Source: Aequorivita xiaoshiensis
GTDB taxonomy: Bacteria; Bacteroidota; Bacteroidia; Flavobacteriales; Flavobacteriaceae
Direction: 5' to 3'
Length of the DNA: 64,000 bases
Assembly: GCF_022008395.1 (NCBI RefSeq)
Contig: NZ_JAIRBB010000012.1
Span: 1-64,000 of the forward strand
The position numbers and the translations under genes were made by a program. A model generated the notes under the pieces. That model saw nothing but the letters and a program-made list of their open reading frames with translations. It did no database searches and was not told the DNA's origin. Position 1 is the stretch's first letter. Every line of letters starts with the position of its first letter. This document shows, piece after piece, positions 1 through 64,000 of this stretch.

Positions 1-49
1 GGGCTTTTCTCAAACATCCGCACATGTTTAATTATTTTTATACACACAG

Positions 50-150
50 CCCCTTCCCCTTCTAAGAATTTTTAATGAAATGTTCGAGGTTTCTTCCAGG
101 GTAAGGTGTCTTTTGGCATTTTGACAAAAGACGGAAGGGGTTTTATTTTT
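50..150 (+). terminator. nested hairpin with T-run at left edge
   Basis: CCCCTTCC at 50-57 pairs with GGAAGGGG at 133-140. Inside it GTCTTTTG (108-115) pairs with CAAAAGAC (125-132). A T-rich run follows (141-150). This looks like a terminator for a gene lying to the left of the window, or a small structured RNA. No gene is seen in 1-313; the rest is AT-rich upstream sequence of the peptidase gene. Confidence 0.5.
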
Positions 151-313
151 AACTTGATCATTCCTAATAAAAAGTTAAATTTTAATGATTACAACTCTTT
201 TCAAAGGGATTTTCGCAGTTAAAATGGTTAATCCACTATATTTACAAGCTGAAAATTTTGTGTGATAACAAGATCATTTTCAATTCATATTTAATCAATA
301 ATTACATTCACTA

Positions 314-2455
314 ATGAAAAAATTTATTCTTTCTTTATTTATCGCAATCTTCGTTTTGCCGGTACAAGCAAATGAAGGTATGTGGTTCTTAATGCACATT
401 GAACGGTTGAATTACCGCGATATGCAAAAAATGGGGCTTCAACTTACACCTGAAGAAATATACAGTATAAACAACTCTAGTATAAAAGATGCTATTGTTC
501 AATTTAACCGTGGTTGTACTGCTGAAATAATTTCGGATAAAGGTCTTGTGTTAACTAATCACCACTGTGGGTATAGCCAAATTGCTGAGTTATCTACTGC
601 TGAAAACGATTATTTAACAAATGGATATTGGGCAGCAAACCACAAAGAGGAACTAAAGCCTAAGAGTCTTTCTGTTCGTTTCTTTGTAAGAATGGACGAT
701 GTTTCTAAACGTATTTTAAGCAAGGTTAACGATAAAATGACCGAACTAGAGCGCGAAGCAGCAATCAATAAAGAAATAGCTTTAATCGAACAAGAGAATA
801 ACGAAGGTGGAAAATATACAGTTTCAGTTAAATCATTTTATGAAGGAAATGAATTTTACTATTTCGTTTACCAAGATTATAACGATGTACGTTTAGTAGG
901 AACACCTCCTGCTAGTATAGGAAAGTTTGGTGGCGACACCGATAACTGGGAATGGCCAAGACACACAGGTGACTTTTCTCTTTTTAGAGTTTATGCGGAT
1001 AAAGATGGTAACCCAGCAGAATATTCTGAAGATAACGTGCCTTTAAAGCCAAAACATCACTTAACTACAAGTATCAAAGGATTTGAAGAAAATGATTTTG
1101 CTATGATTCTTGGATACCCAGGTCGTACTAACCGTTGGATGCCGGCGGGTGGAATTGAGCAAAATGTAGAATATGCTTACCCTGCTTGGGTTGAGGCTTC
1201 AAAAACATCTATGGATGTAATGAAGGACTATATGGACCGCGACCAGCAAGTAAAATTAGACTATGCATCTAGCTATGCGTCTATTGCTAATTATTGGAAA
1301 AACCGTCAAGGGATGATTGATGCTTTAAAACATCATAAAACTGCGGAAACTAAGCGTGAAACTGAAGCGAAATTTCAGAAATGGGCTTCTAAAAAAGCTA
1401 ATAAGAAATATGCTAATGTAATTCCAACTATCAATGATTACTACGCAAAAACAAATGAAGCAAGTAGTCATAATAATTACTTAGGCTTGTTGTTGAGAAC
1501 AAGAATGGCTACACTTCCTTACCGTTTAGGATCTGCTATTGAATATTACATCGATCAAAATGATGCTAAAAGAGCGGAATTAAAGCCAAAATTGGAAACA
1601 GAAATGAACAATCTTTACGACGGACTTTACCTTCCATTAGAAAGAGATGTGTTGGCTGCTCAGTTTAAACTATACTCCACAAAAGCTAAAAACATCGCTC
1701 CTTTGATAGCTGAGATTGCTAAAGAGGCTAATAAAACCGAAGATGGATGGAAGGAATATTTAAACAATGCACTACAAAATAGTATTTTTGAATCTAAAGA
1801 AAAGTTACAAGGCTTCATGGCTAACCCAGATGCTGAGGTTCTTAAAAATGACCCGTTGTACCAACTTTCTGTTGACTTGTTAAAGCGTTACCGTTACAAG
1901 TCGGAAGAAGAAACTCAATTAGGTCACGATTTCGACCGTGCATTTAGATTGATGGTTCAAGGAATGAGAGAGCAAAATCCAGACGAAAAATACTATCCAG
2001 ATGCGAACAGTACTCTGCGTTTAACTTACGGGAAAGTTATTTCATTGCCAGAAGATAAGCGTAACGATGCTAACAAAAACTACTATACTACTTTAAAGGG
2101 AACAGTGGCTAAGTATCAGCCTGGTGACGATGAATTTGATATGCCTAAGGAGCTAATCGACCTTTATGAAAAGAGAGATTTTGGTCAGTATGCAGATAAG
2201 GATGGATACCTTCCAGTAAACTTCTTAACAGATAATGATATTACAGGTGGTAACTCTGGTTCTCCTGTTCTAAACGGAAAAGGAGAGTTAATTGGACTTG
2301 CATTTGACGGTAATATTGAGGCAATGGCTGGAGATGTTATTTTTGACGACCAATTACAACGAACTATCAATGTAGATATACGTTATGTATTATTTATTAT
2401 AGACAAATTAGCTGGTGCAACTCATCTTATTGATGAAATGACAATAGCTGAATAA
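314..2455 (+). CDS. S46 family dipeptidyl-peptidase, DPP7 type
   Basis: Secreted or periplasmic serine exopeptidase that removes dipeptides from the N-terminus of peptides, feeding amino-acid catabolism. A signal peptide (about residues 1-19, ending PVQA) is followed by mature NEGMW. The S46 catalytic elements are all visible: TNHHCGY near residues 81-87 (His), RHTGDF with the Asp near residue 220, and GGNSGSP with Ser near 648. The residue that sets specificity in the family sits in GLAFDGN: Gly near 666, as in DPP7 (hydrophobic P1), not the Arg of DPP11. Length (713) is normal. It is monocistronic with its own terminator. A DPP11-type paralogue lies at 25389-27557 in this window. Confidence 0.93.
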   Translation: MKKFILSLFIAIFVLPVQANEGMWFLMHIERLNYRDMQKMGLQLTPEEIYSINNSSIKDAIVQFNRGCTAEIISDKGLVLTNHHCGYSQIAELSTAENDYLTNGYWAANHKEELKPKSLSVRFFVRMDDVSKRILSKVNDKMTELEREAAINKEIALIEQENNEGGKYTVSVKSFYEGNEFYYFVYQDYNDVRLVGTPPASIGKFGGDTDNWEWPRHTGDFSLFRVYADKDGNPAEYSEDNVPLKPKHHLTTSIKGFEENDFAMILGYPGRTNRWMPAGGIEQNVEYAYPAWVEASKTSMDVMKDYMDRDQQVKLDYASSYASIANYWKNRQGMIDALKHHKTAETKRETEAKFQKWASKKANKKYANVIPTINDYYAKTNEASSHNNYLGLLLRTRMATLPYRLGSAIEYYIDQNDAKRAELKPKLETEMNNLYDGLYLPLERDVLAAQFKLYSTKAKNIAPLIAEIAKEANKTEDGWKEYLNNALQNSIFESKEKLQGFMANPDAEVLKNDPLYQLSVDLLKRYRYKSEEETQLGHDFDRAFRLMVQGMREQNPDEKYYPDANSTLRLTYGKVISLPEDKRNDANKNYYTTLKGTVAKYQPGDDEFDMPKELIDLYEKRDFGQYADKDGYLPVNFLTDNDITGGNSGSPVLNGKGELIGLAFDGNIEAMAGDVIFDDQLQRTINVDIRYVLFIIDKLAGATHLIDEMTIAE

Positions 2456-2478
2456 GTAAACTATTATTTACTACTAAA

Positions 2479-2516
2479 GCTCACAAGTCTTATTAATAGA
2501 CTTGTGGGCTTTTTTA
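2479..2516 (+). terminator. intrinsic terminator after the DPP7-type gene
   Basis: Twelve-base stem with arms 2479-2490 and 2498-2509, one mismatch, loop TATTAAT, followed by seven T. Confidence 0.85.
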
Positions 2517-2593
2517 ATTCTAATGTTTATTATAAAAAGATTAACCATCAACACTAAAGTTCTTTACTACATTTACCGTCAAATAATATCTGA

Positions 2594-3562
2594 ATGAAAA
2601 ACTTAAAATTTCTGTTGATCTTTCTTACGCTTGCATTATTTGCTGCTTGTAAAAACGAGTACGCCGAGTTTTCTAAAAAGCCTGATTATATTACAGCGCC
2701 TAGTAAAAAACACAAAGCATATTTTGAGGCTTACGATGAAACTATGAAGCAATGGGGCGTTGATTATGAAGAGCTTTATATAACCACCTCTCACGGTATA
2801 GCGCATGTGGTAGTAAGCGGAAATAGAAAAGCAACTCCAGTTGTTTTGCTACATGGAATGAATGCTAGTTCTACTATGTGGTATCCCAATGCTAAAGCTT
2901 TAGTGAAAGATTATAGGATATTCGCAATCGACCTATTGTCTGAGCCAGGAAAATCTTATAAAACAGCCGATTTTAATAATATAGATGAAATTACTGAGTG
3001 GTATCAAGAGGTTTTATGGGCGCTAAAATTAGATTCTTTCCATCTTGTTGGCGCTTCAAGAGGAGGTTGGTTTGCTGTTGATTTGGCAACGAAAAGTAAA
3101 AGAGATATTAAAAGTCTAGTTTTGTTGAGTCCTGCACAAACTTTTATGTGGATTCCGCCTAGTACCGATTTAATTAAAAATATAGTTAATGCACTTTCTT
3201 CTGATGAAAAGAAGTTAGAAAGAGAGCTGGAAACGATGTCAAGCAACATAAACGCGATAAATAAGAATTATTTAAAACAATATAGAATTGGGGTGAAAAA
3301 TGATACTCTTCCTAAGTTTATGATGCAAATGACGCCATTTCCTAATAAAAGTTTACAAACCTTAAAGATGCCTACACTTGTTTTGATTGGTGATGATGAT
3401 GTAATTAACGGCAAAAAAACTATTGGTGTAGTAAAAAGCAATATATCAAATAGTCACGCCGAAGTCGTTCCAAATGCAGGCCACTTTGTCTCGGTGGACC
3501 AAGCTGAAGTAGTTAATAAGAAAGTTTTAAACTTTCTCAATAACATAGATAAAGCGGAGTAG
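2594..3562 (+). CDS. alpha/beta hydrolase lipoprotein
   Basis: Probable envelope-anchored hydrolase of the alpha/beta fold. A hydrophobic leader ends in a lipobox (LFAAC, Cys at 19), so a lipoprotein is predicted. Fold landmarks in order: oxyanion strand VVLLHGMNAS, nucleophile elbow GASRGG (Ser of G-x-S-x-G), acidic residue in LIGDDDVI, and catalytic His in NAGHF near the C-terminus. Substrate cannot be read from sequence; carboxylesterase, lipase or C-C hydrolase activity are all possible. It stands alone between two plus-strand genes with 200 or more bases to the transporter downstream. Confidence 0.85.
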   Translation: MKNLKFLLIFLTLALFAACKNEYAEFSKKPDYITAPSKKHKAYFEAYDETMKQWGVDYEELYITTSHGIAHVVVSGNRKATPVVLLHGMNASSTMWYPNAKALVKDYRIFAIDLLSEPGKSYKTADFNNIDEITEWYQEVLWALKLDSFHLVGASRGGWFAVDLATKSKRDIKSLVLLSPAQTFMWIPPSTDLIKNIVNALSSDEKKLERELETMSSNINAINKNYLKQYRIGVKNDTLPKFMMQMTPFPNKSLQTLKMPTLVLIGDDDVINGKKTIGVVKSNISNSHAEVVPNAGHFVSVDQAEVVNKKVLNFLNNIDKAE

Positions 3563-3739
3563 GAGTTAACTAGAAGGCTTCAGTGAACTTAATTTTTCTA
3601 TTTACATACTGTTAACGATTATTATCTTTTTGAAGATTCATTATTTCATATTATTTCTTCAAAAAAATCTAGTTGTCAACGCTTTCATATTAATGGAATT
3701 TTTATTCAATTTCAAAATATACAGAAGTATTTGAAGGGC

Positions 3740-3747
3740 TATCTTTG
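3740..3747 (+). promoter_or_regulatory. -7 promoter element for the MFS exporter gene
   Basis: TATCTTTG matches the Bacteroidota -7 consensus TAnnTTTG exactly and lies 20 bases before the start codon at 3768, so the leader would be very short. No clear -33 TTG was seen at ideal spacing. Confidence 0.6.
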
Positions 3748-3767
3748 CGCAAAAGTGAAATAGGAAA

Positions 3768-5261
3768 ATGCACGATAAACCAGTAAAAGAAATGCGTAGA
3801 AATTGGGTGTTATTTGCACTCATGATTACTATGATGCTAGCCGCAATGGATAATACTATTGTTGCTACAGCAATTCCTCAAATAGTTGGTGATCTTGGTG
3901 GTTTTTCACTTTTTAGCTGGTTGTTTTCAATCTATTTACTTGTACAAACGGTTACGATTCCCATTTATGGAAAGTTAGCAGATATCTATGGACGGAAACC
4001 AATACTCATTTTTGGAATTTTAATATTTCTTCTTGGTTCTGCTGCCTGTGCTGCGGCTTGGAATATGCATTCATTAATTTTTTTTAGAGGGTTGCAGGCT
4101 GTAGGAGCTGGAGCCATAATGGCTACTGTAAATACCATAGCAGGAGATATTTATACTATTCAAGAACGCGCTAAAATTCAAGGTTGGTTGTCTAGTGTTT
4201 GGGGTGTTTCTGCAATAATGGGACCTGCAGTGGGTGGAGCCTTGGCAGATTATGCATCGTGGCGATGGATATTTCTAATAAACCTACCTATCGGTGCTGG
4301 AGCAATAGCATTAATAATTTTTTATCTTCATGAGAACAAACCTAACAACCATCACAAAATAGATTGGGCAGGAGCATTGGCAATGCTTGTAACTGGAACG
4401 GTTATTATGTTTGGTTTACTACAAGGTGGACAATCTTGGCCATGGTTATCTTTTAACACCTTGGGGATTTTATTATTAGCAGTTTTGCTGATATTCATAA
4501 CAATTCGAATAGAACGAAGAGCAGTAGAACCCATTTTACCAGCATGGGTTTGGAAAAAGAAAGTTATCCTAAGGGCTAATTTAGCAACTATAGGAATGGG
4601 GATTGCTACTATGGGGCCAAGTATGTATCTTCCAGTATTTGCGCAATCAGTTTCTGGAGTAGGTGCTATGGCGGCTGGGTTTATTTTGGCAAGTATGAGT
4701 ATTACCTGGCCATTGTCTTCGTCCTTATCAGGAAAGCTTTATCTGCGCGTAGGATTCAGAAACACGGCTCTTTGTGGAATTATAATTGTTATATTAGGTG
4801 CAGCAAGTTTTCTGCTAATTCCTTTTCCAGGGCCAGTGTGGAGCTTAGTAGCAATTCAAATGACATTAGGAGCAGGTTTTGGATTAATTACAACCCCACT
4901 TTTGGTTGGAGTGCAGTCTACTGTTGTATGGGGGCAAAGAGGAGTTGTAACAGGTACTAATATCTTCTCGCGTTATTTTGGGCAGAGTATAGGTGCAGCT
5001 GTATTTGCGGCTGTCTTTAACGCTACAATATCTGAAAAGTTGCAAAACGCTCCAGAGGTTTTACAAGGAAAACTGCCAGGAGTAAATAAAATGGTTGAGG
5101 TCTTACAAACTCATACTTCTGTATCAGAAGTAAGTCTATACTTACGAGAATCTTTCTTTTATGCTACTAATAATGTTTATATAAGTATGGTAGTAGCGGG
5201 ATTAGTTACTCTAATTATTCTATTATTAACTCCAGCTAAATTTCCTTCAGTAAAAGAATAA
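3768..5261 (+). CDS. DHA2-family MFS drug:proton antiporter
   Basis: Inner-membrane multidrug exporter of the EmrB/QacA type. The N-terminal helix carries the DHA2-like motif MDNTIVATAIPQI, followed by the MFS loop 2-3 signature GKLADIYGRKP and motif C-like GPAVGGALADYASWRWIFLINLP. The 497-residue length and the number of hydrophobic segments fit 14 transmembrane helices. No adjacent EmrA-type membrane fusion gene or TetR regulator is present, so this exporter probably acts alone. Substrates cannot be predicted. Confidence 0.9.
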   Translation: MHDKPVKEMRRNWVLFALMITMMLAAMDNTIVATAIPQIVGDLGGFSLFSWLFSIYLLVQTVTIPIYGKLADIYGRKPILIFGILIFLLGSAACAAAWNMHSLIFFRGLQAVGAGAIMATVNTIAGDIYTIQERAKIQGWLSSVWGVSAIMGPAVGGALADYASWRWIFLINLPIGAGAIALIIFYLHENKPNNHHKIDWAGALAMLVTGTVIMFGLLQGGQSWPWLSFNTLGILLLAVLLIFITIRIERRAVEPILPAWVWKKKVILRANLATIGMGIATMGPSMYLPVFAQSVSGVGAMAAGFILASMSITWPLSSSLSGKLYLRVGFRNTALCGIIIVILGAASFLLIPFPGPVWSLVAIQMTLGAGFGLITTPLLVGVQSTVVWGQRGVVTGTNIFSRYFGQSIGAAVFAAVFNATISEKLQNAPEVLQGKLPGVNKMVEVLQTHTSVSEVSLYLRESFFYATNNVYISMVVAGLVTLIILLLTPAKFPSVKE

Positions 5262-5458
5262 AAACTATTTTTCATCTCTTTTAATTTTAAAATCTATACT
5301 TCGTTAATGTTGTGTTAATGACTTATGTCATAGTTTCTTACGTTTATTTTGGTTATGTTAGTACTTATGAGTTTTAATTAGATTCTTATCAAAAGTACAC
5401 GAAATTTAAAGCTGAATTTTTGTGACTTGAAATAGTATTAACTTAAAAAATAAATAAT

Positions 5459-6532
5459 ATGAACATAACATTGAAAAAACTAAAAGACATACGTTCTGAA
5501 AATTGTATCACAGTTATAGCAACTACGCATAGAACAAAACCAGATTATTTAAATGATGGACTACGTTTAAAAAATCTTATAAAAGAAGCCGAAGATAGGT
5601 TAATGGCAGACACTACAAAGCGGAATGCTACAGGCTTGATAGACAAGTTAAACAACCTAGCTTCTTCTATCGACCATAGCCAGAATTTAGAAAGTTTATT
5701 GCTTTTTGTAAATGACGATATTGCTGAGTTTACTCGTTTGCCAATAAAAGTTGAAGACCGGGTAGTAATAGACGATACCTTCGCTACGCGTGATTTAATT
5801 AGGGCCATGCACTTAGAAACTCATTATTTTATTTTGGTTTTAAGTCAGGAAAAAACTAGACTTCTTGAAGTGATGAATGATAAGGTTATTCAGGAGGTAG
5901 GAAATCCTTTCCCTTATGAAAACACCCAGTTCTTCTCAAAAAATAGGGCTGCAGCCGCAATTGCTTCAAAACAAACAAGTTTGATTGCAGAATACTTTAA
6001 CCAGGCGGATAAATTGGTGAATGAGGTACGAAAAGATAACCCTCTACCAGTTCTAATTTGTGGGCTAGAGGAAAATCATAATGAATACCTAAAGATTGCC
6101 GACAATAAGAATAGTATTTTTGAAGTATATCTTAATAAGAATATGATTAACGAGCCTGCTCATACTATAGTAGAAGAAAGTTGGGAAGTTGTAAAAGAAT
6201 ATATCGTTCAAAAAAATAATGCGAGAAAGGAAGATTTGAAAAAGGCAGTTGGGCAGAATAAATTTTTGAGCGATACGAATGAAATCTGGCGAGCAATTTC
6301 TGAAGGGAAAATTCAAACACTATTTATCGAACAAGGTTTGTTTCAACCTGCAGTTATGAAGGATGATGAAATAGTATATGTGTCAGATGAGAAGAGAAAC
6401 GATAAGGGAGTAATTGACGATATTTATGACGAAATGATTGAAGCCAATATGGACTTTGGCGGGGATGTGGTTTTTCTTCCTAAAGGAGAATTATCAAAAT
6501 TTAATGGATTTGGAGCGATAACACGTTATTAG
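5459..6532 (+). CDS. baeRF-type (bacterial archaeo-eukaryotic release factor-like) protein
   Basis: Cytoplasmic 357-residue protein. The N-terminus has the pattern of baeRF families: KLKDIRSENCITVIATTHRT, then GLRLKNLIKEAEDRL, then an eRF1-like middle with TRDLIRAMHLETHYFILVLSQEKTRLLEV. The C-terminal half ends in VFLPKGELSKFNGFGAITRY, like the eRF1 domain 3 style tail that chooses between states. baeRF proteins were predicted from sequence to be relatives of aRF1/eRF1, perhaps acting on stalled or modified ribosomes; the function is not established. No GGQ motif is evident. Followed by its own terminator. Confidence 0.65.
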   Translation: MNITLKKLKDIRSENCITVIATTHRTKPDYLNDGLRLKNLIKEAEDRLMADTTKRNATGLIDKLNNLASSIDHSQNLESLLLFVNDDIAEFTRLPIKVEDRVVIDDTFATRDLIRAMHLETHYFILVLSQEKTRLLEVMNDKVIQEVGNPFPYENTQFFSKNRAAAAIASKQTSLIAEYFNQADKLVNEVRKDNPLPVLICGLEENHNEYLKIADNKNSIFEVYLNKNMINEPAHTIVEESWEVVKEYIVQKNNARKEDLKKAVGQNKFLSDTNEIWRAISEGKIQTLFIEQGLFQPAVMKDDEIVYVSDEKRNDKGVIDDIYDEMIEANMDFGGDVVFLPKGELSKFNGFGAITRY

Positions 6533-6557
6533 TCTTTTAGTAGTTATTGTTTATTAG

Positions 6558-6597
6558 ACCCGATTTGCTTTCAATTCAGAAAGTAAATCGGGTTTTT
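6558..6597 (+). terminator. intrinsic terminator after the baeRF-type gene
   Basis: Fifteen-base stem with one G-T wobble (arms 6558-6572 and 6579-6593), loop AATTCA, then TTTTT. Confidence 0.85.
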
Positions 6598-6729
6598 ATT
6601 TTCATATTAAAGGAGAAACTAATTTTCGCATTTAATGTCGTGCAGCCATGAAATAAGATGAATTCACTGATATAGCTTGAAGTAAAGTAAATTGGGCAAT
6701 AATTATAAGAAGTTTAATGTCAACTTGCC

Positions 6730-6737
6730 TATTTTTG
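6730..6737 (+). promoter_or_regulatory. -7 promoter element for the DUF808 gene
   Basis: TATTTTTG matches TAnnTTTG and lies 23 bases before the start codon at 6760. Confidence 0.55.
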
Positions 6738-6759
6738 CTAAAATTTAAAAGAAAATTTT

Positions 6760-7641
6760 ATGGCTTCAGGAATCTTCGCAATACTTGATGATATAGCAGT
6801 TTTACTTGATGATGTGGCAGTAATGAGTAAAGTTGCTGCAAAAAAAACAGCAGGTATATTAGGTGACGACTTAGCTGTGAACGCTGAGAAAGCTTCAGGT
6901 TTTGCATCTTCCAGAGAAATTCCAGTTTTGTGGGCTATTACTAAAGGGTCTTTTATCAACAAGTTGATTATTCTTCCAATTGCATTCTTATTAAGTGCTT
7001 TTATACCGATTGCTGTTACGATTATTTTGCTACTCGGAGGATTATATTTGGCTTATGAAGGAGCAGAAAAAATATACGAATTTATTTTTCCTCACGCTCA
7101 TTCCAAAAAAGAGAAAGTAGATGTAGAGATGAGTGAAGCAGAAATTTTAGCTTACGAAAATGAGCGTGTGAAATCTGCCATTATAACCGATTTTATTCTT
7201 TCGCTAGAAATTGTAATTATTGCATTAGGAACTGTTCTAACGCAACCCCTTGCAACACAGATAATAGTTGTAAGTATTATTGCTCTATTGGCTACTGTAG
7301 GTGTTTATGGTATTGTTGCACTTATAGTGCGTATGGATGAAGTAGGGTTTAAGCTTATAAAAAGCAGCAAAGAAGGAAAAAGCTTTAAAAAATCGTTAGG
7401 GCTATTCTTAGTACAGGCATTACCAATTATAATTAAAAGCTTAAGTGTTATTGGAACTATTGCTTTATTATTGGTTGCCGGAGGGATTTTTGTTCATAAT
7501 GTAGATTACTTTCACGGTTTCCTACCATCATTACCTTCTTTTGTAGGTGAATTTATTGTTGGCTTAATTATTGGCTTTATTTGCTTACTTGTTGTAATAG
7601 GAGCGAAAAAGTTTTGGAAGGTTATCAAAGGAGATAAATAG
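6760..7641 (+). CDS. DUF808 / YedI-family membrane protein
   Basis: Inner-membrane protein of unknown function, recognised by its conserved N-terminus (ASGIFAILDDIAVLLDDV, then KKTAGILGDDLAVNAEKASGF) shared with E. coli YedI. About five to six hydrophobic helices follow, with a charged cytoplasmic stretch near residues 107-133 (HSKKEKVDVEMSEAEILAYENE). Length (293) is usual for the family. It precedes the TonB receptor by 62 bases on the same strand, but no functional link is known. The start is supported by the promoter 23 bases upstream. Confidence 0.88.
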   Translation: MASGIFAILDDIAVLLDDVAVMSKVAAKKTAGILGDDLAVNAEKASGFASSREIPVLWAITKGSFINKLIILPIAFLLSAFIPIAVTIILLLGGLYLAYEGAEKIYEFIFPHAHSKKEKVDVEMSEAEILAYENERVKSAIITDFILSLEIVIIALGTVLTQPLATQIIVVSIIALLATVGVYGIVALIVRMDEVGFKLIKSSKEGKSFKKSLGLFLVQALPIIIKSLSVIGTIALLLVAGGIFVHNVDYFHGFLPSLPSFVGEFIVGLIIGFICLLVVIGAKKFWKVIKGDK

Positions 7642-7703
7642 CACAAATTTTAATTTAAAGTATTTAAACGTCTGAAATAAGTTTTTACTTCAGGATTATA
7701 ACT

Positions 7704-10109
7704 ATGAGATATATTTTCACTCTAATTTTATTAATAGGTTATGCGATTAATGGCTTCGGTCAAACAATAACTATAAGAGAAAAAGAATCTAATGAGCCTA
7801 TTGAATTGGTTACTGTTTCGAATGTAAAAACGAATTTATATACCACTACAAATGCCAAAGGACAAGCTGATATTTCAGCTTTTAATAACATTGAAAAAAT
7901 TGAAATTCGAACACTAGGATATAAATCTATCACCAAAAGCTATGCTGAATTAGAGTCTGAAAACTTCGAAGTTTATTTAGAAATATCAAACTTCAATTTA
8001 GATGAAGTGGTTATATCTGGCTCACGTTGGCGACAAAATAGTGATGATGTAGCTTCCAAAATTATTTCTATTACTGCCAAGGATGTTGCGCTTCAAAACC
8101 CTCAAACAGCTGCAGATTTACTTAGTACTTCAGGAAAGGTTTTTGTGCAAAAGAGTCAGCAGGGAGGTGGAAGCCCTATAATTCGTGGTTTTGCTACTAG
8201 TCGTTTACTTTATTCTATAGATGGTGTACGAATGAATACCGCAATTTTTCGTTCTGGAAACCTTCAAAATGTTATAAGTTTAGACCCATTTGCAATTGAA
8301 AATACCGAAGTGCTTTTCGGTCCAGGTTCTGTAATTTATGGTAGTGATGCTATTGGTGGAGTAATGAGCTTTCAAACATTAACTCCAAAATTCACCTTCA
8401 CCGATAAACCTTATATCACAGGGAAAGCAAGTGCTAGATATTCATCAGCAAATAATGAAAAAACAGGACATTTAGATGTAAATCTAGGTTTTAAAAGTTG
8501 GGCGTTCATTACAAGTTTTACATCCTGGGATTACAATCATCTTCGTCAAGGAAGACATGGTCCAGACGATTATATAAAAGATTTCTATGTTCAGCGACAA
8601 GGGGATTCGGACATGGTTATAAACCAAGATGACGAATTACTACAAATCCCTTCAGCTTATTCACAAATTAATTTAATGCAGAAAATTCGCTTTAAGCCAA
8701 ATGAAAAATGGGATTTACAGTATGGATTTCACTATTCAGAAACTTCTCCATACGGCAGATACGACAGGCATAACCGCTTAAAAAATGGATTGCCAAGATA
8801 TGCCGAGTGGGATTACGGGCCACAAATATGGATGATGAATAATTTAAATATTAACCATACCGCAAACAATGCAGTATTTGACCAAATGAGCATACGATTG
8901 GCGCATCAATGGTTTGAAGAGAGTAGGCTAAGTAGAAACTTCAATAAAACTTCTCGTAGCCATCAAGTAGAAGAAGTTAGCGCATATTCTGTAAACCTAG
9001 ATTTTGTAAAAAGTACCAGCAATAATAACACCTTCTTTTATGGAGTGGAATATGTTGTAGACGATGTAAATTCTAAAGGGAAAACTAAAGATATTATTAC
9101 AGGTATTACAGAGGCTGCACCCTCAAGGTACCCTGTTTCAACTTGGCAATCGTTAGCGGTTTACGTTACAGATGAATATAAAGTTTCTGAAGATTTTACT
9201 TTAAGTGCAGGAGCGCGATACAATCATATTTTATTGGACTCAGACTTTGATACTAGTTTTTACTCTTTTCCTTTTTCAAAAGCAAGTATTAGCAAAGGCG
9301 CACTTACTGGGAGTATAGGAGGTGTTTACAGACCAACTAAAACATTAGTTTTAAGTACAAACTTGGGTACAGCATTTAGAGCTCCAAATGTTGATGATAT
9401 CGGGAAAGTTTTCGATTCTGAACCAGGAAGTGTTGTTGTTCCTAATCCCGATTTAAAACCTGAATATGCTTATAATGCCGATTTAGGTATTGCTAAAGTG
9501 TTTGGTGATATTGTAAAACTTGATGTTACTGCATACTATACCTCACTTAAAGATGCATTAGTTCGAAGAGATTTTAAACTTAATGGCCGTGATAGTATAA
9601 TTTATGAAGGAGAACTAAGTCAAGTGCAAGCAATTCAGAATGCTGCAGTTGCACATGTTTATGGAGTTCAGGCGGGAGTAGAATTAAAACTACCAAGAGG
9701 GTTTGGATTTTCTACAGATGTAAACTTTCAGAAAGGAGAAGAAGAATTAGAGAACGGGAAAACTAGTCCTGCACGTCATTCTTCACCATTTTTTGGAGTA
9801 TCACGCTTAAATTACAAGAAGAATAAATTAAGAATGGAATTAAACGTGAACTACCAAGGTAAACGTGATTTTAACGACCTACCTGAAGGAGAAAAAGGAA
9901 AAACTGAAATATATGCTTTAGATGAAAATGGTAACCCTCATGCCCCGTCTTGGTATACATTAAATTATAAAGCTTATTATAAGCTTTCAAATACATTTGA
10001 TATAAGTGGTGGGGTCGAAAACATAACAGATCAACGTTACCGCTCATATAGTTCGGGTATTTCAGGGGCAGGGCGAAATTTTATTTTATCGTTAACTGCT
10101 CACTTTTAA
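7704..10109 (+). CDS. TonB-dependent outer-membrane receptor, probably heme or iron-chelate
   Basis: Energy-dependent outer-membrane importer. Order: signal peptide (1-19, ending GFGQ), carboxypeptidase-like regulatory domain (about 20-95), plug domain (about 105-225, with PIIRGFATSRLLYSIDGVR and YGSDAIGGVMSF), then a 22-strand-type barrel. The C-terminus has the TonB receptor signature VENITDQRYRSYSSGI and ends in aromatic Phe (LTAHF). The overall pattern is that of the hemoglobin/hemin receptor branch, and the following gene is a PepSY membrane protein, a partner common at iron-uptake loci. The substrate assignment is inference; a siderophore is the main alternative. Confidence 0.88.
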   Translation: MRYIFTLILLIGYAINGFGQTITIREKESNEPIELVTVSNVKTNLYTTTNAKGQADISAFNNIEKIEIRTLGYKSITKSYAELESENFEVYLEISNFNLDEVVISGSRWRQNSDDVASKIISITAKDVALQNPQTAADLLSTSGKVFVQKSQQGGGSPIIRGFATSRLLYSIDGVRMNTAIFRSGNLQNVISLDPFAIENTEVLFGPGSVIYGSDAIGGVMSFQTLTPKFTFTDKPYITGKASARYSSANNEKTGHLDVNLGFKSWAFITSFTSWDYNHLRQGRHGPDDYIKDFYVQRQGDSDMVINQDDELLQIPSAYSQINLMQKIRFKPNEKWDLQYGFHYSETSPYGRYDRHNRLKNGLPRYAEWDYGPQIWMMNNLNINHTANNAVFDQMSIRLAHQWFEESRLSRNFNKTSRSHQVEEVSAYSVNLDFVKSTSNNNTFFYGVEYVVDDVNSKGKTKDIITGITEAAPSRYPVSTWQSLAVYVTDEYKVSEDFTLSAGARYNHILLDSDFDTSFYSFPFSKASISKGALTGSIGGVYRPTKTLVLSTNLGTAFRAPNVDDIGKVFDSEPGSVVVPNPDLKPEYAYNADLGIAKVFGDIVKLDVTAYYTSLKDALVRRDFKLNGRDSIIYEGELSQVQAIQNAAVAHVYGVQAGVELKLPRGFGFSTDVNFQKGEEELENGKTSPARHSSPFFGVSRLNYKKNKLRMELNVNYQGKRDFNDLPEGEKGKTEIYALDENGNPHAPSWYTLNYKAYYKLSNTFDISGGVENITDQRYRSYSSGISGAGRNFILSLTAHF

Positions 10110-10164
10110 ACGCTAATAATTACGGTTTCTTTAGAGTTGAAGAAACATTGACATATTATATAAT

Positions 10165-10722
10165 ATGAATAGAAAAAAACACGCTGCCATTTTGCGATCT
10201 ACTAGGAAAATTCATCGTTTGATGGGAATTTTTCTTGCAGTGTTGTTTTTAATAATGGCTGTTACGGGGTTGTTATTGGGATGGAAGAAACACAGTTACG
10301 GAATAATGCTTCCGAAATCTGAAAAGGGAATTTCCACAAATATTGAAGAATGGATGCCTTTAGATTCATTGCATAGCATAGCGACAAAAACTCTTCACGA
10401 AAATGTCGATTCTAATCTATCTTTAAAATTAGACCGAATTGATGCTAGACCAGATAAGGGAATGATGAAGTTCGTATTTGAAGAAGGTTATCACGAAATC
10501 CAACTAGATGCCACTACTGGTGAAGTTTTAAGTATAGACAGAAGAATTTCCGATTTAATTGAAGAGATTCACGACGGTTCAATAGTTGACGATTGGTTAA
10601 ATATAAAAAACGGAGCATTCAAAGTTTTTTATAACACCTTAATGGGACTTTCTTTATTCTTATTCGTTATTACCGGAGTTTGGCTTTGGGTTGGTCCAAA
10701 ATTTATGAAAAGAGCTAAATAA
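10165..10722 (+). CDS. PepSY-associated transmembrane protein
   Basis: A 185-residue inner-membrane protein with one N-terminal helix (about 21-39, FLAVLFLIMAVTGLLLG), a periplasmic PepSY-like region, and a C-terminal helix (LMGLSLFLFVITGVWLW). The N-terminal RKIHRLMG and the final GVWLW are typical of PepSY-associated TM proteins that accompany ferri-chelate reductases and TonB receptors. It begins 55 bases after the receptor and is probably co-transcribed. It may help reduce or release iron from the imported ligand; this role is inferred from context. A strong terminator follows. Confidence 0.8.
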   Translation: MNRKKHAAILRSTRKIHRLMGIFLAVLFLIMAVTGLLLGWKKHSYGIMLPKSEKGISTNIEEWMPLDSLHSIATKTLHENVDSNLSLKLDRIDARPDKGMMKFVFEEGYHEIQLDATTGEVLSIDRRISDLIEEIHDGSIVDDWLNIKNGAFKVFYNTLMGLSLFLFVITGVWLWVGPKFMKRAK

Positions 10723-10740
10723 GGGTTTTTATAGAACTGA

Positions 10741-10777
10741 AAAAGGGCCTGTCAAGTTAATCGACATTGGCCCTTTT
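10741..10777 (+). terminator. intrinsic terminator after the receptor/PepSY pair
   Basis: AAAAGGGCC (10741-10749) pairs with GGCCCTTTT (10769-10777); inner bases TGTC and GACA extend the stem. Confidence 0.8.
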
Positions 10778-11301
10778 CATCATCAAACCAACTATTTAAA
10801 AAAAAACAAACTAATATTAATTTTATGAATTGCTAAAAAATTAGCCTTTAAATTTTAATGTGAATCGTTGTCTTATATACCTATACTTTTTGGTGTAAAA
10901 TTTTTCGTAAAGCTTCAAAATACCTGAAAAATATTATTTCATATAACACACAAGTGCTGTAATTATATCAAAAAGATGGTATATAATTTATAATAAGAAA
11001 TTATGGATTTTCTTAACTGAGGAGTATTCCTATCGCATTCATTAAAATTATTCGGTCTAATCATAACGGGGGATTTTTTGATAGAAGGACAAACATATCA
11101 CTTTATAAATTGATAAACAAGTATTTATTGTGAATATAAAATGGGTTTATATGTTTGATTTAAAGATTCTTATGTCTTCAACTTTTTCCACAACATAGAC
11201 TCTGAATTATTTCAGTAAAAAATCAAACTTGGTGAAAATTCATCTCACGTTATCTCGATTTACTTTACTAGAGTTATAACTTATAATCCACTTTCTTTTA
11301 A
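10778..11301. other. long AT-rich intergenic stretch
   Basis: About 520 bases with no open frame of useful length in any frame I followed, no tRNA fold and no obvious repeat. It lies between a terminator and the ABC-F promoter. It may hold a leader regulating the ABC-F gene, but I see no specific structure. Confidence 0.4.
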
Positions 11302-11309
11302 TAGTTTTG
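11302..11309 (+). promoter_or_regulatory. -7 promoter element for the ABC-F gene
   Basis: TAGTTTTG matches TAnnTTTG. It lies 106 bases before the start codon, giving an untranslated leader of about 100 bases. Confidence 0.5.
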
Positions 11310-11414
11310 CAGCCTTTAAAAAAAATATGACGTTTGGACGTGTAACACCTATTTTGGCAATACCTTATTTGTCTTTCATTTAAGTTCAACGTTCTATTAA
11401 ACACCTATCAGAAT

Positions 11415-13052
11415 ATGATTTCAATAGATAATTTGGCAGTTGAGTTTAGTGGCGATACGCTTTTCAGGGATGTGTCATTCGTAGTAAACGAAAACGATAA
11501 AATAGCCCTAATGGGTAAGAATGGTGCTGGTAAAAGTACTATGATGAAAATAATTGCAGGGGTTCAAAAACCTACACGAGGAAATGTACGTGCTCCAAAG
11601 GATACAGTAATCGCGTATTTACCTCAGCATTTATTAACGGAAGATAATTGCACTGTATTTGAAGAAGCGTCTAAAGCTTTTGCTCAGATATTTGAGATGC
11701 GTGATGAAATAGATCGCCTTAATAAAGAACTCGAAACTCGAACAGATTACGAAAGTGATGCGTATATGAATATCATAACTAAAGTTGCAGAGTTAGGTGA
11801 AAAGTATTACGCACTTGAAGAGATAAATTATGAGGCTGAGGTTGAAAAAGCGCTTCGTGGTTTAGGGTTTAAAAGAAGTGATTTACATCGACAAACTTCA
11901 GAGTTTAGTGGGGGATGGCGTATGCGCATTGAACTTGCGAAACTCTTACTCCAAAAGCCAGATTTAATTCTATTAGATGAGCCCACAAACCACGTTGATA
12001 TTGAGTCGGTTATTTGGTTAGAAGATTTCTTGCTGAATAAAGCCAAAGCAGTAATTGTAATATCCCACGACAAAACGTTTATCGATAATATTACAAATAG
12101 AACCATTGAAGTAACTATGGGGCGTATTTACGATTATAAGGCCAATTACAGCCACTATTTACAATTACGTGCCGATAGACGTGCTCATCAAATAAAAGCA
12201 TACGAGGAGCAACAAAAGTTTATAGCAGAAACGAAACAGTTTATAGAACGCTTTAAAGGAACTTATTCAAAAACCAATCAAGTAAATTCTCGCGAACGAA
12301 TGCTGGAAAAGCTTGAAATTATAGAGATTGACGATATCGATAATTCGGCCCTAGCTTTGCGTTTTCCACCAGCACAACGAAGTGGCGATTACCCCGTTGT
12401 TGTTGAGGGGCTTACAAAAAAGTATGGCGATCATGTGGTATTTCAAGATGCTAATATGAGTATTTCTCGAGGTCAGAAAGTAAGTTTTGTTGGTAGAAAT
12501 GGTGAGGGTAAATCAACAATGATTAAAGCCATAATGGGCGAAATAGATTTTGAGGGAACTTGTGCTTTAGGTCACAACGCTGAGGTGGGCTATTTTGCTC
12601 AAAATCAAGCAGCACTTTTAGATAAAGAACTTACTGTTTTTCAAACCGTAGATGAGGTTGCTAAAGGTGAAATTAGAACCCAAATAAAAAATATTCTCGG
12701 TCGCTTTATGTTTAGCGGTGATGATATCGATAAAAAAGTAGGCCTGCTCTCTGGAGGTGAAAAAACACGTTTAGCAATGGTGAAATTATTGCTGGAACCC
12801 GTAAACGTTTTAATTCTCGATGAGCCTACAAACCACTTAGATTTAAAGTCGAAAGACGTTTTAAAAGAAGCCCTGCTTCAGTTTGATGGTACCTTAATTT
12901 TGGTTTCCCACGATCGTGATTTTCTTCAAGGTCTCTCTGAAAAGGTTTTTGAATTTAAAGACAAACGAGTAATCGAGCATTTTGAAAGTATTGACGATTT
13001 CCTTGAGCGTAATAGAATTCAAAACTTAAAAGAAATCGATTTAAAAGCGTAA
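11415..13052 (+). CDS. ABC-F family ATPase, ribosome-associated type
   Basis: Soluble twin-cassette ATPase of the ABC-F group, whose members act on the ribosomal E site to rescue or tune translation. Cassette 1: Walker A GKNGAGKS (about 34-41), signature EFSGGWRMR, Walker B LILLDEPTNH. Cassette 2: Walker A GRNGEGKS (about 360-367), signature LLSGGEKTR, Walker B VLILDEPTNH. The linker between (about 245-310) is basic and helical, as in the P-site tRNA interaction motif. No transmembrane segment is present. Length (545) fits the YbiT/EttA-like housekeeping branch rather than Uup, since no C-terminal coiled-coil extension follows. An antibiotic-resistance role cannot be excluded. Confidence 0.9.
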   Translation: MISIDNLAVEFSGDTLFRDVSFVVNENDKIALMGKNGAGKSTMMKIIAGVQKPTRGNVRAPKDTVIAYLPQHLLTEDNCTVFEEASKAFAQIFEMRDEIDRLNKELETRTDYESDAYMNIITKVAELGEKYYALEEINYEAEVEKALRGLGFKRSDLHRQTSEFSGGWRMRIELAKLLLQKPDLILLDEPTNHVDIESVIWLEDFLLNKAKAVIVISHDKTFIDNITNRTIEVTMGRIYDYKANYSHYLQLRADRRAHQIKAYEEQQKFIAETKQFIERFKGTYSKTNQVNSRERMLEKLEIIEIDDIDNSALALRFPPAQRSGDYPVVVEGLTKKYGDHVVFQDANMSISRGQKVSFVGRNGEGKSTMIKAIMGEIDFEGTCALGHNAEVGYFAQNQAALLDKELTVFQTVDEVAKGEIRTQIKNILGRFMFSGDDIDKKVGLLSGGEKTRLAMVKLLLEPVNVLILDEPTNHLDLKSKDVLKEALLQFDGTLILVSHDRDFLQGLSEKVFEFKDKRVIEHFESIDDFLERNRIQNLKEIDLKA

Positions 13053-13134
13053 ATTTATTCGTTTTATATTGTAGTCTGAAACCCGAATGCGGTATAATTG
13101 TTGTACTCTTCGTTTCATTCAAAAAATAAATATC

Positions 13135-13635
13135 ATGAAAAAACATATTTTAATATTCACAGCACTGGTTGCTTTTGGGTTTGTAAACGTACAAGCTCAA
13201 GATAAGCTCTTAAAAAATAATCTTTCTATTTCAGCCCAACAGAATAGTGTAGAGGCTTTATTAAACTCCAAAAATTTTGAATTTATAGCAAATACAGCTT
13301 ATCCTACTGGAGGGACTTCAAAAAACTTAGTTGGGAGTGATTACGCTATTATCTTTTCTCCAAAAATGGTAAAGAGTCATTTGCCGTTTTATGGACGGGC
13401 ATATAGCGGTATGAATATGAGTAAGGATAAGGGAATGCGTTTTAATGGCAAGCCGAAGGATTTTAAAGTAGAAAATATCGACAAAGGATATCACGTTCAA
13501 ACCAAAGTTGAAGACGATAATGATACTTTCTCAATTGCAATTTCAGTGAGTAATTCTGGGTATGCTACGCTTACCATTAGTAGTAACAACAGAGGAACCA
13601 TAAGTTATTATGGAGAAATTATTTCCGTTAAATAA
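13135..13635 (+). CDS. DUF4251 secreted protein
   Basis: Small secreted or periplasmic protein. The start at 13135 is preferred over an upstream in-frame ATG (13087) because it places a clean signal peptide first (MKKHILIFTALVAFGFVNVQAQ). The body carries the DUF4251 pattern: residues on NFEFIANTAYPTGG, then GSDYAIIFSPKMVKSHLPFYGRAY and a repeating beta-rich end that finishes YYGEIISVK. Bacteroidota-specific family of unknown function. It is followed by the PH-domain gene 30 bases later, so the two may share a transcript. Confidence 0.8.
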   Translation: MKKHILIFTALVAFGFVNVQAQDKLLKNNLSISAQQNSVEALLNSKNFEFIANTAYPTGGTSKNLVGSDYAIIFSPKMVKSHLPFYGRAYSGMNMSKDKGMRFNGKPKDFKVENIDKGYHVQTKVEDDNDTFSIAISVSNSGYATLTISSNNRGTISYYGEIISVK

Positions 13636-13665
13636 TTAACAGCTAATCCATTACTCTTATAATAT

Positions 13666-14043
13666 ATGAGTCTATTCAATAAAATTCTTGGTAACGCAAG
13701 TGAGGTTTCTTCCGAAAAATTAACCGAAAAATACAGCCGACTATTAATAGAAGGAGAAGTTATAGAACTTGGTTTTAAGCTTTTTCGTGATGTCTTTATG
13801 TTTACAAATAAACGATTAATTCTAATTGATGTTCAAGGTGTAACTGGAAGCAAAGCCGAATTTAAATGTTTGCCTTATAAACATATATCTCGCTTTTCAT
13901 TAGAGACAGCTGGGACATTCGATTTGGATGCAGAACTAAAAATTTGGATTTCAAGCGAAGATACGCCAACGGTAAGTAAGAAATTCAACAAGAGTATTGA
14001 TATCTACGAAGTGCAAAAGTATTTAGCTGCCAAGGTATTGTAG
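13666..14043 (+). CDS. bacterial PH domain protein
   Basis: A 125-residue cytoplasmic protein consisting of one bacterial pleckstrin-homology-like domain. Typical elements are GEVIELGFKLFRDVFMFTNKRLILIDVQG and the later LPYKHISRFSLETAGTFDLDAELKIWI. Such proteins form oligomeric rings in solved cases, but their cell role is not settled. It ends 38 bases before the convergent DUF3037 gene. Confidence 0.8.
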   Translation: MSLFNKILGNASEVSSEKLTEKYSRLLIEGEVIELGFKLFRDVFMFTNKRLILIDVQGVTGSKAEFKCLPYKHISRFSLETAGTFDLDAELKIWISSEDTPTVSKKFNKSIDIYEVQKYLAAKVL

Positions 14044-14080
14044 TTTGGTTTAATTCACTTAGTGATGAAATTCTTATACC

Positions 14081-14464
14081 TTATAAAACCAACTCTTCAA
14101 ACAATCGCTCAAGGGTAGCATCTAAGTCATTGCTAAAACCATTGTGAGGGCGTGAGGTTTGTAATGATGAGCTTCGTTGTGCGGTAAGCCATCGAAATCT
14201 GTCGGAAGTTTCCCATTGTGCAACTAGCCCGCCTTGTTTTGCTCCCAAACAAATTTTCTCAAAAGCTTTGAGGTTGTCTTCAATCTCTTCAGCTTCTAGT
14301 TCGCAGGAAAAGGCTTTAAGTTTTTTAGTGTCGATATGGTATTTGCAGCTCAAGTATTTTGCACCTTTACTAAAAAGTATAATACCTACATTCAAGAACT
14401 CCTCACGTTCAACGCGGGGTACTAAACGTATTACCGCATATTCATATAAGTGTTTTCCTGGCAT
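14081..14464 (-). CDS. DUF3037 protein paired with a HipA-like kinase
   Basis: A 127-residue protein with the DUF3037 opening (YEYAVIRLVPRVEREEFLNVGIILF) and a cysteine-bearing middle. Its start codon lies inside the end of the upstream HipA-like gene (23-base overlap, 14442-14464), so the two are translationally coupled. DUF3037 proteins are frequently found next to this HipA branch, which suggests that they act together. Whether it is a substrate, inhibitor or antitoxin is unknown. Confidence 0.82.
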   Translation of the reverse strand: MPGKHLYEYAVIRLVPRVEREEFLNVGIILFSKGAKYLSCKYHIDTKKLKAFSCELEAEEIEDNLKAFEKICLGAKQGGLVAQWETSDRFRWLTAQRSSSLQTSRPHNGFSNDLDATLERLFEELVL

Positions 14465-15239
14465 CTTGAATTTGTTTTACAAAATTGTTTGCATGGTTTC
14501 TTCTCAGTACTAAAAACTGATAATATACATTTCTAATTTCCTCTGGATTCAAATCTGTGCCTTCCCAATTTAGCCAATCTAAAGGGATAAGATTAGTGAT
14601 TTCAAGTAGCTTGTCATCTGGGAAAAGAGAAATCATTTGATTGTTTATTTCTTCAACTTTAGTAGCTTGAGGTAATAAAACATGGTCTTTAATATATGAA
14701 AACGGACTCTGTGCTGCTTTTTTCCAATCGCCCCAAGAATGGTGAAAATAAAAAGTTGCTCCGTGATCGATAAGCCACAGTTCTTTATGCCAAATAAGCA
14801 TATTGGTATTTTTTACCGTACGGTCTATATTGGTGATAAAAGCATCCAACCAAACTATTTTTGAAGCTAATTCTTCTTCAACTTCCGTCACAACAGGATC
14901 GTATGTTAAGGCACCTGATAGGAAATGTAAAGCCAAATTTAGGCCTTGACTTCCTTTTAATAAATCTTGAATTTCTTCATCACCTTCACTACGTCCAAAA
15001 GCTTCATCGAGGTTTGCAAATACTAACTCAGGCACTCTTAGTCCCATTGTCCTTGCAATTTCGCCACCCAACAATTCTGAAATTAAAGCCTTTACGCCAT
15101 GTCCAGCGCCTCTAAACTTTAAAACGTATTTAAAATCGTCATCGGCTTCTGCCAATGCAGGTAACGAACCGCCTTCCCGAAGTGGGGTGATGTAGCGCGT
15201 AACGTTAACGGTGCGAAGTTCAATTTTATTCTTAGTCAT
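14442..15239 (-). CDS. HipA-like kinase (short, HipA_2 type)
   Basis: A 265-residue protein of the HipA kinase superfamily, shorter than classical HipA (about 440) and lacking its N-terminal subdomain. Visible landmarks are the ATP-site strand FKYVLKFRGAGHGVKALISELLGG, the catalytic loop WLDAFITNIDRTVKNTNML (Asp and Asn of the HipA-type loop), and the metal-binding LIDHGATF in place of DFG. It is the first gene of a two-gene unit with DUF3037. No HipB-type helix-turn-helix gene is adjacent, so it is not a standard hipBA locus. Target unknown. Confidence 0.8.
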   Translation of the reverse strand: MTKNKIELRTVNVTRYITPLREGGSLPALAEADDDFKYVLKFRGAGHGVKALISELLGGEIARTMGLRVPELVFANLDEAFGRSEGDEEIQDLLKGSQGLNLALHFLSGALTYDPVVTEVEEELASKIVWLDAFITNIDRTVKNTNMLIWHKELWLIDHGATFYFHHSWGDWKKAAQSPFSYIKDHVLLPQATKVEEINNQMISLFPDDKLLEITNLIPLDWLNWEGTDLNPEEIRNVYYQFLVLRRNHANNFVKQIQDARKTLI

Positions 15240-15479
15240 CGCTTACAAAATTAGTGTTATTTGTGAATATGGTAGTAGAATACACAAGTGAAATTATTAG
15301 TGGGTGCTTAAAATTTTACAAAGCCTTGAATTGTCAATGATAACAGATTTTAGAACCTTATTATTTGAGAAGTACCTTCTTGTTGTTTCTGTTGAGAATT
15401 AAAAATGTAAATAGCAGATAATTTTACAAATTTTAATTTGTATTTTGCAATCATCCTAATATTTTAAAAGATAAAGTTA

Positions 15480-16955
15480 TTGAATCTAACCATTGAAAAC
15501 ATTCTGCTTGTTGGCTCAATTCTACTTTTTATAAGTATTATAGCAGGTAAAACTTCGTATAAATTTGGCGTTCCTACTTTGGTGCTCTTCTTGGGAATCG
15601 GAATGTTAGCAGGTGAAGATGGAATAGGGATTAGCTTTAACAATCCTCAAATAGCGCAGTTAATAGGAATTATTTCACTAAATTTTATACTCTTTTCTGG
15701 AGGGCTTGATACCGATTGGAAAGCCGTAAAGCCCATTATGAAAGAAGGGTTTGCTCTTTCTACAATTGGTGTGTTTTTAACGGCTATTGGTTTAGGAACA
15801 TTTGTATATTATATCACAGACTTTACAATTTACGAAAGCTTACTTTTAGGAAGTATAGTTTCCTCTACAGATGCAGCTGCAGTTTTTTCAATTTTAAGGT
15901 CTAAAAACCTTGCTCTACGCGCCAATCTACGACCTACTCTTGAAATGGAAAGCGGAAGTAACGACCCAATGGCTTATGTGCTTACAATTGCATTTTTAGG
16001 CTTAGTGGTTAATCAAGACCAAGGTTTGGTTTCGATGATTCCTTTGTTTTTTCAGCAAATGATTCTTGGAACAATTGCAGGTTTTGGCTTTGGGAAATTA
16101 AGTAAGATTATTATTAACAGAATAAAGTTAGACTTTGAAGGTCTTTACCCAGTGTTGGTAATTGCATTGATGTTTATCACCTTCTCGGTAACAGATTTTG
16201 TGGGAGGAAATGGTTTTCTAGCTATTTATATATGTGCTGTGTTTTTAGGAAACCAATATTTAATTCACAAAAAAACTATTTTAAAAATGTACGACGGTCT
16301 AGCTTGGCTGATGCAAATCGTACTGTTCTTGACCTTAGGGCTTTTGGTGTTTCCTTCGCAAATTGTCCCGGTAATTGGTATCGGACTTGTAATATCGTTG
16401 TTTTTGATTTTCGTTGCGCGTCCAGTTGCAGTTTTTATGAGCTTAATTCCATTTAAAATGAAATTGCGTAGGCGATTTTACATCTCTTGGGTTGGATTAC
16501 GGGGAGCAGTGCCAATTGTATTTGCTACCTATCCACTGTTAGCCGGAATCGACAAAGCAAATATGATGTTTAATATAGTGTTTTTTATTTCACTTACATC
16601 AATTTTAATTCAAGGAACTACACTTTCGGTAGTGGCAAAATGGTTGAATGTAAGTATTCCAAGTAGTCAAAAAATACTAACCCCTTCCGAGAAATTTTTA
16701 GAAGAACATCCTAAAACGGAAATGCGCGAAATTGGAATTGCTAATGGAAATAAAGTAGTTGGGAAACAGATAGTAGATATAGAATTTCCTAAAACCGCTA
16801 TTATCGCAATGATAAAAAGAGGGGATAAGTATATCACCCCTAATGGGAATACTGTAATTGATGGAGATGATGTTCTTATCGTGCTTTCAGAAAATAAAGA
16901 AGGAATTAAAAAAGTATTTAAAGCTTTAAATATTCGAGAGTTCTCAGCTGCGTAA
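15480..16955 (+). CDS. potassium/proton antiporter, CPA1 type with TrkA-C domain
   Basis: Inner-membrane cation/proton exchanger resembling NhaP2/CvrA. About 12 hydrophobic helices occupy residues 1-390, with the conserved acidic patch ESGSNDPMAYVL characteristic of CPA1 antiporters (N-D in helix 5) and the family stretch STDAAAVFSILR. The C-terminal region (about 400-485) is a regulatory TrkA-C domain (IVDIEFPKTAIIAMIKRGDKYITPNG, then DGDDVLIVL). The start codon is TTG; no nearby in-frame ATG would keep the first helix. It stands alone. Confidence 0.88.
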   Translation: MNLTIENILLVGSILLFISIIAGKTSYKFGVPTLVLFLGIGMLAGEDGIGISFNNPQIAQLIGIISLNFILFSGGLDTDWKAVKPIMKEGFALSTIGVFLTAIGLGTFVYYITDFTIYESLLLGSIVSSTDAAAVFSILRSKNLALRANLRPTLEMESGSNDPMAYVLTIAFLGLVVNQDQGLVSMIPLFFQQMILGTIAGFGFGKLSKIIINRIKLDFEGLYPVLVIALMFITFSVTDFVGGNGFLAIYICAVFLGNQYLIHKKTILKMYDGLAWLMQIVLFLTLGLLVFPSQIVPVIGIGLVISLFLIFVARPVAVFMSLIPFKMKLRRRFYISWVGLRGAVPIVFATYPLLAGIDKANMMFNIVFFISLTSILIQGTTLSVVAKWLNVSIPSSQKILTPSEKFLEEHPKTEMREIGIANGNKVVGKQIVDIEFPKTAIIAMIKRGDKYITPNGNTVIDGDDVLIVLSENKEGIKKVFKALNIREFSAA

Positions 16956-17031
16956 ACGAAATTCGCATAGTTAAGTTTGAAACCAATAAATTATCGTAAT
17001 TTTATGGTTGTAACAATAAATAAAAACCTAG

Positions 17032-17559
17032 TTGAATATTAAAGAATTCGTCATATTAATTATTCTGTTTGGGGTTTTTTCAGCTTGCGAAGAAACTACT
17101 GAAATAAGCTCTTTTAGTCCAAATCATTGGGAAGATCATTATATTGAAAATGAATCATTTTTACTGAAGAATGACTCGTTGCAAACCGGAAAAACCTATC
17201 TAAGTGTATATTCTCACATTTATAGTATTTCATTAAAGAAAACTCAGAATCTTACGGCTATGATAAGTTTGAGGAATGTAAGTGAAACAGATACTGTATT
17301 TATATCTAATGCCAATTATTACAATACCAATGGCGATTTGATTAGACAATATTTTAAAAAACCGATTTTTTTAAAACCACTTGAAACAGTAGAGATTGTA
17401 ATTGATGAAGCCGATAATTATGGGGGTAGTGGGGCCAATTTTATTTTTGATTGGTCTTCTAATGTGAATACACCAGAGCCAATTTTTGAAGCAATAATGA
17501 CATCGCTACGCGGTGCTCAAGGGCTAAGTTTTACAACATTAGGAAAAAGAATAGAGTAG
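17032..17559 (+). CDS. DUF3124 lipoprotein
   Basis: A 175-residue lipoprotein starting at TTG, with leader and lipobox (GVFSAC, Cys at 19). The DUF3124 pattern is clear: TYLSVYSHIYSIS, ISLRNVSETDTVFIS, NGDLIRQYFKKPIFLKPLETVEIVI, then GGSGANFIFDW and RGAQGLSF. The family is envelope-located in many Gram-negatives and has no assigned function. It lies 77 bases after the antiporter on the same strand, so co-transcription is possible. Confidence 0.8.
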   Translation: MNIKEFVILIILFGVFSACEETTEISSFSPNHWEDHYIENESFLLKNDSLQTGKTYLSVYSHIYSISLKKTQNLTAMISLRNVSETDTVFISNANYYNTNGDLIRQYFKKPIFLKPLETVEIVIDEADNYGGSGANFIFDWSSNVNTPEPIFEAIMTSLRGAQGLSFTTLGKRIE

Positions 17560-17627
17560 TTCTCCTGCTTGGTGTCTTTTGTTTATTAATGAATATTTAA
17601 TTACAGTGGTTTCTAGCTGATAACATT

Positions 17628-17659
17628 TTGTAGAGTTGTATTTCTTTTCGTTATTTTTG
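17628..17659 (+). promoter_or_regulatory. promoter for yaaA
   Basis: TTG (17628-17630), 21-base spacer, then TATTTTTG (17652-17659), matching the Bacteroidota TTG/TAnnTTTG promoter. The start codon is 17 bases further on. Confidence 0.6.
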
Positions 17660-17676
17660 AAACAAAAGCTAAAAAA

Positions 17677-18438
17677 ATGAAAATTGTAGTTTCCCCTGCA
17701 AAAACGCTGGATTTTGAATCTAAACTTCCAACCCCTCGTGCCACTCAGCCACAGTTTGTAAAAGAGGCAGAGCTCATTAATAAGAAACTTGAAAGAAAGA
17801 GTAAAAAGGCAATTGCTGAATTAATGAATATTAGTGATAAGCTTGCTGAACTAAACTACCAACGATATAAAGAATTTAATACTCCTTTTACGGCTGAAAA
17901 TGCTCGTCCTGCAGTTTATGCTTTCGCAGGCGATGTTTACACGGGATTAGACGCTTATTCTATTCCATTAGAAAAACTCGATCTTTTACAAGACTCACTT
18001 CGTATTCTGTCTGGAATGTATGGAGTATTACGTCCCTTAGATTTAATGCAACCTTATCGTTTAGAGATGGGGACAAAGTTTTCTGTTAATAGGAAAAAGG
18101 ACTTGTATGGCTTTTGGAAAAAAACTCTTACTGAAACTTTAAACAAAGAATTAGAAGATGATGAACTTTTTATCAATCTTGCTAGTGTTGAGTATTTTAA
18201 TGCTATAGATGAAAAAAAATTGAAAGTTCCTGTAATTTCTCCTGTTTTTAAAGATTTCAAAAATGGAAAGCTTAAGATAATATCTTTCTTTGCTAAAAAG
18301 GCTAGAGGTAGTATGGCTCGCTATGCAATAGATAAAGAAATAAAATCTTTAGATGATTTAAAAGCTTTTGATTACGATGGTTATGGTTACAGCGAAGAAT
18401 ACACCGAAAAAGAAACTGAACCAGTTTTTATAAGATAA
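17677..18438 (+). CDS. yaaA: peroxide stress protein YaaA
   Basis: Cytoplasmic 253-residue member of the YaaA (DUF328, UPF0246) family, which lowers free iron and protects DNA during peroxide stress in E. coli. The family N-terminus [13 protein letters not shown] is intact, followed by [35 protein letters not shown] and [23 protein letters not shown]; the C-terminal [15 protein letters not shown] is also conserved. Length is normal. It has its own promoter and is followed 44 bases later by the glycosylase-like gene. Confidence 0.95.
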
Positions 18439-18482
18439 CATTTTAAAATCCCTAAATTGAAAGTAGTAATCTAATTTCTATA

Positions 18483-19148
18483 TTGCATTTGTTTCATCAT
18501 ATACATCCATATCCTCCATTCATTCCTGAAACAGCAACTAAGTTGATTGTAGGAACGCTACCACCACCACGTTTCACTACAGGGGAATTAAAAGTAGGGG
18601 ACGTCGATTTTTGTTACGGAAGTCGTGATGGACAATTATGGCTTATTTTAGACAAAATATTCAATTTAAATTTAAAGTTCGAAAATACCGCTGAAGCTAT
18701 AGAACAGCGTGAACGATTTCTTATAAATCGAGGAATTGGTATTTGTGATATGGTAGCCTCAGCAAAACGAGTAAAGGTTGATGCTTCAGATATTGGAATG
18801 AGCGATGTAGAGTTACGCGATTTGGTAGTGATACTTCAGCAAAATCCAAAGATTAATACCTTGCTCTTTACAGGGGGAAATAGTAAAAATGGGCCAGAAT
18901 ACTTCTTTAGAAGAAAATTAAAAGAGTACAATATTTCACTTAAGGTAATTTCAAACAAAGTACCCCGAATACATTCTTTTCAATTGCCAAATGACGGTAG
19001 AGAAATAAAAACAGTTTCTCTCATAGCTCCTTCTGGAGCGGCAAATAGGGCAGTAGGAAGTCTTGCTTCATATAAAAAAATGAAAGCAGAATTTCCCCAA
19101 AAAACTACAATAGATTTCCGAGTACAACAGTACAAACCATTCTTCTAG
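18483..19148 (+). CDS. uracil-DNA glycosylase superfamily protein
   Basis: A 221-residue protein from a TTG start. It resembles the Bacteroidota uracil-DNA-glycosylase-like family: KLIVGTLPPPR near the N-terminus (active-site strand position), FCYGSRDGQLWLILDKIF, GIGICDMVASAKR, LLFTGGNSKNGPEYFF and a C-terminal SLIAPSGAANRA (equivalent of the His/Ser loop, with SPS replaced by APS). A DNA repair role is inferred from fold only; the family 4 iron-sulfur cysteines are absent. It may be co-transcribed with yaaA, a pairing that would fit oxidative DNA damage defence. Confidence 0.65.
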   Translation: MHLFHHIHPYPPFIPETATKLIVGTLPPPRFTTGELKVGDVDFCYGSRDGQLWLILDKIFNLNLKFENTAEAIEQRERFLINRGIGICDMVASAKRVKVDASDIGMSDVELRDLVVILQQNPKINTLLFTGGNSKNGPEYFFRRKLKEYNISLKVISNKVPRIHSFQLPNDGREIKTVSLIAPSGAANRAVGSLASYKKMKAEFPQKTTIDFRVQQYKPFF

Positions 19149-19487
19149 TTTTACTATTTACTTTCCATTATTCAGGTAGTACATTTTATGTAAACTCGTG
19201 TTTTGTTTTAGAGCCCTCAAAATATTTTACCCAACTTATTTTAACAGTGGGTTAATACAAAATTCATTTTAGTCGAGATATCGTAAAATTTTCACAGTTG
19301 ATTCTCCTGATTTTGTAAATATCTGTAAAGGAGATATTTGTGTAATTTTTTTAGAAAAACAGTTTAAAATATTAATAAAATTGCGACTTGTTTAATATTT
19401 TAATGACGCATTTCAGAATAATTTGTCATTTAATATAAAATGCTGTACATTTAACGTGATTTTAACTATTAACTTAAATTATGTTTT
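19149..19487. other. intergenic leader of the large T9SS gene
   Basis: About 340 AT-rich bases. I see no gene, no perfect TAnnTTTG and no strong hairpin. It presumably contains the promoter of the large secreted protein. Confidence 0.4.
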
Positions 19488-22400
19488 ATGAAAAAAATTA
19501 CCTTTTTAACCTTAATGGCATTATTTCTTACCTCCTTGGGGTGGCAAGCCAATGCCCAATATTGTGCTGCTGCTGGAAACAGTACCACATATGAAAAAAT
19601 TACAAATGTTACCTTTGCGGGCATAAATAATTCTACTACCGTTCATCCAGGATATAGCGATTTTACAAGTATGGTTGCAAGTCTTAGTCCTGGAGGAACT
19701 GAACAATTATCAATCACTATAGATCCTGATGGTGGTGATTATTTATATGCCTTTATAGATTGGAATCAAAACGGTATTTTGGATGATGCTGGTGAGGCAT
19801 ATAATATTGCGGGTCCTATCGGATCTAGTGGTCCTCATACTTTAAATATAACTGTTCCTGCTTCAGCCTCACTTGGGGATACTCGTATGAGAATTAAGTT
19901 GAAATGGGGGGCATCCGATCCTGGACCTTGTGGTACTTTCTCTTTTGGGGAAGTTGAAGATTACACTGTAAATGTTGGAAGCGTAGTTGGTAACCCACCT
20001 GTTATTTCTTGTCCTACAGATATAACAGCGTATACTGAGGCTGGCGTATGTACTGCAGCGGTGAATTTCAGTGATGCGATTGCATTCGATACTGAAGATG
20101 GTGCTATACCTACAACTCAAACTGCTGGTCCTGCTAGTGGAAGTGACTTCCCTTTAGGAGTAACTGTTGTTGAGTATTCTGCAACCGATAGTGATGGTAA
20201 TACTGTTACTTGCCAGTTTGAGGTTAATGTAATAGATGACGAAGCTCCTGTGGCGGTTTGTCAAGACATCACAGTAGATCTTGATTCTGTAACTGGAATG
20301 GCTTCAATTACAGGTGCAGATATAGATAACGGTTCTACTGATAATTGTGGAATTGCTTCTTATACTCTAGATATTTCAAGTTTCGATTGTTCAATGATTG
20401 GAGAAAATACAGTAACCTTAACGGTAACTGATAACTCAGGAAACTCGTCAACTTGCACGGCTACTGTTACGGTACAAGATACTACTGCACCAGAAGTGTT
20501 CTGCGTTGGAGGGTTTGGAAACTTTTCAGAGTCTGAAGACTTTGAATCATCTTCTGTACCGGCTGGATGGACAACTAATATAATTCTAGGTTCTCAAGAT
20601 TGGACCTTTGGTTCAGGTGAAATGCCAACTGGAGGAGACTTCCCAACTAATGCTGCAATTTTTGATGACGACGCAGCGGGAAGTGAAGATAATATTGCAG
20701 AGTTAATTTCCCCAGTTTACGATTTAACAGGAGCAACCGCTGCAGATATCTCGTTTGATTATGCTTTACAAGATTTCGCAGGGTTAGGTTTACTACGTGC
20801 AGAAGTATGGGACGGTGCGGCTTGGCAAGAAGTTTTCTTAGCTGATAATGCGGATATTGATCCTACAAATACGGGCGCAATAGATGTAACTGCGTATATA
20901 AATAATGCCTTCCAAGTTAAATTCACATTCGATGACGAAACAGGATGGAATTGGGGTGCAGGTGTTGACAATTTCTTACTAAACTATCAAGCTGCTTCAG
21001 GTGGTGGATTAGACGTATATCTTGATGCTAATGGTGTAGCAAGTATAGACCCTAGTGATCTTGTAACAGGTGTTACAGAAGCCTGTGGATACACAATCAC
21101 CGCTGGAGGTGTTGGTGGAGGAGCTCAAGGTTCTCTAACAAGTCTATTTGCTTCTGGAAATAATGGAGCTATGGGTGGTGCTGTATATTTCGATATCACA
21201 GTGGGACCAAGCGACTTAGATGTAACCGAAATTGATATAAATACCGCAGACCCAGGTGCATTTACTATGGATGTTTATACTCTAGTGGGAACTTATGTTG
21301 GCAATGAGACTAATGCCGCTGCATGGGGAACAGCTGTTGCAGTTGGTTCTGGAACTGGTGCAGGGCAAGACGCTCCTTCTAATGCTGTATTAGATAACCC
21401 TATCACATTAAGTGCTAACACTACTTACGGTATTGCATTGGTATTAGATGCTACACATGCTCACTATTATACTAATGGTGACGGAAGTAATCAAAACTTC
21501 TCTAACGACGATATGTCTATGTCTTTAGGGGCTGCTTCAAATACACCTTTTACAACGCCAATCTTTGCACCAAGAGTATTTAATGGTACTATCCACTATG
21601 AAACTTCTGGGGGCTCAGGGCTTGACTTTACTTGCGCAGACCTTGGTGAGAACATGGTAGAAGTTACGGTTACCGACTCAAGCGGAAATACTGCAACTTG
21701 TACAGCCGTTGTTAATGTTATCGACAACATTGCACCAGTAATTACTTGTGGTGTTGTACCTGTAACTACAGAATTAGAAGAATTTGAAGGATCAACTATA
21801 CCTTCTGGATGGACAACTGAGGTTCTTAGTGGAAATGCAGATTGGGCTTTCGGTTCTGGTGATATGCCTACCGGAGGAGATTTCCCTACCAACGCAGCAA
21901 TTTTTAATGACGACGCAGCGGGTAGTGGTGAAGTAAATTTAGTATCCTTAATTTCACCTGCATATGATATTACAGGTGCTGTTTCGGCTTCTATATCATT
22001 TGACTATGCATTACAGGAATTCGCAGGTGATGGTACACTTGCAGTAGACGTATACGATGGTGCAGCTTGGCAACAAGTTTTCTTTGTAGACGTTGATACT
22101 GATCCTACAAACTCTGGTAGTATAGATGTTATGCCATACGCCAATGCTAATCTTCAAGTTCGCTTTACCTTTGACGATGAAGGTGCTTGGGGATGGGGTG
22201 CTGGAGTTGATAACTTCGAGATTACTTACGAGACTTCTGCAACTGGTAATATGATAGATGTTGCTCTAGGTGCAGATGGAACAGCTACCATCGATCCTTA
22301 TGCTTTACTTTCAAACATCGATGAAGCTTGTGGAATCGATACTATAGCAACAGATGTAACAACTGTAACTTGTGCAGATATAGGTACCCCAGTATTGGTA

Positions 22401-22994
22401 ACGGTATTTGTGAGTGACGCAAGCGGAAACGTTGCTTCGTGTGTAGCAGAAGTGAATGTTGTTGACTTATTAGGACCAGAAATAACTTGTCCGGCAGATC
22501 AAACCGTTGATCCGGGCGTTGGTAACCTATATTATATAGTTCCAGATTACTTTGCAACAGGAGAAGCTACTGCAATGGATAATTGTACAGACCCTGTTAC
22601 TATTACTTCGCAAGATCCAGCTCCTGGAGCTGCCTTGCCAGATGGAGTACATACAATTACTTTAACTGCAACAGATGAATATGGAAACTCTTCTACTTGT
22701 AGCTTCGAACTTACTGTTGAGACTGTGCTTGGTGCAAATGAAAACTCTTTAGACACTGGAGTTACATTGTATCCTAACCCAGCTAGCACAATGGTAAACC
22801 TTGTTAATAAAACCAATATAGCTCTTGAGTCGATGACAATTTTCGATGTGAGTGGTAAAATGGTTAGCGAGATAAACTTAAGCGCTATGCATGGGGAGAA
22901 AGCAGTTGATATTTCGACTCTTGCTACAGGAGTATATGTTGTTCAAATTGTTGGTGACAACGTAAGTACTGTTAAACGTTTGATTGTAGAATAA
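19488..22994 (+). CDS. large secreted multidomain protein with T9SS sorting domain
   Basis: A 1168-residue surface or secreted protein. Order: signal peptide (1-23, ending ANAQ), GEVED domain (about 65-165, with IDWNQNGILDDAGEAY), HYR-type repeats (about 172-335, ending in conserved CTATVTV), a jelly-roll-like unit (about 347-500), a second beta domain (about 545-715), HYR, a second copy of the jelly-roll-like unit (about 764-914), another HYR, and the T9SS type A sorting domain (about 1095-1168, VTLYPNPAS to VKRLIVE). The two jelly-roll units share long stretches such as PTGGDFPTNAAIF, so they are an internal duplication. A role as adhesin or matrix protein is inferred. Own terminator. Confidence 0.88.
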   Translation: MKKITFLTLMALFLTSLGWQANAQYCAAAGNSTTYEKITNVTFAGINNSTTVHPGYSDFTSMVASLSPGGTEQLSITIDPDGGDYLYAFIDWNQNGILDDAGEAYNIAGPIGSSGPHTLNITVPASASLGDTRMRIKLKWGASDPGPCGTFSFGEVEDYTVNVGSVVGNPPVISCPTDITAYTEAGVCTAAVNFSDAIAFDTEDGAIPTTQTAGPASGSDFPLGVTVVEYSATDSDGNTVTCQFEVNVIDDEAPVAVCQDITVDLDSVTGMASITGADIDNGSTDNCGIASYTLDISSFDCSMIGENTVTLTVTDNSGNSSTCTATVTVQDTTAPEVFCVGGFGNFSESEDFESSSVPAGWTTNIILGSQDWTFGSGEMPTGGDFPTNAAIFDDDAAGSEDNIAELISPVYDLTGATAADISFDYALQDFAGLGLLRAEVWDGAAWQEVFLADNADIDPTNTGAIDVTAYINNAFQVKFTFDDETGWNWGAGVDNFLLNYQAASGGGLDVYLDANGVASIDPSDLVTGVTEACGYTITAGGVGGGAQGSLTSLFASGNNGAMGGAVYFDITVGPSDLDVTEIDINTADPGAFTMDVYTLVGTYVGNETNAAAWGTAVAVGSGTGAGQDAPSNAVLDNPITLSANTTYGIALVLDATHAHYYTNGDGSNQNFSNDDMSMSLGAASNTPFTTPIFAPRVFNGTIHYETSGGSGLDFTCADLGENMVEVTVTDSSGNTATCTAVVNVIDNIAPVITCGVVPVTTELEEFEGSTIPSGWTTEVLSGNADWAFGSGDMPTGGDFPTNAAIFNDDAAGSGEVNLVSLISPAYDITGAVSASISFDYALQEFAGDGTLAVDVYDGAAWQQVFFVDVDTDPTNSGSIDVMPYANANLQVRFTFDDEGAWGWGAGVDNFEITYETSATGNMIDVALGADGTATIDPYALLSNIDEACGIDTIATDVTTVTCADIGTPVLVTVFVSDASGNVASCVAEVNVVDLLGPEITCPADQTVDPGVGNLYYIVPDYFATGEATAMDNCTDPVTITSQDPAPGAALPDGVHTITLTATDEYGNSSTCSFELTVETVLGANENSLDTGVTLYPNPASTMVNLVNKTNIALESMTIFDVSGKMVSEINLSAMHGEKAVDISTLATGVYVVQIVGDNVSTVKRLIVE

Positions 22995-23029
22995 TTTAAA
23001 CTATAAAATAACCAATCAAAAAAAGGAGA

Positions 23030-23057
23030 CCCCTTCAGCTTTTGCTGAAGGGGTTTT
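23030..23057 (+). terminator. intrinsic terminator after the large T9SS gene
   Basis: CCCCTTCAGC (23030-23039) pairs with GCTGAAGGGG (23044-23053), loop TTTT, then TTTT. Confidence 0.9.
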
Positions 23058-23117
23058 CAATTTTGTTGCGAAAGGTTATTACGTATCTTTACAGTTATAT
23101 TTTAAAAAATCAACATA

Positions 23118-25241
23118 ATGAAAAAAGTTATTCCGTTTCTTACCCTAGCGTTGCTAGTGGTAGGTTGTAACAATTCTAAAGAGAAAGAGAGTAAGAGTAA
23201 AAGCGAGGATGAGATGAGTACAGAAAATCCATTATTTTCTGAAAGCACCTTGCCTTATGGTGCTCCAGATTTTTCAAAGTTAAATGATGACCACTATAAG
23301 CCAGCGTTGCTTAAGGGTATAGAAGAACAAAAAAATGCAGTGCAGGCCATAGCAAATTCTGAAGAGGAACCTACTTTTGAAAATACGGTTCTGGCATTGG
23401 AAAAAAGTGGAGAATTGTTAGAAAGAGCTTCACAAGTGTTTTATGCGCTAACAGGTTCGCATACTAACGAAACCTTACAAGCTATTCAAGAAGAAATGGC
23501 TCCAAAATTTGCAGCGCAAAACGATATGATTTATCTAAACGATAAATTATTTCAACGTTTTAAAACTTTATACGATAAAAGAGAGTCATTAAATTTAGAT
23601 GCTGAGTCGTTAAAGCTTTTAGAAGTATACTATGAGAATTTTGAAATAGCAGGAGCAAATCTTTCTTCGGAAGATAAGGAGAAACTAAAGCAGTATAACG
23701 AAAAAATAGCAACACTTACTAATAAGTTTGGTAAAGTGCTTTTAGATGCTAACAATGCAGGTGCAGTTATTTTTACGAATAAAGAAGAGTTGGCTGGATT
23801 AGATGAAGATTATCTTAAGTCGATTGAAAATGAGGATGGAAAAGGTTGGACAGTAGCTTTATTAAATACTACCCAACAACCACTATTGTCGTCTTTGGAA
23901 AATAGAGCGACACGTGAAAAATTATTTAAGGCTGCATTCCACAGAGCAGATCAAGGAGCAAATAACACTAGCGATATAATTAAAGAATTAGTTGAGGTTC
24001 GCGCTCAAAAGGCAAAACTTTTAGGATTTAACAACTATGCTGAATGGAGTCTTCAGAAAACAATGGCAAAAAGTCCAGCAACAATTAATAAGTTTTTTGA
24101 GGGGTTAATAGCTGCTGCAACTGCAAAAGCTCAAGTTGAGTCTGATGAAATTCAAAAAATGATTAAATCTAAAGGTGGAGACTTCACTTTAGAACCTTGG
24201 GATTGGAATTATTATGCTGAAATGGTGCGTAAAGAAAAATACGACCTAGACGAGAATCAGATTAAGCCTTATTTCGAAATGTATAATGTTTTGGAAAACG
24301 GTGTTTTCTATGCTGCAAACAAACTTTATGGCATTACTCATAAAGAAAGAACCGACATTCCTGTGTATCACGAGGATGTAAAGGTTTATGAATTATTCGA
24401 AGAAAATGGTGACCAACTAGGACTGTTTTATGTAGATTATTTTGCTCGCCCTAGCAAAAGAGGAGGAGCTTGGATGTCTAATTTTGTAACACAATCTAAG
24501 CTATACAACAAAAAGCCAGTAATTTATAATGTATGTAATTATCCAAAACCAGCTGGAAATGAACCTGCACTATTAACTTACGATGAGGTAGAGACTATGT
24601 TCCACGAATTCGGTCACGCGCTTCACGGGTTTTTTGCAGCCCAACAATACCCTTCACTTTCAGGAACAGCAGTTGCTCGCGATTTTGTTGAGTTTCCATC
24701 ACAGTTCAATGAAAACTGGGCCTTATATCCAGAAATTTTGAAAAACTATGCAGTGCATTATAAAACAGGAGAAAAGATTCCACAGGAACTAATAGATAAA
24801 ATTAAAAATTCTGGCACTTTTAATCAGGGCTATAGTCTTACAGAAAACTTAGCAGCTTCTAATTTAGATATGCAGTGGCATACTATTACAGCTGATAAAA
24901 AGATAGAAGATGTTGCTAAATTTGAAAAAGACGCTTTAAATAGAACTAAATTGGATGTAGTTCACGCTGTGCCTCCTAGATACCGTTCAACGTATTTTGC
25001 ACACGTTTTTGCTGGAGGTTACGCTGCAGGTTACTATTCGTATTCTTGGACCGAAATGCTGCACCACGATGCTTACAATTGGTTTGAAGAGAATGGAGGG
25101 ATGACACGTGAAAACGGGCAGCGTTTTAGAGATATGGTATTGTCTAGAGGAAATACTATGGAGCTTGAATCAATGTACAAAGCTTGGAGAGGAAGTGATC
25201 CAAAAATAGAGCCGATGCTAAAAGCTAGAGGTTTGAAGTAA
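23118..25241 (+). CDS. M3 family metallopeptidase (dipeptidyl carboxypeptidase-like) lipoprotein
   Basis: Zinc peptidase of the thimet oligopeptidase family, probably Dcp-like, cutting short peptides in the envelope. A lipobox (LLVVGC, Cys near 17) predicts lipid anchoring, followed by a charged Lys/Glu/Ser linker. The zinc site HEFGH is near residues 495-499 (METMFHEFGHALHGFF), and the downstream SLTENLAASNLDMQWH and RYRSTYFAHVFAGGYAAGYYSY blocks form the rest of the active site. Length (707) is usual. It sits between two S46 exopeptidases, all serving peptide utilisation. Confidence 0.92.
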   Translation: MKKVIPFLTLALLVVGCNNSKEKESKSKSEDEMSTENPLFSESTLPYGAPDFSKLNDDHYKPALLKGIEEQKNAVQAIANSEEEPTFENTVLALEKSGELLERASQVFYALTGSHTNETLQAIQEEMAPKFAAQNDMIYLNDKLFQRFKTLYDKRESLNLDAESLKLLEVYYENFEIAGANLSSEDKEKLKQYNEKIATLTNKFGKVLLDANNAGAVIFTNKEELAGLDEDYLKSIENEDGKGWTVALLNTTQQPLLSSLENRATREKLFKAAFHRADQGANNTSDIIKELVEVRAQKAKLLGFNNYAEWSLQKTMAKSPATINKFFEGLIAAATAKAQVESDEIQKMIKSKGGDFTLEPWDWNYYAEMVRKEKYDLDENQIKPYFEMYNVLENGVFYAANKLYGITHKERTDIPVYHEDVKVYELFEENGDQLGLFYVDYFARPSKRGGAWMSNFVTQSKLYNKKPVIYNVCNYPKPAGNEPALLTYDEVETMFHEFGHALHGFFAAQQYPSLSGTAVARDFVEFPSQFNENWALYPEILKNYAVHYKTGEKIPQELIDKIKNSGTFNQGYSLTENLAASNLDMQWHTITADKKIEDVAKFEKDALNRTKLDVVHAVPPRYRSTYFAHVFAGGYAAGYYSYSWTEMLHHDAYNWFEENGGMTRENGQRFRDMVLSRGNTMELESMYKAWRGSDPKIEPMLKARGLK

Positions 25242-25321
25242 AAAGCTTATATATTGACGTATTCCAATACTTCTACAAATAAGCATTAACTGCAAATCGC
25301 TTGTAAGTGGAATAGAATTTA

Positions 25322-25352
25322 AAAAGCCCCCAACTTTCGTTGGGGGCTTTTA
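25322..25352. terminator. bidirectional terminator between M3 peptidase and DPP11 genes
   Basis: AAAAGCCCCCAAC and GTTGGGGGCTTTT form a perfect 13-base stem with a TTTC loop. A-run and T-run on either side let it serve both convergent genes. Confidence 0.9.
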
Positions 25353-25388
25353 ATTGAAATAATATTTGTAGTAATTATCTGAGGCTTA

Positions 25389-27557
25389 TTACTTTCTTTT
25401 CTTAGATTTCTTATTTCCTTTTTTAGGGTGAACAAGTTTCATTTCATCAATAAGATTTGTTGCGCCCGCATACTTATCTACAATAAATAATACGTAGCGA
25501 ATATCAACCATAATGTTTCTTGAAAGAGAAGGGTCGTAATAGTAATCACTCATTGTACCCTCCCAAACGCGGTCGAAGTTTAGGCCGATTAGGTTTCCGT
25601 GTGCGTCGATAGCAGGGCTACCGCTATTTCCACCTGTAGTGTGGTTGGTACCGATAAAGTTTACAGGCATTTTTCCATTTTCGGCATATTGGCCGTAATC
25701 TTTAGCTTCGTATAAATCTATTAATTTTTGAGGTACATCAAACTCATAATCTCCTGGAATGTATTTTTGCATAACACCTTCAAGATGTGTTACTGGCTCG
25801 TAATAAACGGCATCAGCAGGAGAGTAACCTGCTACTTTTCCGTAAGTAACACGTAGTGTCCCATTTGCGTTAGGAAAAATTCGATCTTCTTTTGGGCTTA
25901 GTTCAATCAACGCTTTCATATAGTCACGTTGTAATCCAGTAATATTTAGCTGAATTTCTTCATATTTAGGAGCGATTTTTTCGAAATATGCTTCTGCCAT
26001 ATCCTTCACAACTTTAAAACCTGGGTCGTTGTTAAGATTTGAAATTACAGTTTCAGCGTCACCTTCTAATAGTTTCTTCAATGAGTCGTAATCTACAAAA
26101 GCAGACTTACTGTAAACCTCTTCAGTTAGTGCTTTTGAATCAATGTTATTAAATGAAGCAGGTAAAAACTCCTGTGGAACTTTATCAGCATAGATAGCAA
26201 TTAAAGCTTCAAAAACTTCCTTGTCAACTTTTGCACTGTAGTCTTTATAATGGCCAGACATTCTCTCTACCATATTATCTCTTCTATCTTCAAAAGACTG
26301 AGCCCCTCTAGCATCATATACTTGTGTGAGCTGATAAGCTTGAAATCCAGTGCGAAGTAATTCAACATTCCTTAAAACTGTTTCAAAGAAATACTCACGA
26401 GCTAAAATGTAAGGTTCAATTTCAGCGTAATATTTTTCAAATTGTGGTAGCAAATTTCCGTATTCATTTTGCTTTCCTTTTTTGTTTATTTGGTTAGTAA
26501 GCGCTTTTTCTTGTTGCTGTTTAATACCAACGGCATTACTTTTTGTTAATCCAAGTGTTTCCCCTTGCCACTTTTTCCAATAGTTTGCGATACGTGCAAA
26601 CTTTGATGCGTATTGAATTTTAATTTGTGGGTCGGCACGCATATATTTATCCTGTACAGCTAAGGCAGCATCGCGAATTGCAATACGAGCAGGGTTTATC
26701 GTATTTATAATTTGCTCAATAGCTACTGAAGGTAAATATTCGTCGGTTGTTCCTGGGAATCCAAACACCATAGTAAAATCATTTTCGGCTACTCCGTCTA
26801 ATGAAATTGGAAGGAAGTGCTTTGGAGTATAAGGTACATTGTCTTCCGAATATTCTGCTGGACGATTGTTTTTGTCTGCATAAATTCTGAAAAGTGCAAA
26901 ATCACCTGTATGGCGTGGCCAAATCCAGTTGTCGGTATCGCTACCAAATTTTCCAATAGATGAAGGTGGAGTTCCTACTAGGCGAACGTCCTTAAAAGTT
27001 TCAACCACAAATAGCATGTATTGGTTTCCTTCAAAGAATGTACGTACTCGGTTTTCTTGCCAAGCTTCTTTCGGGAAGCTTTGTGAAACTTGAGCGATGT
27101 TTTCTTCTATTTTTTTCTGCTTATCGGCTTCAGGCATTAATTCTGTAACACCATTCATCACCTGAGTGGTAACATCTTCAATTTTAATGATAAAAGTTGC
27201 TGTTACTCCTGGGTTTGGCAATTCTTCTTTCAAGTTCATTGCCCAGAAACCTTTTTCTAAATAATCGTTTTCTAATGTTGAATGACTTTGAATTTGTGAA
27301 TAACCACAATGATGGTTAGTTAGTAAAAGTCCTTGGTTACTAATAACTTCTGAAGTACAACCGCCATTAAAATGTGGTACCGCATCTTTTAAGCTAGCGT
27401 TATTAACATCATAAATATCTTGGGCAGACATTTTCATCCCTAGATTTTCCATTTCAGATTCATTCATTCCTTCTAAGAGCGAAGGAATCCACATACCACC
27501 TTGCTGCGCAAAGAGAGGGACGGATAAAAAGATAAAAAGTACACGTAATAATTTCAT
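25389..27557 (-). CDS. S46 family dipeptidyl-peptidase, DPP11 type (Asp/Glu-specific)
   Basis: Periplasmic dipeptidyl-peptidase. The start at 27557 is preferred over an in-frame ATG 45 bases upstream because it gives a proper signal peptide (MKLLRVLFIFLSVPLFAQ). Catalytic elements: TNHHCGY (His), RHTGDF (Asp), GGNSGSP (Ser near 645). The specificity residue in GLNFDRVWEG is Arg (near 663), the DPP11 signature that binds acidic P1 side chains, against Gly in the paralogue at 314-2455. The C-terminus has a lysine-rich tail (KKGNKKSKKRK) not seen in the paralogue. Length 722. Confidence 0.92.
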   Translation of the reverse strand: MKLLRVLFIFLSVPLFAQQGGMWIPSLLEGMNESEMENLGMKMSAQDIYDVNNASLKDAVPHFNGGCTSEVISNQGLLLTNHHCGYSQIQSHSTLENDYLEKGFWAMNLKEELPNPGVTATFIIKIEDVTTQVMNGVTELMPEADKQKKIEENIAQVSQSFPKEAWQENRVRTFFEGNQYMLFVVETFKDVRLVGTPPSSIGKFGSDTDNWIWPRHTGDFALFRIYADKNNRPAEYSEDNVPYTPKHFLPISLDGVAENDFTMVFGFPGTTDEYLPSVAIEQIINTINPARIAIRDAALAVQDKYMRADPQIKIQYASKFARIANYWKKWQGETLGLTKSNAVGIKQQQEKALTNQINKKGKQNEYGNLLPQFEKYYAEIEPYILAREYFFETVLRNVELLRTGFQAYQLTQVYDARGAQSFEDRRDNMVERMSGHYKDYSAKVDKEVFEALIAIYADKVPQEFLPASFNNIDSKALTEEVYSKSAFVDYDSLKKLLEGDAETVISNLNNDPGFKVVKDMAEAYFEKIAPKYEEIQLNITGLQRDYMKALIELSPKEDRIFPNANGTLRVTYGKVAGYSPADAVYYEPVTHLEGVMQKYIPGDYEFDVPQKLIDLYEAKDYGQYAENGKMPVNFIGTNHTTGGNSGSPAIDAHGNLIGLNFDRVWEGTMSDYYYDPSLSRNIMVDIRYVLFIVDKYAGATNLIDEMKLVHPKKGNKKSKKRK

Positions 27558-27746
27558 AGAATAATTTTTAAAGAATAATTGTCTGCAAGATAAGAATACC
27601 ACGACAATTTTGAAGATTTTTGAGCACTATAACTTGTTTTGCCTTCATTTTGGCTCCTTATTTCATTGATAACCATTAGTATATATAAGTCGTTTTACAA
27701 TTTTGAAAATCTCTTGTTTTGTAAAAATTCACAATGAAATTTTAAT

Positions 27747-27754
27747 TAGTTTTG
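27747..27754 (+). promoter_or_regulatory. -7 promoter element ahead of the cobalamin riboswitch
   Basis: TAGTTTTG matches TAnnTTTG. Transcription would begin near 27761, just before the riboswitch. Confidence 0.6.
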
Positions 27755-27762
27755 CGCCACAT

Positions 27763-27975
27763 TTGGTTTGTTGCTGAAAAACTTCAGTACAATTAAAAGG
27801 GAATCAGGAAAAGTGAATTTTTGCACTTAATAAAAGCCTGAGCTGTTCCCGCAACTGTAAGCTGAGTCCCAAGATTGGGATGTCTGTAATTAAAACTTCA
27901 AAATCCACTGTTGGTGAACCAATGGGAAGGAAAATTACAGAACGCGAGCCAGGAGACCTGCCAAATAACAACTAA
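27763..27975 (+). promoter_or_regulatory. cobalamin riboswitch
   Basis: AdoCbl/corrinoid-type riboswitch. Landmarks in order: GGGAA with a following purine-rich segment and variable stem (from 27799), GCCTGAGCTGTTCCCGCAACTGTAA (B12-box region around 27835-27860, the CCCGCAACTGTAA motif), the paired arm CCACTGTTGG...CCAATGGGAAGG (about 27905-27930), and the conserved end GCGAGCCAGGAGACCTGCC (27943-27962). The order and spacing match the family. It controls the genes downstream, expected to be repressed when B12 is plentiful. Confidence 0.93.
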
Positions 27976-28013
27976 CTTAAAACAATGGCTTTCGGGTAAA
28001 AAGCTACAGGTTT

Positions 28014-28232
28014 ATGAAAAATTACTGCTGTAAATTAATTATTTGTATTACTATCCATTTTCTGAGATTCGCTCAGAGAAAAGGCATAACTGCATTTAAA
28101 TATTTTCAAAATAAACACTTAGGTATTATCAAATTAATCAACCTAGATGTATTTAAAAACTCCTGTTTGGATTTCTGTAAATCAAAGCAAATCAGAAGTG
28201 ATTTAAACTTGATCTGTAATTCAATTGCGTGA
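28014..28232 (+). CDS. short ORF directly behind the cobalamin riboswitch
   Basis: A 72-codon open frame. The first 21 residues look like a signal peptide ending in FAQ (IICITIHFLRFAQ), the rest is basic and not recognised. It occupies the place where a btuB-type TonB receptor often follows such riboswitches. It could be a real small secreted protein, a leader ORF or a remnant of a deleted receptor gene. I cannot tell which. Confidence 0.3.
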   Translation: MKNYCCKLIICITIHFLRFAQRKGITAFKYFQNKHLGIIKLINLDVFKNSCLDFCKSKQIRSDLNLICNSIA

Positions 28233-28293
28233 TCATAGGCAGACTAAATCTCAAATAAATTCAATTCTAAATAAATTTTATAAAAAAGTGAAC

Positions 28294-29586
28294 ATGAAAA
28301 ATTATTACAACAACTTACTTACAACTGTCGCAACTTTATTATTCAGTATTAGTGGTTTCTCTCAAAACTATGAGCATGGAATATTTATCTTAAACGAAGG
28401 TATGATAGGTACTGAAACAGCTTCAGTTTCATTTTTAAATTCAAATGGTGCATTAGAAAATAATGTTTTTTCAAATCAAAACATGGGTATGGCATTAGGT
28501 GATACTGGTCAAGGAATGGGGTTTACAGAGGATTTTGCTTATGTCGTTTTAAATTATAGTAATGAGGTGAAAGTGATGAATAGAACAACTTTTGAATTGG
28601 TTGCTAGCATCACAGACCAAATGGCTTATCCTCGATATATTGCTTTTTCCGGTGACAAAGGATATGTCACAAATTGGGGTGATCCAGGAGATGTTTCAGA
28701 CGATTATGTTGCTGTTATAGATTTAACTACAAATGAGGTGGTTGCAACTATTCCAGTTTCTGAAGGGCCAGAAGAAATAGTTGAGAAAAATGGTGTTCTA
28801 TTTGTTGCGCATCAAGGAGGCTATGGTTTTGGGAATTCTATTTCAATTATTGATGCTATTACCAACGAGGTTACTGAGGTAGCTGTGGGCGATGTGCCTT
28901 CAGCCTTACGCGTTGACGATGACTTCCTTTATGTTCTTTGCACCGGAAATCCTAGTTATTCAGGAAATGAAACATCTGGGAAGATTGTAAAAATTAGTTT
29001 AAATGACTATCAGAACACTGAAGAATTCACATTTACAGGTTTAGATCATCCAGAGTTTTTGGGCCTCGATTCTACTAATCTTTACTATGTATTAAATAGG
29101 AATATTTATAAAATGGCTTTAACAGATACTGAAATTCCAGCTCAACCATTTATTATTACGTCATCAAACAACGTTCTAATTCCTTATGGTTTTAATAAAA
29201 TAAACGATAAGCTATATTTAACCGATGCTGTAAATTATGTGAATGATGGGAAAGTATTTGTTTATAATGAAGATGGAAGTTTTGAAACAGAATACACAGT
29301 AGGCCAACTACCAAATGGAGTATATAAATATGAAGCCCAAACAGCATCCGTGTCAGATTTTGTAGCGAATAGCATCGCGATCTACCCTAATCCTGCAACA
29401 GATGGTTTCAACCTCAATATTGATGGAATGGCAAAATTTTCAATTTACGATACATCAGGAAGAATGGTAAAAGCTGGAGTTTATAGCAATGAAGCAGTAA
29501 AAGTAAACGACCTAAAAGCTGGAGTTTACCTAGTGCAAATAACTTATGAAGGAACTATTTTAACAGAGAAGTTAATTGTAAAATGA
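28294..29586 (+). CDS. YncE-like beta-propeller protein with T9SS sorting domain, BtuG-like
   Basis: Secreted 430-residue protein. The start at 28294 is chosen over an in-frame ATG at 28225 because it begins a signal peptide (ending SGFSQ). The body is a seven-bladed YncE/DUF5074-type propeller with repeats such as DYVAVIDLTTNEVVATIPVSEGPEEIVEKNG and ISIIDAITNEVTEVAVGDVPSALRVDDD. The C-terminus is a T9SS type A domain (IAIYPNPATDGF to EKLIVK). Control by a B12 riboswitch and the propeller fold both point to the BtuG role of surface corrinoid capture; in Bacteroides BtuG is a lipoprotein, here T9SS export replaces that. Function is inferred. Confidence 0.75.
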   Translation: MKNYYNNLLTTVATLLFSISGFSQNYEHGIFILNEGMIGTETASVSFLNSNGALENNVFSNQNMGMALGDTGQGMGFTEDFAYVVLNYSNEVKVMNRTTFELVASITDQMAYPRYIAFSGDKGYVTNWGDPGDVSDDYVAVIDLTTNEVVATIPVSEGPEEIVEKNGVLFVAHQGGYGFGNSISIIDAITNEVTEVAVGDVPSALRVDDDFLYVLCTGNPSYSGNETSGKIVKISLNDYQNTEEFTFTGLDHPEFLGLDSTNLYYVLNRNIYKMALTDTEIPAQPFIITSSNNVLIPYGFNKINDKLYLTDAVNYVNDGKVFVYNEDGSFETEYTVGQLPNGVYKYEAQTASVSDFVANSIAIYPNPATDGFNLNIDGMAKFSIYDTSGRMVKAGVYSNEAVKVNDLKAGVYLVQITYEGTILTEKLIVK

Positions 29587-30557
29587 GGGTAATTTTTATC
29601 TTATTTCTGATGACTACTTGTTGGCTACAGTCGCAAAGTTATGCGCCTGCAGCCGGCCAGGTTGGGTCAACAGCAATTGCAGCCGATAGCGGATTATTTG
29701 TTTCTTGGGCGACAGGTGTAAGTATTGAAAGGGGATATGTAGATATTTCGAATCCGGATTATCAGGCTAACGGTAGTAACTTTACAACTTATGGTGAGCC
29801 CGATAATGCAATAGGTCCTGCTACGAACAGTGCGGTAAGCTTAGGAGATGGGGGGCAGGCTATTTTAACATTTGATAAACCTATAAAAGATGGCCCTGGT
29901 TTTGATTTTGCCGTTTTTGAAAATAGCTTTAGTGATTTTTATTTAGAATTAGCTTTTGTTGAAGTAAGCTCCAACGGAATTGATTTTTTTAGATTTCCTT
30001 CTCATAGCCAAACTCAAACAGAGATTCAAGTGGAAGGATTTGATGAATTAGATCCGACTTATATAAATAACTTAGCCGGGAAATATCGAGCGATGTTCGG
30101 AACGCCATTCGACCTTTCAGAATTACAAGATGATCCATTACTTGATAAAGGTACCATTACTCATATTAAAATAATAGATGTTGTAGGCAGTTTAGATATC
30201 AATTATGCAAGTTATGATAGTCATGGAAATATTATAAACGATCCTTTTACAACTCCATTTCATTCAGGTGGATTTGATTTGGATGCTGTAGGAGTAATAC
30301 ATGAACAAGTTTTGGGGATAGATGAAATTGACAAAGTTTTGATTCAGTTATATCCTAACCCTGTTACTACTCAACTTTTTATCAGACAATCAACTTCTTC
30401 TCAGGCTGAAGTTTACGATTTGGGCGGACGATTAGTGTATTCTAAAAATTTGCATAAAGAAGATTTTCTCGATGTGTCAAACTTACAAGATGGGTTGTAT
30501 GTATTGGTGTTGTTATCTAGTGATAAAATTAGTCAGTATCGATTTTTGAAGCGATAA
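29583..30557 (+). CDS. secreted T9SS protein of the cobalamin regulon
   Basis: A 324-residue secreted protein overlapping the previous gene by ATGA, so translationally coupled. Signal peptide (ends LQSQS), then a beta-rich domain with GPATNSAVSLGDGGQAILTFDKPI, GPGFDFAVFENSF, FVEVSSNGIDFFRFPS and a C-terminal GGFDLDAVGVIHE, followed by a T9SS domain (IQLYPNPVTTQLF to KISQYRFLKR). The central domain recurs in B12-regulated surface loci of Flavobacteriia. A part in corrinoid binding or receptor assembly is inferred from position only. Confidence 0.7.
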   Translation: MRVIFILFLMTTCWLQSQSYAPAAGQVGSTAIAADSGLFVSWATGVSIERGYVDISNPDYQANGSNFTTYGEPDNAIGPATNSAVSLGDGGQAILTFDKPIKDGPGFDFAVFENSFSDFYLELAFVEVSSNGIDFFRFPSHSQTQTEIQVEGFDELDPTYINNLAGKYRAMFGTPFDLSELQDDPLLDKGTITHIKIIDVVGSLDINYASYDSHGNIINDPFTTPFHSGGFDLDAVGVIHEQVLGIDEIDKVLIQLYPNPVTTQLFIRQSTSSQAEVYDLGGRLVYSKNLHKEDFLDVSNLQDGLYVLVLLSSDKISQYRFLKR

Positions 30558-30801
30558 TTTTCAAGTTTAGAATAAAAGTGGAGCTAATTTTCTTGTCAAT
30601 TTAAACGTTCAGATCTTAAATAGATGAGATTTCAATTTAAAACCGAGGTTCTTGCATCTGAATCAAATATTGAAATTCCAATTTCACGGTCATAATGTTA
30701 AGTTTATGATAATTAAGGATTAAGAAAATGTTATGTAGGGTAAATCTAATATTATTCGTGTTAATTTTATTGCCGAAATAAAAACTAACAAATTAAATGC
30801 T

Positions 30802-30996
30802 ATGAATAGGATAGATATACTTCGCAGTACAACTGAAAGTTTGATAGCTCAATTAAACTTACAACTAAAGTTATCCAAAAATGAAACCCGTGATGAAAAT
30901 AATAATAAATCGAAATTTACAGTAGAAGGCAGGAATAAGAAAAGACATAAAACGGTAAATAAGAAAAAATCTAAAAATATACGATATACATTTTAG
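30802..30996 (+). CDS. small basic protein with its own terminator
   Basis: A 64-residue, Lys/Asn/Arg-rich soluble protein (N-terminal helix MNRIDILRSTTESLIAQLNLQL, then a charged tail rich in K and R). Not recognised. Its reality is supported by isolation between long gaps, an ATG start and a strong terminator 57 bases after the stop. The basic tail would suit binding to nucleic acid or ribosomes; this is speculative. Confidence 0.5.
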   Translation: MNRIDILRSTTESLIAQLNLQLKLSKNETRDENNNKSKFTVEGRNKKRHKTVNKKKSKNIRYTF

Positions 30997-31052
30997 TTCA
31001 TTAGATTACTCTATCCTTTAGTTTAAGAAACATCTTAAATATCCAAGATATT

Positions 31053-31085
31053 AAAAAAGCTTCCAATAATTTGGAAGCTTTTTTA
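31053..31085 (+). terminator. intrinsic terminator after the small basic protein gene
   Basis: AAAAAAGCTTCCAA (31053-31066) pairs with TTGGAAGCTTTTTT (31071-31084), a perfect 14-base stem with loop TAAT. Confidence 0.9.
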
Positions 31086-31678
31086 TTTTACTAAATTATA
31101 CTTAATTAATTGAAGTCTGGTCCACATATTATTTGCTAAAATTTAAGCTTTTCCTTTTGTTAATATTAATTTAAAAACTGAAGACAAAACACATCGATAT
31201 ATTTTGATTTATATGTTAAAAATTGAGAATTGTCTTTTTATATTATCTATGGTTTTGTTGGAAACTATTGATGTTTTCTTAGGAAAGTCAAGGTGAAAAC
31301 ATATGATTTTAACCTAACCTAATTTGTTCTCAATCAATTAGCATAATTGCAAGTTAAAAGGGCGTGATTTGGTTGTTGAATAGGTATTGAATAATTAGTT
31401 TTGCTCTTTTATTCAGTCATGTAGAAAACTTATTATTGTTGAATTAATAATTACAGTTATTTTGAATGGAATCTAAGTGAATTGAAGTTAGCGGCATTTA
31501 TTTATCAATTAAATTAATGCATTTAAAAACTCTATTTTCATATTAGTATCTTGAGAAATAAGTTGTAATTTGGTCCTTAATATCTAAAATCTACAGCTTA
31601 CTGATTATCAGAATTTTATATTTTATAAGAGCTAATATATTCTATAAAACATAGACCCAATTTCAATAAATCCCAATT
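31086..31678. other. long intergenic stretch with an internal promoter-like element
   Basis: About 590 AT-rich bases without a usable ORF. A good promoter match is inside: TTG (31376-31378), 17-base spacer, TAGTTTTG (31396-31403). Transcription from there would give a leader of about 270 bases before the GltB-like gene, or a small RNA. Confidence 0.4.
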
Positions 31679-33274
31679 ATGCGTACTCAATTCTTTATAT
31701 TTTCGAGTGTTTTGCTTATAATAACTTTTGCATTAGGCTACTACTTAGACCCTTCATGGTATGTGTTTTTTGTAATCGTTTTCCTATTTACTGCTTTAGG
31801 GTATTACGATGTATTTCAAACGCGGCATACAATAATGCGAAATTATCCCGTGTTCGGTCGTTTGCGTTATGTGCTTGAAGAACTTCGTCCAAAATTGTAT
31901 CAATACTTTATTGAATCTGACATTGATGGCCGTCCTTTTCACAGGGTCGATCGTTCTACCGTGTACCAGAGAGCTAAAGGTGTAAGAGATACCATTCCTT
32001 TTGGAACCCAATTAGATCTATATGTAGAAGGCTACGAATGGATTTGTCATTCAATAGCACCAAAAGCTTTCGATACCTTAAATAATGATCCACGTATAAT
32101 TATAGGAAATAAGGATTGTACTCAACCGTATTCTGCTAGTATTTTAAATATCTCTGCGATGAGTTTTGGAGCACTCAGTTCCAATGCTGTAGAAGCTTTA
32201 AACGCTGGTGCAAAAATTGGTAATTTTGCCCATAATACAGGCGAAGGAGGATTAAGTGACTATCACCTAAAACACGGAGGTGATTTAATTTGGCAAATTG
32301 GAACAGGGTATTTTGGATGTCGTACCGAAGATGGAAGGTTTAACCCTGAATTATTCGCAGAAAAAGCTAAACATCCTAATGTTAAGATGATTGAGCTTAA
32401 AATTTCTCAAGGAGCAAAACCTGGGCATGGTGGAATACTTCCTGCTGAGAAAAACTCGGAGGAGATTGCAAGAATTAGACATATTAAACCACACGTTAAA
32501 GTAGTATCTCCACCGTATCACTCTGCATTTAACTCTCCTATGGAAATGGTGAAGTTTATTCAAAAACTAAGAGAACTATCGGGAGGGAAGCCAGTAGGAT
32601 TTAAATTGTGTATAGGGTATAAAAGTGAATTTATAGCTATATGCCAAGCAATGGTAGAACTAGATTTATATCCTGATTTTATTGCTGTAGATGGAGGAGA
32701 AGGAGGAACTGGAGCTGCACCACCAGAATTTAGTAATTATGTAGGTGCACCGTTGTTAGATGGTTTAGATTTCGTGCATAACATCTTAAATGGTATGAAT
32801 ATTCGTAGACATATTAAGGTGATTGCTTCAGGTAAAATTACTTCTGCGTTCCATATTGCTCGTGCTATTGCTTTAGGAGCAGACGGATGTTACCAAGCGA
32901 GAGGTATGAAAATGGCTATTGGGTGTATTCAAGCTTTACTTTGTAACACCAATAAATGTCCTGTAGGTATTACTACTCAAGACCCTAAATTAACAGTAGG
33001 TTTGGTTCCAGAAGATAAGAAAACTCGTGTTGCTAATTATCACGAAAAAACAATTAAGAATTTCGTGGAATTATTAGGAGCTACCGGTGTAGATGAAACT
33101 AGAAATCTTACACGTACTCATATTTATAGAAGAGTATCATTAAATGAAATGATTACTTACGAAGAGCTATTCCCGTCTATTAAGGAAGGTTCTATGCTAA
33201 ATGGTGATATTCCTAAAAAGTATCAGATGGATTTCGCTTACGCCGATAAAAACCGTTGGGGAATTCACCCATAA
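31679..33274 (+). CDS. FMN-binding glutamate synthase family protein
   Basis: A 531-residue protein homologous to the synthase domain of glutamate synthase large subunit, without the amidotransferase domain. Two hydrophobic helices at the N-terminus (about 5-42) suggest a membrane anchor. The flavin barrel shows SAMSFGALSSNAVEALNAGA, NTGEGGLSDYH, KISQGAKPGHGG, VDGGEGGTGAAPPEF, VIASGKITSAFHIARAIALGAD and the cysteine cluster region CIQALLCNTNKCPVGITTQDP. It may reduce an iminoglutamate-like or other substrate; ammonia-dependent glutamate synthesis is not proven for this branch. Length is standard for the family. Confidence 0.88.
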   Translation: MRTQFFIFSSVLLIITFALGYYLDPSWYVFFVIVFLFTALGYYDVFQTRHTIMRNYPVFGRLRYVLEELRPKLYQYFIESDIDGRPFHRVDRSTVYQRAKGVRDTIPFGTQLDLYVEGYEWICHSIAPKAFDTLNNDPRIIIGNKDCTQPYSASILNISAMSFGALSSNAVEALNAGAKIGNFAHNTGEGGLSDYHLKHGGDLIWQIGTGYFGCRTEDGRFNPELFAEKAKHPNVKMIELKISQGAKPGHGGILPAEKNSEEIARIRHIKPHVKVVSPPYHSAFNSPMEMVKFIQKLRELSGGKPVGFKLCIGYKSEFIAICQAMVELDLYPDFIAVDGGEGGTGAAPPEFSNYVGAPLLDGLDFVHNILNGMNIRRHIKVIASGKITSAFHIARAIALGADGCYQARGMKMAIGCIQALLCNTNKCPVGITTQDPKLTVGLVPEDKKTRVANYHEKTIKNFVELLGATGVDETRNLTRTHIYRRVSLNEMITYEELFPSIKEGSMLNGDIPKKYQMDFAYADKNRWGIHP

Positions 33275-33293
33275 TCGATAATAAGTTAAAGAC

Positions 33294-33333
33294 AAAAAAG
33301 AGTCTGATTCTATAGTAGAATCAGACTCTTTTT
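33294..33333. terminator. bidirectional terminator between GltB-like and response regulator genes
   Basis: Arms AGAGTCTGATTCTA and TAGAATCAGACTCT form a perfect stem flanked by an A-run and a T-run (33294-33333), serving both convergent genes. Confidence 0.88.
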
Positions 33334-33896
33334 TATTTCCTAAATAGGTTCATTATCTTGTCTAATATCGTTGGTTCTTTCTGGTTCTCTTTATCCTCAT
33401 CTTCATTATCATCACCAAAAGTGTATTCTCTTAAAAAGTCGCTATGAGATTTGCTAGAATCGTATTTTCGTCTCTGCCTATCTATACGGTCCATTTTATC
33501 TTGACTATTTGCTATAATAGTCTCAAATAACGGGAGTAATCTTTCATTAAGTGTATTAATAGGTTCTTTGAGAAAAAAACCTTCGGCACCACTCTTTAAT
33601 AATTCATCCTTATCTCCTTCGTATTTTAAATTTCCTGTGATAACTACTATTGGAATATTGTCGTTATAATTTTTAGAAATTCTAATTACATCAAATGCAT
33701 TCATTCCTACAAGTTTAAAGTCGGTAATAACCATATCTGGAATGTATGTTTTTAAAGCATTTATTAAACTTATCTCGCTATCTACAAATCGAATTTCAGG
33801 ATTTACTGAAATTTTTTTAAGCTGTCGTTGAAGTAAAAAAGTATCTGATACTAAATCTTCAACTATCAAAAAATTCATATTATCAGGTAAAGCCAT
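33333..33896 (-). CDS. single-domain response regulator with charged tail
   Basis: A 187-residue cytoplasmic receiver protein. Acidic pocket VED near residues 12-14, phosphorylation Asp near 59 (DMVITDFKLVG), switch Thr in VVITGN and Lys in FFLKEP. After the receiver (about 1-130) comes an acidic and lysine-rich tail with no DNA-binding domain, so signalling is probably by protein contact. The start could also be Met7 (MNFLIVEDL). It is divergent from the histidine kinase at 34061, which suggests a shared pathway. Confidence 0.85.
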   Translation of the reverse strand: MALPDNMNFLIVEDLVSDTFLLQRQLKKISVNPEIRFVDSEISLINALKTYIPDMVITDFKLVGMNAFDVIRISKNYNDNIPIVVITGNLKYEGDKDELLKSGAEGFFLKEPINTLNERLLPLFETIIANSQDKMDRIDRQRRKYDSSKSHSDFLREYTFGDDNEDEDKENQKEPTILDKIMNLFRK

Positions 33897-33988
33897 CTTG
33901 GATAGGTTGGGGTTAGACTAGTAAATTTATCTAATTATTTGGTCATTTTATACTTACGGTGGATTATTTGAAATTATTTTTTGGATTA

Positions 33989-34018
33989 TTGTCATGTAAA
34001 TCTAGTTCATTACTTTTG
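33989..34018 (+). promoter_or_regulatory. promoter for the histidine kinase/response regulator operon
   Basis: TTG (33989-33991), 19-base spacer, TACTTTTG (34011-34018): a full match to the Bacteroidota promoter. The kinase ATG is at 34061. Confidence 0.7.
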
Positions 34019-34060
34019 AAAGGATAGCTGTATTTTTTTTACAACTTATACCATTTGCCT

Positions 34061-35512
34061 ATGAAAAGAATTAGAAAAGTTGGTTTAACTAATTTTATAT
34101 TACTAGTCTCTTCGCTTATTCTTGTGATTATCTTAATAGGATTTTCATTTATGCAAAATGCTGATTCTGCCGATGAAATTGCTGAAAGTTGGAAGGTAAA
34201 AAACAATATTGATCAAATTTCTTCAACAATATCTAAAATGGAGAGCTTTGGCTTAACCTATAGATACACTAATAATATTAAGCATAAAGAAGAATTCAGG
34301 TTAGCTGAAAAAGAATACGACTCATTATTAAAATCGTTAAGATATTTAGTTCGTGAAACAGAACAACAAGTAAATCAGGTAAATACGATTGAGGCTAAAA
34401 TGGATGCTAACCTTAAATTGTTAGACAGTATTTTATTAAATCCAACTTCCAATTTATCTTCAATTGAGAATGATAATCATCGCGATGTTCATTTTAATGA
34501 TGACGTATCATCAATATTGAAAGATCTTTTAATAACGGCCGATGTTATTCTTGATAAGCGAATTAGAAAGTTTACTACTTGGAAACTTATAATTCTAGCA
34601 GGATTGGGGATTGCTACTATCATCGTTTTCCTAAGTCTTTTTAACTTAATAAAAAAAATCAGACCTTTGATAGAAGAGCTTCTCCAAACACAGTCCGATT
34701 TAGAACGTTCAAACAAAAATTTACAACATACCTTAAAAGATTTAAAAATTTCTAATGCCGAGAAGCAAAGGGAGATTAAAGCAAAAGAAAGGGCAATAGA
34801 AGAGGCAGCTAAATTAAATGAGTCTCTTATTGTAAAAAATCAACAATTAGATCATTTTGCCTACGTAGCTTCCCACGACTTGCAAGAGCCATTACGTACA
34901 GTTTCAAACTACTTAGAAATATTTCAAGAAGATTTCCCGGAACGAGTGGAAGGGGAAGCTGTAATGTATTTTAACTTTATAAATAAGGCAGTAGAACGAA
35001 TGCGAAACCTTATTAGCGGGCTCCTTTCTTTTTCCAGAATTGGTACAAGCGGTCAGATGGAGGAAGTGAACTTAAATGAAACATTAGAAAAAATTAAAGA
35101 TGATTTCGCTGTAGTAATTGAAGAACGTGGAATTGTAATAGAGCACGACCCGTTACCAACAATAACAGGATACAGAATTGAGATAAAACAATTATTTCAA
35201 AATCTTATTTCTAATGCTATAAAATTCACCAAACCAGAGGTGCAACCTAACATTAAAATATCTTTCGACGAAACAGATAACTATTTCAACTTTCATATAA
35301 AAGATAATGGAATAGGTATTCCTGAGAAAGATTTTACTAAGGTTTTCGATATGTTTAGCAGGCTTAATAGCAATAAAGACTATGAAGGTCAGGGTATAGG
35401 TTTAGCATTTTGTCAGAAAATAGTTGAACTTCATTTGGGTAACATTTGGGTAAGTTCTACTATTGGAGTTGGTACCACTGTTCATTTTACTTTAAAAAAA
35501 ATAACTATATGA
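34061..35512 (+). CDS. sensor histidine kinase, CHASE3-like
   Basis: Membrane sensor kinase. The ATG at 34061 is preferred over the TTG six bases earlier. Order: transmembrane helix (about 10-30), helical periplasmic sensor of CHASE3 type (about 31-170), second helix (about 173-195), coiled coil (about 200-260), HisKA with phospho-His near 272 (ASHDLQEPLRTVSNY), and HATPase with N-box LISNAIKF, G1 DNGIGIPEKDF and G2 EGQGIGLAF. This architecture resembles phytochrome-like and CHASE3 kinases of Bacteroidota. Stop overlaps the next gene by ATGA. Confidence 0.9.
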   Translation: MKRIRKVGLTNFILLVSSLILVIILIGFSFMQNADSADEIAESWKVKNNIDQISSTISKMESFGLTYRYTNNIKHKEEFRLAEKEYDSLLKSLRYLVRETEQQVNQVNTIEAKMDANLKLLDSILLNPTSNLSSIENDNHRDVHFNDDVSSILKDLLITADVILDKRIRKFTTWKLIILAGLGIATIIVFLSLFNLIKKIRPLIEELLQTQSDLERSNKNLQHTLKDLKISNAEKQREIKAKERAIEEAAKLNESLIVKNQQLDHFAYVASHDLQEPLRTVSNYLEIFQEDFPERVEGEAVMYFNFINKAVERMRNLISGLLSFSRIGTSGQMEEVNLNETLEKIKDDFAVVIEERGIVIEHDPLPTITGYRIEIKQLFQNLISNAIKFTKPEVQPNIKISFDETDNYFNFHIKDNGIGIPEKDFTKVFDMFSRLNSNKDYEGQGIGLAFCQKIVELHLGNIWVSSTIGVGTTVHFTLKKITI

Positions 35513-35925
35513 AAAAATTAAAAAATGTATTGCTTATTGACGATTCGGAAAGTGATAATTTCTATCACGCTCGAAAGATCAAAAAAATGGGTATAAGCGA
35601 TAATATTCATATATGCTATAGCGGACATGAAGCCTTAGAATATCTAAAAAGTGAACTAGACGGTAAACACCCTCAGCCCACGTTGATATTTTTGGATATC
35701 AATATGCCAGGAATGAACGGATGGGAGTTTTTGGAAGAATATGAAAAACTTTCGGTGTCTCAGCAAGGAGAAGTTGTGCTTACAATGCTAAGTAATTCAA
35801 TAGACGAAAGAGATAAAACTAGAGCTATGGAATTTAAAAGTGTTCATGGTTTTTATAACAAGCCCCTTAATGAAGATTACCTTAAGACTATAATAGATAC
35901 TTATTTAAAAAAATACCTTACCTAA
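35509..35925 (+). CDS. single-domain response regulator (Rcp1-like)
   Basis: A 138-residue receiver-only protein starting inside the kinase stop codon (ATGA), hence translationally coupled and probably its cognate partner. Acidic residues LIDDSESD (10-16), phospho-Asp near 63 (IFLDINMPGMNGWEF), and Lys in YNKPLNEDY. The form is like Rcp1 regulators that pair with kinases of this architecture. With no output domain it is likely to relay phosphate or bind another protein, perhaps involving the divergent regulator at 33333-33896. Confidence 0.88.
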   Translation: MKKLKNVLLIDDSESDNFYHARKIKKMGISDNIHICYSGHEALEYLKSELDGKHPQPTLIFLDINMPGMNGWEFLEEYEKLSVSQQGEVVLTMLSNSIDERDKTRAMEFKSVHGFYNKPLNEDYLKTIIDTYLKKYLT

Positions 35926-35999
35926 TCTTGGCTTTTCGAGTAGCGGTGTATTGAAATAGCCTTTTTTTTTATTAATCTTCTTTAAATACAGCCATAAAA

Positions 36000-36041
36000 A
36001 AGGCCAGCACATAAATAGTTGGTCAATTAGGTGCTGGCCAG
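36000..36041 (-). terminator. intrinsic terminator for the glycosyltransferase gene
   Basis: GGCCAGCAC (36002-36010) pairs with GTGCTGGCC (36031-36039). Read on the minus strand, the stem is followed by a T-run (complement of the A-run before 36002). Confidence 0.75.
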
Positions 36042-36070
36042 AAATCCTGTCGGATCTAAATTTATAATTG

Positions 36071-37483
36071 TTATCCTCGCGTTAACCAGCCTCTTTTACT
36101 AGCAGTAGCGATTGCATAAGGAGTAATCCAGAATAATGCAAAAGTGTACAATATGCTATATGAATACGCCCAAAAAGATTCTGAAATATTGTATCGTTTG
36201 GCATAGAATAACATCGGAAAACTTGAGAATATAAGAATTCCGAATAACGTAGAGCTAAAGAACAATATCGGGTGTGTTACTATAAAGAATAACATAAACA
36301 GAATAAATGGATAGCTCATTATAATCTTTAACGATTGACTTATAAACAATAAACGTATTCCAGATTTTGATTCCTCTCTAAAATTAGTGAATACATATTT
36401 AGACATTTCAATGTTTTCGCGCACATTACTTCGGCCCCATCTAATGAACATTTTATATAAACCCTTATAATTTTCAGGTACGTTAGTATAAGCATAAGCA
36501 TTACGTTGAAACAAGACTTTATTACCTTGTTTCAATATCATATTCGTCATGGCTCTATCTTCGCCTATATCTGATGGTTTCCCCATAAATGTTTGATTTA
36601 TCCATTCAGGAAGTACAGCAAAAACAGCACTTCGGCGGTATGCAGCTAATGCTCCTGGAGTACATAATACCGAGTTAAGACTACTTTCTGCAGAACGTAC
36701 AAATTCAAAACTAAGTACGAAACTTACATCGAGCATTTTTGGTAAAAGCGCTTTTTTGTTGTTTAATACTCGAATGTTTCCAGCTACCGCCCCGCATTTT
36801 TCATCTAGCATAAACGGGCTAACCAAATTTCTTAAAGTATCTTCATTTACAACAGAATCACTATCTACAGTTACAAACACATCTCCAGTCCCAATATTGA
36901 ATCCACGATAAAGCGCGTGACGTTTACCTTTGTTTTTAGGTTGTTGAAATATAGTAACTCTATCTCCTAAATCCTTTTTGGCTTGTTGTATCCAACGCCA
37001 AGTATCATCTTTACTCCCATCGTCAATAGCTAATAATTGTAATTTTTCTGCTGGGTAGTTACTGTTGGCTAAACTTTTTAGTGTTTCCCACACTTGTTTC
37101 CCTTCATTGTAAGCAGGGACTATTACTGTACAAGTAGGTAATTCCTCATCGCTTACAGATGCTATAGCCTTGTATTTGAAATATCTAATAAGAGTATAAA
37201 TAAAGAACCCAGCTTTAAAGACTAAAAGAGCAGTAGCCATAACTAAAAATGCATAACCAAGGGTCGAGCTCATACGTTCTTCACGAAAATTTGCAAAGTC
37301 AGTATCTAAATAGAAAAAGAGATAAGTAGCAATAAAAATTAATAAGAACGTACTAGCAAGCACAAATATCCCCCAAGGGTTTGTACGTGAAACCGACTTA
37401 TTTTGACTAGTGTAATTAATAGCTACATGTTCTGTAGATTTATCTAAATGATTTCCTGAAGTGTCTTGTGTGTTGTTGTTCAT
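36071..37483 (-). CDS. family 2 glycosyltransferase, hyaluronan-synthase/NodC-like
   Basis: Membrane-embedded processive beta-glycosyltransferase. Two N-terminal helices (about 37-60 and 75-100) precede a GT2 domain: VIVPAYNEGKQVWETL, DDGSKDDTW, the metal site DSDS (VTVDSDSVVNED), GEDRAMTN as the catalytic acid region and FIRWGRSNVRE (R-W element of the Q-x-x-R-W motif, with Gln replaced). Three to four C-terminal helices form the export channel. The best guess is synthesis of an extracellular polysaccharide such as a beta-1,4-linked aminosugar polymer. No other polysaccharide gene is adjacent. Confidence 0.85.
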   Translation of the reverse strand: MNNNTQDTSGNHLDKSTEHVAINYTSQNKSVSRTNPWGIFVLASTFLLIFIATYLFFYLDTDFANFREERMSSTLGYAFLVMATALLVFKAGFFIYTLIRYFKYKAIASVSDEELPTCTVIVPAYNEGKQVWETLKSLANSNYPAEKLQLLAIDDGSKDDTWRWIQQAKKDLGDRVTIFQQPKNKGKRHALYRGFNIGTGDVFVTVDSDSVVNEDTLRNLVSPFMLDEKCGAVAGNIRVLNNKKALLPKMLDVSFVLSFEFVRSAESSLNSVLCTPGALAAYRRSAVFAVLPEWINQTFMGKPSDIGEDRAMTNMILKQGNKVLFQRNAYAYTNVPENYKGLYKMFIRWGRSNVRENIEMSKYVFTNFREESKSGIRLLFISQSLKIIMSYPFILFMLFFIVTHPILFFSSTLFGILIFSSFPMLFYAKRYNISESFWAYSYSILYTFALFWITPYAIATASKRGWLTRG

Positions 37484-37854
37484 TTTAAATCCTTAATTGA
37501 TTCTTAATCGCTTTTAAAAATTGTTTATCAATTCGAGGAAGTGTTTAGCAACTGTTGTGCCGTGTGGAATTTGCTAGGTTTTATAGAGATTTTAGGGATT
37601 TAAGGCTACAAAAAGTGTATAGATTTTATACAGTTGGATATCCAATTATACAGTTTGGATCGTAAGTGAGTCTAGATTGTGTAGATTATTGTTCAATATT
37701 TAATATGGAGTAATAATTGCTATAATTACTAATATCGGAAACTAGTTAAGATCTAAATGTTTCGTAAGTTAGTATTAATTTGTTCGTTTTTTCGACTATT
37801 GGAAAAACGAACAATTTTAATGTTTAAGAGTAAAATAAATTTAAAATAATAACT
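37484..37854. other. intergenic stretch with palindrome and hairpin
   Basis: No gene seen. TTGGATATCCAA (37634-37645) is a perfect 12-base palindrome within two imperfect copies of TATACAGTTGGAT/TATACAGTTTGGAT. A hairpin lies at 37780-37814: TTGTTCGTTTTTTC with GAAAAACGAACAA, 40 bases before the next start codon. It could be an attenuator or a terminator of a short transcript. Confidence 0.45.
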
Positions 37855-38328
37855 ATGAATATCATTAAAAGCCTTCCATTACTTACATTATTGGGTCTGT
37901 TTACTGCTTGCGGTGTAACAAAAACCGATACGGATACAAACACTAATTCAAATCCGATTGAAACTACCAACAGAGGTAGAGCAAACACTGATGTAGCTGT
38001 TAAAGGCGATAGGTCCAATAGATCCCAACAGTTATCTACTGAAACTCCTAACAAAGAATTGTCAAGGAAACAGATTGAAGAAGCTGCTAAGGCTAGAAAT
38101 CAAAAAATGTTTGTAGATCTCGCTATGACGGAGGAGCAAGTAAAAAAATTTAATAATGAATGGAATAGAACTTTGCAAAATTGGAACAAAAACAATCGAA
38201 ATAGGGTAATGAATAGCTTTGAGCGCACCGAACTTCAAGACAATATTTTAAGTAACATACTAAGTGAAACTCAATTTAAAAATTACAGAGTTTGGGCACG
38301 TGAAAACGCAGGAAGCCGATTAGATTAA
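37855..38328 (+). CDS. small lipoprotein, unrecognised
   Basis: A 157-residue lipoprotein (leader MNIIKSLPLLTLLGLFTAC, Cys at 19). After a Thr/Asn/Asp-rich linker (about 20-60) comes a helical region (about 75-155: RKQIEEAAKARNQKMFVDLAMTEEQVKKFNNEW) which resembles the Spy/LTXXQ-type helical bundles by composition only. The pattern MTEEQVKKF...L...Q.KNYRVW is like periplasmic LTXXQ repeat proteins. Function unknown. Confidence 0.65.
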   Translation: MNIIKSLPLLTLLGLFTACGVTKTDTDTNTNSNPIETTNRGRANTDVAVKGDRSNRSQQLSTETPNKELSRKQIEEAAKARNQKMFVDLAMTEEQVKKFNNEWNRTLQNWNKNNRNRVMNSFERTELQDNILSNILSETQFKNYRVWARENAGSRLD

Positions 38329-38659
38329 TTCGCTGGAAACAAGGTTTAAATTGGATTTTGTAGCTGTATTTTGAGTATTAGTACCTGATAAGTACGTGGC
38401 GATACGTATTGTTTTAATACGTTAGAAATTGTTTCTTTGGTAAAAGTGTATAAGTATATTCTAGTAGGGTGTTGAAAGATTCATAATATTTACCCCACAA
38501 TATTTAAGCAATAAACTTACCAGTCAAAATTTAACTTCAGAAAGTTCTGATTTAAAAATTAAAATCCCTTTGTTGTAACATTTCAACATACTTTGGTTTT
38601 GATAGAAACCGAGCTTTTGAGTACGAAACATATAAACTTAAATAGTTTGATTATTAATT
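38329..38659. other. intergenic stretch before the deaminase gene
   Basis: About 330 bases, no gene seen. ACGTATT (38404-38410) and AATACGT (38416-38422) form a short hairpin without a T-run. TACTTTGG at about 38590 resembles but does not match TAnnTTTG. Confidence 0.35.
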
Positions 38660-39100
38660 ATGGATACATTTTTTTCAGAAGCTTTAAAGGAAGCAGAAAT
38701 CGGTATAGCAGAAGGCGGAATCCCGGTTGGAGCTGTTTTGGTGCATAATGGAGAGATTATTGGACGCGGACATAACAAAAGAGTTCAAAAAGGTAGTCCT
38801 ATTATACACGCAGAGATGGATGCTATTGAAAATGCTGGCCGACAATCGGTGTCAGTTTATAAGGAAAGTGTTCTATATACTACTTTATCGCCTTGCCCCA
38901 TGTGTGCAGGGGCGATTTTACATTATGGTATTCCAAAGATTGTTATTGGTGAAAACACCAATTATCTAGGTGCCGAGGATATGTTGATAGAAAACGGAGT
39001 TTCGGTGATTGTGTTAAACGATAGAAGGTGTAAGCAACTCGTAGATTATTTCATTTCTGAAAATCCTGAGCTCTGGAATGAAGATGTTGGAGCGTCATAA
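38660..39100 (+). CDS. cytosine deaminase, yeast Fcy1-like zinc enzyme
   Basis: A 146-residue cytidine-deaminase-fold enzyme. Zinc and proton-shuttle residues: H50 and E52 in HAEMDAIENAGR, C79 and C82 in TTLSPCPMCAGAI. The surrounding sequence follows yeast cytosine deaminase Fcy1 closely: GGIPVGAVLVHNGEIIGRGHN, YKESVLYTTLSPC, HYGIPKIVIGENTNY, RRCKQLVDYFISENPELWNEDVG (Fcy1 has ...RPQDWFEDIG). TadA-type tRNA deaminases differ in these regions. The predicted reaction is cytosine to uracil salvage, unlike the larger TIM-barrel CodA of enterics. The Fcy1 comparison is from memory. Confidence 0.8.
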   Translation: MDTFFSEALKEAEIGIAEGGIPVGAVLVHNGEIIGRGHNKRVQKGSPIIHAEMDAIENAGRQSVSVYKESVLYTTLSPCPMCAGAILHYGIPKIVIGENTNYLGAEDMLIENGVSVIVLNDRRCKQLVDYFISENPELWNEDVGAS

Positions 39101-39256
39101 ACTACTTAATCTGAGTGATTTATTGAGATGCTTGTAGGAAATGAACACATAATGTAGTAGAAATCGACTTGTGTTTTGCTAAAACAAGAGTGTAATATAT
39201 TAAGCTAGATTCTGGAATCTAGTAATATCGTAATCTGTAGATGTTTATGGAAACCG

Positions 39257-39340
39257 TTATAGTCTTTCTTGTAGCTCCATAATAATGAATAGAGCTAAGA
39301 AAAGTCCAACAGTCCATATTGCTAATAAACCTAATCCCAT
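39257..39340 (-). CDS. possible 27-residue membrane peptide
   Basis: An ATG-started frame of 27 codons, predicted as one transmembrane helix (MGLGLLAIWTVGLFLALFII) ending MELQERL. It is below usual ORF cut-offs. The composition (single clean helix with a charged C-terminal end) is unlike random AT-rich DNA, but no ribosome binding site or homologue supports it. The rest of 39101-39472 shows nothing. Confidence 0.3.
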   Translation of the reverse strand: MGLGLLAIWTVGLFLALFIIMELQERL

Positions 39341-39472
39341 ACGGCAAACTTACTAAATTTATTTAATCGATTTCAACTATTTTCTTGAAAAAATTAAACA
39401 AGAAGAACTTAGCAATAATAGCTTTGTGAAGTGGCTAAGAAATCCAATTTTACAGCAGATTTAAACCCCCTT

Positions 39473-39691
39473 TTAATCGTCACAACCTAAATATGTTACG
39501 TTGTTTCCCTCACTAGCTTGTTGTGAAAGTACAGGCTCCCCATCGCTGCAATTAACTACATCGCCATAAAAAACACCTTCATTTCCAAGAAACTTTCCTC
39601 TGCAATTGCAGTTGTCATCGGAGCCACAGCCTAATAAAACTGTTGCTGCTAAAAGGAAACCTAATTTCTTAATATTCTTAATCTTAAACAT
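39473..39691 (-). CDS. small cysteine-containing lipoprotein
   Basis: A 72-residue lipoprotein from the start at 39691 (an ATG 21 bases upstream adds a basic non-leader stretch). Leader and lipobox LLGC, then a small mature part with further cysteines (CNCRGKFLG, VNCSDGEP, YLGCDD). Not recognised; may be a tiny disulfide-bonded envelope protein. Confidence 0.6.
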   Translation of the reverse strand: MFKIKNIKKLGFLLAATVLLGCGSDDNCNCRGKFLGNEGVFYGDVVNCSDGEPVLSQQASEGNNVTYLGCDD

Positions 39692-39832
39692 AAAGCAATT
39701 TTTAATTCTCAATTTTTTTAATGGTTGTTGTACACTTGCAAAGATAAAGAAAGATTGTTGAGGGTAATTGACTAAATTATTTTTGGGGCATACATTCTCT
39801 ATGGCTATAATTTTTATACTAAAACCGTTCCT

Positions 39833-40906
39833 CTAAAGATTAACAGTCGCAGTGTTAATGCCATCTTTTAGATTAACTAGTTTATTCCCGAAGTTTTTAC
39901 TTTTAAGAATTTTTATAGCAAGCTTACTGCGTACTCCAGATTTGCAAAACACCAATAAGGGTTTGTTTGTTGCTAGTTTGGTATATCTTTCTTTCAATTC
40001 CACTAATGGTATATGAAAGCTTTCTATTGTAAGTTCCTCTCGTTCCTCTTTGTTTCTTACATCCAATACATTAAAAGTATTCGCTTGTTGTAGATACTCT
40101 TGATAGGTTATTTCTTCAAACCCAACATCAAGACCACAAAACATTTGATAATCTTGTGCTAAAGATGCAATTACAAGGGAAGGATTCTTTTTAAATTGAA
40201 ATAGCTCCTGTTGTAATGTAAGCGCATTAAATGTCAATAGCTTTCCAGACATTATATTGCCTAAGCCTAAAATGATCTTTAATACTTCATTTGCTTGCAA
40301 GCTTCCAATAATACCAGGTAGAATCCCCAATACTCCTGCTTCTGAACAGTTAGGGACTAATTCTGGTGAAGGTGGACTAGGGAACAAACATCTGTACGTT
40401 GGTCCGTTGTTATAGTTGAACACTGAAACTTGTCCTTCAAATTTGTTTATCGACCCAAATACTACCGTTTTTTTCAAGATTACGGCAGCATCATTTATTA
40501 AATATCGAGTAGGGAAATTATCGGTACCATCTACAATGATATCGTAGTTTTCAAATAGCTCAAGGGCATTATCATTACCTAATTTGGTATTATAACTATG
40601 AAGTTGGATAAATGGATTTAATCTTTTCAAACGGGAAACAGCTGCTTCCACTTTATATTTCCCTAGATCCTCATGTGTATACAGAATTTGCCGTTGCAGA
40701 TTGCTTGGATCCACTGTATCATTATCTACAATTCCTATGTTACCAACCCCTGCTGCAGCTAGATATTGTAGCACCGGACAACTTAAGCCCCCAGCACCAA
40801 TTACTAATACCTTTGCTTGTTTCAATTGTAATTGCCCTCTTTCTCCAACTTCTTCGAGGCTGAGGTGCCTACTGTATTGAGTGGTTTCTTCTGCGGTTAA
40901 TTTCAT
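39833..40906 (-). CDS. thiF: ThiF/MoeB-type adenylyltransferase fused to rhodanese domain
   Basis: Last gene of the thiamin operon. It should adenylate the C-terminus of ThiS and deliver sulfur to form the thiocarboxylate. N-terminal E1-like domain: SLEEVGERGQLQLKQAKVLVIGAGGLSCPV, DPSNLQRQIL (ATP-binding Arg), DGTDNFPTRYLIND. Middle: YRCLFPSPP and PNCSEAGVLGILPGIIG with the Cys that can bind sulfur. C-terminal rhodanese (about 262-357) with active Cys in LLVFCKSGVRS. The two CxxC zinc motifs common in MoeB/ThiF seem lost (TYRC, and no CxxC after FKKNP). MoeB function is possible. Confidence 0.85.
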   Translation of the reverse strand: MKLTAEETTQYSRHLSLEEVGERGQLQLKQAKVLVIGAGGLSCPVLQYLAAAGVGNIGIVDNDTVDPSNLQRQILYTHEDLGKYKVEAAVSRLKRLNPFIQLHSYNTKLGNDNALELFENYDIIVDGTDNFPTRYLINDAAVILKKTVVFGSINKFEGQVSVFNYNNGPTYRCLFPSPPSPELVPNCSEAGVLGILPGIIGSLQANEVLKIILGLGNIMSGKLLTFNALTLQQELFQFKKNPSLVIASLAQDYQMFCGLDVGFEEITYQEYLQQANTFNVLDVRNKEEREELTIESFHIPLVELKERYTKLATNKPLLVFCKSGVRSKLAIKILKSKNFGNKLVNLKDGINTATVNL

Positions 40907-40909
40907 GTT

Positions 40910-42028
40910 TTACTTTTTAGAATAGGATGTATCCCAGTCTTTCCAAACTACCTCATAGCCTTGGGATTGTATCATGGCCTTAATTTTATTCGTGCCTCGT
41001 TCATCCGAAATTTCAAACTGCTCCAAGGATTTTTGATCTACAGCATAGCCACCCGGATTTGTTTTCGATTCGGCACTCATAGAAGTGATTCCTAGGTTTA
41101 TGACGTTGTTTCTAAAAGTTTCACTTTCTCTTGTGGACATAGATAGCTCCACATCTTCATCTAATAATCTATAAGCACAAATTAATTGAACCAGATCGGC
41201 GTCGGTCATTTCCACTTTAGGTTGCACTTCTCCCTCATGTGGTCGCAATCTTGGAAAGGAAATAGAATACTTGGTTTTCCAGTAGGTTTGCTGTAAATAC
41301 TTTAGGTGTAAGGCGGTGTAAAAACTATCTACTCTCCAATCATCCAAACCAAACAAAGCTCCTAAGCCTATTTTATGAATACCAGCTTTTCCTAATCTAT
41401 CGGGAGTATCTAATCGATAATCAAAGTTAGATTTTTTGCCTTTGGGGTGATGGGTTTTGTAGGTAGCTCTATTGTAAGTTTCCTGATATACCAATACTGC
41501 GTAGAGTCCCTCGTCAATCAAATTTTCGTATTCCTCCTGATTTAGGGGCTGTACTTCTATACTAATATTAGAAAAGTGATTGCGAATTAATTTTATGGCG
41601 TTTTTTAAATAAGCCACTCCAACGGTGCTATTAGCCTCTCCGGTAACCAGTAAAATATGGTCGTAGCCTAACTGTTTAATATAGGCTACTTCCTTTAGGA
41701 TTTCTTCGTCACTAAGGGTTTTCCTAGGGATTTTGTTTGTTAAACTGAACCCGCAATAAGTACAAATATTTTGGCACTCGTTGGAGAGATACATCGGGAC
41801 ATACATTTGTATGGTGTTTCCAAATCGCTTTCTGGTAAGTGCGCGGCTTCGTTGGGCCATGCTTTCTATAAAAGGTTTGGCAGCAGGTGAAATTAATACT
41901 TGAAAATCTTCTAAGTTTATCTCCTCTTTTAATAATACCTCTTGCACATCACTAGCAGTATAACTGTAGATCTTTTCCTTTACAGTGTCCCAATGATATT
42001 GATTAAATATGTCTTGAAAATTACTCAT
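40910..42028 (-). CDS. thiH: 2-iminoacetate synthase ThiH
   Basis: Radical SAM lyase that splits tyrosine to 2-iminoacetate and p-cresol for the thiazole ring. The cluster motif [10 protein letters not shown] (C-x3-C-x2-C) sits near residues 85-94, followed by [13 protein letters not shown] and the C-terminal family region [33 protein letters not shown]. Length (372) is typical. It overlaps thiG by eight bases and lies 3 bases before the thiF gene. Presence of thiH rather than thiO indicates the anaerobic-type tyrosine route. Confidence 0.96.
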
Positions 42029-42794
42029 TTAAAAAAGAAGTTAACGGACTGCTTGCCTCTGCATATGGATTAACTGCGGCTAATTTTGCTTCGTATGCCA
42101 ACCTTCCAGCCTGCACGGCTAACTTGAAAGCAATCCCCATTTGCACTGGGTTCTTAGAAACTGCTATTGCTGTATTTACCAAAACAGCATCGGCTCCTAA
42201 CTCCATGGCATAAGCAGCATGTGATGGCGCGCCTATTCCTGCATCTACAATTACAGGAACCTTGCTTTGCTCCATAATTATCTTTAAAAAATCTTTAGTT
42301 ATAAGTCCTTTATTGCTACCTATTGGAGCCCCAAGTGGCATGACACACTGCGCTCCAACATCCTCCAATCGTTTGCACAACACAGGATCTGCGTGTATAT
42401 ATGGCATGACTATGAAACCTTCTTTCACCAAAATTTCGGTGGCCTTCAATGTTTCTATGGGGTCGGGTAATAGATATTTTGGATCTGGATGAATCTCTAA
42501 CTTTATCCAATTGGTTTGTAAAGCTTCTCTAGCCAATTGTGCAGCAAAAACAGCTTCCTTTGCTGTGCGTACTCCCGAGGTGTTTGGTAGTAAATGAATA
42601 TGATCCTGCTGAAGATGCGTTAATATATCGTCACATGTACTGTGGAGTTCTACCCGCTTTAAAGCCACGGTTACCAATTCGCTTTCTGATGCTACAATGG
42701 CTTCTTGCATTAATTTAGAACTGCTGAATTTCCCCGTCCCGGTAAATAATCTGGAACGGAAGGTTTTATCTGCTATTTTTAGTGTGTCTGTCAT
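42021..42794 (-). CDS. thiG: thiazole synthase ThiG
   Basis: Makes the thiazole phosphate from deoxyxylulose phosphate, iminoacetate and ThiS thiocarboxylate. Family blocks: [12 protein letters not shown], Schiff-base Lys in [55 protein letters not shown] and [32 protein letters not shown]. Length 257, normal. Follows thiE by 26 bases and overlaps thiH. Confidence 0.97.
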
Positions 42795-42820
42795 TTTATC
42801 TACTTATTAAATTTTTAAGT

Positions 42821-43444
42821 TTAAACCTGATCAACAGGGGTTCTTAATATTTTTTGGAAGGCTTTGATGCTCTCAAAATCCTTTGTAATTGCTCCCGAAA
42901 CTGCGACGCCATAAATACCTGTTTTTAATAATTCAGGAAGGTCTTTTATAGTAATGCCGCCAATGGCGATAATGGGAGTTTCTGAATTCCATTCATTCAA
43001 TAGCGATACATAGCCTTCTAAGCCCAATATCGAACTCAGATTTTTTTTCGTGCTAGTAAATCGGAAGGGACCTAAGCCTATATAATCTACTTTCTTATCC
43101 ATAAGTTCTTGGCAGTCTTGTAGATTGTTCGCTGTTCCGCCAATAATTTGCCAATCGTACAAATGCTGTCTCGCTAAAGTAGGACAGGCATCCGTTTTGC
43201 CTAAATGAACGCCATCTGCTTCAACAGCTTTAGCGATTTTATAATGGTCGTTTATTATTAATTTTGTTTGGAATTTCTTAGTAATTTCTCTTGCTCTTTC
43301 AGCTGTTTTCAACAAAGTGATTTCATCCTCGTTTTTAAGTCGAAGTTGGACTAAATCAGCTCCGTGAGTACAAGCTTTTAGAATGTTTTCTAAGTGTTGT
43401 TCCGTAGTTTCGCCTTGAGAGATATAATGTAAATTAGGAATCAT
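42821..43444 (-). CDS. thiE: thiamin phosphate synthase ThiE
   Basis: Couples HMP pyrophosphate to thiazole phosphate. Typical elements: GADLVQLRLKNED, KLIINDHYKIAKAVEADGVHLGKTDACPTLAR, KVDYIGLGPFRFTSTKKN and IIAIGGITIKDLPELLKTGIYGVAVSGAI. Length 207. Its start overlaps the end of thiD by four bases. This copy keeps the ThiE pyrophosphate and HMP motifs, unlike the paralogue at 44192-44788, and is therefore the likely working enzyme. Confidence 0.94.
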   Translation of the reverse strand: MIPNLHYISQGETTEQHLENILKACTHGADLVQLRLKNEDEITLLKTAERAREITKKFQTKLIINDHYKIAKAVEADGVHLGKTDACPTLARQHLYDWQIIGGTANNLQDCQELMDKKVDYIGLGPFRFTSTKKNLSSILGLEGYVSLLNEWNSETPIIAIGGITIKDLPELLKTGIYGVAVSGAITKDFESIKAFQKILRTPVDQV

Positions 43445-44205
43445 ATTATGACGTTTTTATGGTGAACTCCCAATAAGGAAGGGTGTGAGTTTAAAAATTG
43501 TTCGGTATACCGCTTTGCCTTATCACAAGCAGTTTGTAAATCCTGTCCTAAACGAATATTGCTAGCTAAGGATGAGGAAAGCACACAACCGCTGCCGTGT
43601 TTTTCAGAAATACTAGCGGCAATAGGAGGGATCTGATAGGGCTGTTGGCTTGTTGGATGCAGTTCATCCCACCCTTTTTTATCCAATCTATGTCCTCCTT
43701 TTAAATAGATATTGGTGAATTTCTTCATATGCAAAAGCGTTTCTTCAAAATCTATATTCGGATACAAGCTCAACATTTCATCGTAGTTTGGGGTGATGAT
43801 ATAGCAGTGTTTTAATATTTTATCTAGGTTATTTTGATCTTCATCGGAATGGAAGTCAAACCCTGCACTTGCCTTAAAAATAGGATCCAACACAACTTTT
43901 ATGGAAGGGTTTATACGGTGAAGTTTTTCTAGAATACGAAGCAAGCTTTGCCAAGATTTTACTAAACCAATTTTTACGGTATCCATAGGGAAGCGTTCAA
44001 AAAGAACAGCTATTTGAGCCAAAATAATTTCCGTGTCCACCCAAACACAATGTTTAAAATCACTGTCGTGTTGAATTGTAATTGCTGTGCAAACACTTAG
44101 GCCATAAAGTCCGTGAGCTTCAAATGTTTTTATATCGGAAGTTATCCCAGCCCCTCCGCTAGGGTCATGACCTGCAATGCTAAGTATGTATTTATGATTG
44201 TTCAA
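43441..44205 (-). CDS. thiD: hydroxymethylpyrimidine/phosphomethylpyrimidine kinase ThiD
   Basis: Ribokinase-fold enzyme that phosphorylates HMP twice. N-terminal SIAGHDPSGGAGITSDIKTFEAHGLYGLSVCTAIT is diagnostic; then VLDPIFKASAGF, TPNYDEMLSLYP, LKGGH and the anion-hole/catalytic region KHGSGCVLSSSLASNI (Cys at the GSGC site, with His for the usual Thr-rich start). Length 254. Overlaps the upstream thiE-like gene by 14 bases and thiE by four. Confidence 0.95.
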   Translation of the reverse strand: MNNHKYILSIAGHDPSGGAGITSDIKTFEAHGLYGLSVCTAITIQHDSDFKHCVWVDTEIILAQIAVLFERFPMDTVKIGLVKSWQSLLRILEKLHRINPSIKVVLDPIFKASAGFDFHSDEDQNNLDKILKHCYIITPNYDEMLSLYPNIDFEETLLHMKKFTNIYLKGGHRLDKKGWDELHPTSQQPYQIPPIAASISEKHGSGCVLSSSLASNIRLGQDLQTACDKAKRYTEQFLNSHPSLLGVHHKNVII

Positions 44206-44788
44206 AACTGTCTTTTATTTTTTTAAAGGATTCTACAGGATTATCAGTGTTCCAAACACCTCCTAACAGACCAACACCATCATAACCCAGGACTTTCATT
44301 TTTGCAATATTTTCAGCACGAACACCACCTAGTCCAATGACGATTTTGTTAATACTATTTACATCAAAACCACGCCCTATATATCCCGTTTTTGAAATAG
44401 AAGTAAATACAGGACTTAAAAACTGGTAGTCGAAATCTATAGTACTATTGGAAATATCCTCGGGACTATGAAAAGAGGAACTAATCGTCAAATCATTCGC
44501 TTGAAACGCTTTAAAATAATCTGTCTGCTTAGTTTTTAATAAGACCTTTCTTTTCTCTTCCTGAAAATGAACACCTTTAAGAGGAAACTCGCTTGCTAGT
44601 TCATGAAATAAATGCACTACAATTCGATTGTGAAATTTTGGATGTATGCCGTTCAGATAAGCAATATGTTCGTCCAAATTCATCTTGGGTTTTCTAAGGT
44701 GATAACAGGCCAAACCAGCTTCAAAAAGTTGGTTTAGCCTGTTTATTTCCTCAGAAATAGTTACTTCAGGTGCAATTACAATTAGCAT
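44192..44788 (-). CDS. ThiE-like (TenI-type) protein
   Basis: Second member of the thiamin phosphate synthase fold in the operon. N-terminus MLIVIAPEVTISEEINRLNQLFEAGLACYHLRKPKM, with LSPVFTSISKTGYIGRGFD and VIGLGGVRAENIAKMKVLGYDGVGLLGGVW. The ThiE NDH and GVHLGQ-type motifs are replaced by HLFHE and GVHFQEE, so the synthase activity is doubtful. TenI in Bacillus isomerises the thiazole tautomer; a similar role here is inferred. Lies between thiC (3 bases) and thiD (14-base overlap). Confidence 0.8.
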   Translation of the reverse strand: MLIVIAPEVTISEEINRLNQLFEAGLACYHLRKPKMNLDEHIAYLNGIHPKFHNRIVVHLFHELASEFPLKGVHFQEEKRKVLLKTKQTDYFKAFQANDLTISSSFHSPEDISNSTIDFDYQFLSPVFTSISKTGYIGRGFDVNSINKIVIGLGGVRAENIAKMKVLGYDGVGLLGGVWNTDNPVESFKKIKDSFEQS

Positions 44789-44791
44789 AAT

Positions 44792-46696
<1,905 letters not shown>

Positions 46697-46900
46697 TTAT
46701 CCACCTTGAGTAGCTTGAATTATTAAAACCTTGTCGTTGGCAGACAAGCTTGTGGAACTCCATAAATGTTTTGAAATAATGCAGTGGTTTACGGCTACCG
46801 CAATACCATCTAGAGGAGAATTTATTTTCTTTAGCAGTTGTAGAATGTGGAAGTCTTGGTTGACTTCCATAGCTTTCTCGTTAACCAAAATAGTAATCAT
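46697..46900 (-). CDS. thiS: sulfur carrier protein ThiS
   Basis: A 67-residue ubiquitin-like protein whose C-terminal Gly-Gly is thiocarboxylated for ThiG. Starts at 46900 (MITILVNEKAMEV) or the Met directly before it; the longer open frame upstream runs into the riboswitch leader and is not protein-like. Landmarks: beta-grasp opening, GIAVAVNHCIISK and the terminal ATQGG. First gene of the operon; thiC starts 45 bases later. Confidence 0.93.
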   Translation of the reverse strand: MITILVNEKAMEVNQDFHILQLLKKINSPLDGIAVAVNHCIISKHLWSSTSLSANDKVLIIQATQGG

Positions 46901-47027
46901 CATACAGTATTGTTTTAATAATGCTGTAAACGATAAAGGGTTTTGAGAAAGGAAGTATTTGAAATGAAAGTACAGTTTAGGATACGGTACTTTTATAAAA
47001 AGTGTATAAATACATCTATCCATTTGG

Positions 47028-47118
47028 AGGATGTATTGCTAACTTTTCCCTTCGCTGGTACTAACCAGATCAGGTTCAAAGGGTCTTTCTCAGTTCTAAT
47101 TTTTAGAACACCCCTAAA
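47028..47118 (-). promoter_or_regulatory. TPP riboswitch (thi box)
   Basis: Read on the minus strand: GGGGTGTTCT near 47113, a short variable stem, CTGAGA then AAGACCCTTTGAACCTGATCTGGTTAGTACCAGCG and AAGGGAA (47041-47095). These are the conserved helices and bulges of the TPP aptamer. The leader between it and thiS (about 125 bases) can hold the expression platform. Expected to lower expression of the whole thi operon when thiamin pyrophosphate is high. Confidence 0.96.
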
Positions 47119-47128
47119 GTTTACACCA

Positions 47129-47160
47129 CAAACTTATCAATAAATTCTATTTAAAACCAA
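47129..47160 (-). promoter_or_regulatory. promoter of the thiamin operon
   Basis: On the minus strand TTG (complement of 47158-47160), 21-base spacer, then TAAGTTTG (complement of 47129-47136), placed right before the riboswitch. Confidence 0.65.
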
Positions 47161-47628
47161 GGAAGCTTGTTTAAAATATTTTAAGATGGTGTAGGGGGAC
47201 AAATTGTTATAGAATGATTTTTTGTTAAAAGGTTTTGGGAATTATTGTGGGATTAGATTGTAAAGAGTATCTGTGCTAAAATGGTATGCCTTTTTCTATT
47301 TGAATTCAATTAAAGTCGAAACAAAATCATTTTTACTACTTCAATGTTTTAAAAATTTCGTTATAACGGAGTTTTTTAATAGGACTCTTAATTTGAATTC
47401 TTCTATTTAATTTAAAAAAATGTTGAAATTGTTTTAGGTGTATCACTTTTATTAAACCTGTTTACTATCAATAAATTAGCGAGTGTTGTAGTATGTGTGT
47501 AGTATGTTAAAATCATTGCTAAATCATATTCCTTTGTAACTTGCATCAAAATAAAATCGTGAAATTAAATTGAGCTAAAGCTCGCGATAATTTTAATTAA
47601 TCAATCTAAACTTTAATTACTACAAATT
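47161..47628. other. intergenic stretch between thi promoter and T9SS gene
   Basis: About 470 AT-rich bases between divergent promoters. No gene or perfect promoter element found on the plus side. AGCTAAAGCTCGCGATAATT just before the T9SS gene carries a small imperfect inverted repeat. Nothing else supported. Confidence 0.35.
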
Positions 47629-49230
47629 ATGAAATACACTCTATCTTTTAGCTTCTTACTTTTACTATTTCTTACGCCTATATTAGGAATTAGTCAAAAC
47701 AATTGTTCCCCACATGACCATCCTGCAAACGATATTAGATCTAAAGGTTTCATGGACGCTGGCGGACAAACAATAGCTAACGATTTTCAGCTTTCAGCCA
47801 ATACTACAAATTTCTCATTAGAACAAATTGAAGCGAATTTATGGACTGAAGATGGCGAAATTGCGTCTATAGATGTAGTGTTTTATAATAATGACAATGG
47901 TCATCCAGGTTTGGTTTTTGGAGATACAATTGCTAATGTTGTTCCTACTTCACAAATAATTATAGATCAAGAAGAAGATTTTGACATTAGACGAGTAGTT
48001 TTAGATTTACCACAAGCTATAGATTTCGAAGGTACTGGTACTGAACCCGTGAAATATTGGATTCAATTAATAGCACATGCGTCGATTCCTGGAAAACGTG
48101 TAGGATGGGAAATTAACGGGGTAGAAGTAGATGGTGAAGGAGTAAATTACTCAAACCCTGCGATAAATTATTGGTTAGTAAATGAAACTTGGGATGGGGT
48201 ATTTACATTGAATGGTGTTTGTACATTAGCCGAAGGATGTTTAATTCCTGAAAATGTAGCAGCATCCAATATCGAAACAAACCAAGCTACAATAGTTTGG
48301 GATGGATGGCCTGAAGCGGAATCTTACACCGTCGAATATGGTTTTTCTGGGTTTACTCCAGGAACAGGAAACGGTATTGAAGTTAGTGTTCCTGTTAGTA
48401 CAACAGAGGTAATTCTTGATAATCTCGAATTAATAACTTCTTACGATGTTTACATAAAAACAGTGTGCAACGAAGGAGAAAGTATCTTTACCATCCCATT
48501 TAATTTTATCACAAACGACTTTTATTGTCAAGTAGGTAATTTGGATATTATTGAGCCAATTTCAAACGTTGAGTTCGCGGGAATTGAAAATCGATCTCCT
48601 TCAGCTCTTGATGAAGCTCCAGCACACGAATATTTTTTAGACATCTCAGCGCAAGTAGTACCAGGCGAATCGTATGAAATTATTGTGGAAGGGAATACAG
48701 GTGGGAATTATCAAGATGGTGTAAGCTTGTTTATAGATTGGAATCAGGATAACACTTTCAATAACACTACTGAAAGGTATGATATAGGAATCCTTGAAAA
48801 CAGTAATGGTGAAGATGGAATTCAAATTAGTAAAATTATAGAAGTTCCAGCCAATGCTCTAGCAGGGACTACAAGAATGCGATTGGTTAAGGAGTTTTAC
48901 GCAAATATGTATCCGATAGATGGATGTACGTGGGTTACTTACGGACAGGTTGAAGATTACGCTATACATGTAGGTACGCTTTCAACAAACAGTTTTGAAA
49001 CCAATTCTTTTTCTATTTACCCTAATCCAGTGTCGGATGTTTTAAATATCACGTCACAACACCCTATCACAAAAATGGAGATATATAATATTATGGGACA
49101 AAAAGTTTTCGAACAAAATATAGATGCAACAACAACAGAGATTGACGTAAACAAGTTTTCCCCAGGAATGTATTTTGTAACAATAGAAGCTGAGGGTATT
49201 ACAAAAACTCAAAAATTCTTAAAAAAGTAA
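47629..49230 (+). CDS. secreted fibronectin-III/GEVED protein with T9SS sorting domain
   Basis: A 533-residue secreted protein. Signal peptide (ends ILGISQ), N-terminal beta domain (about 25-200, with NDFQLSANTTNFSLEQIEANLW), fibronectin type III domain (about 207-295, VAASNIETNQATIVWDGWPEAESYTVEYG), GEVED domain (about 305-450, VSLFIDWNQDNTFNN and YGQVEDYAIHVG), and T9SS type A domain (about 462-533, FSIYPNPVSDVLN to TQKFLKK). Function unknown, probably adhesive or carbohydrate-contacting. Own terminator. Confidence 0.85.
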   Translation: MKYTLSFSFLLLLFLTPILGISQNNCSPHDHPANDIRSKGFMDAGGQTIANDFQLSANTTNFSLEQIEANLWTEDGEIASIDVVFYNNDNGHPGLVFGDTIANVVPTSQIIIDQEEDFDIRRVVLDLPQAIDFEGTGTEPVKYWIQLIAHASIPGKRVGWEINGVEVDGEGVNYSNPAINYWLVNETWDGVFTLNGVCTLAEGCLIPENVAASNIETNQATIVWDGWPEAESYTVEYGFSGFTPGTGNGIEVSVPVSTTEVILDNLELITSYDVYIKTVCNEGESIFTIPFNFITNDFYCQVGNLDIIEPISNVEFAGIENRSPSALDEAPAHEYFLDISAQVVPGESYEIIVEGNTGGNYQDGVSLFIDWNQDNTFNNTTERYDIGILENSNGEDGIQISKIIEVPANALAGTTRMRLVKEFYANMYPIDGCTWVTYGQVEDYAIHVGTLSTNSFETNSFSIYPNPVSDVLNITSQHPITKMEIYNIMGQKVFEQNIDATTTEIDVNKFSPGMYFVTIEAEGITKTQKFLKK

Positions 49231-49252
49231 AATTTAAATACTCCCCAATTCA

Positions 49253-49297
49253 GATGGCTGTTTCAAGAGTTAATTTTTGAGGCAGTCATCTTTTTTA
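49253..49297 (+). terminator. intrinsic terminator after the GEVED protein gene
   Basis: GATGGCTGTTTCA (from 49253) pairs with TGAGGCAGTCATC (to 49290) with wobbles, then TTTTTT. Confidence 0.65.
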
Positions 49298-49354
49298 TTT
49301 ACAAGAATACCTGCTATTTTTTAGGCAAACATTAGCTTCTGCGAGAATTATTAT

Positions 49355-51064
49355 TCAATATTTTTTTAAAAAAACTTCTAAATCTTGTTCGTTAGTTAGT
49401 TTCAATATTTTTTTTAGCCTGTACTTTCCAGTTTGAACAGATTTATGAGAAATATTAAATAAAACTGAAATCTCTTTTGCTGTAAAACCATATTTTATTA
49501 AGGCTGCTAAGTGTTTTTGACGATTAGTTAAACCGTTAAATTCAGTATCGAGCTTGTCAAACATCACTACCGAACTTTGTTCTAAATTTAATAGAAATTG
49601 CTTTCTATCAGCCTCTAAATTCTTACCCTCTCTAGTATTCTTAATTAATTCAGTTATTTTTCCTTGGTTTAAGTGCTTTTGAGCAGAGGTGCTAATTTGG
49701 TTTAAATGCTCTTTTAGGCTTAAAATATTTTCATTCTTTTCTACAATTTGAGAAGCTAATTGATGTACCTCCTTTTTCTTCTTATGTAGTATTTCCTCTT
49801 GTACGTCTATCTTAGATTCTAACAATATTTTATTTTTGGCCAATCGATGTCTTTCTTGTTCGGCCTTGATAAATTTCAGCTTTTGTCTGTATAAAAAAAT
49901 CAAAACAAGAATCAAAATAAGTAATAACACTGAAAGAGCAGCCCAATACATCATCGCTGTATTTCTCTTTTTTAATTCAATCGCTTGTTGATTTCGGAAA
50001 ACTTCATGTTGTGTTTCCAACTCAGCAATTTGCCTTTCACTCTCTAAATTAAAAAGTGTATCATGAACACTCTGATACTTTAATAGCGTTTCATAAGCCG
50101 CTTGGTAATTGCCTTTTTCACGATACAATTCGTGTAAACTTAACAAAGGTGCACGGGCCTCATTAGGAGCAAAAAAGGTATCTAGAACATTTAAAGACTT
50201 AAGTAAATGTTCTTTATACTTGTGCGATTCACCTGCTCCGCGATAATAGTAAGCTTTATTGTATAGTAACCTCGCGTAATCCTTTGATAATTGTAAGGTG
50301 TTCTTTTCGTTTAACTGGGCTTTGAGAATGACAGCCTCCGCCTTATTTAAATATTCGAGACCATCTGTGTTTTTTCCTATTAGTAAGTTTAAAGCTCCAA
50401 GATTTGAATAAAGTATTTGTATATCATTAATTTGGTCAAGATTATCATAACCTAAAACTTCTTCGTAGGCAGCTATGGCTTTTTGTATCTGTCCTTCCTT
50501 ATAATATATTCCTCCAATATTACTAATCGTTCTAATAATATTCTCTTCTTTAGATAGTAATTTGTAAATAGATAAACTTTGCTGTAAATACCTTAAAGCT
50601 TTATCGGTTTTCTCTAATTCATAGTAAACTTGACCAAGTTTATTCAACGTCCTAGCGTAGTCAAAACGAATAATACTATCCATTTCCTTATTTTTCTCAA
50701 GAACAGCTTTAGAATTTAATAAATATTGAAGAGCTTCAGGATAATTTGATCTGTAAACTGCTATTTCACCTAACGTATAATCAATTTTATATCGTAGAGA
50801 ATCATTTTTATTTTCTAGAAGTAATTGCTTGGCAGCTCTACTTAAAGAATCGGCTTTTACCGGATCGCGACGCATTATCAACTTGGCCGAATCTAAAAGA
50901 GAAGTTAACTCTTGAGGAGTCTCATCGCTGCTTTCAGTGCGAGAAAAAAAATTAGTAGAGCCCATAAAAAATCCAATAGAAAAATAGACCACTACTAGTA
51001 ATACAGTGGTTACTAATAAGAATTTAATAGCGAGCGAAATATTAAATTTAGGGAACCATCGCAT
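49355..51064 (-). CDS. TPR protein with C-terminal LuxR-type HTH
   Basis: A 569-residue membrane regulator. An N-terminal helix (about 11-32) is followed by tetratricopeptide-like repeats (about 50-350, e.g. ALRYLQQSLSIYKLLSKEENIIRTISNIGGIYYKEG), a second transmembrane helix (about 372-394), a coiled coil (395-480) and a LuxR/GerE-like HTH at the C-terminus (LTNRQKHLAALIKYGFTAKEISVLFNISHKSVQTGKYRLKKIL). This architecture is frequent in Bacteroidota. It may control the divergent operon at 51320-53511; this is inferred from position. Confidence 0.85.
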   Translation of the reverse strand: MRWFPKFNISLAIKFLLVTTVLLVVVYFSIGFFMGSTNFFSRTESSDETPQELTSLLDSAKLIMRRDPVKADSLSRAAKQLLLENKNDSLRYKIDYTLGEIAVYRSNYPEALQYLLNSKAVLEKNKEMDSIIRFDYARTLNKLGQVYYELEKTDKALRYLQQSLSIYKLLSKEENIIRTISNIGGIYYKEGQIQKAIAAYEEVLGYDNLDQINDIQILYSNLGALNLLIGKNTDGLEYLNKAEAVILKAQLNEKNTLQLSKDYARLLYNKAYYYRGAGESHKYKEHLLKSLNVLDTFFAPNEARAPLLSLHELYREKGNYQAAYETLLKYQSVHDTLFNLESERQIAELETQHEVFRNQQAIELKKRNTAMMYWAALSVLLLILILVLIFLYRQKLKFIKAEQERHRLAKNKILLESKIDVQEEILHKKKKEVHQLASQIVEKNENILSLKEHLNQISTSAQKHLNQGKITELIKNTREGKNLEADRKQFLLNLEQSSVVMFDKLDTEFNGLTNRQKHLAALIKYGFTAKEISVLFNISHKSVQTGKYRLKKILKLTNEQDLEVFLKKY

Positions 51065-51319
51065 TTGTCAAAAATACTTAAATCGATGAACAATGTTTAT
51101 GTTTAATGAAGGGAAACATTCAATTAATAAAGAGAACTGCCAAAGACTCTTTGCTTTACTAAACCTGATTTCACTCACAAATTACTATTTACTAGTTTTA
51201 TAGTTTTACAAATCGATTTTGGAATCGCTAAAAATAGTTTCCTTTGTTTGAGCTAATAATGATTAACCGATCGTAGAGGTCGCTTTAATTGTAAAACCAA
51301 AAGAAATAAATAGATAAAA

Positions 51320-52174
51320 ATGATATTAAATTGTAGAAGCCTAATAAGACTATATTTAGTATTAGGATTTTTGACTGTATTTTACGGATGTAGCGATAAT
51401 AATGAAAAAATAGCTGTAAATAAAACAGGTGAAACGCTTATCGAACGAGTACTAGCACCAGAGGGCTATGAGTGGATAGTCGAAGACAGTGGCTCATTTG
51501 GTGAGTTCTTACAAAATACAAATTTGAAAAAAGACGGAAGCCCTATATTAGACTATAATCAAAAATCAATTAGAAATCAGTCTGAACACATTGCGATTTT
51601 GGATTATGATATAGGCAATAAAGATTTGCAACAATGTGCGGACGCAATTATTAGATTAAGGGCTGAGTATTTATTTGAAAAGGAACGATTTGATGAAATT
51701 AGTTTTCACTTCACAAACGGAGATTCTTTCAGTTGGAATGATTATAAAAACGGAATTAGACCTAAATTACTAAGTCCTTCTAAGGTTTCGTTTGAGCAAG
51801 TAGCCAGCAAAAATGATAGCTACGAAAGTTTCAGGAAGTACCTCGATGTTGTCTTTATGTACGCAGGAACTATTTCTTTGAATAATGAAACAAAAAAAGT
51901 AACAAATAACAGTGAAATTAAAACTGGTGATTTTTTAGTTACGCCTGGAAGTCCTGGCCACGCCGTGATTGTAGTAGGAAGAGCAATTAACAAAAATGGA
52001 GATATCGTTTATTTGTTAGCAGAAGGGTACACACCTGCACAATCTATACACGTGCTAACAAATCCTTATAATAGCAAAATCAACCCCTGGTATACACTGG
52101 ATGTTGCTAAAAAGTCTACCATAACGGCAAGGTATTTATTTAGAAAAACCAATATACGCACCTTTAAAAATTAG
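51320..52174 (+). CDS. DUF4846 lipoprotein
   Basis: A 284-residue lipoprotein (leader ending VFYGC, Cys at 24). The DUF4846 body has ERVLAPEGYEWIVEDSGSFGEFLQN, the conserved QQCADAIIRLRAEYLF, HFTNGDSFSWNDYKNGIRP and GDFLVTPGSPGHAVIVVGRA. The last block looks like the His motif of NlpC/P60 or CHAP amidases, and the Cys in QQCAD could be a nucleophile, so a papain-like fold is conceivable. First gene of a tight four-gene unit with a CHAP enzyme. Confidence 0.85.
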   Translation: MILNCRSLIRLYLVLGFLTVFYGCSDNNEKIAVNKTGETLIERVLAPEGYEWIVEDSGSFGEFLQNTNLKKDGSPILDYNQKSIRNQSEHIAILDYDIGNKDLQQCADAIIRLRAEYLFEKERFDEISFHFTNGDSFSWNDYKNGIRPKLLSPSKVSFEQVASKNDSYESFRKYLDVVFMYAGTISLNNETKKVTNNSEIKTGDFLVTPGSPGHAVIVVGRAINKNGDIVYLLAEGYTPAQSIHVLTNPYNSKINPWYTLDVAKKSTITARYLFRKTNIRTFKN

Positions 52175-52230
52175 AGTGACTAAATTTTAACTTAATCTAA
52201 AATGTAATTTTAAAAGCTTACGTTTCAAAA

Positions 52231-52827
52231 ATGTTTAAAAAATCCCTAACCCTTTCTATACTGTTAATAAGCACACTCTTTGTTTTTATATCTTGTGATA
52301 AAATTGAACAAAGATTAAAGTCTAAAAATCTAAAGATTGGTGATAAAGTAGATAGCCTAAATGGTGTTTATGTTTATTACAACGCTAATGTTGGAAATGT
52401 AAAAGGAAGGAACACTACTGCCGATGGATACAACATCGGACTAAAATACCAATGTGTTGAATTTGTTAAGCGTTACTATTACGAACATTTAAATCATAAA
52501 ATGCCAGATAGTTATGGGCATGCAAAAGATTTTTATGAAAAGGGATTAGGAGATGGAAAAAGAAGTAAGCGAAGAAATTTAATTCAATATTCCAACCCTA
52601 GCAATAGTAAACCTAAAGTGGATGATCTTTTAGTTTTTGATGGCACAACTACCAATAAATATGGACACGTAGCTATTATTTCAAAAGTGACAGATTCCAA
52701 AATAGAAATTATCCAACAAAATCCGGGACGCTATGGCCCCTCACGAGAAAACTTTAAACTGAAACAAAGCAACGGAAAGTGGAAAATTGGTAATACTAAA
52801 ATTTTAGGATGGTTACGAAAGGAGTAA
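52231..52827 (+). CDS. CHAP-domain amidase lipoprotein
   Basis: A 198-residue lipoprotein (leader ending VFISC). CHAP domain: catalytic Cys in YQCVEFVKRYYYEHL (about residue 75), His in NKYGHVAIISKV (about 149), acidic/Asn partner in IEIIQQNPG. CHAP enzymes cleave peptidoglycan stem peptides or glutathionylspermidine; the sequence order GYNIGLKYQCVEFVKR is closest to the amidase of the latter group. Second gene of the unit, 56 bases after DUF4846. Confidence 0.85.
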   Translation: MFKKSLTLSILLISTLFVFISCDKIEQRLKSKNLKIGDKVDSLNGVYVYYNANVGNVKGRNTTADGYNIGLKYQCVEFVKRYYYEHLNHKMPDSYGHAKDFYEKGLGDGKRSKRRNLIQYSNPSNSKPKVDDLLVFDGTTTNKYGHVAIISKVTDSKIEIIQQNPGRYGPSRENFKLKQSNGKWKIGNTKILGWLRKE

Positions 52828-52874
52828 CTGTTGGTTTTTATTTTTAGATTTGATAACCTAATATTTACTAGTAA

Positions 52875-53285
52875 ATGAGATTTTTTAGAAATATAGCACT
52901 TCTCTTACTTCCATATCTCTTAATGATAATTATCAATGAAGCCTATCGCCCGACGATAAAGGAAACACCCTATTCGCTGAAAGGAATAACAGCTATAAAT
53001 TCAGATGTAAGAACGCCGGATAAATGTACATGGGCGGCACATAGCGATACTGCGTATTGTAAGCAACACCATGTAAAACTTCTTAAAAACTATATGGAAA
53101 CTACCGATAAAATCTATTTTGGAGCCATAGGCGCGTTGCGGTCCACCGGTAACTATGGCGCTGCCAATGTGATTTTTTTGGTTATCCTATTTCCACTAAT
53201 AATTTGGTATTCATTAGTGAAAATCATTGACTACACTTTAGAAATTAAAGCACTAAAAAAACAGTACAATGGAAAATCTAAATAA
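52875..53285 (+). CDS. membrane protein with conserved periplasmic segment
   Basis: A 136-residue protein with helices at about 5-22 and 96-118. The loop between carries a Cys/His-rich segment (DKCTWAAHSDTAYCKQHH) which might bind metal or form a disulfide. Unrecognised. It overlaps the next gene by 17 bases and follows the CHAP gene by 47 bases, so all four are probably one operon. Confidence 0.6.
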   Translation: MRFFRNIALLLLPYLLMIIINEAYRPTIKETPYSLKGITAINSDVRTPDKCTWAAHSDTAYCKQHHVKLLKNYMETTDKIYFGAIGALRSTGNYGAANVIFLVILFPLIIWYSLVKIIDYTLEIKALKKQYNGKSK

Positions 53286-53511
53286 TCTATATCAGACGAT
53301 AATGTATATAGGCGGTGTTGTGTATGCCTATTGCACAGACTTTACTATCAATCTGGCAAATCTGACAGGTACGTCGTATTACGAAATTAATTTTTTCTTT
53401 TTCTGTGTGCTTTTTCCACTCCTAATTATAGTATTACCTGTAATTGCTGTAATCCTAAAATATAGATTGCGAGGCTTGAAAAAGCGTACAGGCCTTTATT
53501 CGGTTCCTTGA
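53269..53511 (+). CDS. small membrane protein
   Basis: An 80-residue protein with two hydrophobic segments (about 8-20 weak and 42-66 strong, FFFFCVLFPLLIIVLPVIAVIL) and a basic C-terminus. Not recognised. Its start lies inside the previous gene (17-base overlap), so it is likely made with it, perhaps as a complex partner. Confidence 0.55.
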   Translation: MENLNNLYQTIMYIGGVVYAYCTDFTINLANLTGTSYYEINFFFFCVLFPLLIIVLPVIAVILKYRLRGLKKRTGLYSVP

Positions 53512-53546
53512 AAAGCACTGCTAAAATTATTTTTAGAAAACTCCAT

Positions 53547-54041
53547 CTACTTCAACAATAACTCCTTAAAAAATGCTTTCACTTCAACTTCAAATATTTC
53601 CTCTGGTATTCGATGTTGTAAATCTTGCCTGACTTTAATATTATAATTGTCAATTCCGATTGAGTTCGATAAAAATTCTAAAGTTGATTTTGGATCAATA
53701 ACCTCGTCTTTCGCCCCTAAAACCAGATGTTTTAAGTTGGAAATAGGATTTTTAATGTCAGGAATTTCTTGGTGAACAGAACGGTAGGCTAGGGCAGGAT
53801 TAAATAGTAATGCCGGACGTTGAAACCTGTCTGCTATATAATATGCCGCAAAACCTCCCATGCTACTGCCAATAACGAAATCGATGTTTTTATCGTTGTA
53901 TAGCTTTATCAAGCTTTCTATACTTCTCTCGTCATTTCTATAGTCGATTTGAGGCGAATAAACCATTCCGAATTCCTCAAGAATAGCTCGTTTTTCAGTA
54001 TTAAGACTGCTGTCCAACCCGTGTAGGTAAAGTATGTTCAT
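53547..54041 (-). CDS. YqiA/YcfP-like alpha/beta hydrolase
   Basis: A 164-residue minimal alpha/beta hydrolase of the YqiA family: ILYLHGLDSS at the N-terminus, nucleophile elbow GSSMGGFAAYYIADRF (Ser), LLFNPAL, LVLGAKDEVIDPK (acidic residue) and HRIPEEIF with the catalytic His. YqiA-type proteins are poorly defined esterases. Monocistronic, convergent with the small membrane protein gene. Confidence 0.85.
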   Translation of the reverse strand: MNILYLHGLDSSLNTEKRAILEEFGMVYSPQIDYRNDERSIESLIKLYNDKNIDFVIGSSMGGFAAYYIADRFQRPALLFNPALAYRSVHQEIPDIKNPISNLKHLVLGAKDEVIDPKSTLEFLSNSIGIDNYNIKVRQDLQHRIPEEIFEVEVKAFFKELLLK

Positions 54042-54235
54042 GTAGTTGTTTTTCTTTTTTTATTCATTTATAGCAAGGGCGTCGATATTTTTTTTCCACT
54101 CATATATTATGTTTTCTTCCAATCGTGATCGTCAAGTGAAATCCAACTAAGATAGTAGACATTATTAAGTTTAATCGAAAACCTTAAGGTTTTAATTCAA
54201 GTAATAGTACCATCGTTCCCGCGCGATTGCATCGC

Positions 54236-54428
54236 GTGGTTTCCTAGGCTTTAATGTAATATCAACTTGTTAATTCTCTTTCTTTATTCGATATCCGCTA
54301 TTGCTTTTCAGTATTTTGGTCGAGTTGTTGAGCTTTTTAATGAACGGCAGAAAACCATACGAGAAGACTCGTGCGGTAGCGGGTGTAGAAAATTTTCATT
54401 GCTTCAGTAATTTTGAAAAACAATGAAA
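54236..54428. repeat. dispersed noncoding repeat, copy A
   Basis: About 150 bases, from GTGGTTTCCTAGGC (54236) to GCGGTAGCGGG (54373), nearly the same as copy B at 58254. It contains perfect hairpins: CGCGAT/ATCGCG just before it (near 54223), ACGAG/CTCGT (54359-54372), and TTTCATTG/CAATGAAA (54394-54428). Copies A and B are in the same orientation, 4018 bases apart. The origin (MITE-like element, structured RNA or remnant of a mobile element) is unresolved. The rest of the gap 54042-54566 shows no gene. Confidence 0.8.
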
Positions 54429-54566
54429 CCTAACCTAAATGCTTTAAGTAGAAAAATTAAATTTTGAAAATTAGAGCATACCATGCAACGGTTCAGATTA
54501 TGATAAACGATTTTCCGGGTTAATTTTTGTTAAACTTAACACCCTAATAATTAAATTTTAAGTACA

Positions 54567-55322
54567 TCAAATCCCAAACAACCATTTTATTTTAGATGTT
54601 ACTCCTTTTTTCTCATGATCAGCAATTGTAAACGTTTCATTGCAATCTATTAATGTAAGCTCTTTATTAAATCGCCTATTTATTTTAGATAAATTAATAA
54701 TCGTACTCTGGTTAATTTTTTCGAAACCATATGGTTCTAATTTTTTAGAAAGTGCATTAATACTTATTCTTATATTAGGAGAAATAACCTCGTCATTCTC
54801 TTTAAAAAAGTGAACACAATTTTTATTTGCTTTTTCACCCTTTATATTTTTGGACGTTGTAATGTAAAATATTTTATCAGGGTTAAAACCTATATCTTGG
54901 TTTACTCCAATGGAAAGTATTAATGATTCTCCTTTCTGTATTCCGATTTTACTATTTACTCTACCAACAACTTTGTTTTTTAAAATGATTTCAAACTCCT
55001 CTATCGCAAAAGGCTTACTTAAATAGCCTGAAATATCTAAATGATTAATCACATTCTGCTCATTGTTTCTAGTCGAGGTTAAAAAGATTACTTTTTTATT
55101 AGCTCCAATATTTTGTGCTAGTTCAAGACCATTATAACCTGGCATTTCAAAATCCACGATTAGTAAATCATAGTCCGTTTCGTCAACTTCTTTAAAAGCA
55201 TTTATGGAACTACTATAGCTTTTAATATGTTTTAAAGCATAATTGTTAGCGATAGTGTCAATTTTGCTTTTTACATAGCTTAATGTTTTGGGGTCATCAT
55301 CAACAAGTATGTAGCGTATCAT
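54567..55322 (-). CDS. LytTR-family response regulator
   Basis: A 251-residue regulator with receiver (about 1-120; acidic LVDDD, phospho-Asp 57 in LLIVDFEMPGYNG, Lys in YLSKPF) and a C-terminal LytTR DNA-binding domain (about 150-245, FEKINQSTIINLSKINRRFNKELTLI). It directly follows the kinase gene (adjacent, 55322/55323), so it is the cognate regulator. The likely targets are its neighbours, including the 46-residue peptide and viperin genes; this is inference. Confidence 0.88.
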   Translation of the reverse strand: MIRYILVDDDPKTLSYVKSKIDTIANNYALKHIKSYSSSINAFKEVDETDYDLLIVDFEMPGYNGLELAQNIGANKKVIFLTSTRNNEQNVINHLDISGYLSKPFAIEEFEIILKNKVVGRVNSKIGIQKGESLILSIGVNQDIGFNPDKIFYITTSKNIKGEKANKNCVHFFKENDEVISPNIRISINALSKKLEPYGFEKINQSTIINLSKINRRFNKELTLIDCNETFTIADHEKKGVTSKIKWLFGI

Positions 55323-56357
55323 TTAATTAATATGTAAAATTAGTTCTGAGAGGTATTGTCTATTTGAAAGTTCTTTATGTACTAACTTGCTATTAGGATA
55401 GTAAGCGTCGAGTAATTGTTGTAAAGCATTTAACCCAAACTGATCGGAATGCTCTGTTTTCATTTGATTATTAATTTCTATACTATTTGTTAAACTGTAT
55501 CTTAGCTGTTGTTGCCCTGTTTCTTCTAAAGTGAGTTTAATAAAGGAACCTTTCTCATTTAGACTTCCGTGTTTTAAAGCATTTTCTACAAAAGGGAAAA
55601 ATAGAGTTGGTTTTATTTTTAGCTGTTCTATTCGTCTTTCACTCAGCGTATTCTTTATTTCAATATTAGCCTGAGGTTTTAAATACTGAATTAGCTCCAT
55701 AAACATATTAATATGATTCCATTCTTCCTGTAAGCTAGAATTTTCTTTATTAAGCGCAGAAACATTGTAATCTAACAGTTTAAAAATTTGTTTTAAAGCT
55801 TTTAAAGAGGGTATTTTGATTTCTGGCTTTTTAAAACTGTAATAAAACCCTAAAAAAGATTTTTGCTCGTTTTGACTACTTTCTAAATCTATATAAATCT
55901 GGTTAATCAAGTTTTTTATAAAATGGGCGCCCAGCCTAGTATTATTGGCTTCTACACTTTTAAAAACCACGTAACGTTCATAAGCCTCTTTTTGGTGATT
56001 TATAACCTCTTTTTGTTGTGCCATTTCTTTTTCTTTCTGGCTTAAGGTTTCATTTAATTTTTGCTTGTAGCGCTTTAATTCTACTTTAACCTGTGCATTT
56101 TCAGTTTGGCTTGCTATTAGTTGCCTTTGTAATGTCTCTACTAGGGTTGCTTGAGTTTTTAAACTTTCAATTTTAGTCTTACTAACTTTTAACTCTTTCG
56201 TTATTCTTCTATTTTTTTTTCTGAAAGAACGCTTTTTGTAAAGGTTGTACCAATTGCGAATAACTAAAAGGACTAATAATCCTAAAAGAATAAGTGTTAC
56301 GGTTTTTAATACTTCATTTTGCTCTATAAGGTCAGAATACGAAGACTGCTGTAACAT
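55323..56357 (-). CDS. LytS-like sensor histidine kinase
   Basis: A 344-residue kinase of the HPK8 (LytS/YehU) type. One transmembrane helix (about 17-35), then a long coiled coil (about 45-130), then the His_kinase domain with phospho-His in AHFIKNLINQIYIDLE and the N-box FVENALKHGSLN. The usual HFLFN is degenerate (HFIKN). It lacks a distinct periplasmic sensor, so the signal may be within the membrane or from partner proteins. Operon with the LytTR gene; promoter on the minus strand upstream. Confidence 0.85.
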   Translation of the reverse strand: MLQQSSYSDLIEQNEVLKTVTLILLGLLVLLVIRNWYNLYKKRSFRKKNRRITKELKVSKTKIESLKTQATLVETLQRQLIASQTENAQVKVELKRYKQKLNETLSQKEKEMAQQKEVINHQKEAYERYVVFKSVEANNTRLGAHFIKNLINQIYIDLESSQNEQKSFLGFYYSFKKPEIKIPSLKALKQIFKLLDYNVSALNKENSSLQEEWNHINMFMELIQYLKPQANIEIKNTLSERRIEQLKIKPTLFFPFVENALKHGSLNEKGSFIKLTLEETGQQQLRYSLTNSIEINNQMKTEHSDQFGLNALQQLLDAYYPNSKLVHKELSNRQYLSELILHIN

Positions 56358-56449
56358 AAAGAGTTTGGTAGGTTTGAAATTGGTTGATAATACAGGCTGC
56401 TTTTTGTTAAACTTTAAAGAGAATTTAATAAAAACCGGGGGCTATGTCC

Positions 56450-56457
56450 CAAATATA
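56450..56457 (-). promoter_or_regulatory. -7 promoter element for the LytS/LytTR operon
   Basis: TATATTTG on the minus strand (complement of 56450-56457), 93 bases before the kinase start. The flanking GCTAT/ATAGC bases could form a small hairpin. Confidence 0.5.
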
Positions 56458-56522
56458 GCTTGTATACCCCAAATTATAAAAATAAATTTCATTCTATTTT
56501 AAATTAGCCATGAATAAGAAAT

Positions 56523-56541
56523 GTTTGGTAAAGTACCAAAC
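56523..56541. promoter_or_regulatory. perfect palindrome, candidate operator
   Basis: GTTTGGTA-AAG-TACCAAAC: eight-base arms around a three-base spacer, 29 bases upstream of the 46-residue peptide gene and between it and the divergent two-component operon. It may be an operator for a dimeric repressor or a leader hairpin. LytTR sites are direct repeats, so this is not a typical LytTR site. Confidence 0.5.
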
Positions 56542-56569
56542 TGTTTAAATTTAATTAAAAATAATTTTC

Positions 56570-56710
56570 ATGAGTAATTCAACCCAAAACAATCACAAAG
56601 CGAATCAAGCAAATTCAAACAAAGGAACATCTGGAAATAATACAGCTAATAGCAAAGTACATGGTAATAGAGGTAAACAGTTAAACCCAAATCAAAAGTC
56701 TAAAAAATAA
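56570..56710 (+). CDS. 46-residue polar peptide
   Basis: Starts at ATG 56570 and is too short for common ORF cut-offs. Highly polar and low complexity (many Asn, Lys, Ser, Gly: ANQANSNKGTSGNNTAN, then NRGKQLNPNQKSKK). It has no signal peptide, hydrophobic segment or Cys. Small Asn/Lys-rich proteins ending in an NRGxQLNPN-type tail recur in Flavobacteriia, but their role is unknown. Reality is supported by a hairpin terminator after it and its place between promoter and terminator. Confidence 0.65.
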   Translation: MSNSTQNNHKANQANSNKGTSGNNTANSKVHGNRGKQLNPNQKSKK

Positions 56711-56718
56711 ACTATATA

Positions 56719-56750
56719 AATCTCGCTTTTAATATTAAAGGCGAGATTAA
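56719..56750 (+). terminator. hairpin after the 46-residue peptide gene
   Basis: AATCTCGCTTT (56719-56729) pairs with AAAGGCGAGATT (56737-56748, one base extra). The following sequence is only moderately T-rich. Confidence 0.6.
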
Positions 56751-57065
56751 TTTGCTTTTAAATAATAAAAATAAATCACATTAAATTGATTTGACGGAGG
56801 AGAAAAGTCTTTCGCAAGTACACCCATTAGAGAGCAATTTAGGTGATAATCACCCAGTATTTGACAATCTATCTATGAGTAAACTTTCAGTAGAATGCAA
56901 CTGTAATATCAATATAGTATTTGATTATACGTTCGGGTCTCATTTCATTAAAAACGCATTTAATGTATAATTAGAAGTGTCAGATCAAATAGCCTCCAAC
57001 TAAATTAGATAAAACAACAAAGTAAATGAGATAACAAGTTTATAAGAAATTAAATTATCGGGGGT
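56751..57065. other. leader region of the viperin gene
   Basis: About 315 bases with no convincing gene. A frame without ATG ending at TAA near 56969 exists but I do not support it. TAGTATTTG near 56917 is only an approximate promoter match. GGGGG stands directly before the ATG of the radical SAM gene. Confidence 0.35.
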
Positions 57066-58076
57066 ATGAAAACAAATTTTTTAAAGGTTAACAATGTTGA
57101 TTTTTTAAACAAGACTAATTATTATGGTTTAGTTCTAAATACAGATAATTTTACAACTAAAGAAGTTTCTCATCGTACAAATAAACACTACCCTGAATGT
57201 AATGGTGTAGGCACGATACCTAGTATTAATTTTCACCTGTGGGAACCTTGTAACATGAGATGTAAATTTTGCTTTGCAACCTTTCAAGATGTAAAACAAA
57301 CTATCTTACCAAAGGGACACTTGCCTGAACAGGATGCTTTAAAAGTAGTAGAGAAAATAGCTGCTGCAGGTTTTAAGAAAATAACTTTTGCAGGTGGTGA
57401 GCCTTTACTATGTAAATGGTTGCCAAAATTAATTAAGAAAGCGAAGCAATTAGGAATGATTACTATGATTGTTACCAATGGTAGTAAATTAACAGATGCT
57501 TTTTTAAAGGAAAATAGAGCCTATTTAGATTGGATTGCAGTAAGTGTAGATAGTTTAGATGAGGATATAAATATTAAATTAGGGAGAGCAGTTATAGGCA
57601 AAAAACCATTAAGCAAAGCGTACTATTGTAATCTAGTGGATAGCATCAAGAAGTATGGTTACGGTTTAAAAATTAATACGGTAGTGAACAAAGTAAACTA
57701 TAAAGACAACTTTACTGAATTTATTGAATATGCCAAACCAAAACGTTGGAAAGTACTACAGGTATTACCAATTATTGGACAAAATGATGATAAAATTCAT
57801 CAGTTTAAAATTACAGATGCAGAATATACATATTTTGTAAATACACATAAATCAGTAAAAGTGTTAGTGCCAGAATCTAATGAGCAAATAAAGGGGAGTT
57901 ATGTCATGGTAGATCCTGCAGGACGCTTTTTTGATAATGCAATGGGAACGCACAATTATAGTAAACCAATTTTAGAAGTTGGAGTGAAAGAAGCTTTAAA
58001 TGCAGTTTATTATAATCTTAATAAGTTTTTAAACAGAGGAGGGGTTTATGATTGGGAGATTACTAAAAATAAGTAA
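57066..58076 (+). CDS. prokaryotic viperin (pVip), antiviral radical SAM enzyme
   Basis: A 336-residue radical SAM enzyme. Cluster motif CNMRCKFCF (C62, C66, C69; C-x3-C-x2-C). The viperin-specific path is clear: KKITFAGGEPLLCKWLP, IVTNGSKL, LDWIAVSVDSLDEDINIKLGR (viperin: AISCDSFDEEVNVLIGRG), LKINTVVNKVNYKDNFTEFI (FKINSVINRFNVEEDM), KPKRWKVLQVLPIIGQN, VKVLVPESNEQIKGSYVMVDPAGRFFD and FLNRGGVYDW. Viperins convert CTP, GTP or UTP to 3'-deoxy-3',4'-didehydro nucleotides that terminate viral RNA synthesis; which nucleotide is used here is unknown. Comparison with human viperin is from memory. Confidence 0.9.
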   Translation: MKTNFLKVNNVDFLNKTNYYGLVLNTDNFTTKEVSHRTNKHYPECNGVGTIPSINFHLWEPCNMRCKFCFATFQDVKQTILPKGHLPEQDALKVVEKIAAAGFKKITFAGGEPLLCKWLPKLIKKAKQLGMITMIVTNGSKLTDAFLKENRAYLDWIAVSVDSLDEDINIKLGRAVIGKKPLSKAYYCNLVDSIKKYGYGLKINTVVNKVNYKDNFTEFIEYAKPKRWKVLQVLPIIGQNDDKIHQFKITDAEYTYFVNTHKSVKVLVPESNEQIKGSYVMVDPAGRFFDNAMGTHNYSKPILEVGVKEALNAVYYNLNKFLNRGGVYDWEITKNK

Positions 58077-58253
58077 TTTTTAATATATACGAATAGATCA
58101 TAAAGTATAAAACTTCACAAGCAGCTGAGGTTTTATAAATTTTTGTAATTTGACTTTTTTCTACTTGTTTAGTCTTTGTAGATTCAATGTTTGTTTGGGA
58201 TCGAGCGTTCGAAAAACATACGTCTGCTAGCTGCTGCTAAACCATTATATCGT

Positions 58254-58430
58254 CTGGTCTCCTAGGCTTTAACGTAGTATCGGTTTGTTAATTCTCTTTC
58301 TTTATTCGATATCCGCTATAGTCTTTCAGTATTTTAGTCGAGTAGTTGAGCTTTTTACTGAAGTGTAGGAAGCCACTCGAGAGAAATGACTTCGTCGAAT
58401 TTCATTTCATGCGGTAGCGTGGTTTGGTTT
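58254..58430. repeat. dispersed noncoding repeat, copy B
   Basis: Matches copy A from TCCTAGGCTTTAA (58261 region) through TTCTCTTTCTTTATTCGATA and GATATCCGCTAT to GAGCTTTTTA, then diverges and ends with GCGGTAGCG (58411). It has its own hairpin arms, GAAATGA and TCATTTC (about 58383-58409). The gap 58077-58543 shows no gene. Confidence 0.8.
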
Positions 58431-58543
58431 GTAATCAAAGTTTATTCCAACTAGTGTAGGTGATAACTATGGTTTAAGCTAAATAGTTATAATAAAAAAT
58501 ATCTAGGAGTAATAAGTTAATTCATCATTAAGCAATTTAAAAT

Positions 58544-59467
58544 TTATAACCTTGGTACATATGTAAAGTTCTGCTCAGACAAGACAAGTTCATCATCAAA
58601 ACTATAGGCAGCTAAAACCCCTTTCTCCTTTGCAACGCTATAATCAAGACAACAAATATTTTCTTTATAGAGTGATGGTTTATTTTTAAGCCAGTAGTGT
58701 CCGAAGAAGACATTCTTATCGTCTTTTTCGTAATAGTCTTTATTTTTTAATATAGATGTCTCAATTTTTGTGTTGGGTAACCCATCTAATGGGTGTATAC
58801 AAATAGAGTTGTAAGTCATCTGGGAGGGGTCTTCCCACCATTTTATTCTCATTTGTGATCGTTCATTGCCATCAGTATCCTTGAACTTACTTCCATTAGG
58901 AGTACTAATTTCCTTGCCTTTCAAGGTTACCCCAATCGCCTCATTTAATTCTGTTCCAGGTTTTACAGTTTCATGAATTAAATCGCCTGTAATTCTATTG
59001 TTATTTAGGTATTTTTTTAAACATGCTATGCTTTTATAATCCCAACAAGCATGAACCGCTCTTATTTTTTCTGTTTCATAAAATAGGGGGAGTGTTTTAA
59101 ACCACTCTAAGTACACTTTCAACTCCTCTTCTTTATTTTTAAACTGTCTGATGGTTTCGTAATGTTGAAGTATATTTTTTACGGAATGTTCTCTTAAATA
59201 TCCACCATTTGAATTTATAGTGTGAAACCCTAGCGCATTGTATTCGTGGTTGCCCAATAATGCGATTGCACTTTCATTATCGACCATTTGCTTTACAATT
59301 TGTAATGTCTCTCTTATTTTCGGTCCCCTATCAATATAGTCGCCAACGAATAATGCCGTTCTATTAGGATGAGAATAGTATTTGTTTACTTTAGTATACC
59401 CTAGTTTTATGAGTAGTTGTTCTAGTTCATCTGCATGGCCGTGTATATCTCCAATTAAGTCTATCAT
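58544..59467 (-). CDS. PPP-family metallophosphatase (PrpE/ApaH-like)
   Basis: A 307-residue phosphoesterase of the PPP superfamily. Signature motifs: GDIHGHADELEQLL, FVGDYIDRGPKIRETL and LLGNHEYNALGF, later HACWDY and FFGHYWLK for the remaining metal-binding His residues. Relatives hydrolyse diadenosine polyphosphates or phosphoproteins. Just downstream of the viperin gene and pointing the other way. A role in removing modified nucleotides would be speculative. Confidence 0.85.
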   Translation of the reverse strand: MIDLIGDIHGHADELEQLLIKLGYTKVNKYYSHPNRTALFVGDYIDRGPKIRETLQIVKQMVDNESAIALLGNHEYNALGFHTINSNGGYLREHSVKNILQHYETIRQFKNKEEELKVYLEWFKTLPLFYETEKIRAVHACWDYKSIACLKKYLNNNRITGDLIHETVKPGTELNEAIGVTLKGKEISTPNGSKFKDTDGNERSQMRIKWWEDPSQMTYNSICIHPLDGLPNTKIETSILKNKDYYEKDDKNVFFGHYWLKNKPSLYKENICCLDYSVAKEKGVLAAYSFDDELVLSEQNFTYVPRL

Positions 59468-59526
59468 TAATTATTGTTGAAATTTGGTGTTGTTAATTAT
59501 ATTACTACAAAAATCAATTCATATTT

Positions 59527-60399
59527 TTATAAAATAGGATTTTTCATAGAAGTTTTACCGTATGAAGGCTTTCCTGTTTTATGACAGTATTTTTCTTTAA
59601 AATTTTCATTTCCATATTCATTCCAAATTTTCCAAGCTTCTTTACACATGGGTTGTTTTGGATTGAACTTAATTTTTTTTCCAGTTCGAATACAATATCC
59701 ATAAGTTTGAATTTCCGAATTATTTTTATTCAAGAATTCTTCATTAAAAGCTTCTCTTTCGGGTCTGTCTTCTGAATTCGAACCTAATGCTAATTCGTCT
59801 GGATAATCATTCAATTTATTATTTCCTGTTTCTCCATTTAAAGAATTTCCATAGAATTTTTCTGTTGAGTCAAAAAGAATTTTGGAGCTGACATACCTTT
59901 TTCCAAATAGTTTCTGATCATAGACAGGTCGTTTAATGAACACAACTTCATTTGCTTCCGCAATATCCATGCAAGTATTCCAGGCTTCATTATCTGCTGA
60001 GGTTGAAAACCGATTTAAAATAGATTGTTTTGAAAAAACTCCAAATTCAATATTGTTTATAAACGAGTAATCATAAAGATTAATAGATGTAATAATTCCT
60101 TGACTTTCATTTCCATAATATTTTGCATGTAAATTAGGAGTATAAATAATACTAACATTAGGAAACTTCTTAAAAAAGTCAAAGTCCCTTTTATTCAAAC
60201 TCCGCTTAATGTCCTTTTGATTTTTACCAAACACCAAAAGAATATGAATTTTAGGGTCATTTTCATGTTTGTTAAACAACTTTTGAAAATATTCATCAAG
60301 CTTGATGAATGGGGAGACTATTAGTAAGTTAGCTTTTGCATCCCAAATAGTGTCATATATAGCTGATTCTAATTCTTTACCAGTTACAAATTTACTCAT
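59527..60399 (-). CDS. phospholipase D-like protein with altered HKD motif
   Basis: A 290-residue protein. The N-terminal part has the PLD fold pattern: ESAIYDTIWDAKANLLIVSPFI, KIHILLVFGKN, then HAKYYGNESQG (H91, K93) and TSINLYDYSFINNIEFGVF. The HxKx4D motif ends in Glu instead of Asp (E98), and only one HKD is present, so dimerisation would be needed for an active site. The C-terminal part (about 230-290) has a small Cys/His pattern (GYCIRTGKKIKFNPKQPMC, YCHKTGKPS), perhaps a zinc ribbon. PLD proteins occur in DISARM (DrmC). Confidence 0.75.
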   Translation of the reverse strand: MSKFVTGKELESAIYDTIWDAKANLLIVSPFIKLDEYFQKLFNKHENDPKIHILLVFGKNQKDIKRSLNKRDFDFFKKFPNVSIIYTPNLHAKYYGNESQGIITSINLYDYSFINNIEFGVFSKQSILNRFSTSADNEAWNTCMDIAEANEVVFIKRPVYDQKLFGKRYVSSKILFDSTEKFYGNSLNGETGNNKLNDYPDELALGSNSEDRPEREAFNEEFLNKNNSEIQTYGYCIRTGKKIKFNPKQPMCKEAWKIWNEYGNENFKEKYCHKTGKPSYGKTSMKNPIL

Positions 60400-60690
60400 A
60401 GTTGATTATTTAAATATTGAATATCTTCTTTTAAAGGAATAAATTAAATAGGCATCACATAGAAAAGAAGTTAATTCGGCACAATATATCAATTTTTGAA
60501 ATATTTAAAATGATCGGATTAGAGGATTCGAATCGTTAATTGTGTTGAATTATTGTAAAACTATCAGGTTATATAGGAATGACGAAGGTATAATTTCATG
60601 GCTTTCATACTAATATGCAAAATCTTCTAAGGCCCCCTATCTAATATCAAAATAGACAACCTATTTTAAGATTTAAAGTGTAAAAACTAC
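60400..60690. other. intergenic stretch before the HEPN promoter
   Basis: AT-rich spacer with no gene, repeat or hairpin that I can support. Confidence 0.35.
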
Positions 60691-60724
60691 TCTTAAAAAT
60701 ATCTTAAAATAATTATTATATTTG
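60691..60724 (+). promoter_or_regulatory. promoter block of the HEPN gene, duplicated upstream of the helicase
   Basis: Contains two TCTTAAAA-like half-sites and TATATTTG (60717-60724), an exact TAnnTTTG. 30 of 34 bases equal the block at 61620-61653. The leader to the ATG at 60886 is about 160 bases and holds an imperfect hairpin near 60749-60776. Confidence 0.7.
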
Positions 60725-60885
60725 AAACGCTCCCCAGAATTATAAATTCGTCCCATTCGTGAAATATCGAAATGGGATGGATGTTTATTGTTCTATATTT
60801 TAAAAATAGCCCTTCAAATCAGAAAAGATTTCAACGGAAAAGACTTAGAACAAGTTTAAAAACTTTTGATATTATTTAATTTAAC

Positions 60886-61560
60886 ATGATCAATCCTAAC
60901 AAGAGTATTGAGGTGATAAAAGCATCACTTTTAAAAAATAAACTTAAATCCTTATCAGGCGATTTAGATGAAAATAATGCAATTCGATTACATCGTGCAA
61001 TAAGTTGGGTGAAGTGTGCCGAAGAACAAGCTAACAATCCAGATTTAAAGTTTATTACATTGTGGATTGCATTTAATGCTTGCTATGCCGACAATGACGC
61101 ACATGAATTTGAGTTGTCCGAAAAGAAACGGTTTAGGGATTTTATTTCTAAACTGGTGGAGTACGATGCTGAAGATAGATTCTTTAAAATATTGTGGTAT
61201 AAGTTTCCAGGACCTGTAAGATTGTTAATTGATAATAAATATGCATACAAGCAATTTTGGGATGCACAACGTGGAGATTCAATAGATTGGGAGTCGCGTT
61301 TTAAACAATCTCAAATAGATTCGAGAAATTATCTAGCACACCAACAAGTATCTAAACTATTGGAGTTAGTGTTGGATAGATTATACACAGTTCGCAACCA
61401 ATTAATTCACGGTGGCGCAACCTATCAAAGCAAACTAAATCGCTCTCAAGTTAAAGATGCTAGTCAAATACTTGAATTTCTATTACCTATTATAATAGAT
61501 ATCATGATAAGTAATAGGGGAGAAGATTGGGGAGTGATAAATTACCCGGTTATCGAGTAA
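60886..61560 (+). CDS. HEPN-domain protein with R-x4-H motif
   Basis: A 224-residue, mainly helical protein. The HEPN ribonuclease-type motif is RNQLIHGG (R170, H175, R-x4-H with Asn after Arg). The family stretch ITLWIAFNACYADNDAHEFELSEKKRF near residue 58 is typical of HEPN proteins from defence loci. Active RNase function is plausible, since Arg and His are both kept. 258 bases before the helicase gene with a matching promoter, so the two may be co-regulated. Confidence 0.7.
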   Translation: MINPNKSIEVIKASLLKNKLKSLSGDLDENNAIRLHRAISWVKCAEEQANNPDLKFITLWIAFNACYADNDAHEFELSEKKRFRDFISKLVEYDAEDRFFKILWYKFPGPVRLLIDNKYAYKQFWDAQRGDSIDWESRFKQSQIDSRNYLAHQQVSKLLELVLDRLYTVRNQLIHGGATYQSKLNRSQVKDASQILEFLLPIIIDIMISNRGEDWGVINYPVIE

Positions 61561-61619
61561 TAAAAACTAATTATTAAAAATAATAACACGCATATTTAAT
61601 AATTAAAAGCATCAATTCT

Positions 61620-61653
61620 TCTTAAAAAAACCTTAAAATAAATGTTATATTTG
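61620..61653 (+). promoter_or_regulatory. promoter block of the helicase gene
   Basis: TATATTTG at 61646-61653 and the same TTAAAA half-sites as at 60691-60724 (four differences in 34 bases). Leader of about 160 bases to the ATG at 61819. Confidence 0.7.
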
Positions 61654-61818
61654 ATGCTCACCCTGTTTCAACACTCTTAATTTTGGTAGTTATTAAATTA
61701 GGTTGAAAATTATTTATTTAATCTATGATGGTATCAAGAAAATACTTCAAAAGTTATAAAGTCATTAGGCTTAAGGCAAATATCTATATAACTTTTTAAA
61801 TTCGATGGAATAATTATT

Positions 61819-64000
61819 ATGGATGCATTTAGAACACACAATCAAGTAATTTCAGAATATAGAAGTTATTTAGAATCTTTTTTAAATATTAGTGATGATA
61901 GAATTAAGACAGAAGTAAAAAAAGCTTTTAATGAGGAAGGTTTTATTCCTCAACCTCTTATTCAATTTAATCCATCTTTCCAGAGAGATCAATCACTTCA
62001 AGATCTGGTATCTCAAGGAATAGTACATAAAAACCTTCCTACCACATTTGGAGATTTTAAATTATATAAGCATCAAATTGAAGCGATAAAAAAGGGAGTA
62101 AACGACAAAGGATTTATTGTTACTTCTGGAACGGGTTCGGGTAAGTCGCTAACTTTTTTGGCAACTATTTTTAATCATGTTTTCAACTTTGGAGAATCTA
62201 AACCTTCCGGTATAAAAGCTATTCTAGTTTACCCAATGAATGCTCTTCTTAATTCTCAAGAACAAGAAATTAAAAAGTATCAGGAAGAGTATCAAAGGAA
62301 ATTTGGTGAAGATTTTCCAGTTACTTTTGGGAAATACTCTGGGCAGGAAGTTAGTTCTACACGTGAAGAAATCAAAAAGAATCCACCAGATATTATTCTT
62401 ACTAACTATATGATGCTTGAGCTAATTATGACCAGGCAAGGGGAAGGTTGGTTAAGAGATTCTTTATCAGAGTCATTAAAATATTTAGTGTTTGATGAAT
62501 TGCATACATATAGAGGTCGTCAAGGTTCTGATGTAAGTATGCTTATCCGGAGAATTAAAGGAATTTGTATAAATGAGTTAATTTGTATCGGTACTTCAGC
62601 TACTATGGCTAGCCTTGGATCAGTAGAAGAAAAGAAGGAGGCCGTTGCTAAAGTAGCTAAAACCATATTTGGAGAGGAATATTCGGCAAAACAAATTGTT
62701 AATGAGTATTTAGAGCCTTGCACTAATGGTCAAACTCCAGAAGCCCCAATCTTAAAATCCTATTTAGAAAATGAAATCCCACAAGGAGATGAGGTTGCAT
62801 TTATGACTAATCCATTAAGTAATTGGATAGAAACAGAAATTGCTTTAAAGTTAAATGGAGATGTTTTAGAAAGAGGAACGCCGATGACAATCGACGCGAT
62901 AACTAAAAAGTTATCTGACTATACTGGTGTAGAGTTTGAGATTGCCAAGGGAAAAGTAACCATCTTATTAAAATGGGCTGAAAAGCTCAATGAAGATAAT
63001 CGTCAAAGAAAGACTAATCAATCTTTTCTTCCTTTTCGTTTTCATCAATTTATATCGCAAACAAGTAATGTTTCAGTCACATTAAATTCTCGATCCGAAA
63101 GATATATTACAATTCAATCAAATAGATATGTCAAAGAAGGTGATCAGGAAAAATTATTATACCCGATTCTTTTTAGTCGATATTCCGGAATAGATTTTAT
63201 CTGTGTAGAGAAAGATGTTCAAACACGTACTTTATTGCCGCGGAACCCAAAAGACCACGTTAGATCCCTTACACTAAAGGAAGGGAAAGGTGAGGATTTA
63301 AACGAGTATAATTTTAGGAATGGATACATTATTCTTGACGAGGGTGAAGAGTTTTGGGAAGATGACCCGTTGGAGATAGTTCCCGAATCTTGGTTACGCA
63401 GCAGTTTAACTTCTTTTTTGCCGTATTATCAGTGGCATATGCCTCAGCCAATATATTTTGATGAAGAAGGAAATTACTCTGATACCCCTGATTATCCTAT
63501 AAAAGGATATTTTATCCCTGTGAAATTACGAATAGATCCAACCGCGGGAATTATATACGAGGATGCAAAAACTAATGAGAATACTAAGTTAATGAGTCTT
63601 GGTAATGAAGGAAGAAGTACGGCTACAACTATTACAAGTTTCGCCGTTATTAATTCATTATTTGAACAGGAAGAAAGTGCGAAAGATCAAAAACTTTTAA
63701 GTTTTACTGACAACAGGCAAGATGCCTCGTTGCAAGCAGGCCATTTTAATGATTTTATTTCCACAATTAAACTTCGGGCTGCCTTATATATAACAATTAA
63801 GGATTCGGATGCTAGTTTAAATATTGAAAACATTGCCGAAAGAGTTTTGAAAGTATTGAATTTAAAGGAAATCGATTATGCCAATCCCAATTTAATGAGC
63901 GATGATCCAGACTTTCCCGAAATAGAGAATATTAGAGCAATTAAAAACTATATTTTATATAGGCTATTTCAAGATCTAAAAAGAGGTTGGAGATATACGC
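61819..64000 (+). CDS. large DEAD/DEAH helicase, 3' end beyond the window
   Basis: Open frame from ATG 61819 through the window edge (727 codons, no stop). N-terminus MDAFRTHNQVISEYRSYLES and PQPLIQFNPSFQ match the family start. Walker A SGTGSGKS (about 103-110), LVYPMNALLNSQ, LTNYMMLELI, DELH box with FDELHTYRGRQG (about 225-235), motif III GTSATMA (about 257), and the diagnostic FTDNRQDASLQAGHFNDF near 630. This set is characteristic of large helicases that end in a DUF1998 zinc domain, including DruE (Druantia) and DISARM helicases. The missing part would decide. Defence role inferred from context. Confidence 0.85.
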   Translation, partial: MDAFRTHNQVISEYRSYLESFLNISDDRIKTEVKKAFNEEGFIPQPLIQFNPSFQRDQSLQDLVSQGIVHKNLPTTFGDFKLYKHQIEAIKKGVNDKGFIVTSGTGSGKSLTFLATIFNHVFNFGESKPSGIKAILVYPMNALLNSQEQEIKKYQEEYQRKFGEDFPVTFGKYSGQEVSSTREEIKKNPPDIILTNYMMLELIMTRQGEGWLRDSLSESLKYLVFDELHTYRGRQGSDVSMLIRRIKGICINELICIGTSATMASLGSVEEKKEAVAKVAKTIFGEEYSAKQIVNEYLEPCTNGQTPEAPILKSYLENEIPQGDEVAFMTNPLSNWIETEIALKLNGDVLERGTPMTIDAITKKLSDYTGVEFEIAKGKVTILLKWAEKLNEDNRQRKTNQSFLPFRFHQFISQTSNVSVTLNSRSERYITIQSNRYVKEGDQEKLLYPILFSRYSGIDFICVEKDVQTRTLLPRNPKDHVRSLTLKEGKGEDLNEYNFRNGYIILDEGEEFWEDDPLEIVPESWLRSSLTSFLPYYQWHMPQPIYFDEEGNYSDTPDYPIKGYFIPVKLRIDPTAGIIYEDAKTNENTKLMSLGNEGRSTATTITSFAVINSLFEQEESAKDQKLLSFTDNRQDASLQAGHFNDFISTIKLRAALYITIKDSDASLNIENIAERVLKVLNLKEIDYANPNLMSDDPDFPEIENIRAIKNYILYRLFQDLKRGWRYT

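Follow-up and report, generated by a model that had tools for sequence, protein, structure and literature searches.

Two copies of a repeat, A and B, in DNA of Aequorivita xiaoshiensis (the window, 64,000 nucleotides or 64 kb, analysed at full length) are very probably non-autonomous derivatives that have lost the interior of a RAYT unit, in which a Y1 (HUH, single-tyrosine) transposase gene lies between two inverted REP-like hairpins. An earlier note on this DNA, made from the letters alone, found that the repeat resembled no element it could name; the copies fit a REP/RAYT derivative.

The repeat pair and its borders

A direct-repeat search of the window gave the pair 54226-54364 and 58244-58382, 139 nt long and 83% identical. 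The flanks of A and B were unlike, and the description of the two copies as alike despite differing flanks was confirmed. With A as query, B was recovered from its own genome (G000, 3.06 Mb in 83 contigs) at E 1.6e-36, so the likeness was far beyond chance. At the settings used, the window contained two direct-repeat families, of which this pair was one. The other (20527-20685 and 21769-21927, 159 nt, 76%) lay within an ORF of 1168 aa.

The borders previously assigned, 54236-54428, were wrong. Copy A (54211-54386, plus strand, the right border being approximate) was a whole miniature element composed of a left hairpin, a RAYT-like spacer and a right hairpin. On the left it was bounded by the outer hairpin tip, which coincided with a synteny break against the genome G010, and on the right by the right hairpin and its tag. 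Copy B (about 58244-58430, plus strand) was a degenerate second copy, in which the left hairpin was decayed and the right one enlarged.

The hairpins of A and B

In a search of the window with the covariance model R1, filters off, only two matches fell below E 1. These were the two tips of A, inverted and close to each other. The left hairpin (54211-54239, minus strand), CCAC-GCGAT-GCA-ATCGC-GCGG with the degenerate tag GAACGATG, scored 32.5 bits (E 8.1e-6) and was not among the model rows. The right hairpin (54355-54384, plus strand), CCAT-ACGAG-AAGA-CTCGT-GCGG-TAGCGGG, scored 32.1 bits (E 1e-5) and was itself one of the 38 model rows. B gave no match below E 1 in the window search; in a smaller search (L195) it showed one weak end, the right hairpin, at E 0.76.

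Folded as DNA, the left hairpin of A gave z-scores of -3.3 on the plus and -1.8 on the minus strand, and the right hairpin -1.9 and -2.7, respectively. Full-length A (z -1.85) was predicted to form a separate hairpin at each end, and a single long hairpin of the REPIN type was absent from this fold. Full-length B gave z -0.76. An inner CCGCT of A (54295-54299) was complementary to AGCGG in the right tag (54378-54382) and paired with it in the whole-element fold; the same CCGCT was found in B, C83_a and G010_C14.

Hairpins with an unusual consensus

Alignment of 38 hairpins gave a consensus of a 2-bp foot, an A.C mismatch, a C-G pair, five variable pairs, a loop of 3-5 and a NAG tag, which read NAGC in 37 of them. 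Changes on both sides were seen in 7/8 pairs among these rows, which had been preselected for pairing and tag. They were hand-picked from a scan requiring both, so their 98% pairing was partly built in.

A second scan was free of pairing and demanded only the foot letters AC and GC and the tag AGCGG. In the RAYT loci L053-L082, all five stem pairs were Watson-Crick in 17 of 23 distinct sites, with nine different stems, compared with 1.2% fully paired when the arms were shuffled; the foot was paired in 20 of the 23. The remaining loci gave a paired stem in 20/25 sites and a paired foot in only 11/25.

R1 found 226 matches in 79 of 80 RAYT loci (E 0.01 or less). The best 150 of the 226 (93 distinct) were fitted to the model as a larger set, in which some loci (e.g. 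L115 and L053) had also been sources of rows for the model. In this set, too, both sides changed in 7/8 pairs. The mismatch A was present in 150/150 and NAGC followed the hairpin in 146/150. GT[AG]G preceded it in 1/150, and in 0/150 on the other strand. By covariation, R1 and the fold tests, the ends are short palindromes folding into a hairpin.

The hairpins were not numerous. R1 matches (E 0.01 or less, at most 150 candidates per genome scored) occurred in 26 of 28 genus genomes, at least 0 to 15 in each, and some of them may come from other RAYT groups. G000 had at least 13 at the same threshold, with 150 of 292 candidates scored.

RAYT genes between inverted hairpins

The 80 RAYT loci were the best of 269 places that encoded a relative in a scan of genome contigs, and by title all were from Bacteroidota, mostly Flavobacteriaceae. 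Within 250 nt upstream of the genes, 78 R1 matches were on the minus and 7 on the plus strand; within 250 nt downstream, 77 were on the plus and 9 on the minus strand, these limits being measured from rounded gene ends. Both expected inverted ends were found in 62 loci, at least one in 77 and neither in 3. By eye, both L008 and L049 showed a left hairpin, followed by a leader, the RAYT gene, a short stretch 3' of it and a right hairpin.

The proteins are Y1 transposases. PF01797 was above cut-off in both scanned RAYTs of the group, L008 (35.7 bits, cut-off 23) and L053. Among the 77 intact RAYTs (L112 and L178, each in two segments, and the short L117 were omitted from the 80), H60, Y145 and the SS motif were present in 77/77 and H62 in 76/77. 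A W was also present in all 77; the residue after it was R in 71 and Q in 4. A motif filter on 40 loci retained 17 distinct RAYT ORFs from 16 loci.

On contig C32 of G000, a Y1/RAYT domain also preceded coproporphyrinogen III oxidase (HemF) as an in-frame N-terminal fusion (L052:1477-3051; Pfam Y1_Tnp at 9-122, Coprogen_oxidas at 230-524). The fusion occurred in five genomes, G000 and, by eye, G010, G006, G009 and G025 (L051, L191, L192 and L193). The stop-to-stop ORFs were 516 to 578 aa with linkers of varying length. It may be a domesticated fusion.

Terminator-like sites

Each of the two intergenic regions contained one terminator-like site, inside the element, where shuffles gave 0.3 (A) and 0.2 (B). 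The site in A (54372-54359, minus strand, tail ATGGTTTTCT) was on the side of a response regulator gene ending at 54567. The site in B (58407-58422, plus strand, tail TTTGGTTTGT) followed a viperin gene ending at 58076. The hairpin in each copy was oriented to end the neighbouring transcript, which makes a borrowed host role possible.

The hairpins might, whatever their origin, now be kept because they serve the host as terminators or mRNA-stabilising structures. These sites and the stable hairpin folds are in keeping with such a role. On the other hand, the T-tails were poor, copies such as B and C83_a diverged and decayed, and hairpins were placed around a transposase gene in 77/80 RAYT loci. 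We consider it unlikely that a host role explains the hairpins; it would be compatible with a mobile origin and does not exclude one.

The spacer

When the window was searched with a profile built from RAYT 3' ends (L055 and L093 omitted), nothing significant appeared at A or B: B was ninth at E 9.5 and A was unlisted. The direction of the search was therefore reversed, and a profile of eight element spacers, cut by hand and including A and B, was run against 17 RAYT gene regions. Thirteen matches reached E 10 or less, and the top seven, individually weak with E-values from 0.007 to 1.7, were all on the RAYT strand. Placed by eye, five were at RAYT 3' ends (L093, L053, L054, L055 and a decayed second tail in L049), and the other two were in a leader or miniature copy (L049 and L008). 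The six weaker matches were mixed. Against the element sequences alone, the 3'-end profile gave E 2.4e-7 for C2, 0.004 for G005_m2, 0.017 for G010_C16a, 0.38 for B and 2.3 for A.

In A, the part at 54240-54285 (plus strand, TTTCCTAGGCTTTAATGTA...) resembled the RAYT 5' leader. By eye, L008 and L049 had the same order ahead of their RAYT gene, and the spacer profile matched the L049 leader at E 0.13. Downstream of this part, IAFQYFG (54300-54320, plus strand) is likely a remnant of RAYT codons that has lost its stop codon, to judge from the RAYT-end comparison, which was not significant for A alone. The likely counterpart in B, from the plus-frame reading of the spacer copies, is IVFQYFS (58318-58338, plus strand). 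Several intact RAYTs end in VFQYFG or alike before the stop codon. This suggested that the spacers of A and B derive, on the plus strand, from the RAYT leader and the last RAYT codons. The support is weak for A and B by themselves and comes from position and the series of copies, not from any one strong score.

The opposite strand had been noted to encode a peptide before TAA in both copies. Translation gave this peptide as KKLNNSTKILKSNSGYRIKKEN in A (54273-54338, minus strand) and KKLNYSTKILKDYSGYRIKKEN in B (58291-58356), each followed by a stop. The two differed in 4 of 22 codons, of which three changed the residue and one was silent, in agreement with the earlier remark that most differences change amino acids. 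The whole peptide was kept in 0/6 further spacer copies. Three of these (C4, G010_C14 and G010_C1) had an internal stop in its frame, and three (C83a and the near-identical G010_C16a and G010_C16b) had lost the SGYRIKKEN part.

A decayed minus-strand protein gene ending in KKLNxSTKILKxxSGYRIKKEN would explain the peptide before TAA in both A and B and the partial retention of its first dozen residues in some other copies. That reading is already largely contradicted by the residue changes in three of the four codon differences, by the lack of the whole peptide in the six other spacer copies and by the RAYT-like frame on the opposite strand, and we hold it to be extremely unlikely. From the comparison of spacer copies, the peptide was judged antisense and non-coding; it looks like an antisense accident, and the A/B element does not look like a gene. 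The earlier proposal of a noncoding element or a decayed gene end was right in substance and wrong in strand, the likely gene remnant being on the plus strand.

A series of deletions in the genome and genus

Six matches to A, the query included, were found in G000 at E 0.01 or less. The four outside the window copies were partial and were on contigs C83 (two), C4 and C2. Matches to A occurred in 6 of 28 genus genomes, including G000, and many consisted of about 30 bases at one tip. In G005, G013 and G020, A-like tips adjoined a gene with a Y1 transposase domain.

Contigs C4 and C2 end in REP/RAYT repeats. Near the end of C4, a 5'-truncated RAYT, 92% identical to residues 103-186, started directly after a REP end. 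Further right ends were found there, together with a RAYT gene that lacked its middle and read 35 codons. Matches spanning the junction of this deleted form were found four times in G000, at C4:63645-63770 (the query itself), C2:782-876, C2:631-721 (slightly different at the junction) and C2:3709-3855 (at 70%), and once in G010, at C16:1742-1832. The other matching genomes (G002, G006, G009, G013, G019 and G020) contained one half only, or the halves apart. In the own assembly, the search recovered no intact RAYT of this group but just the C4 fragment, a TnpA of the IS200 type and the RAYT-HemF fusion. The TnpA (C11) and the fusion were rejected as parents; neither locus had an R1 hairpin at E 1.

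Two further features were seen in L107 (contig C2 of G000) and L086 (contig C16 of G010). Several deleted RAYT copies contained a second palindrome (CCAGCCTGCGTACTGGCAGG and its variants), and RHS-like genes, recognized by eye, adjoined the REP clusters.

Synteny breaks and the defence neighbourhood

The match between G010 and the window (about 90%) ran from 52334 to 54211 and resumed at about 60665. The left break coincided with the outer tip of A, which opened a block of 6.5 kb. At the right border (about 60665), the R1 window search found no REP. In two other comparisons of G000 with G010, C4/C16 and C83/C14, unlike DNA also began at REP tips.

The block contained a gene for a LytTR response regulator, an ORF lacking Pfam matches, genes for a radical SAM viperin and a phosphoesterase, and an ORF that weakly matched DrmC. 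The radical SAM gene (57066-58076) matched prokaryotic viperin profiles, with E 5e-198 to the viperin-kinase model, and B was just downstream of it. Genes with best PADLOC matches to DruE3, DpdE and DrmMI were downstream of the block. From 59527 to 64000 and on into L190, the order was the ORF weakly matching DrmC, an ORF whose HEPN matches fell short of the curated cut-off, and the DruE3-, DpdE- and DrmMI-like genes. To judge by these matches, the neighbourhood of A and B looks like a defence island. The earlier note had suggested a look for defence genes or transposases nearby, and both the viperin block at A and the defence-type genes downstream were found.

Of 249 family genomes, six had a viperin relative at E 1e-30, G000 among them. 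The loci of the five other viperin genes (about 1.5 kb of flanks) had no REP by R1 at E 1. This control is soft and would miss decayed copies, since B itself was barely detected by R1. A composite element from A to B carrying viperin was unsupported, because the right break in G010 was at about 60665 and not at B.

An Rfam scan of the window at the gathering score gave nothing at A or B. It identified riboswitches elsewhere, for cobalamin (27747-27979) and TPP (47030-47125). The earlier note had named a known insertion sequence or a retron ncRNA as what would overturn its view. For the latter no Rfam family was found at the gathering score; on the insertion-sequence side, a transposase unit does match. 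The phage collection gave no match to A, and a match to an Acinetobacter plasmid in the plasmid collection (query 39-76, E 0.1) was taken as chance.

The hairpins, the near-symmetric ends and the REP tips at several G000/G010 synteny breaks might also fit a structured RNA of a new kind (e.g. a retron msr/msd) or an attC-type recombination site. We regard this as very unlikely: Rfam gave no match at the gathering score except the two riboswitches, the hairpins flank RAYT genes, and neither a reverse transcriptase nor an integrase was seen among the Pfam-scanned neighbours. A doubtful extension of the RAYT-derived reading is that the Bacteroidota REPs (3' NAGCGG tag, A.C mismatch, freely changing stem) are a separate class, the tips of which might be breakpoints for swapping strain gene blocks, here the viperin defence block, through RAYT cutting or recombination between dispersed copies.

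Comparison with known systems

A and B are of a known kind, the non-autonomous REP/RAYT element, with unusual hairpins that lack a 5' GT[AG]G and have a 3' NAGC tag and a fixed mismatch A. Like the REPs and BIMEs of E. coli, Pseudomonas and Stenotrophomonas, these hairpins are short and stand in inverted pairs around RAYT genes. According to the consulted part of PMC2817692 (2010), RAYTs are flanked by two inverted REPs, suited homologs were there confined to gammaproteobacteria, and REP copies usually exceed 100 per genome. The copies here were few in comparison (at least 13 in G000). For the E. coli enzyme, the portion of PMC8266576 at hand describes a need for GTAG and a stem bulge, with cleavage at CT; the stem mismatch found here recalls that bulge. 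Because they lack the GT[AG]G tag, the present hairpins are not canonical REPs, though placed and paired alike. The excerpted text of PMC3733652 describes REP families with tags and also RAYTs that lie between inverted repeats of other kinds.

The nearest described group is TnpA-Y1 or RAYT subclass 2.6, which the available sections of PMC6006769 (2018) place mostly in Bacteroidetes, with NHxH, W, Y[IV]H[NQ]NP and SS motifs and with genes flanked by 'atypical secondary structures' that have copies elsewhere in the genome. The RAYTs found here are likened to it by motifs, having a Y1_Tnp domain with the HUH and catalytic Tyr motifs. They differ in the WQ motif, W being followed mostly by R. Those sections leave the flanking structures unspelled, and an explicit consensus is given here. 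In the open literature, no paper describing a flavobacterial REP structure was found by title or abstract.

REPINs, in the passages of PMC3116915 (2011) that we drew on, are miniature inverted REP pairs believed to depend on a RAYT in trans for their movement. A is likewise a miniature inverted pair; it differs in that its spacer, about 115 nt long, probably contains RAYT remnants, and in that no single long hairpin is predicted. A and B also resemble MITEs of an IS200/IS605-like unit. The ends are retained and the inside is deleted, the deletion form occurs at several places, and parents with the same kind of ends exist (L008, L049, L053 and others). A difference is that the comparisons yielded no empty site with the flanks of both sides.

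A possible mechanism

In single-stranded DNA, such as the lagging strand, each end of the element would fold into a hairpin with the A.C mismatch in its stem. The outer side of each hairpin would be a single-stranded tag, with the arrangement hairpin-NAGCGGGG on one strand and CCCCGCTN-hairpin on the other. Provided in trans, a RAYT may bind both ends, cut beside the tags and rejoin the piece elsewhere. A copy would then need its ends alone, so its interior could decay. Cutting, the cut site, the choice of strand, mobilisation in trans and past movement of A and B are what we infer from the arrangement of the sequences. B, being decayed, can probably no longer move.

Implications

The present results give the structures called atypical in the 2018 survey (PMC6006769, from the sections available) a stated consensus, a test of covariation and a model with which they can be searched for. 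Within one genus, the forms range from the intact unit through an internally deleted gene and a 175-nt miniature with a few RAYT-like codons to a lone hairpin. This series suggests how miniature REP elements may arise from a transposase unit, an origin offered as one possibility in the cited passages of PMC3116915. The ends of A provide a defined DNA substrate for studying how RAYTs may choose their sites without a GTAG guide.
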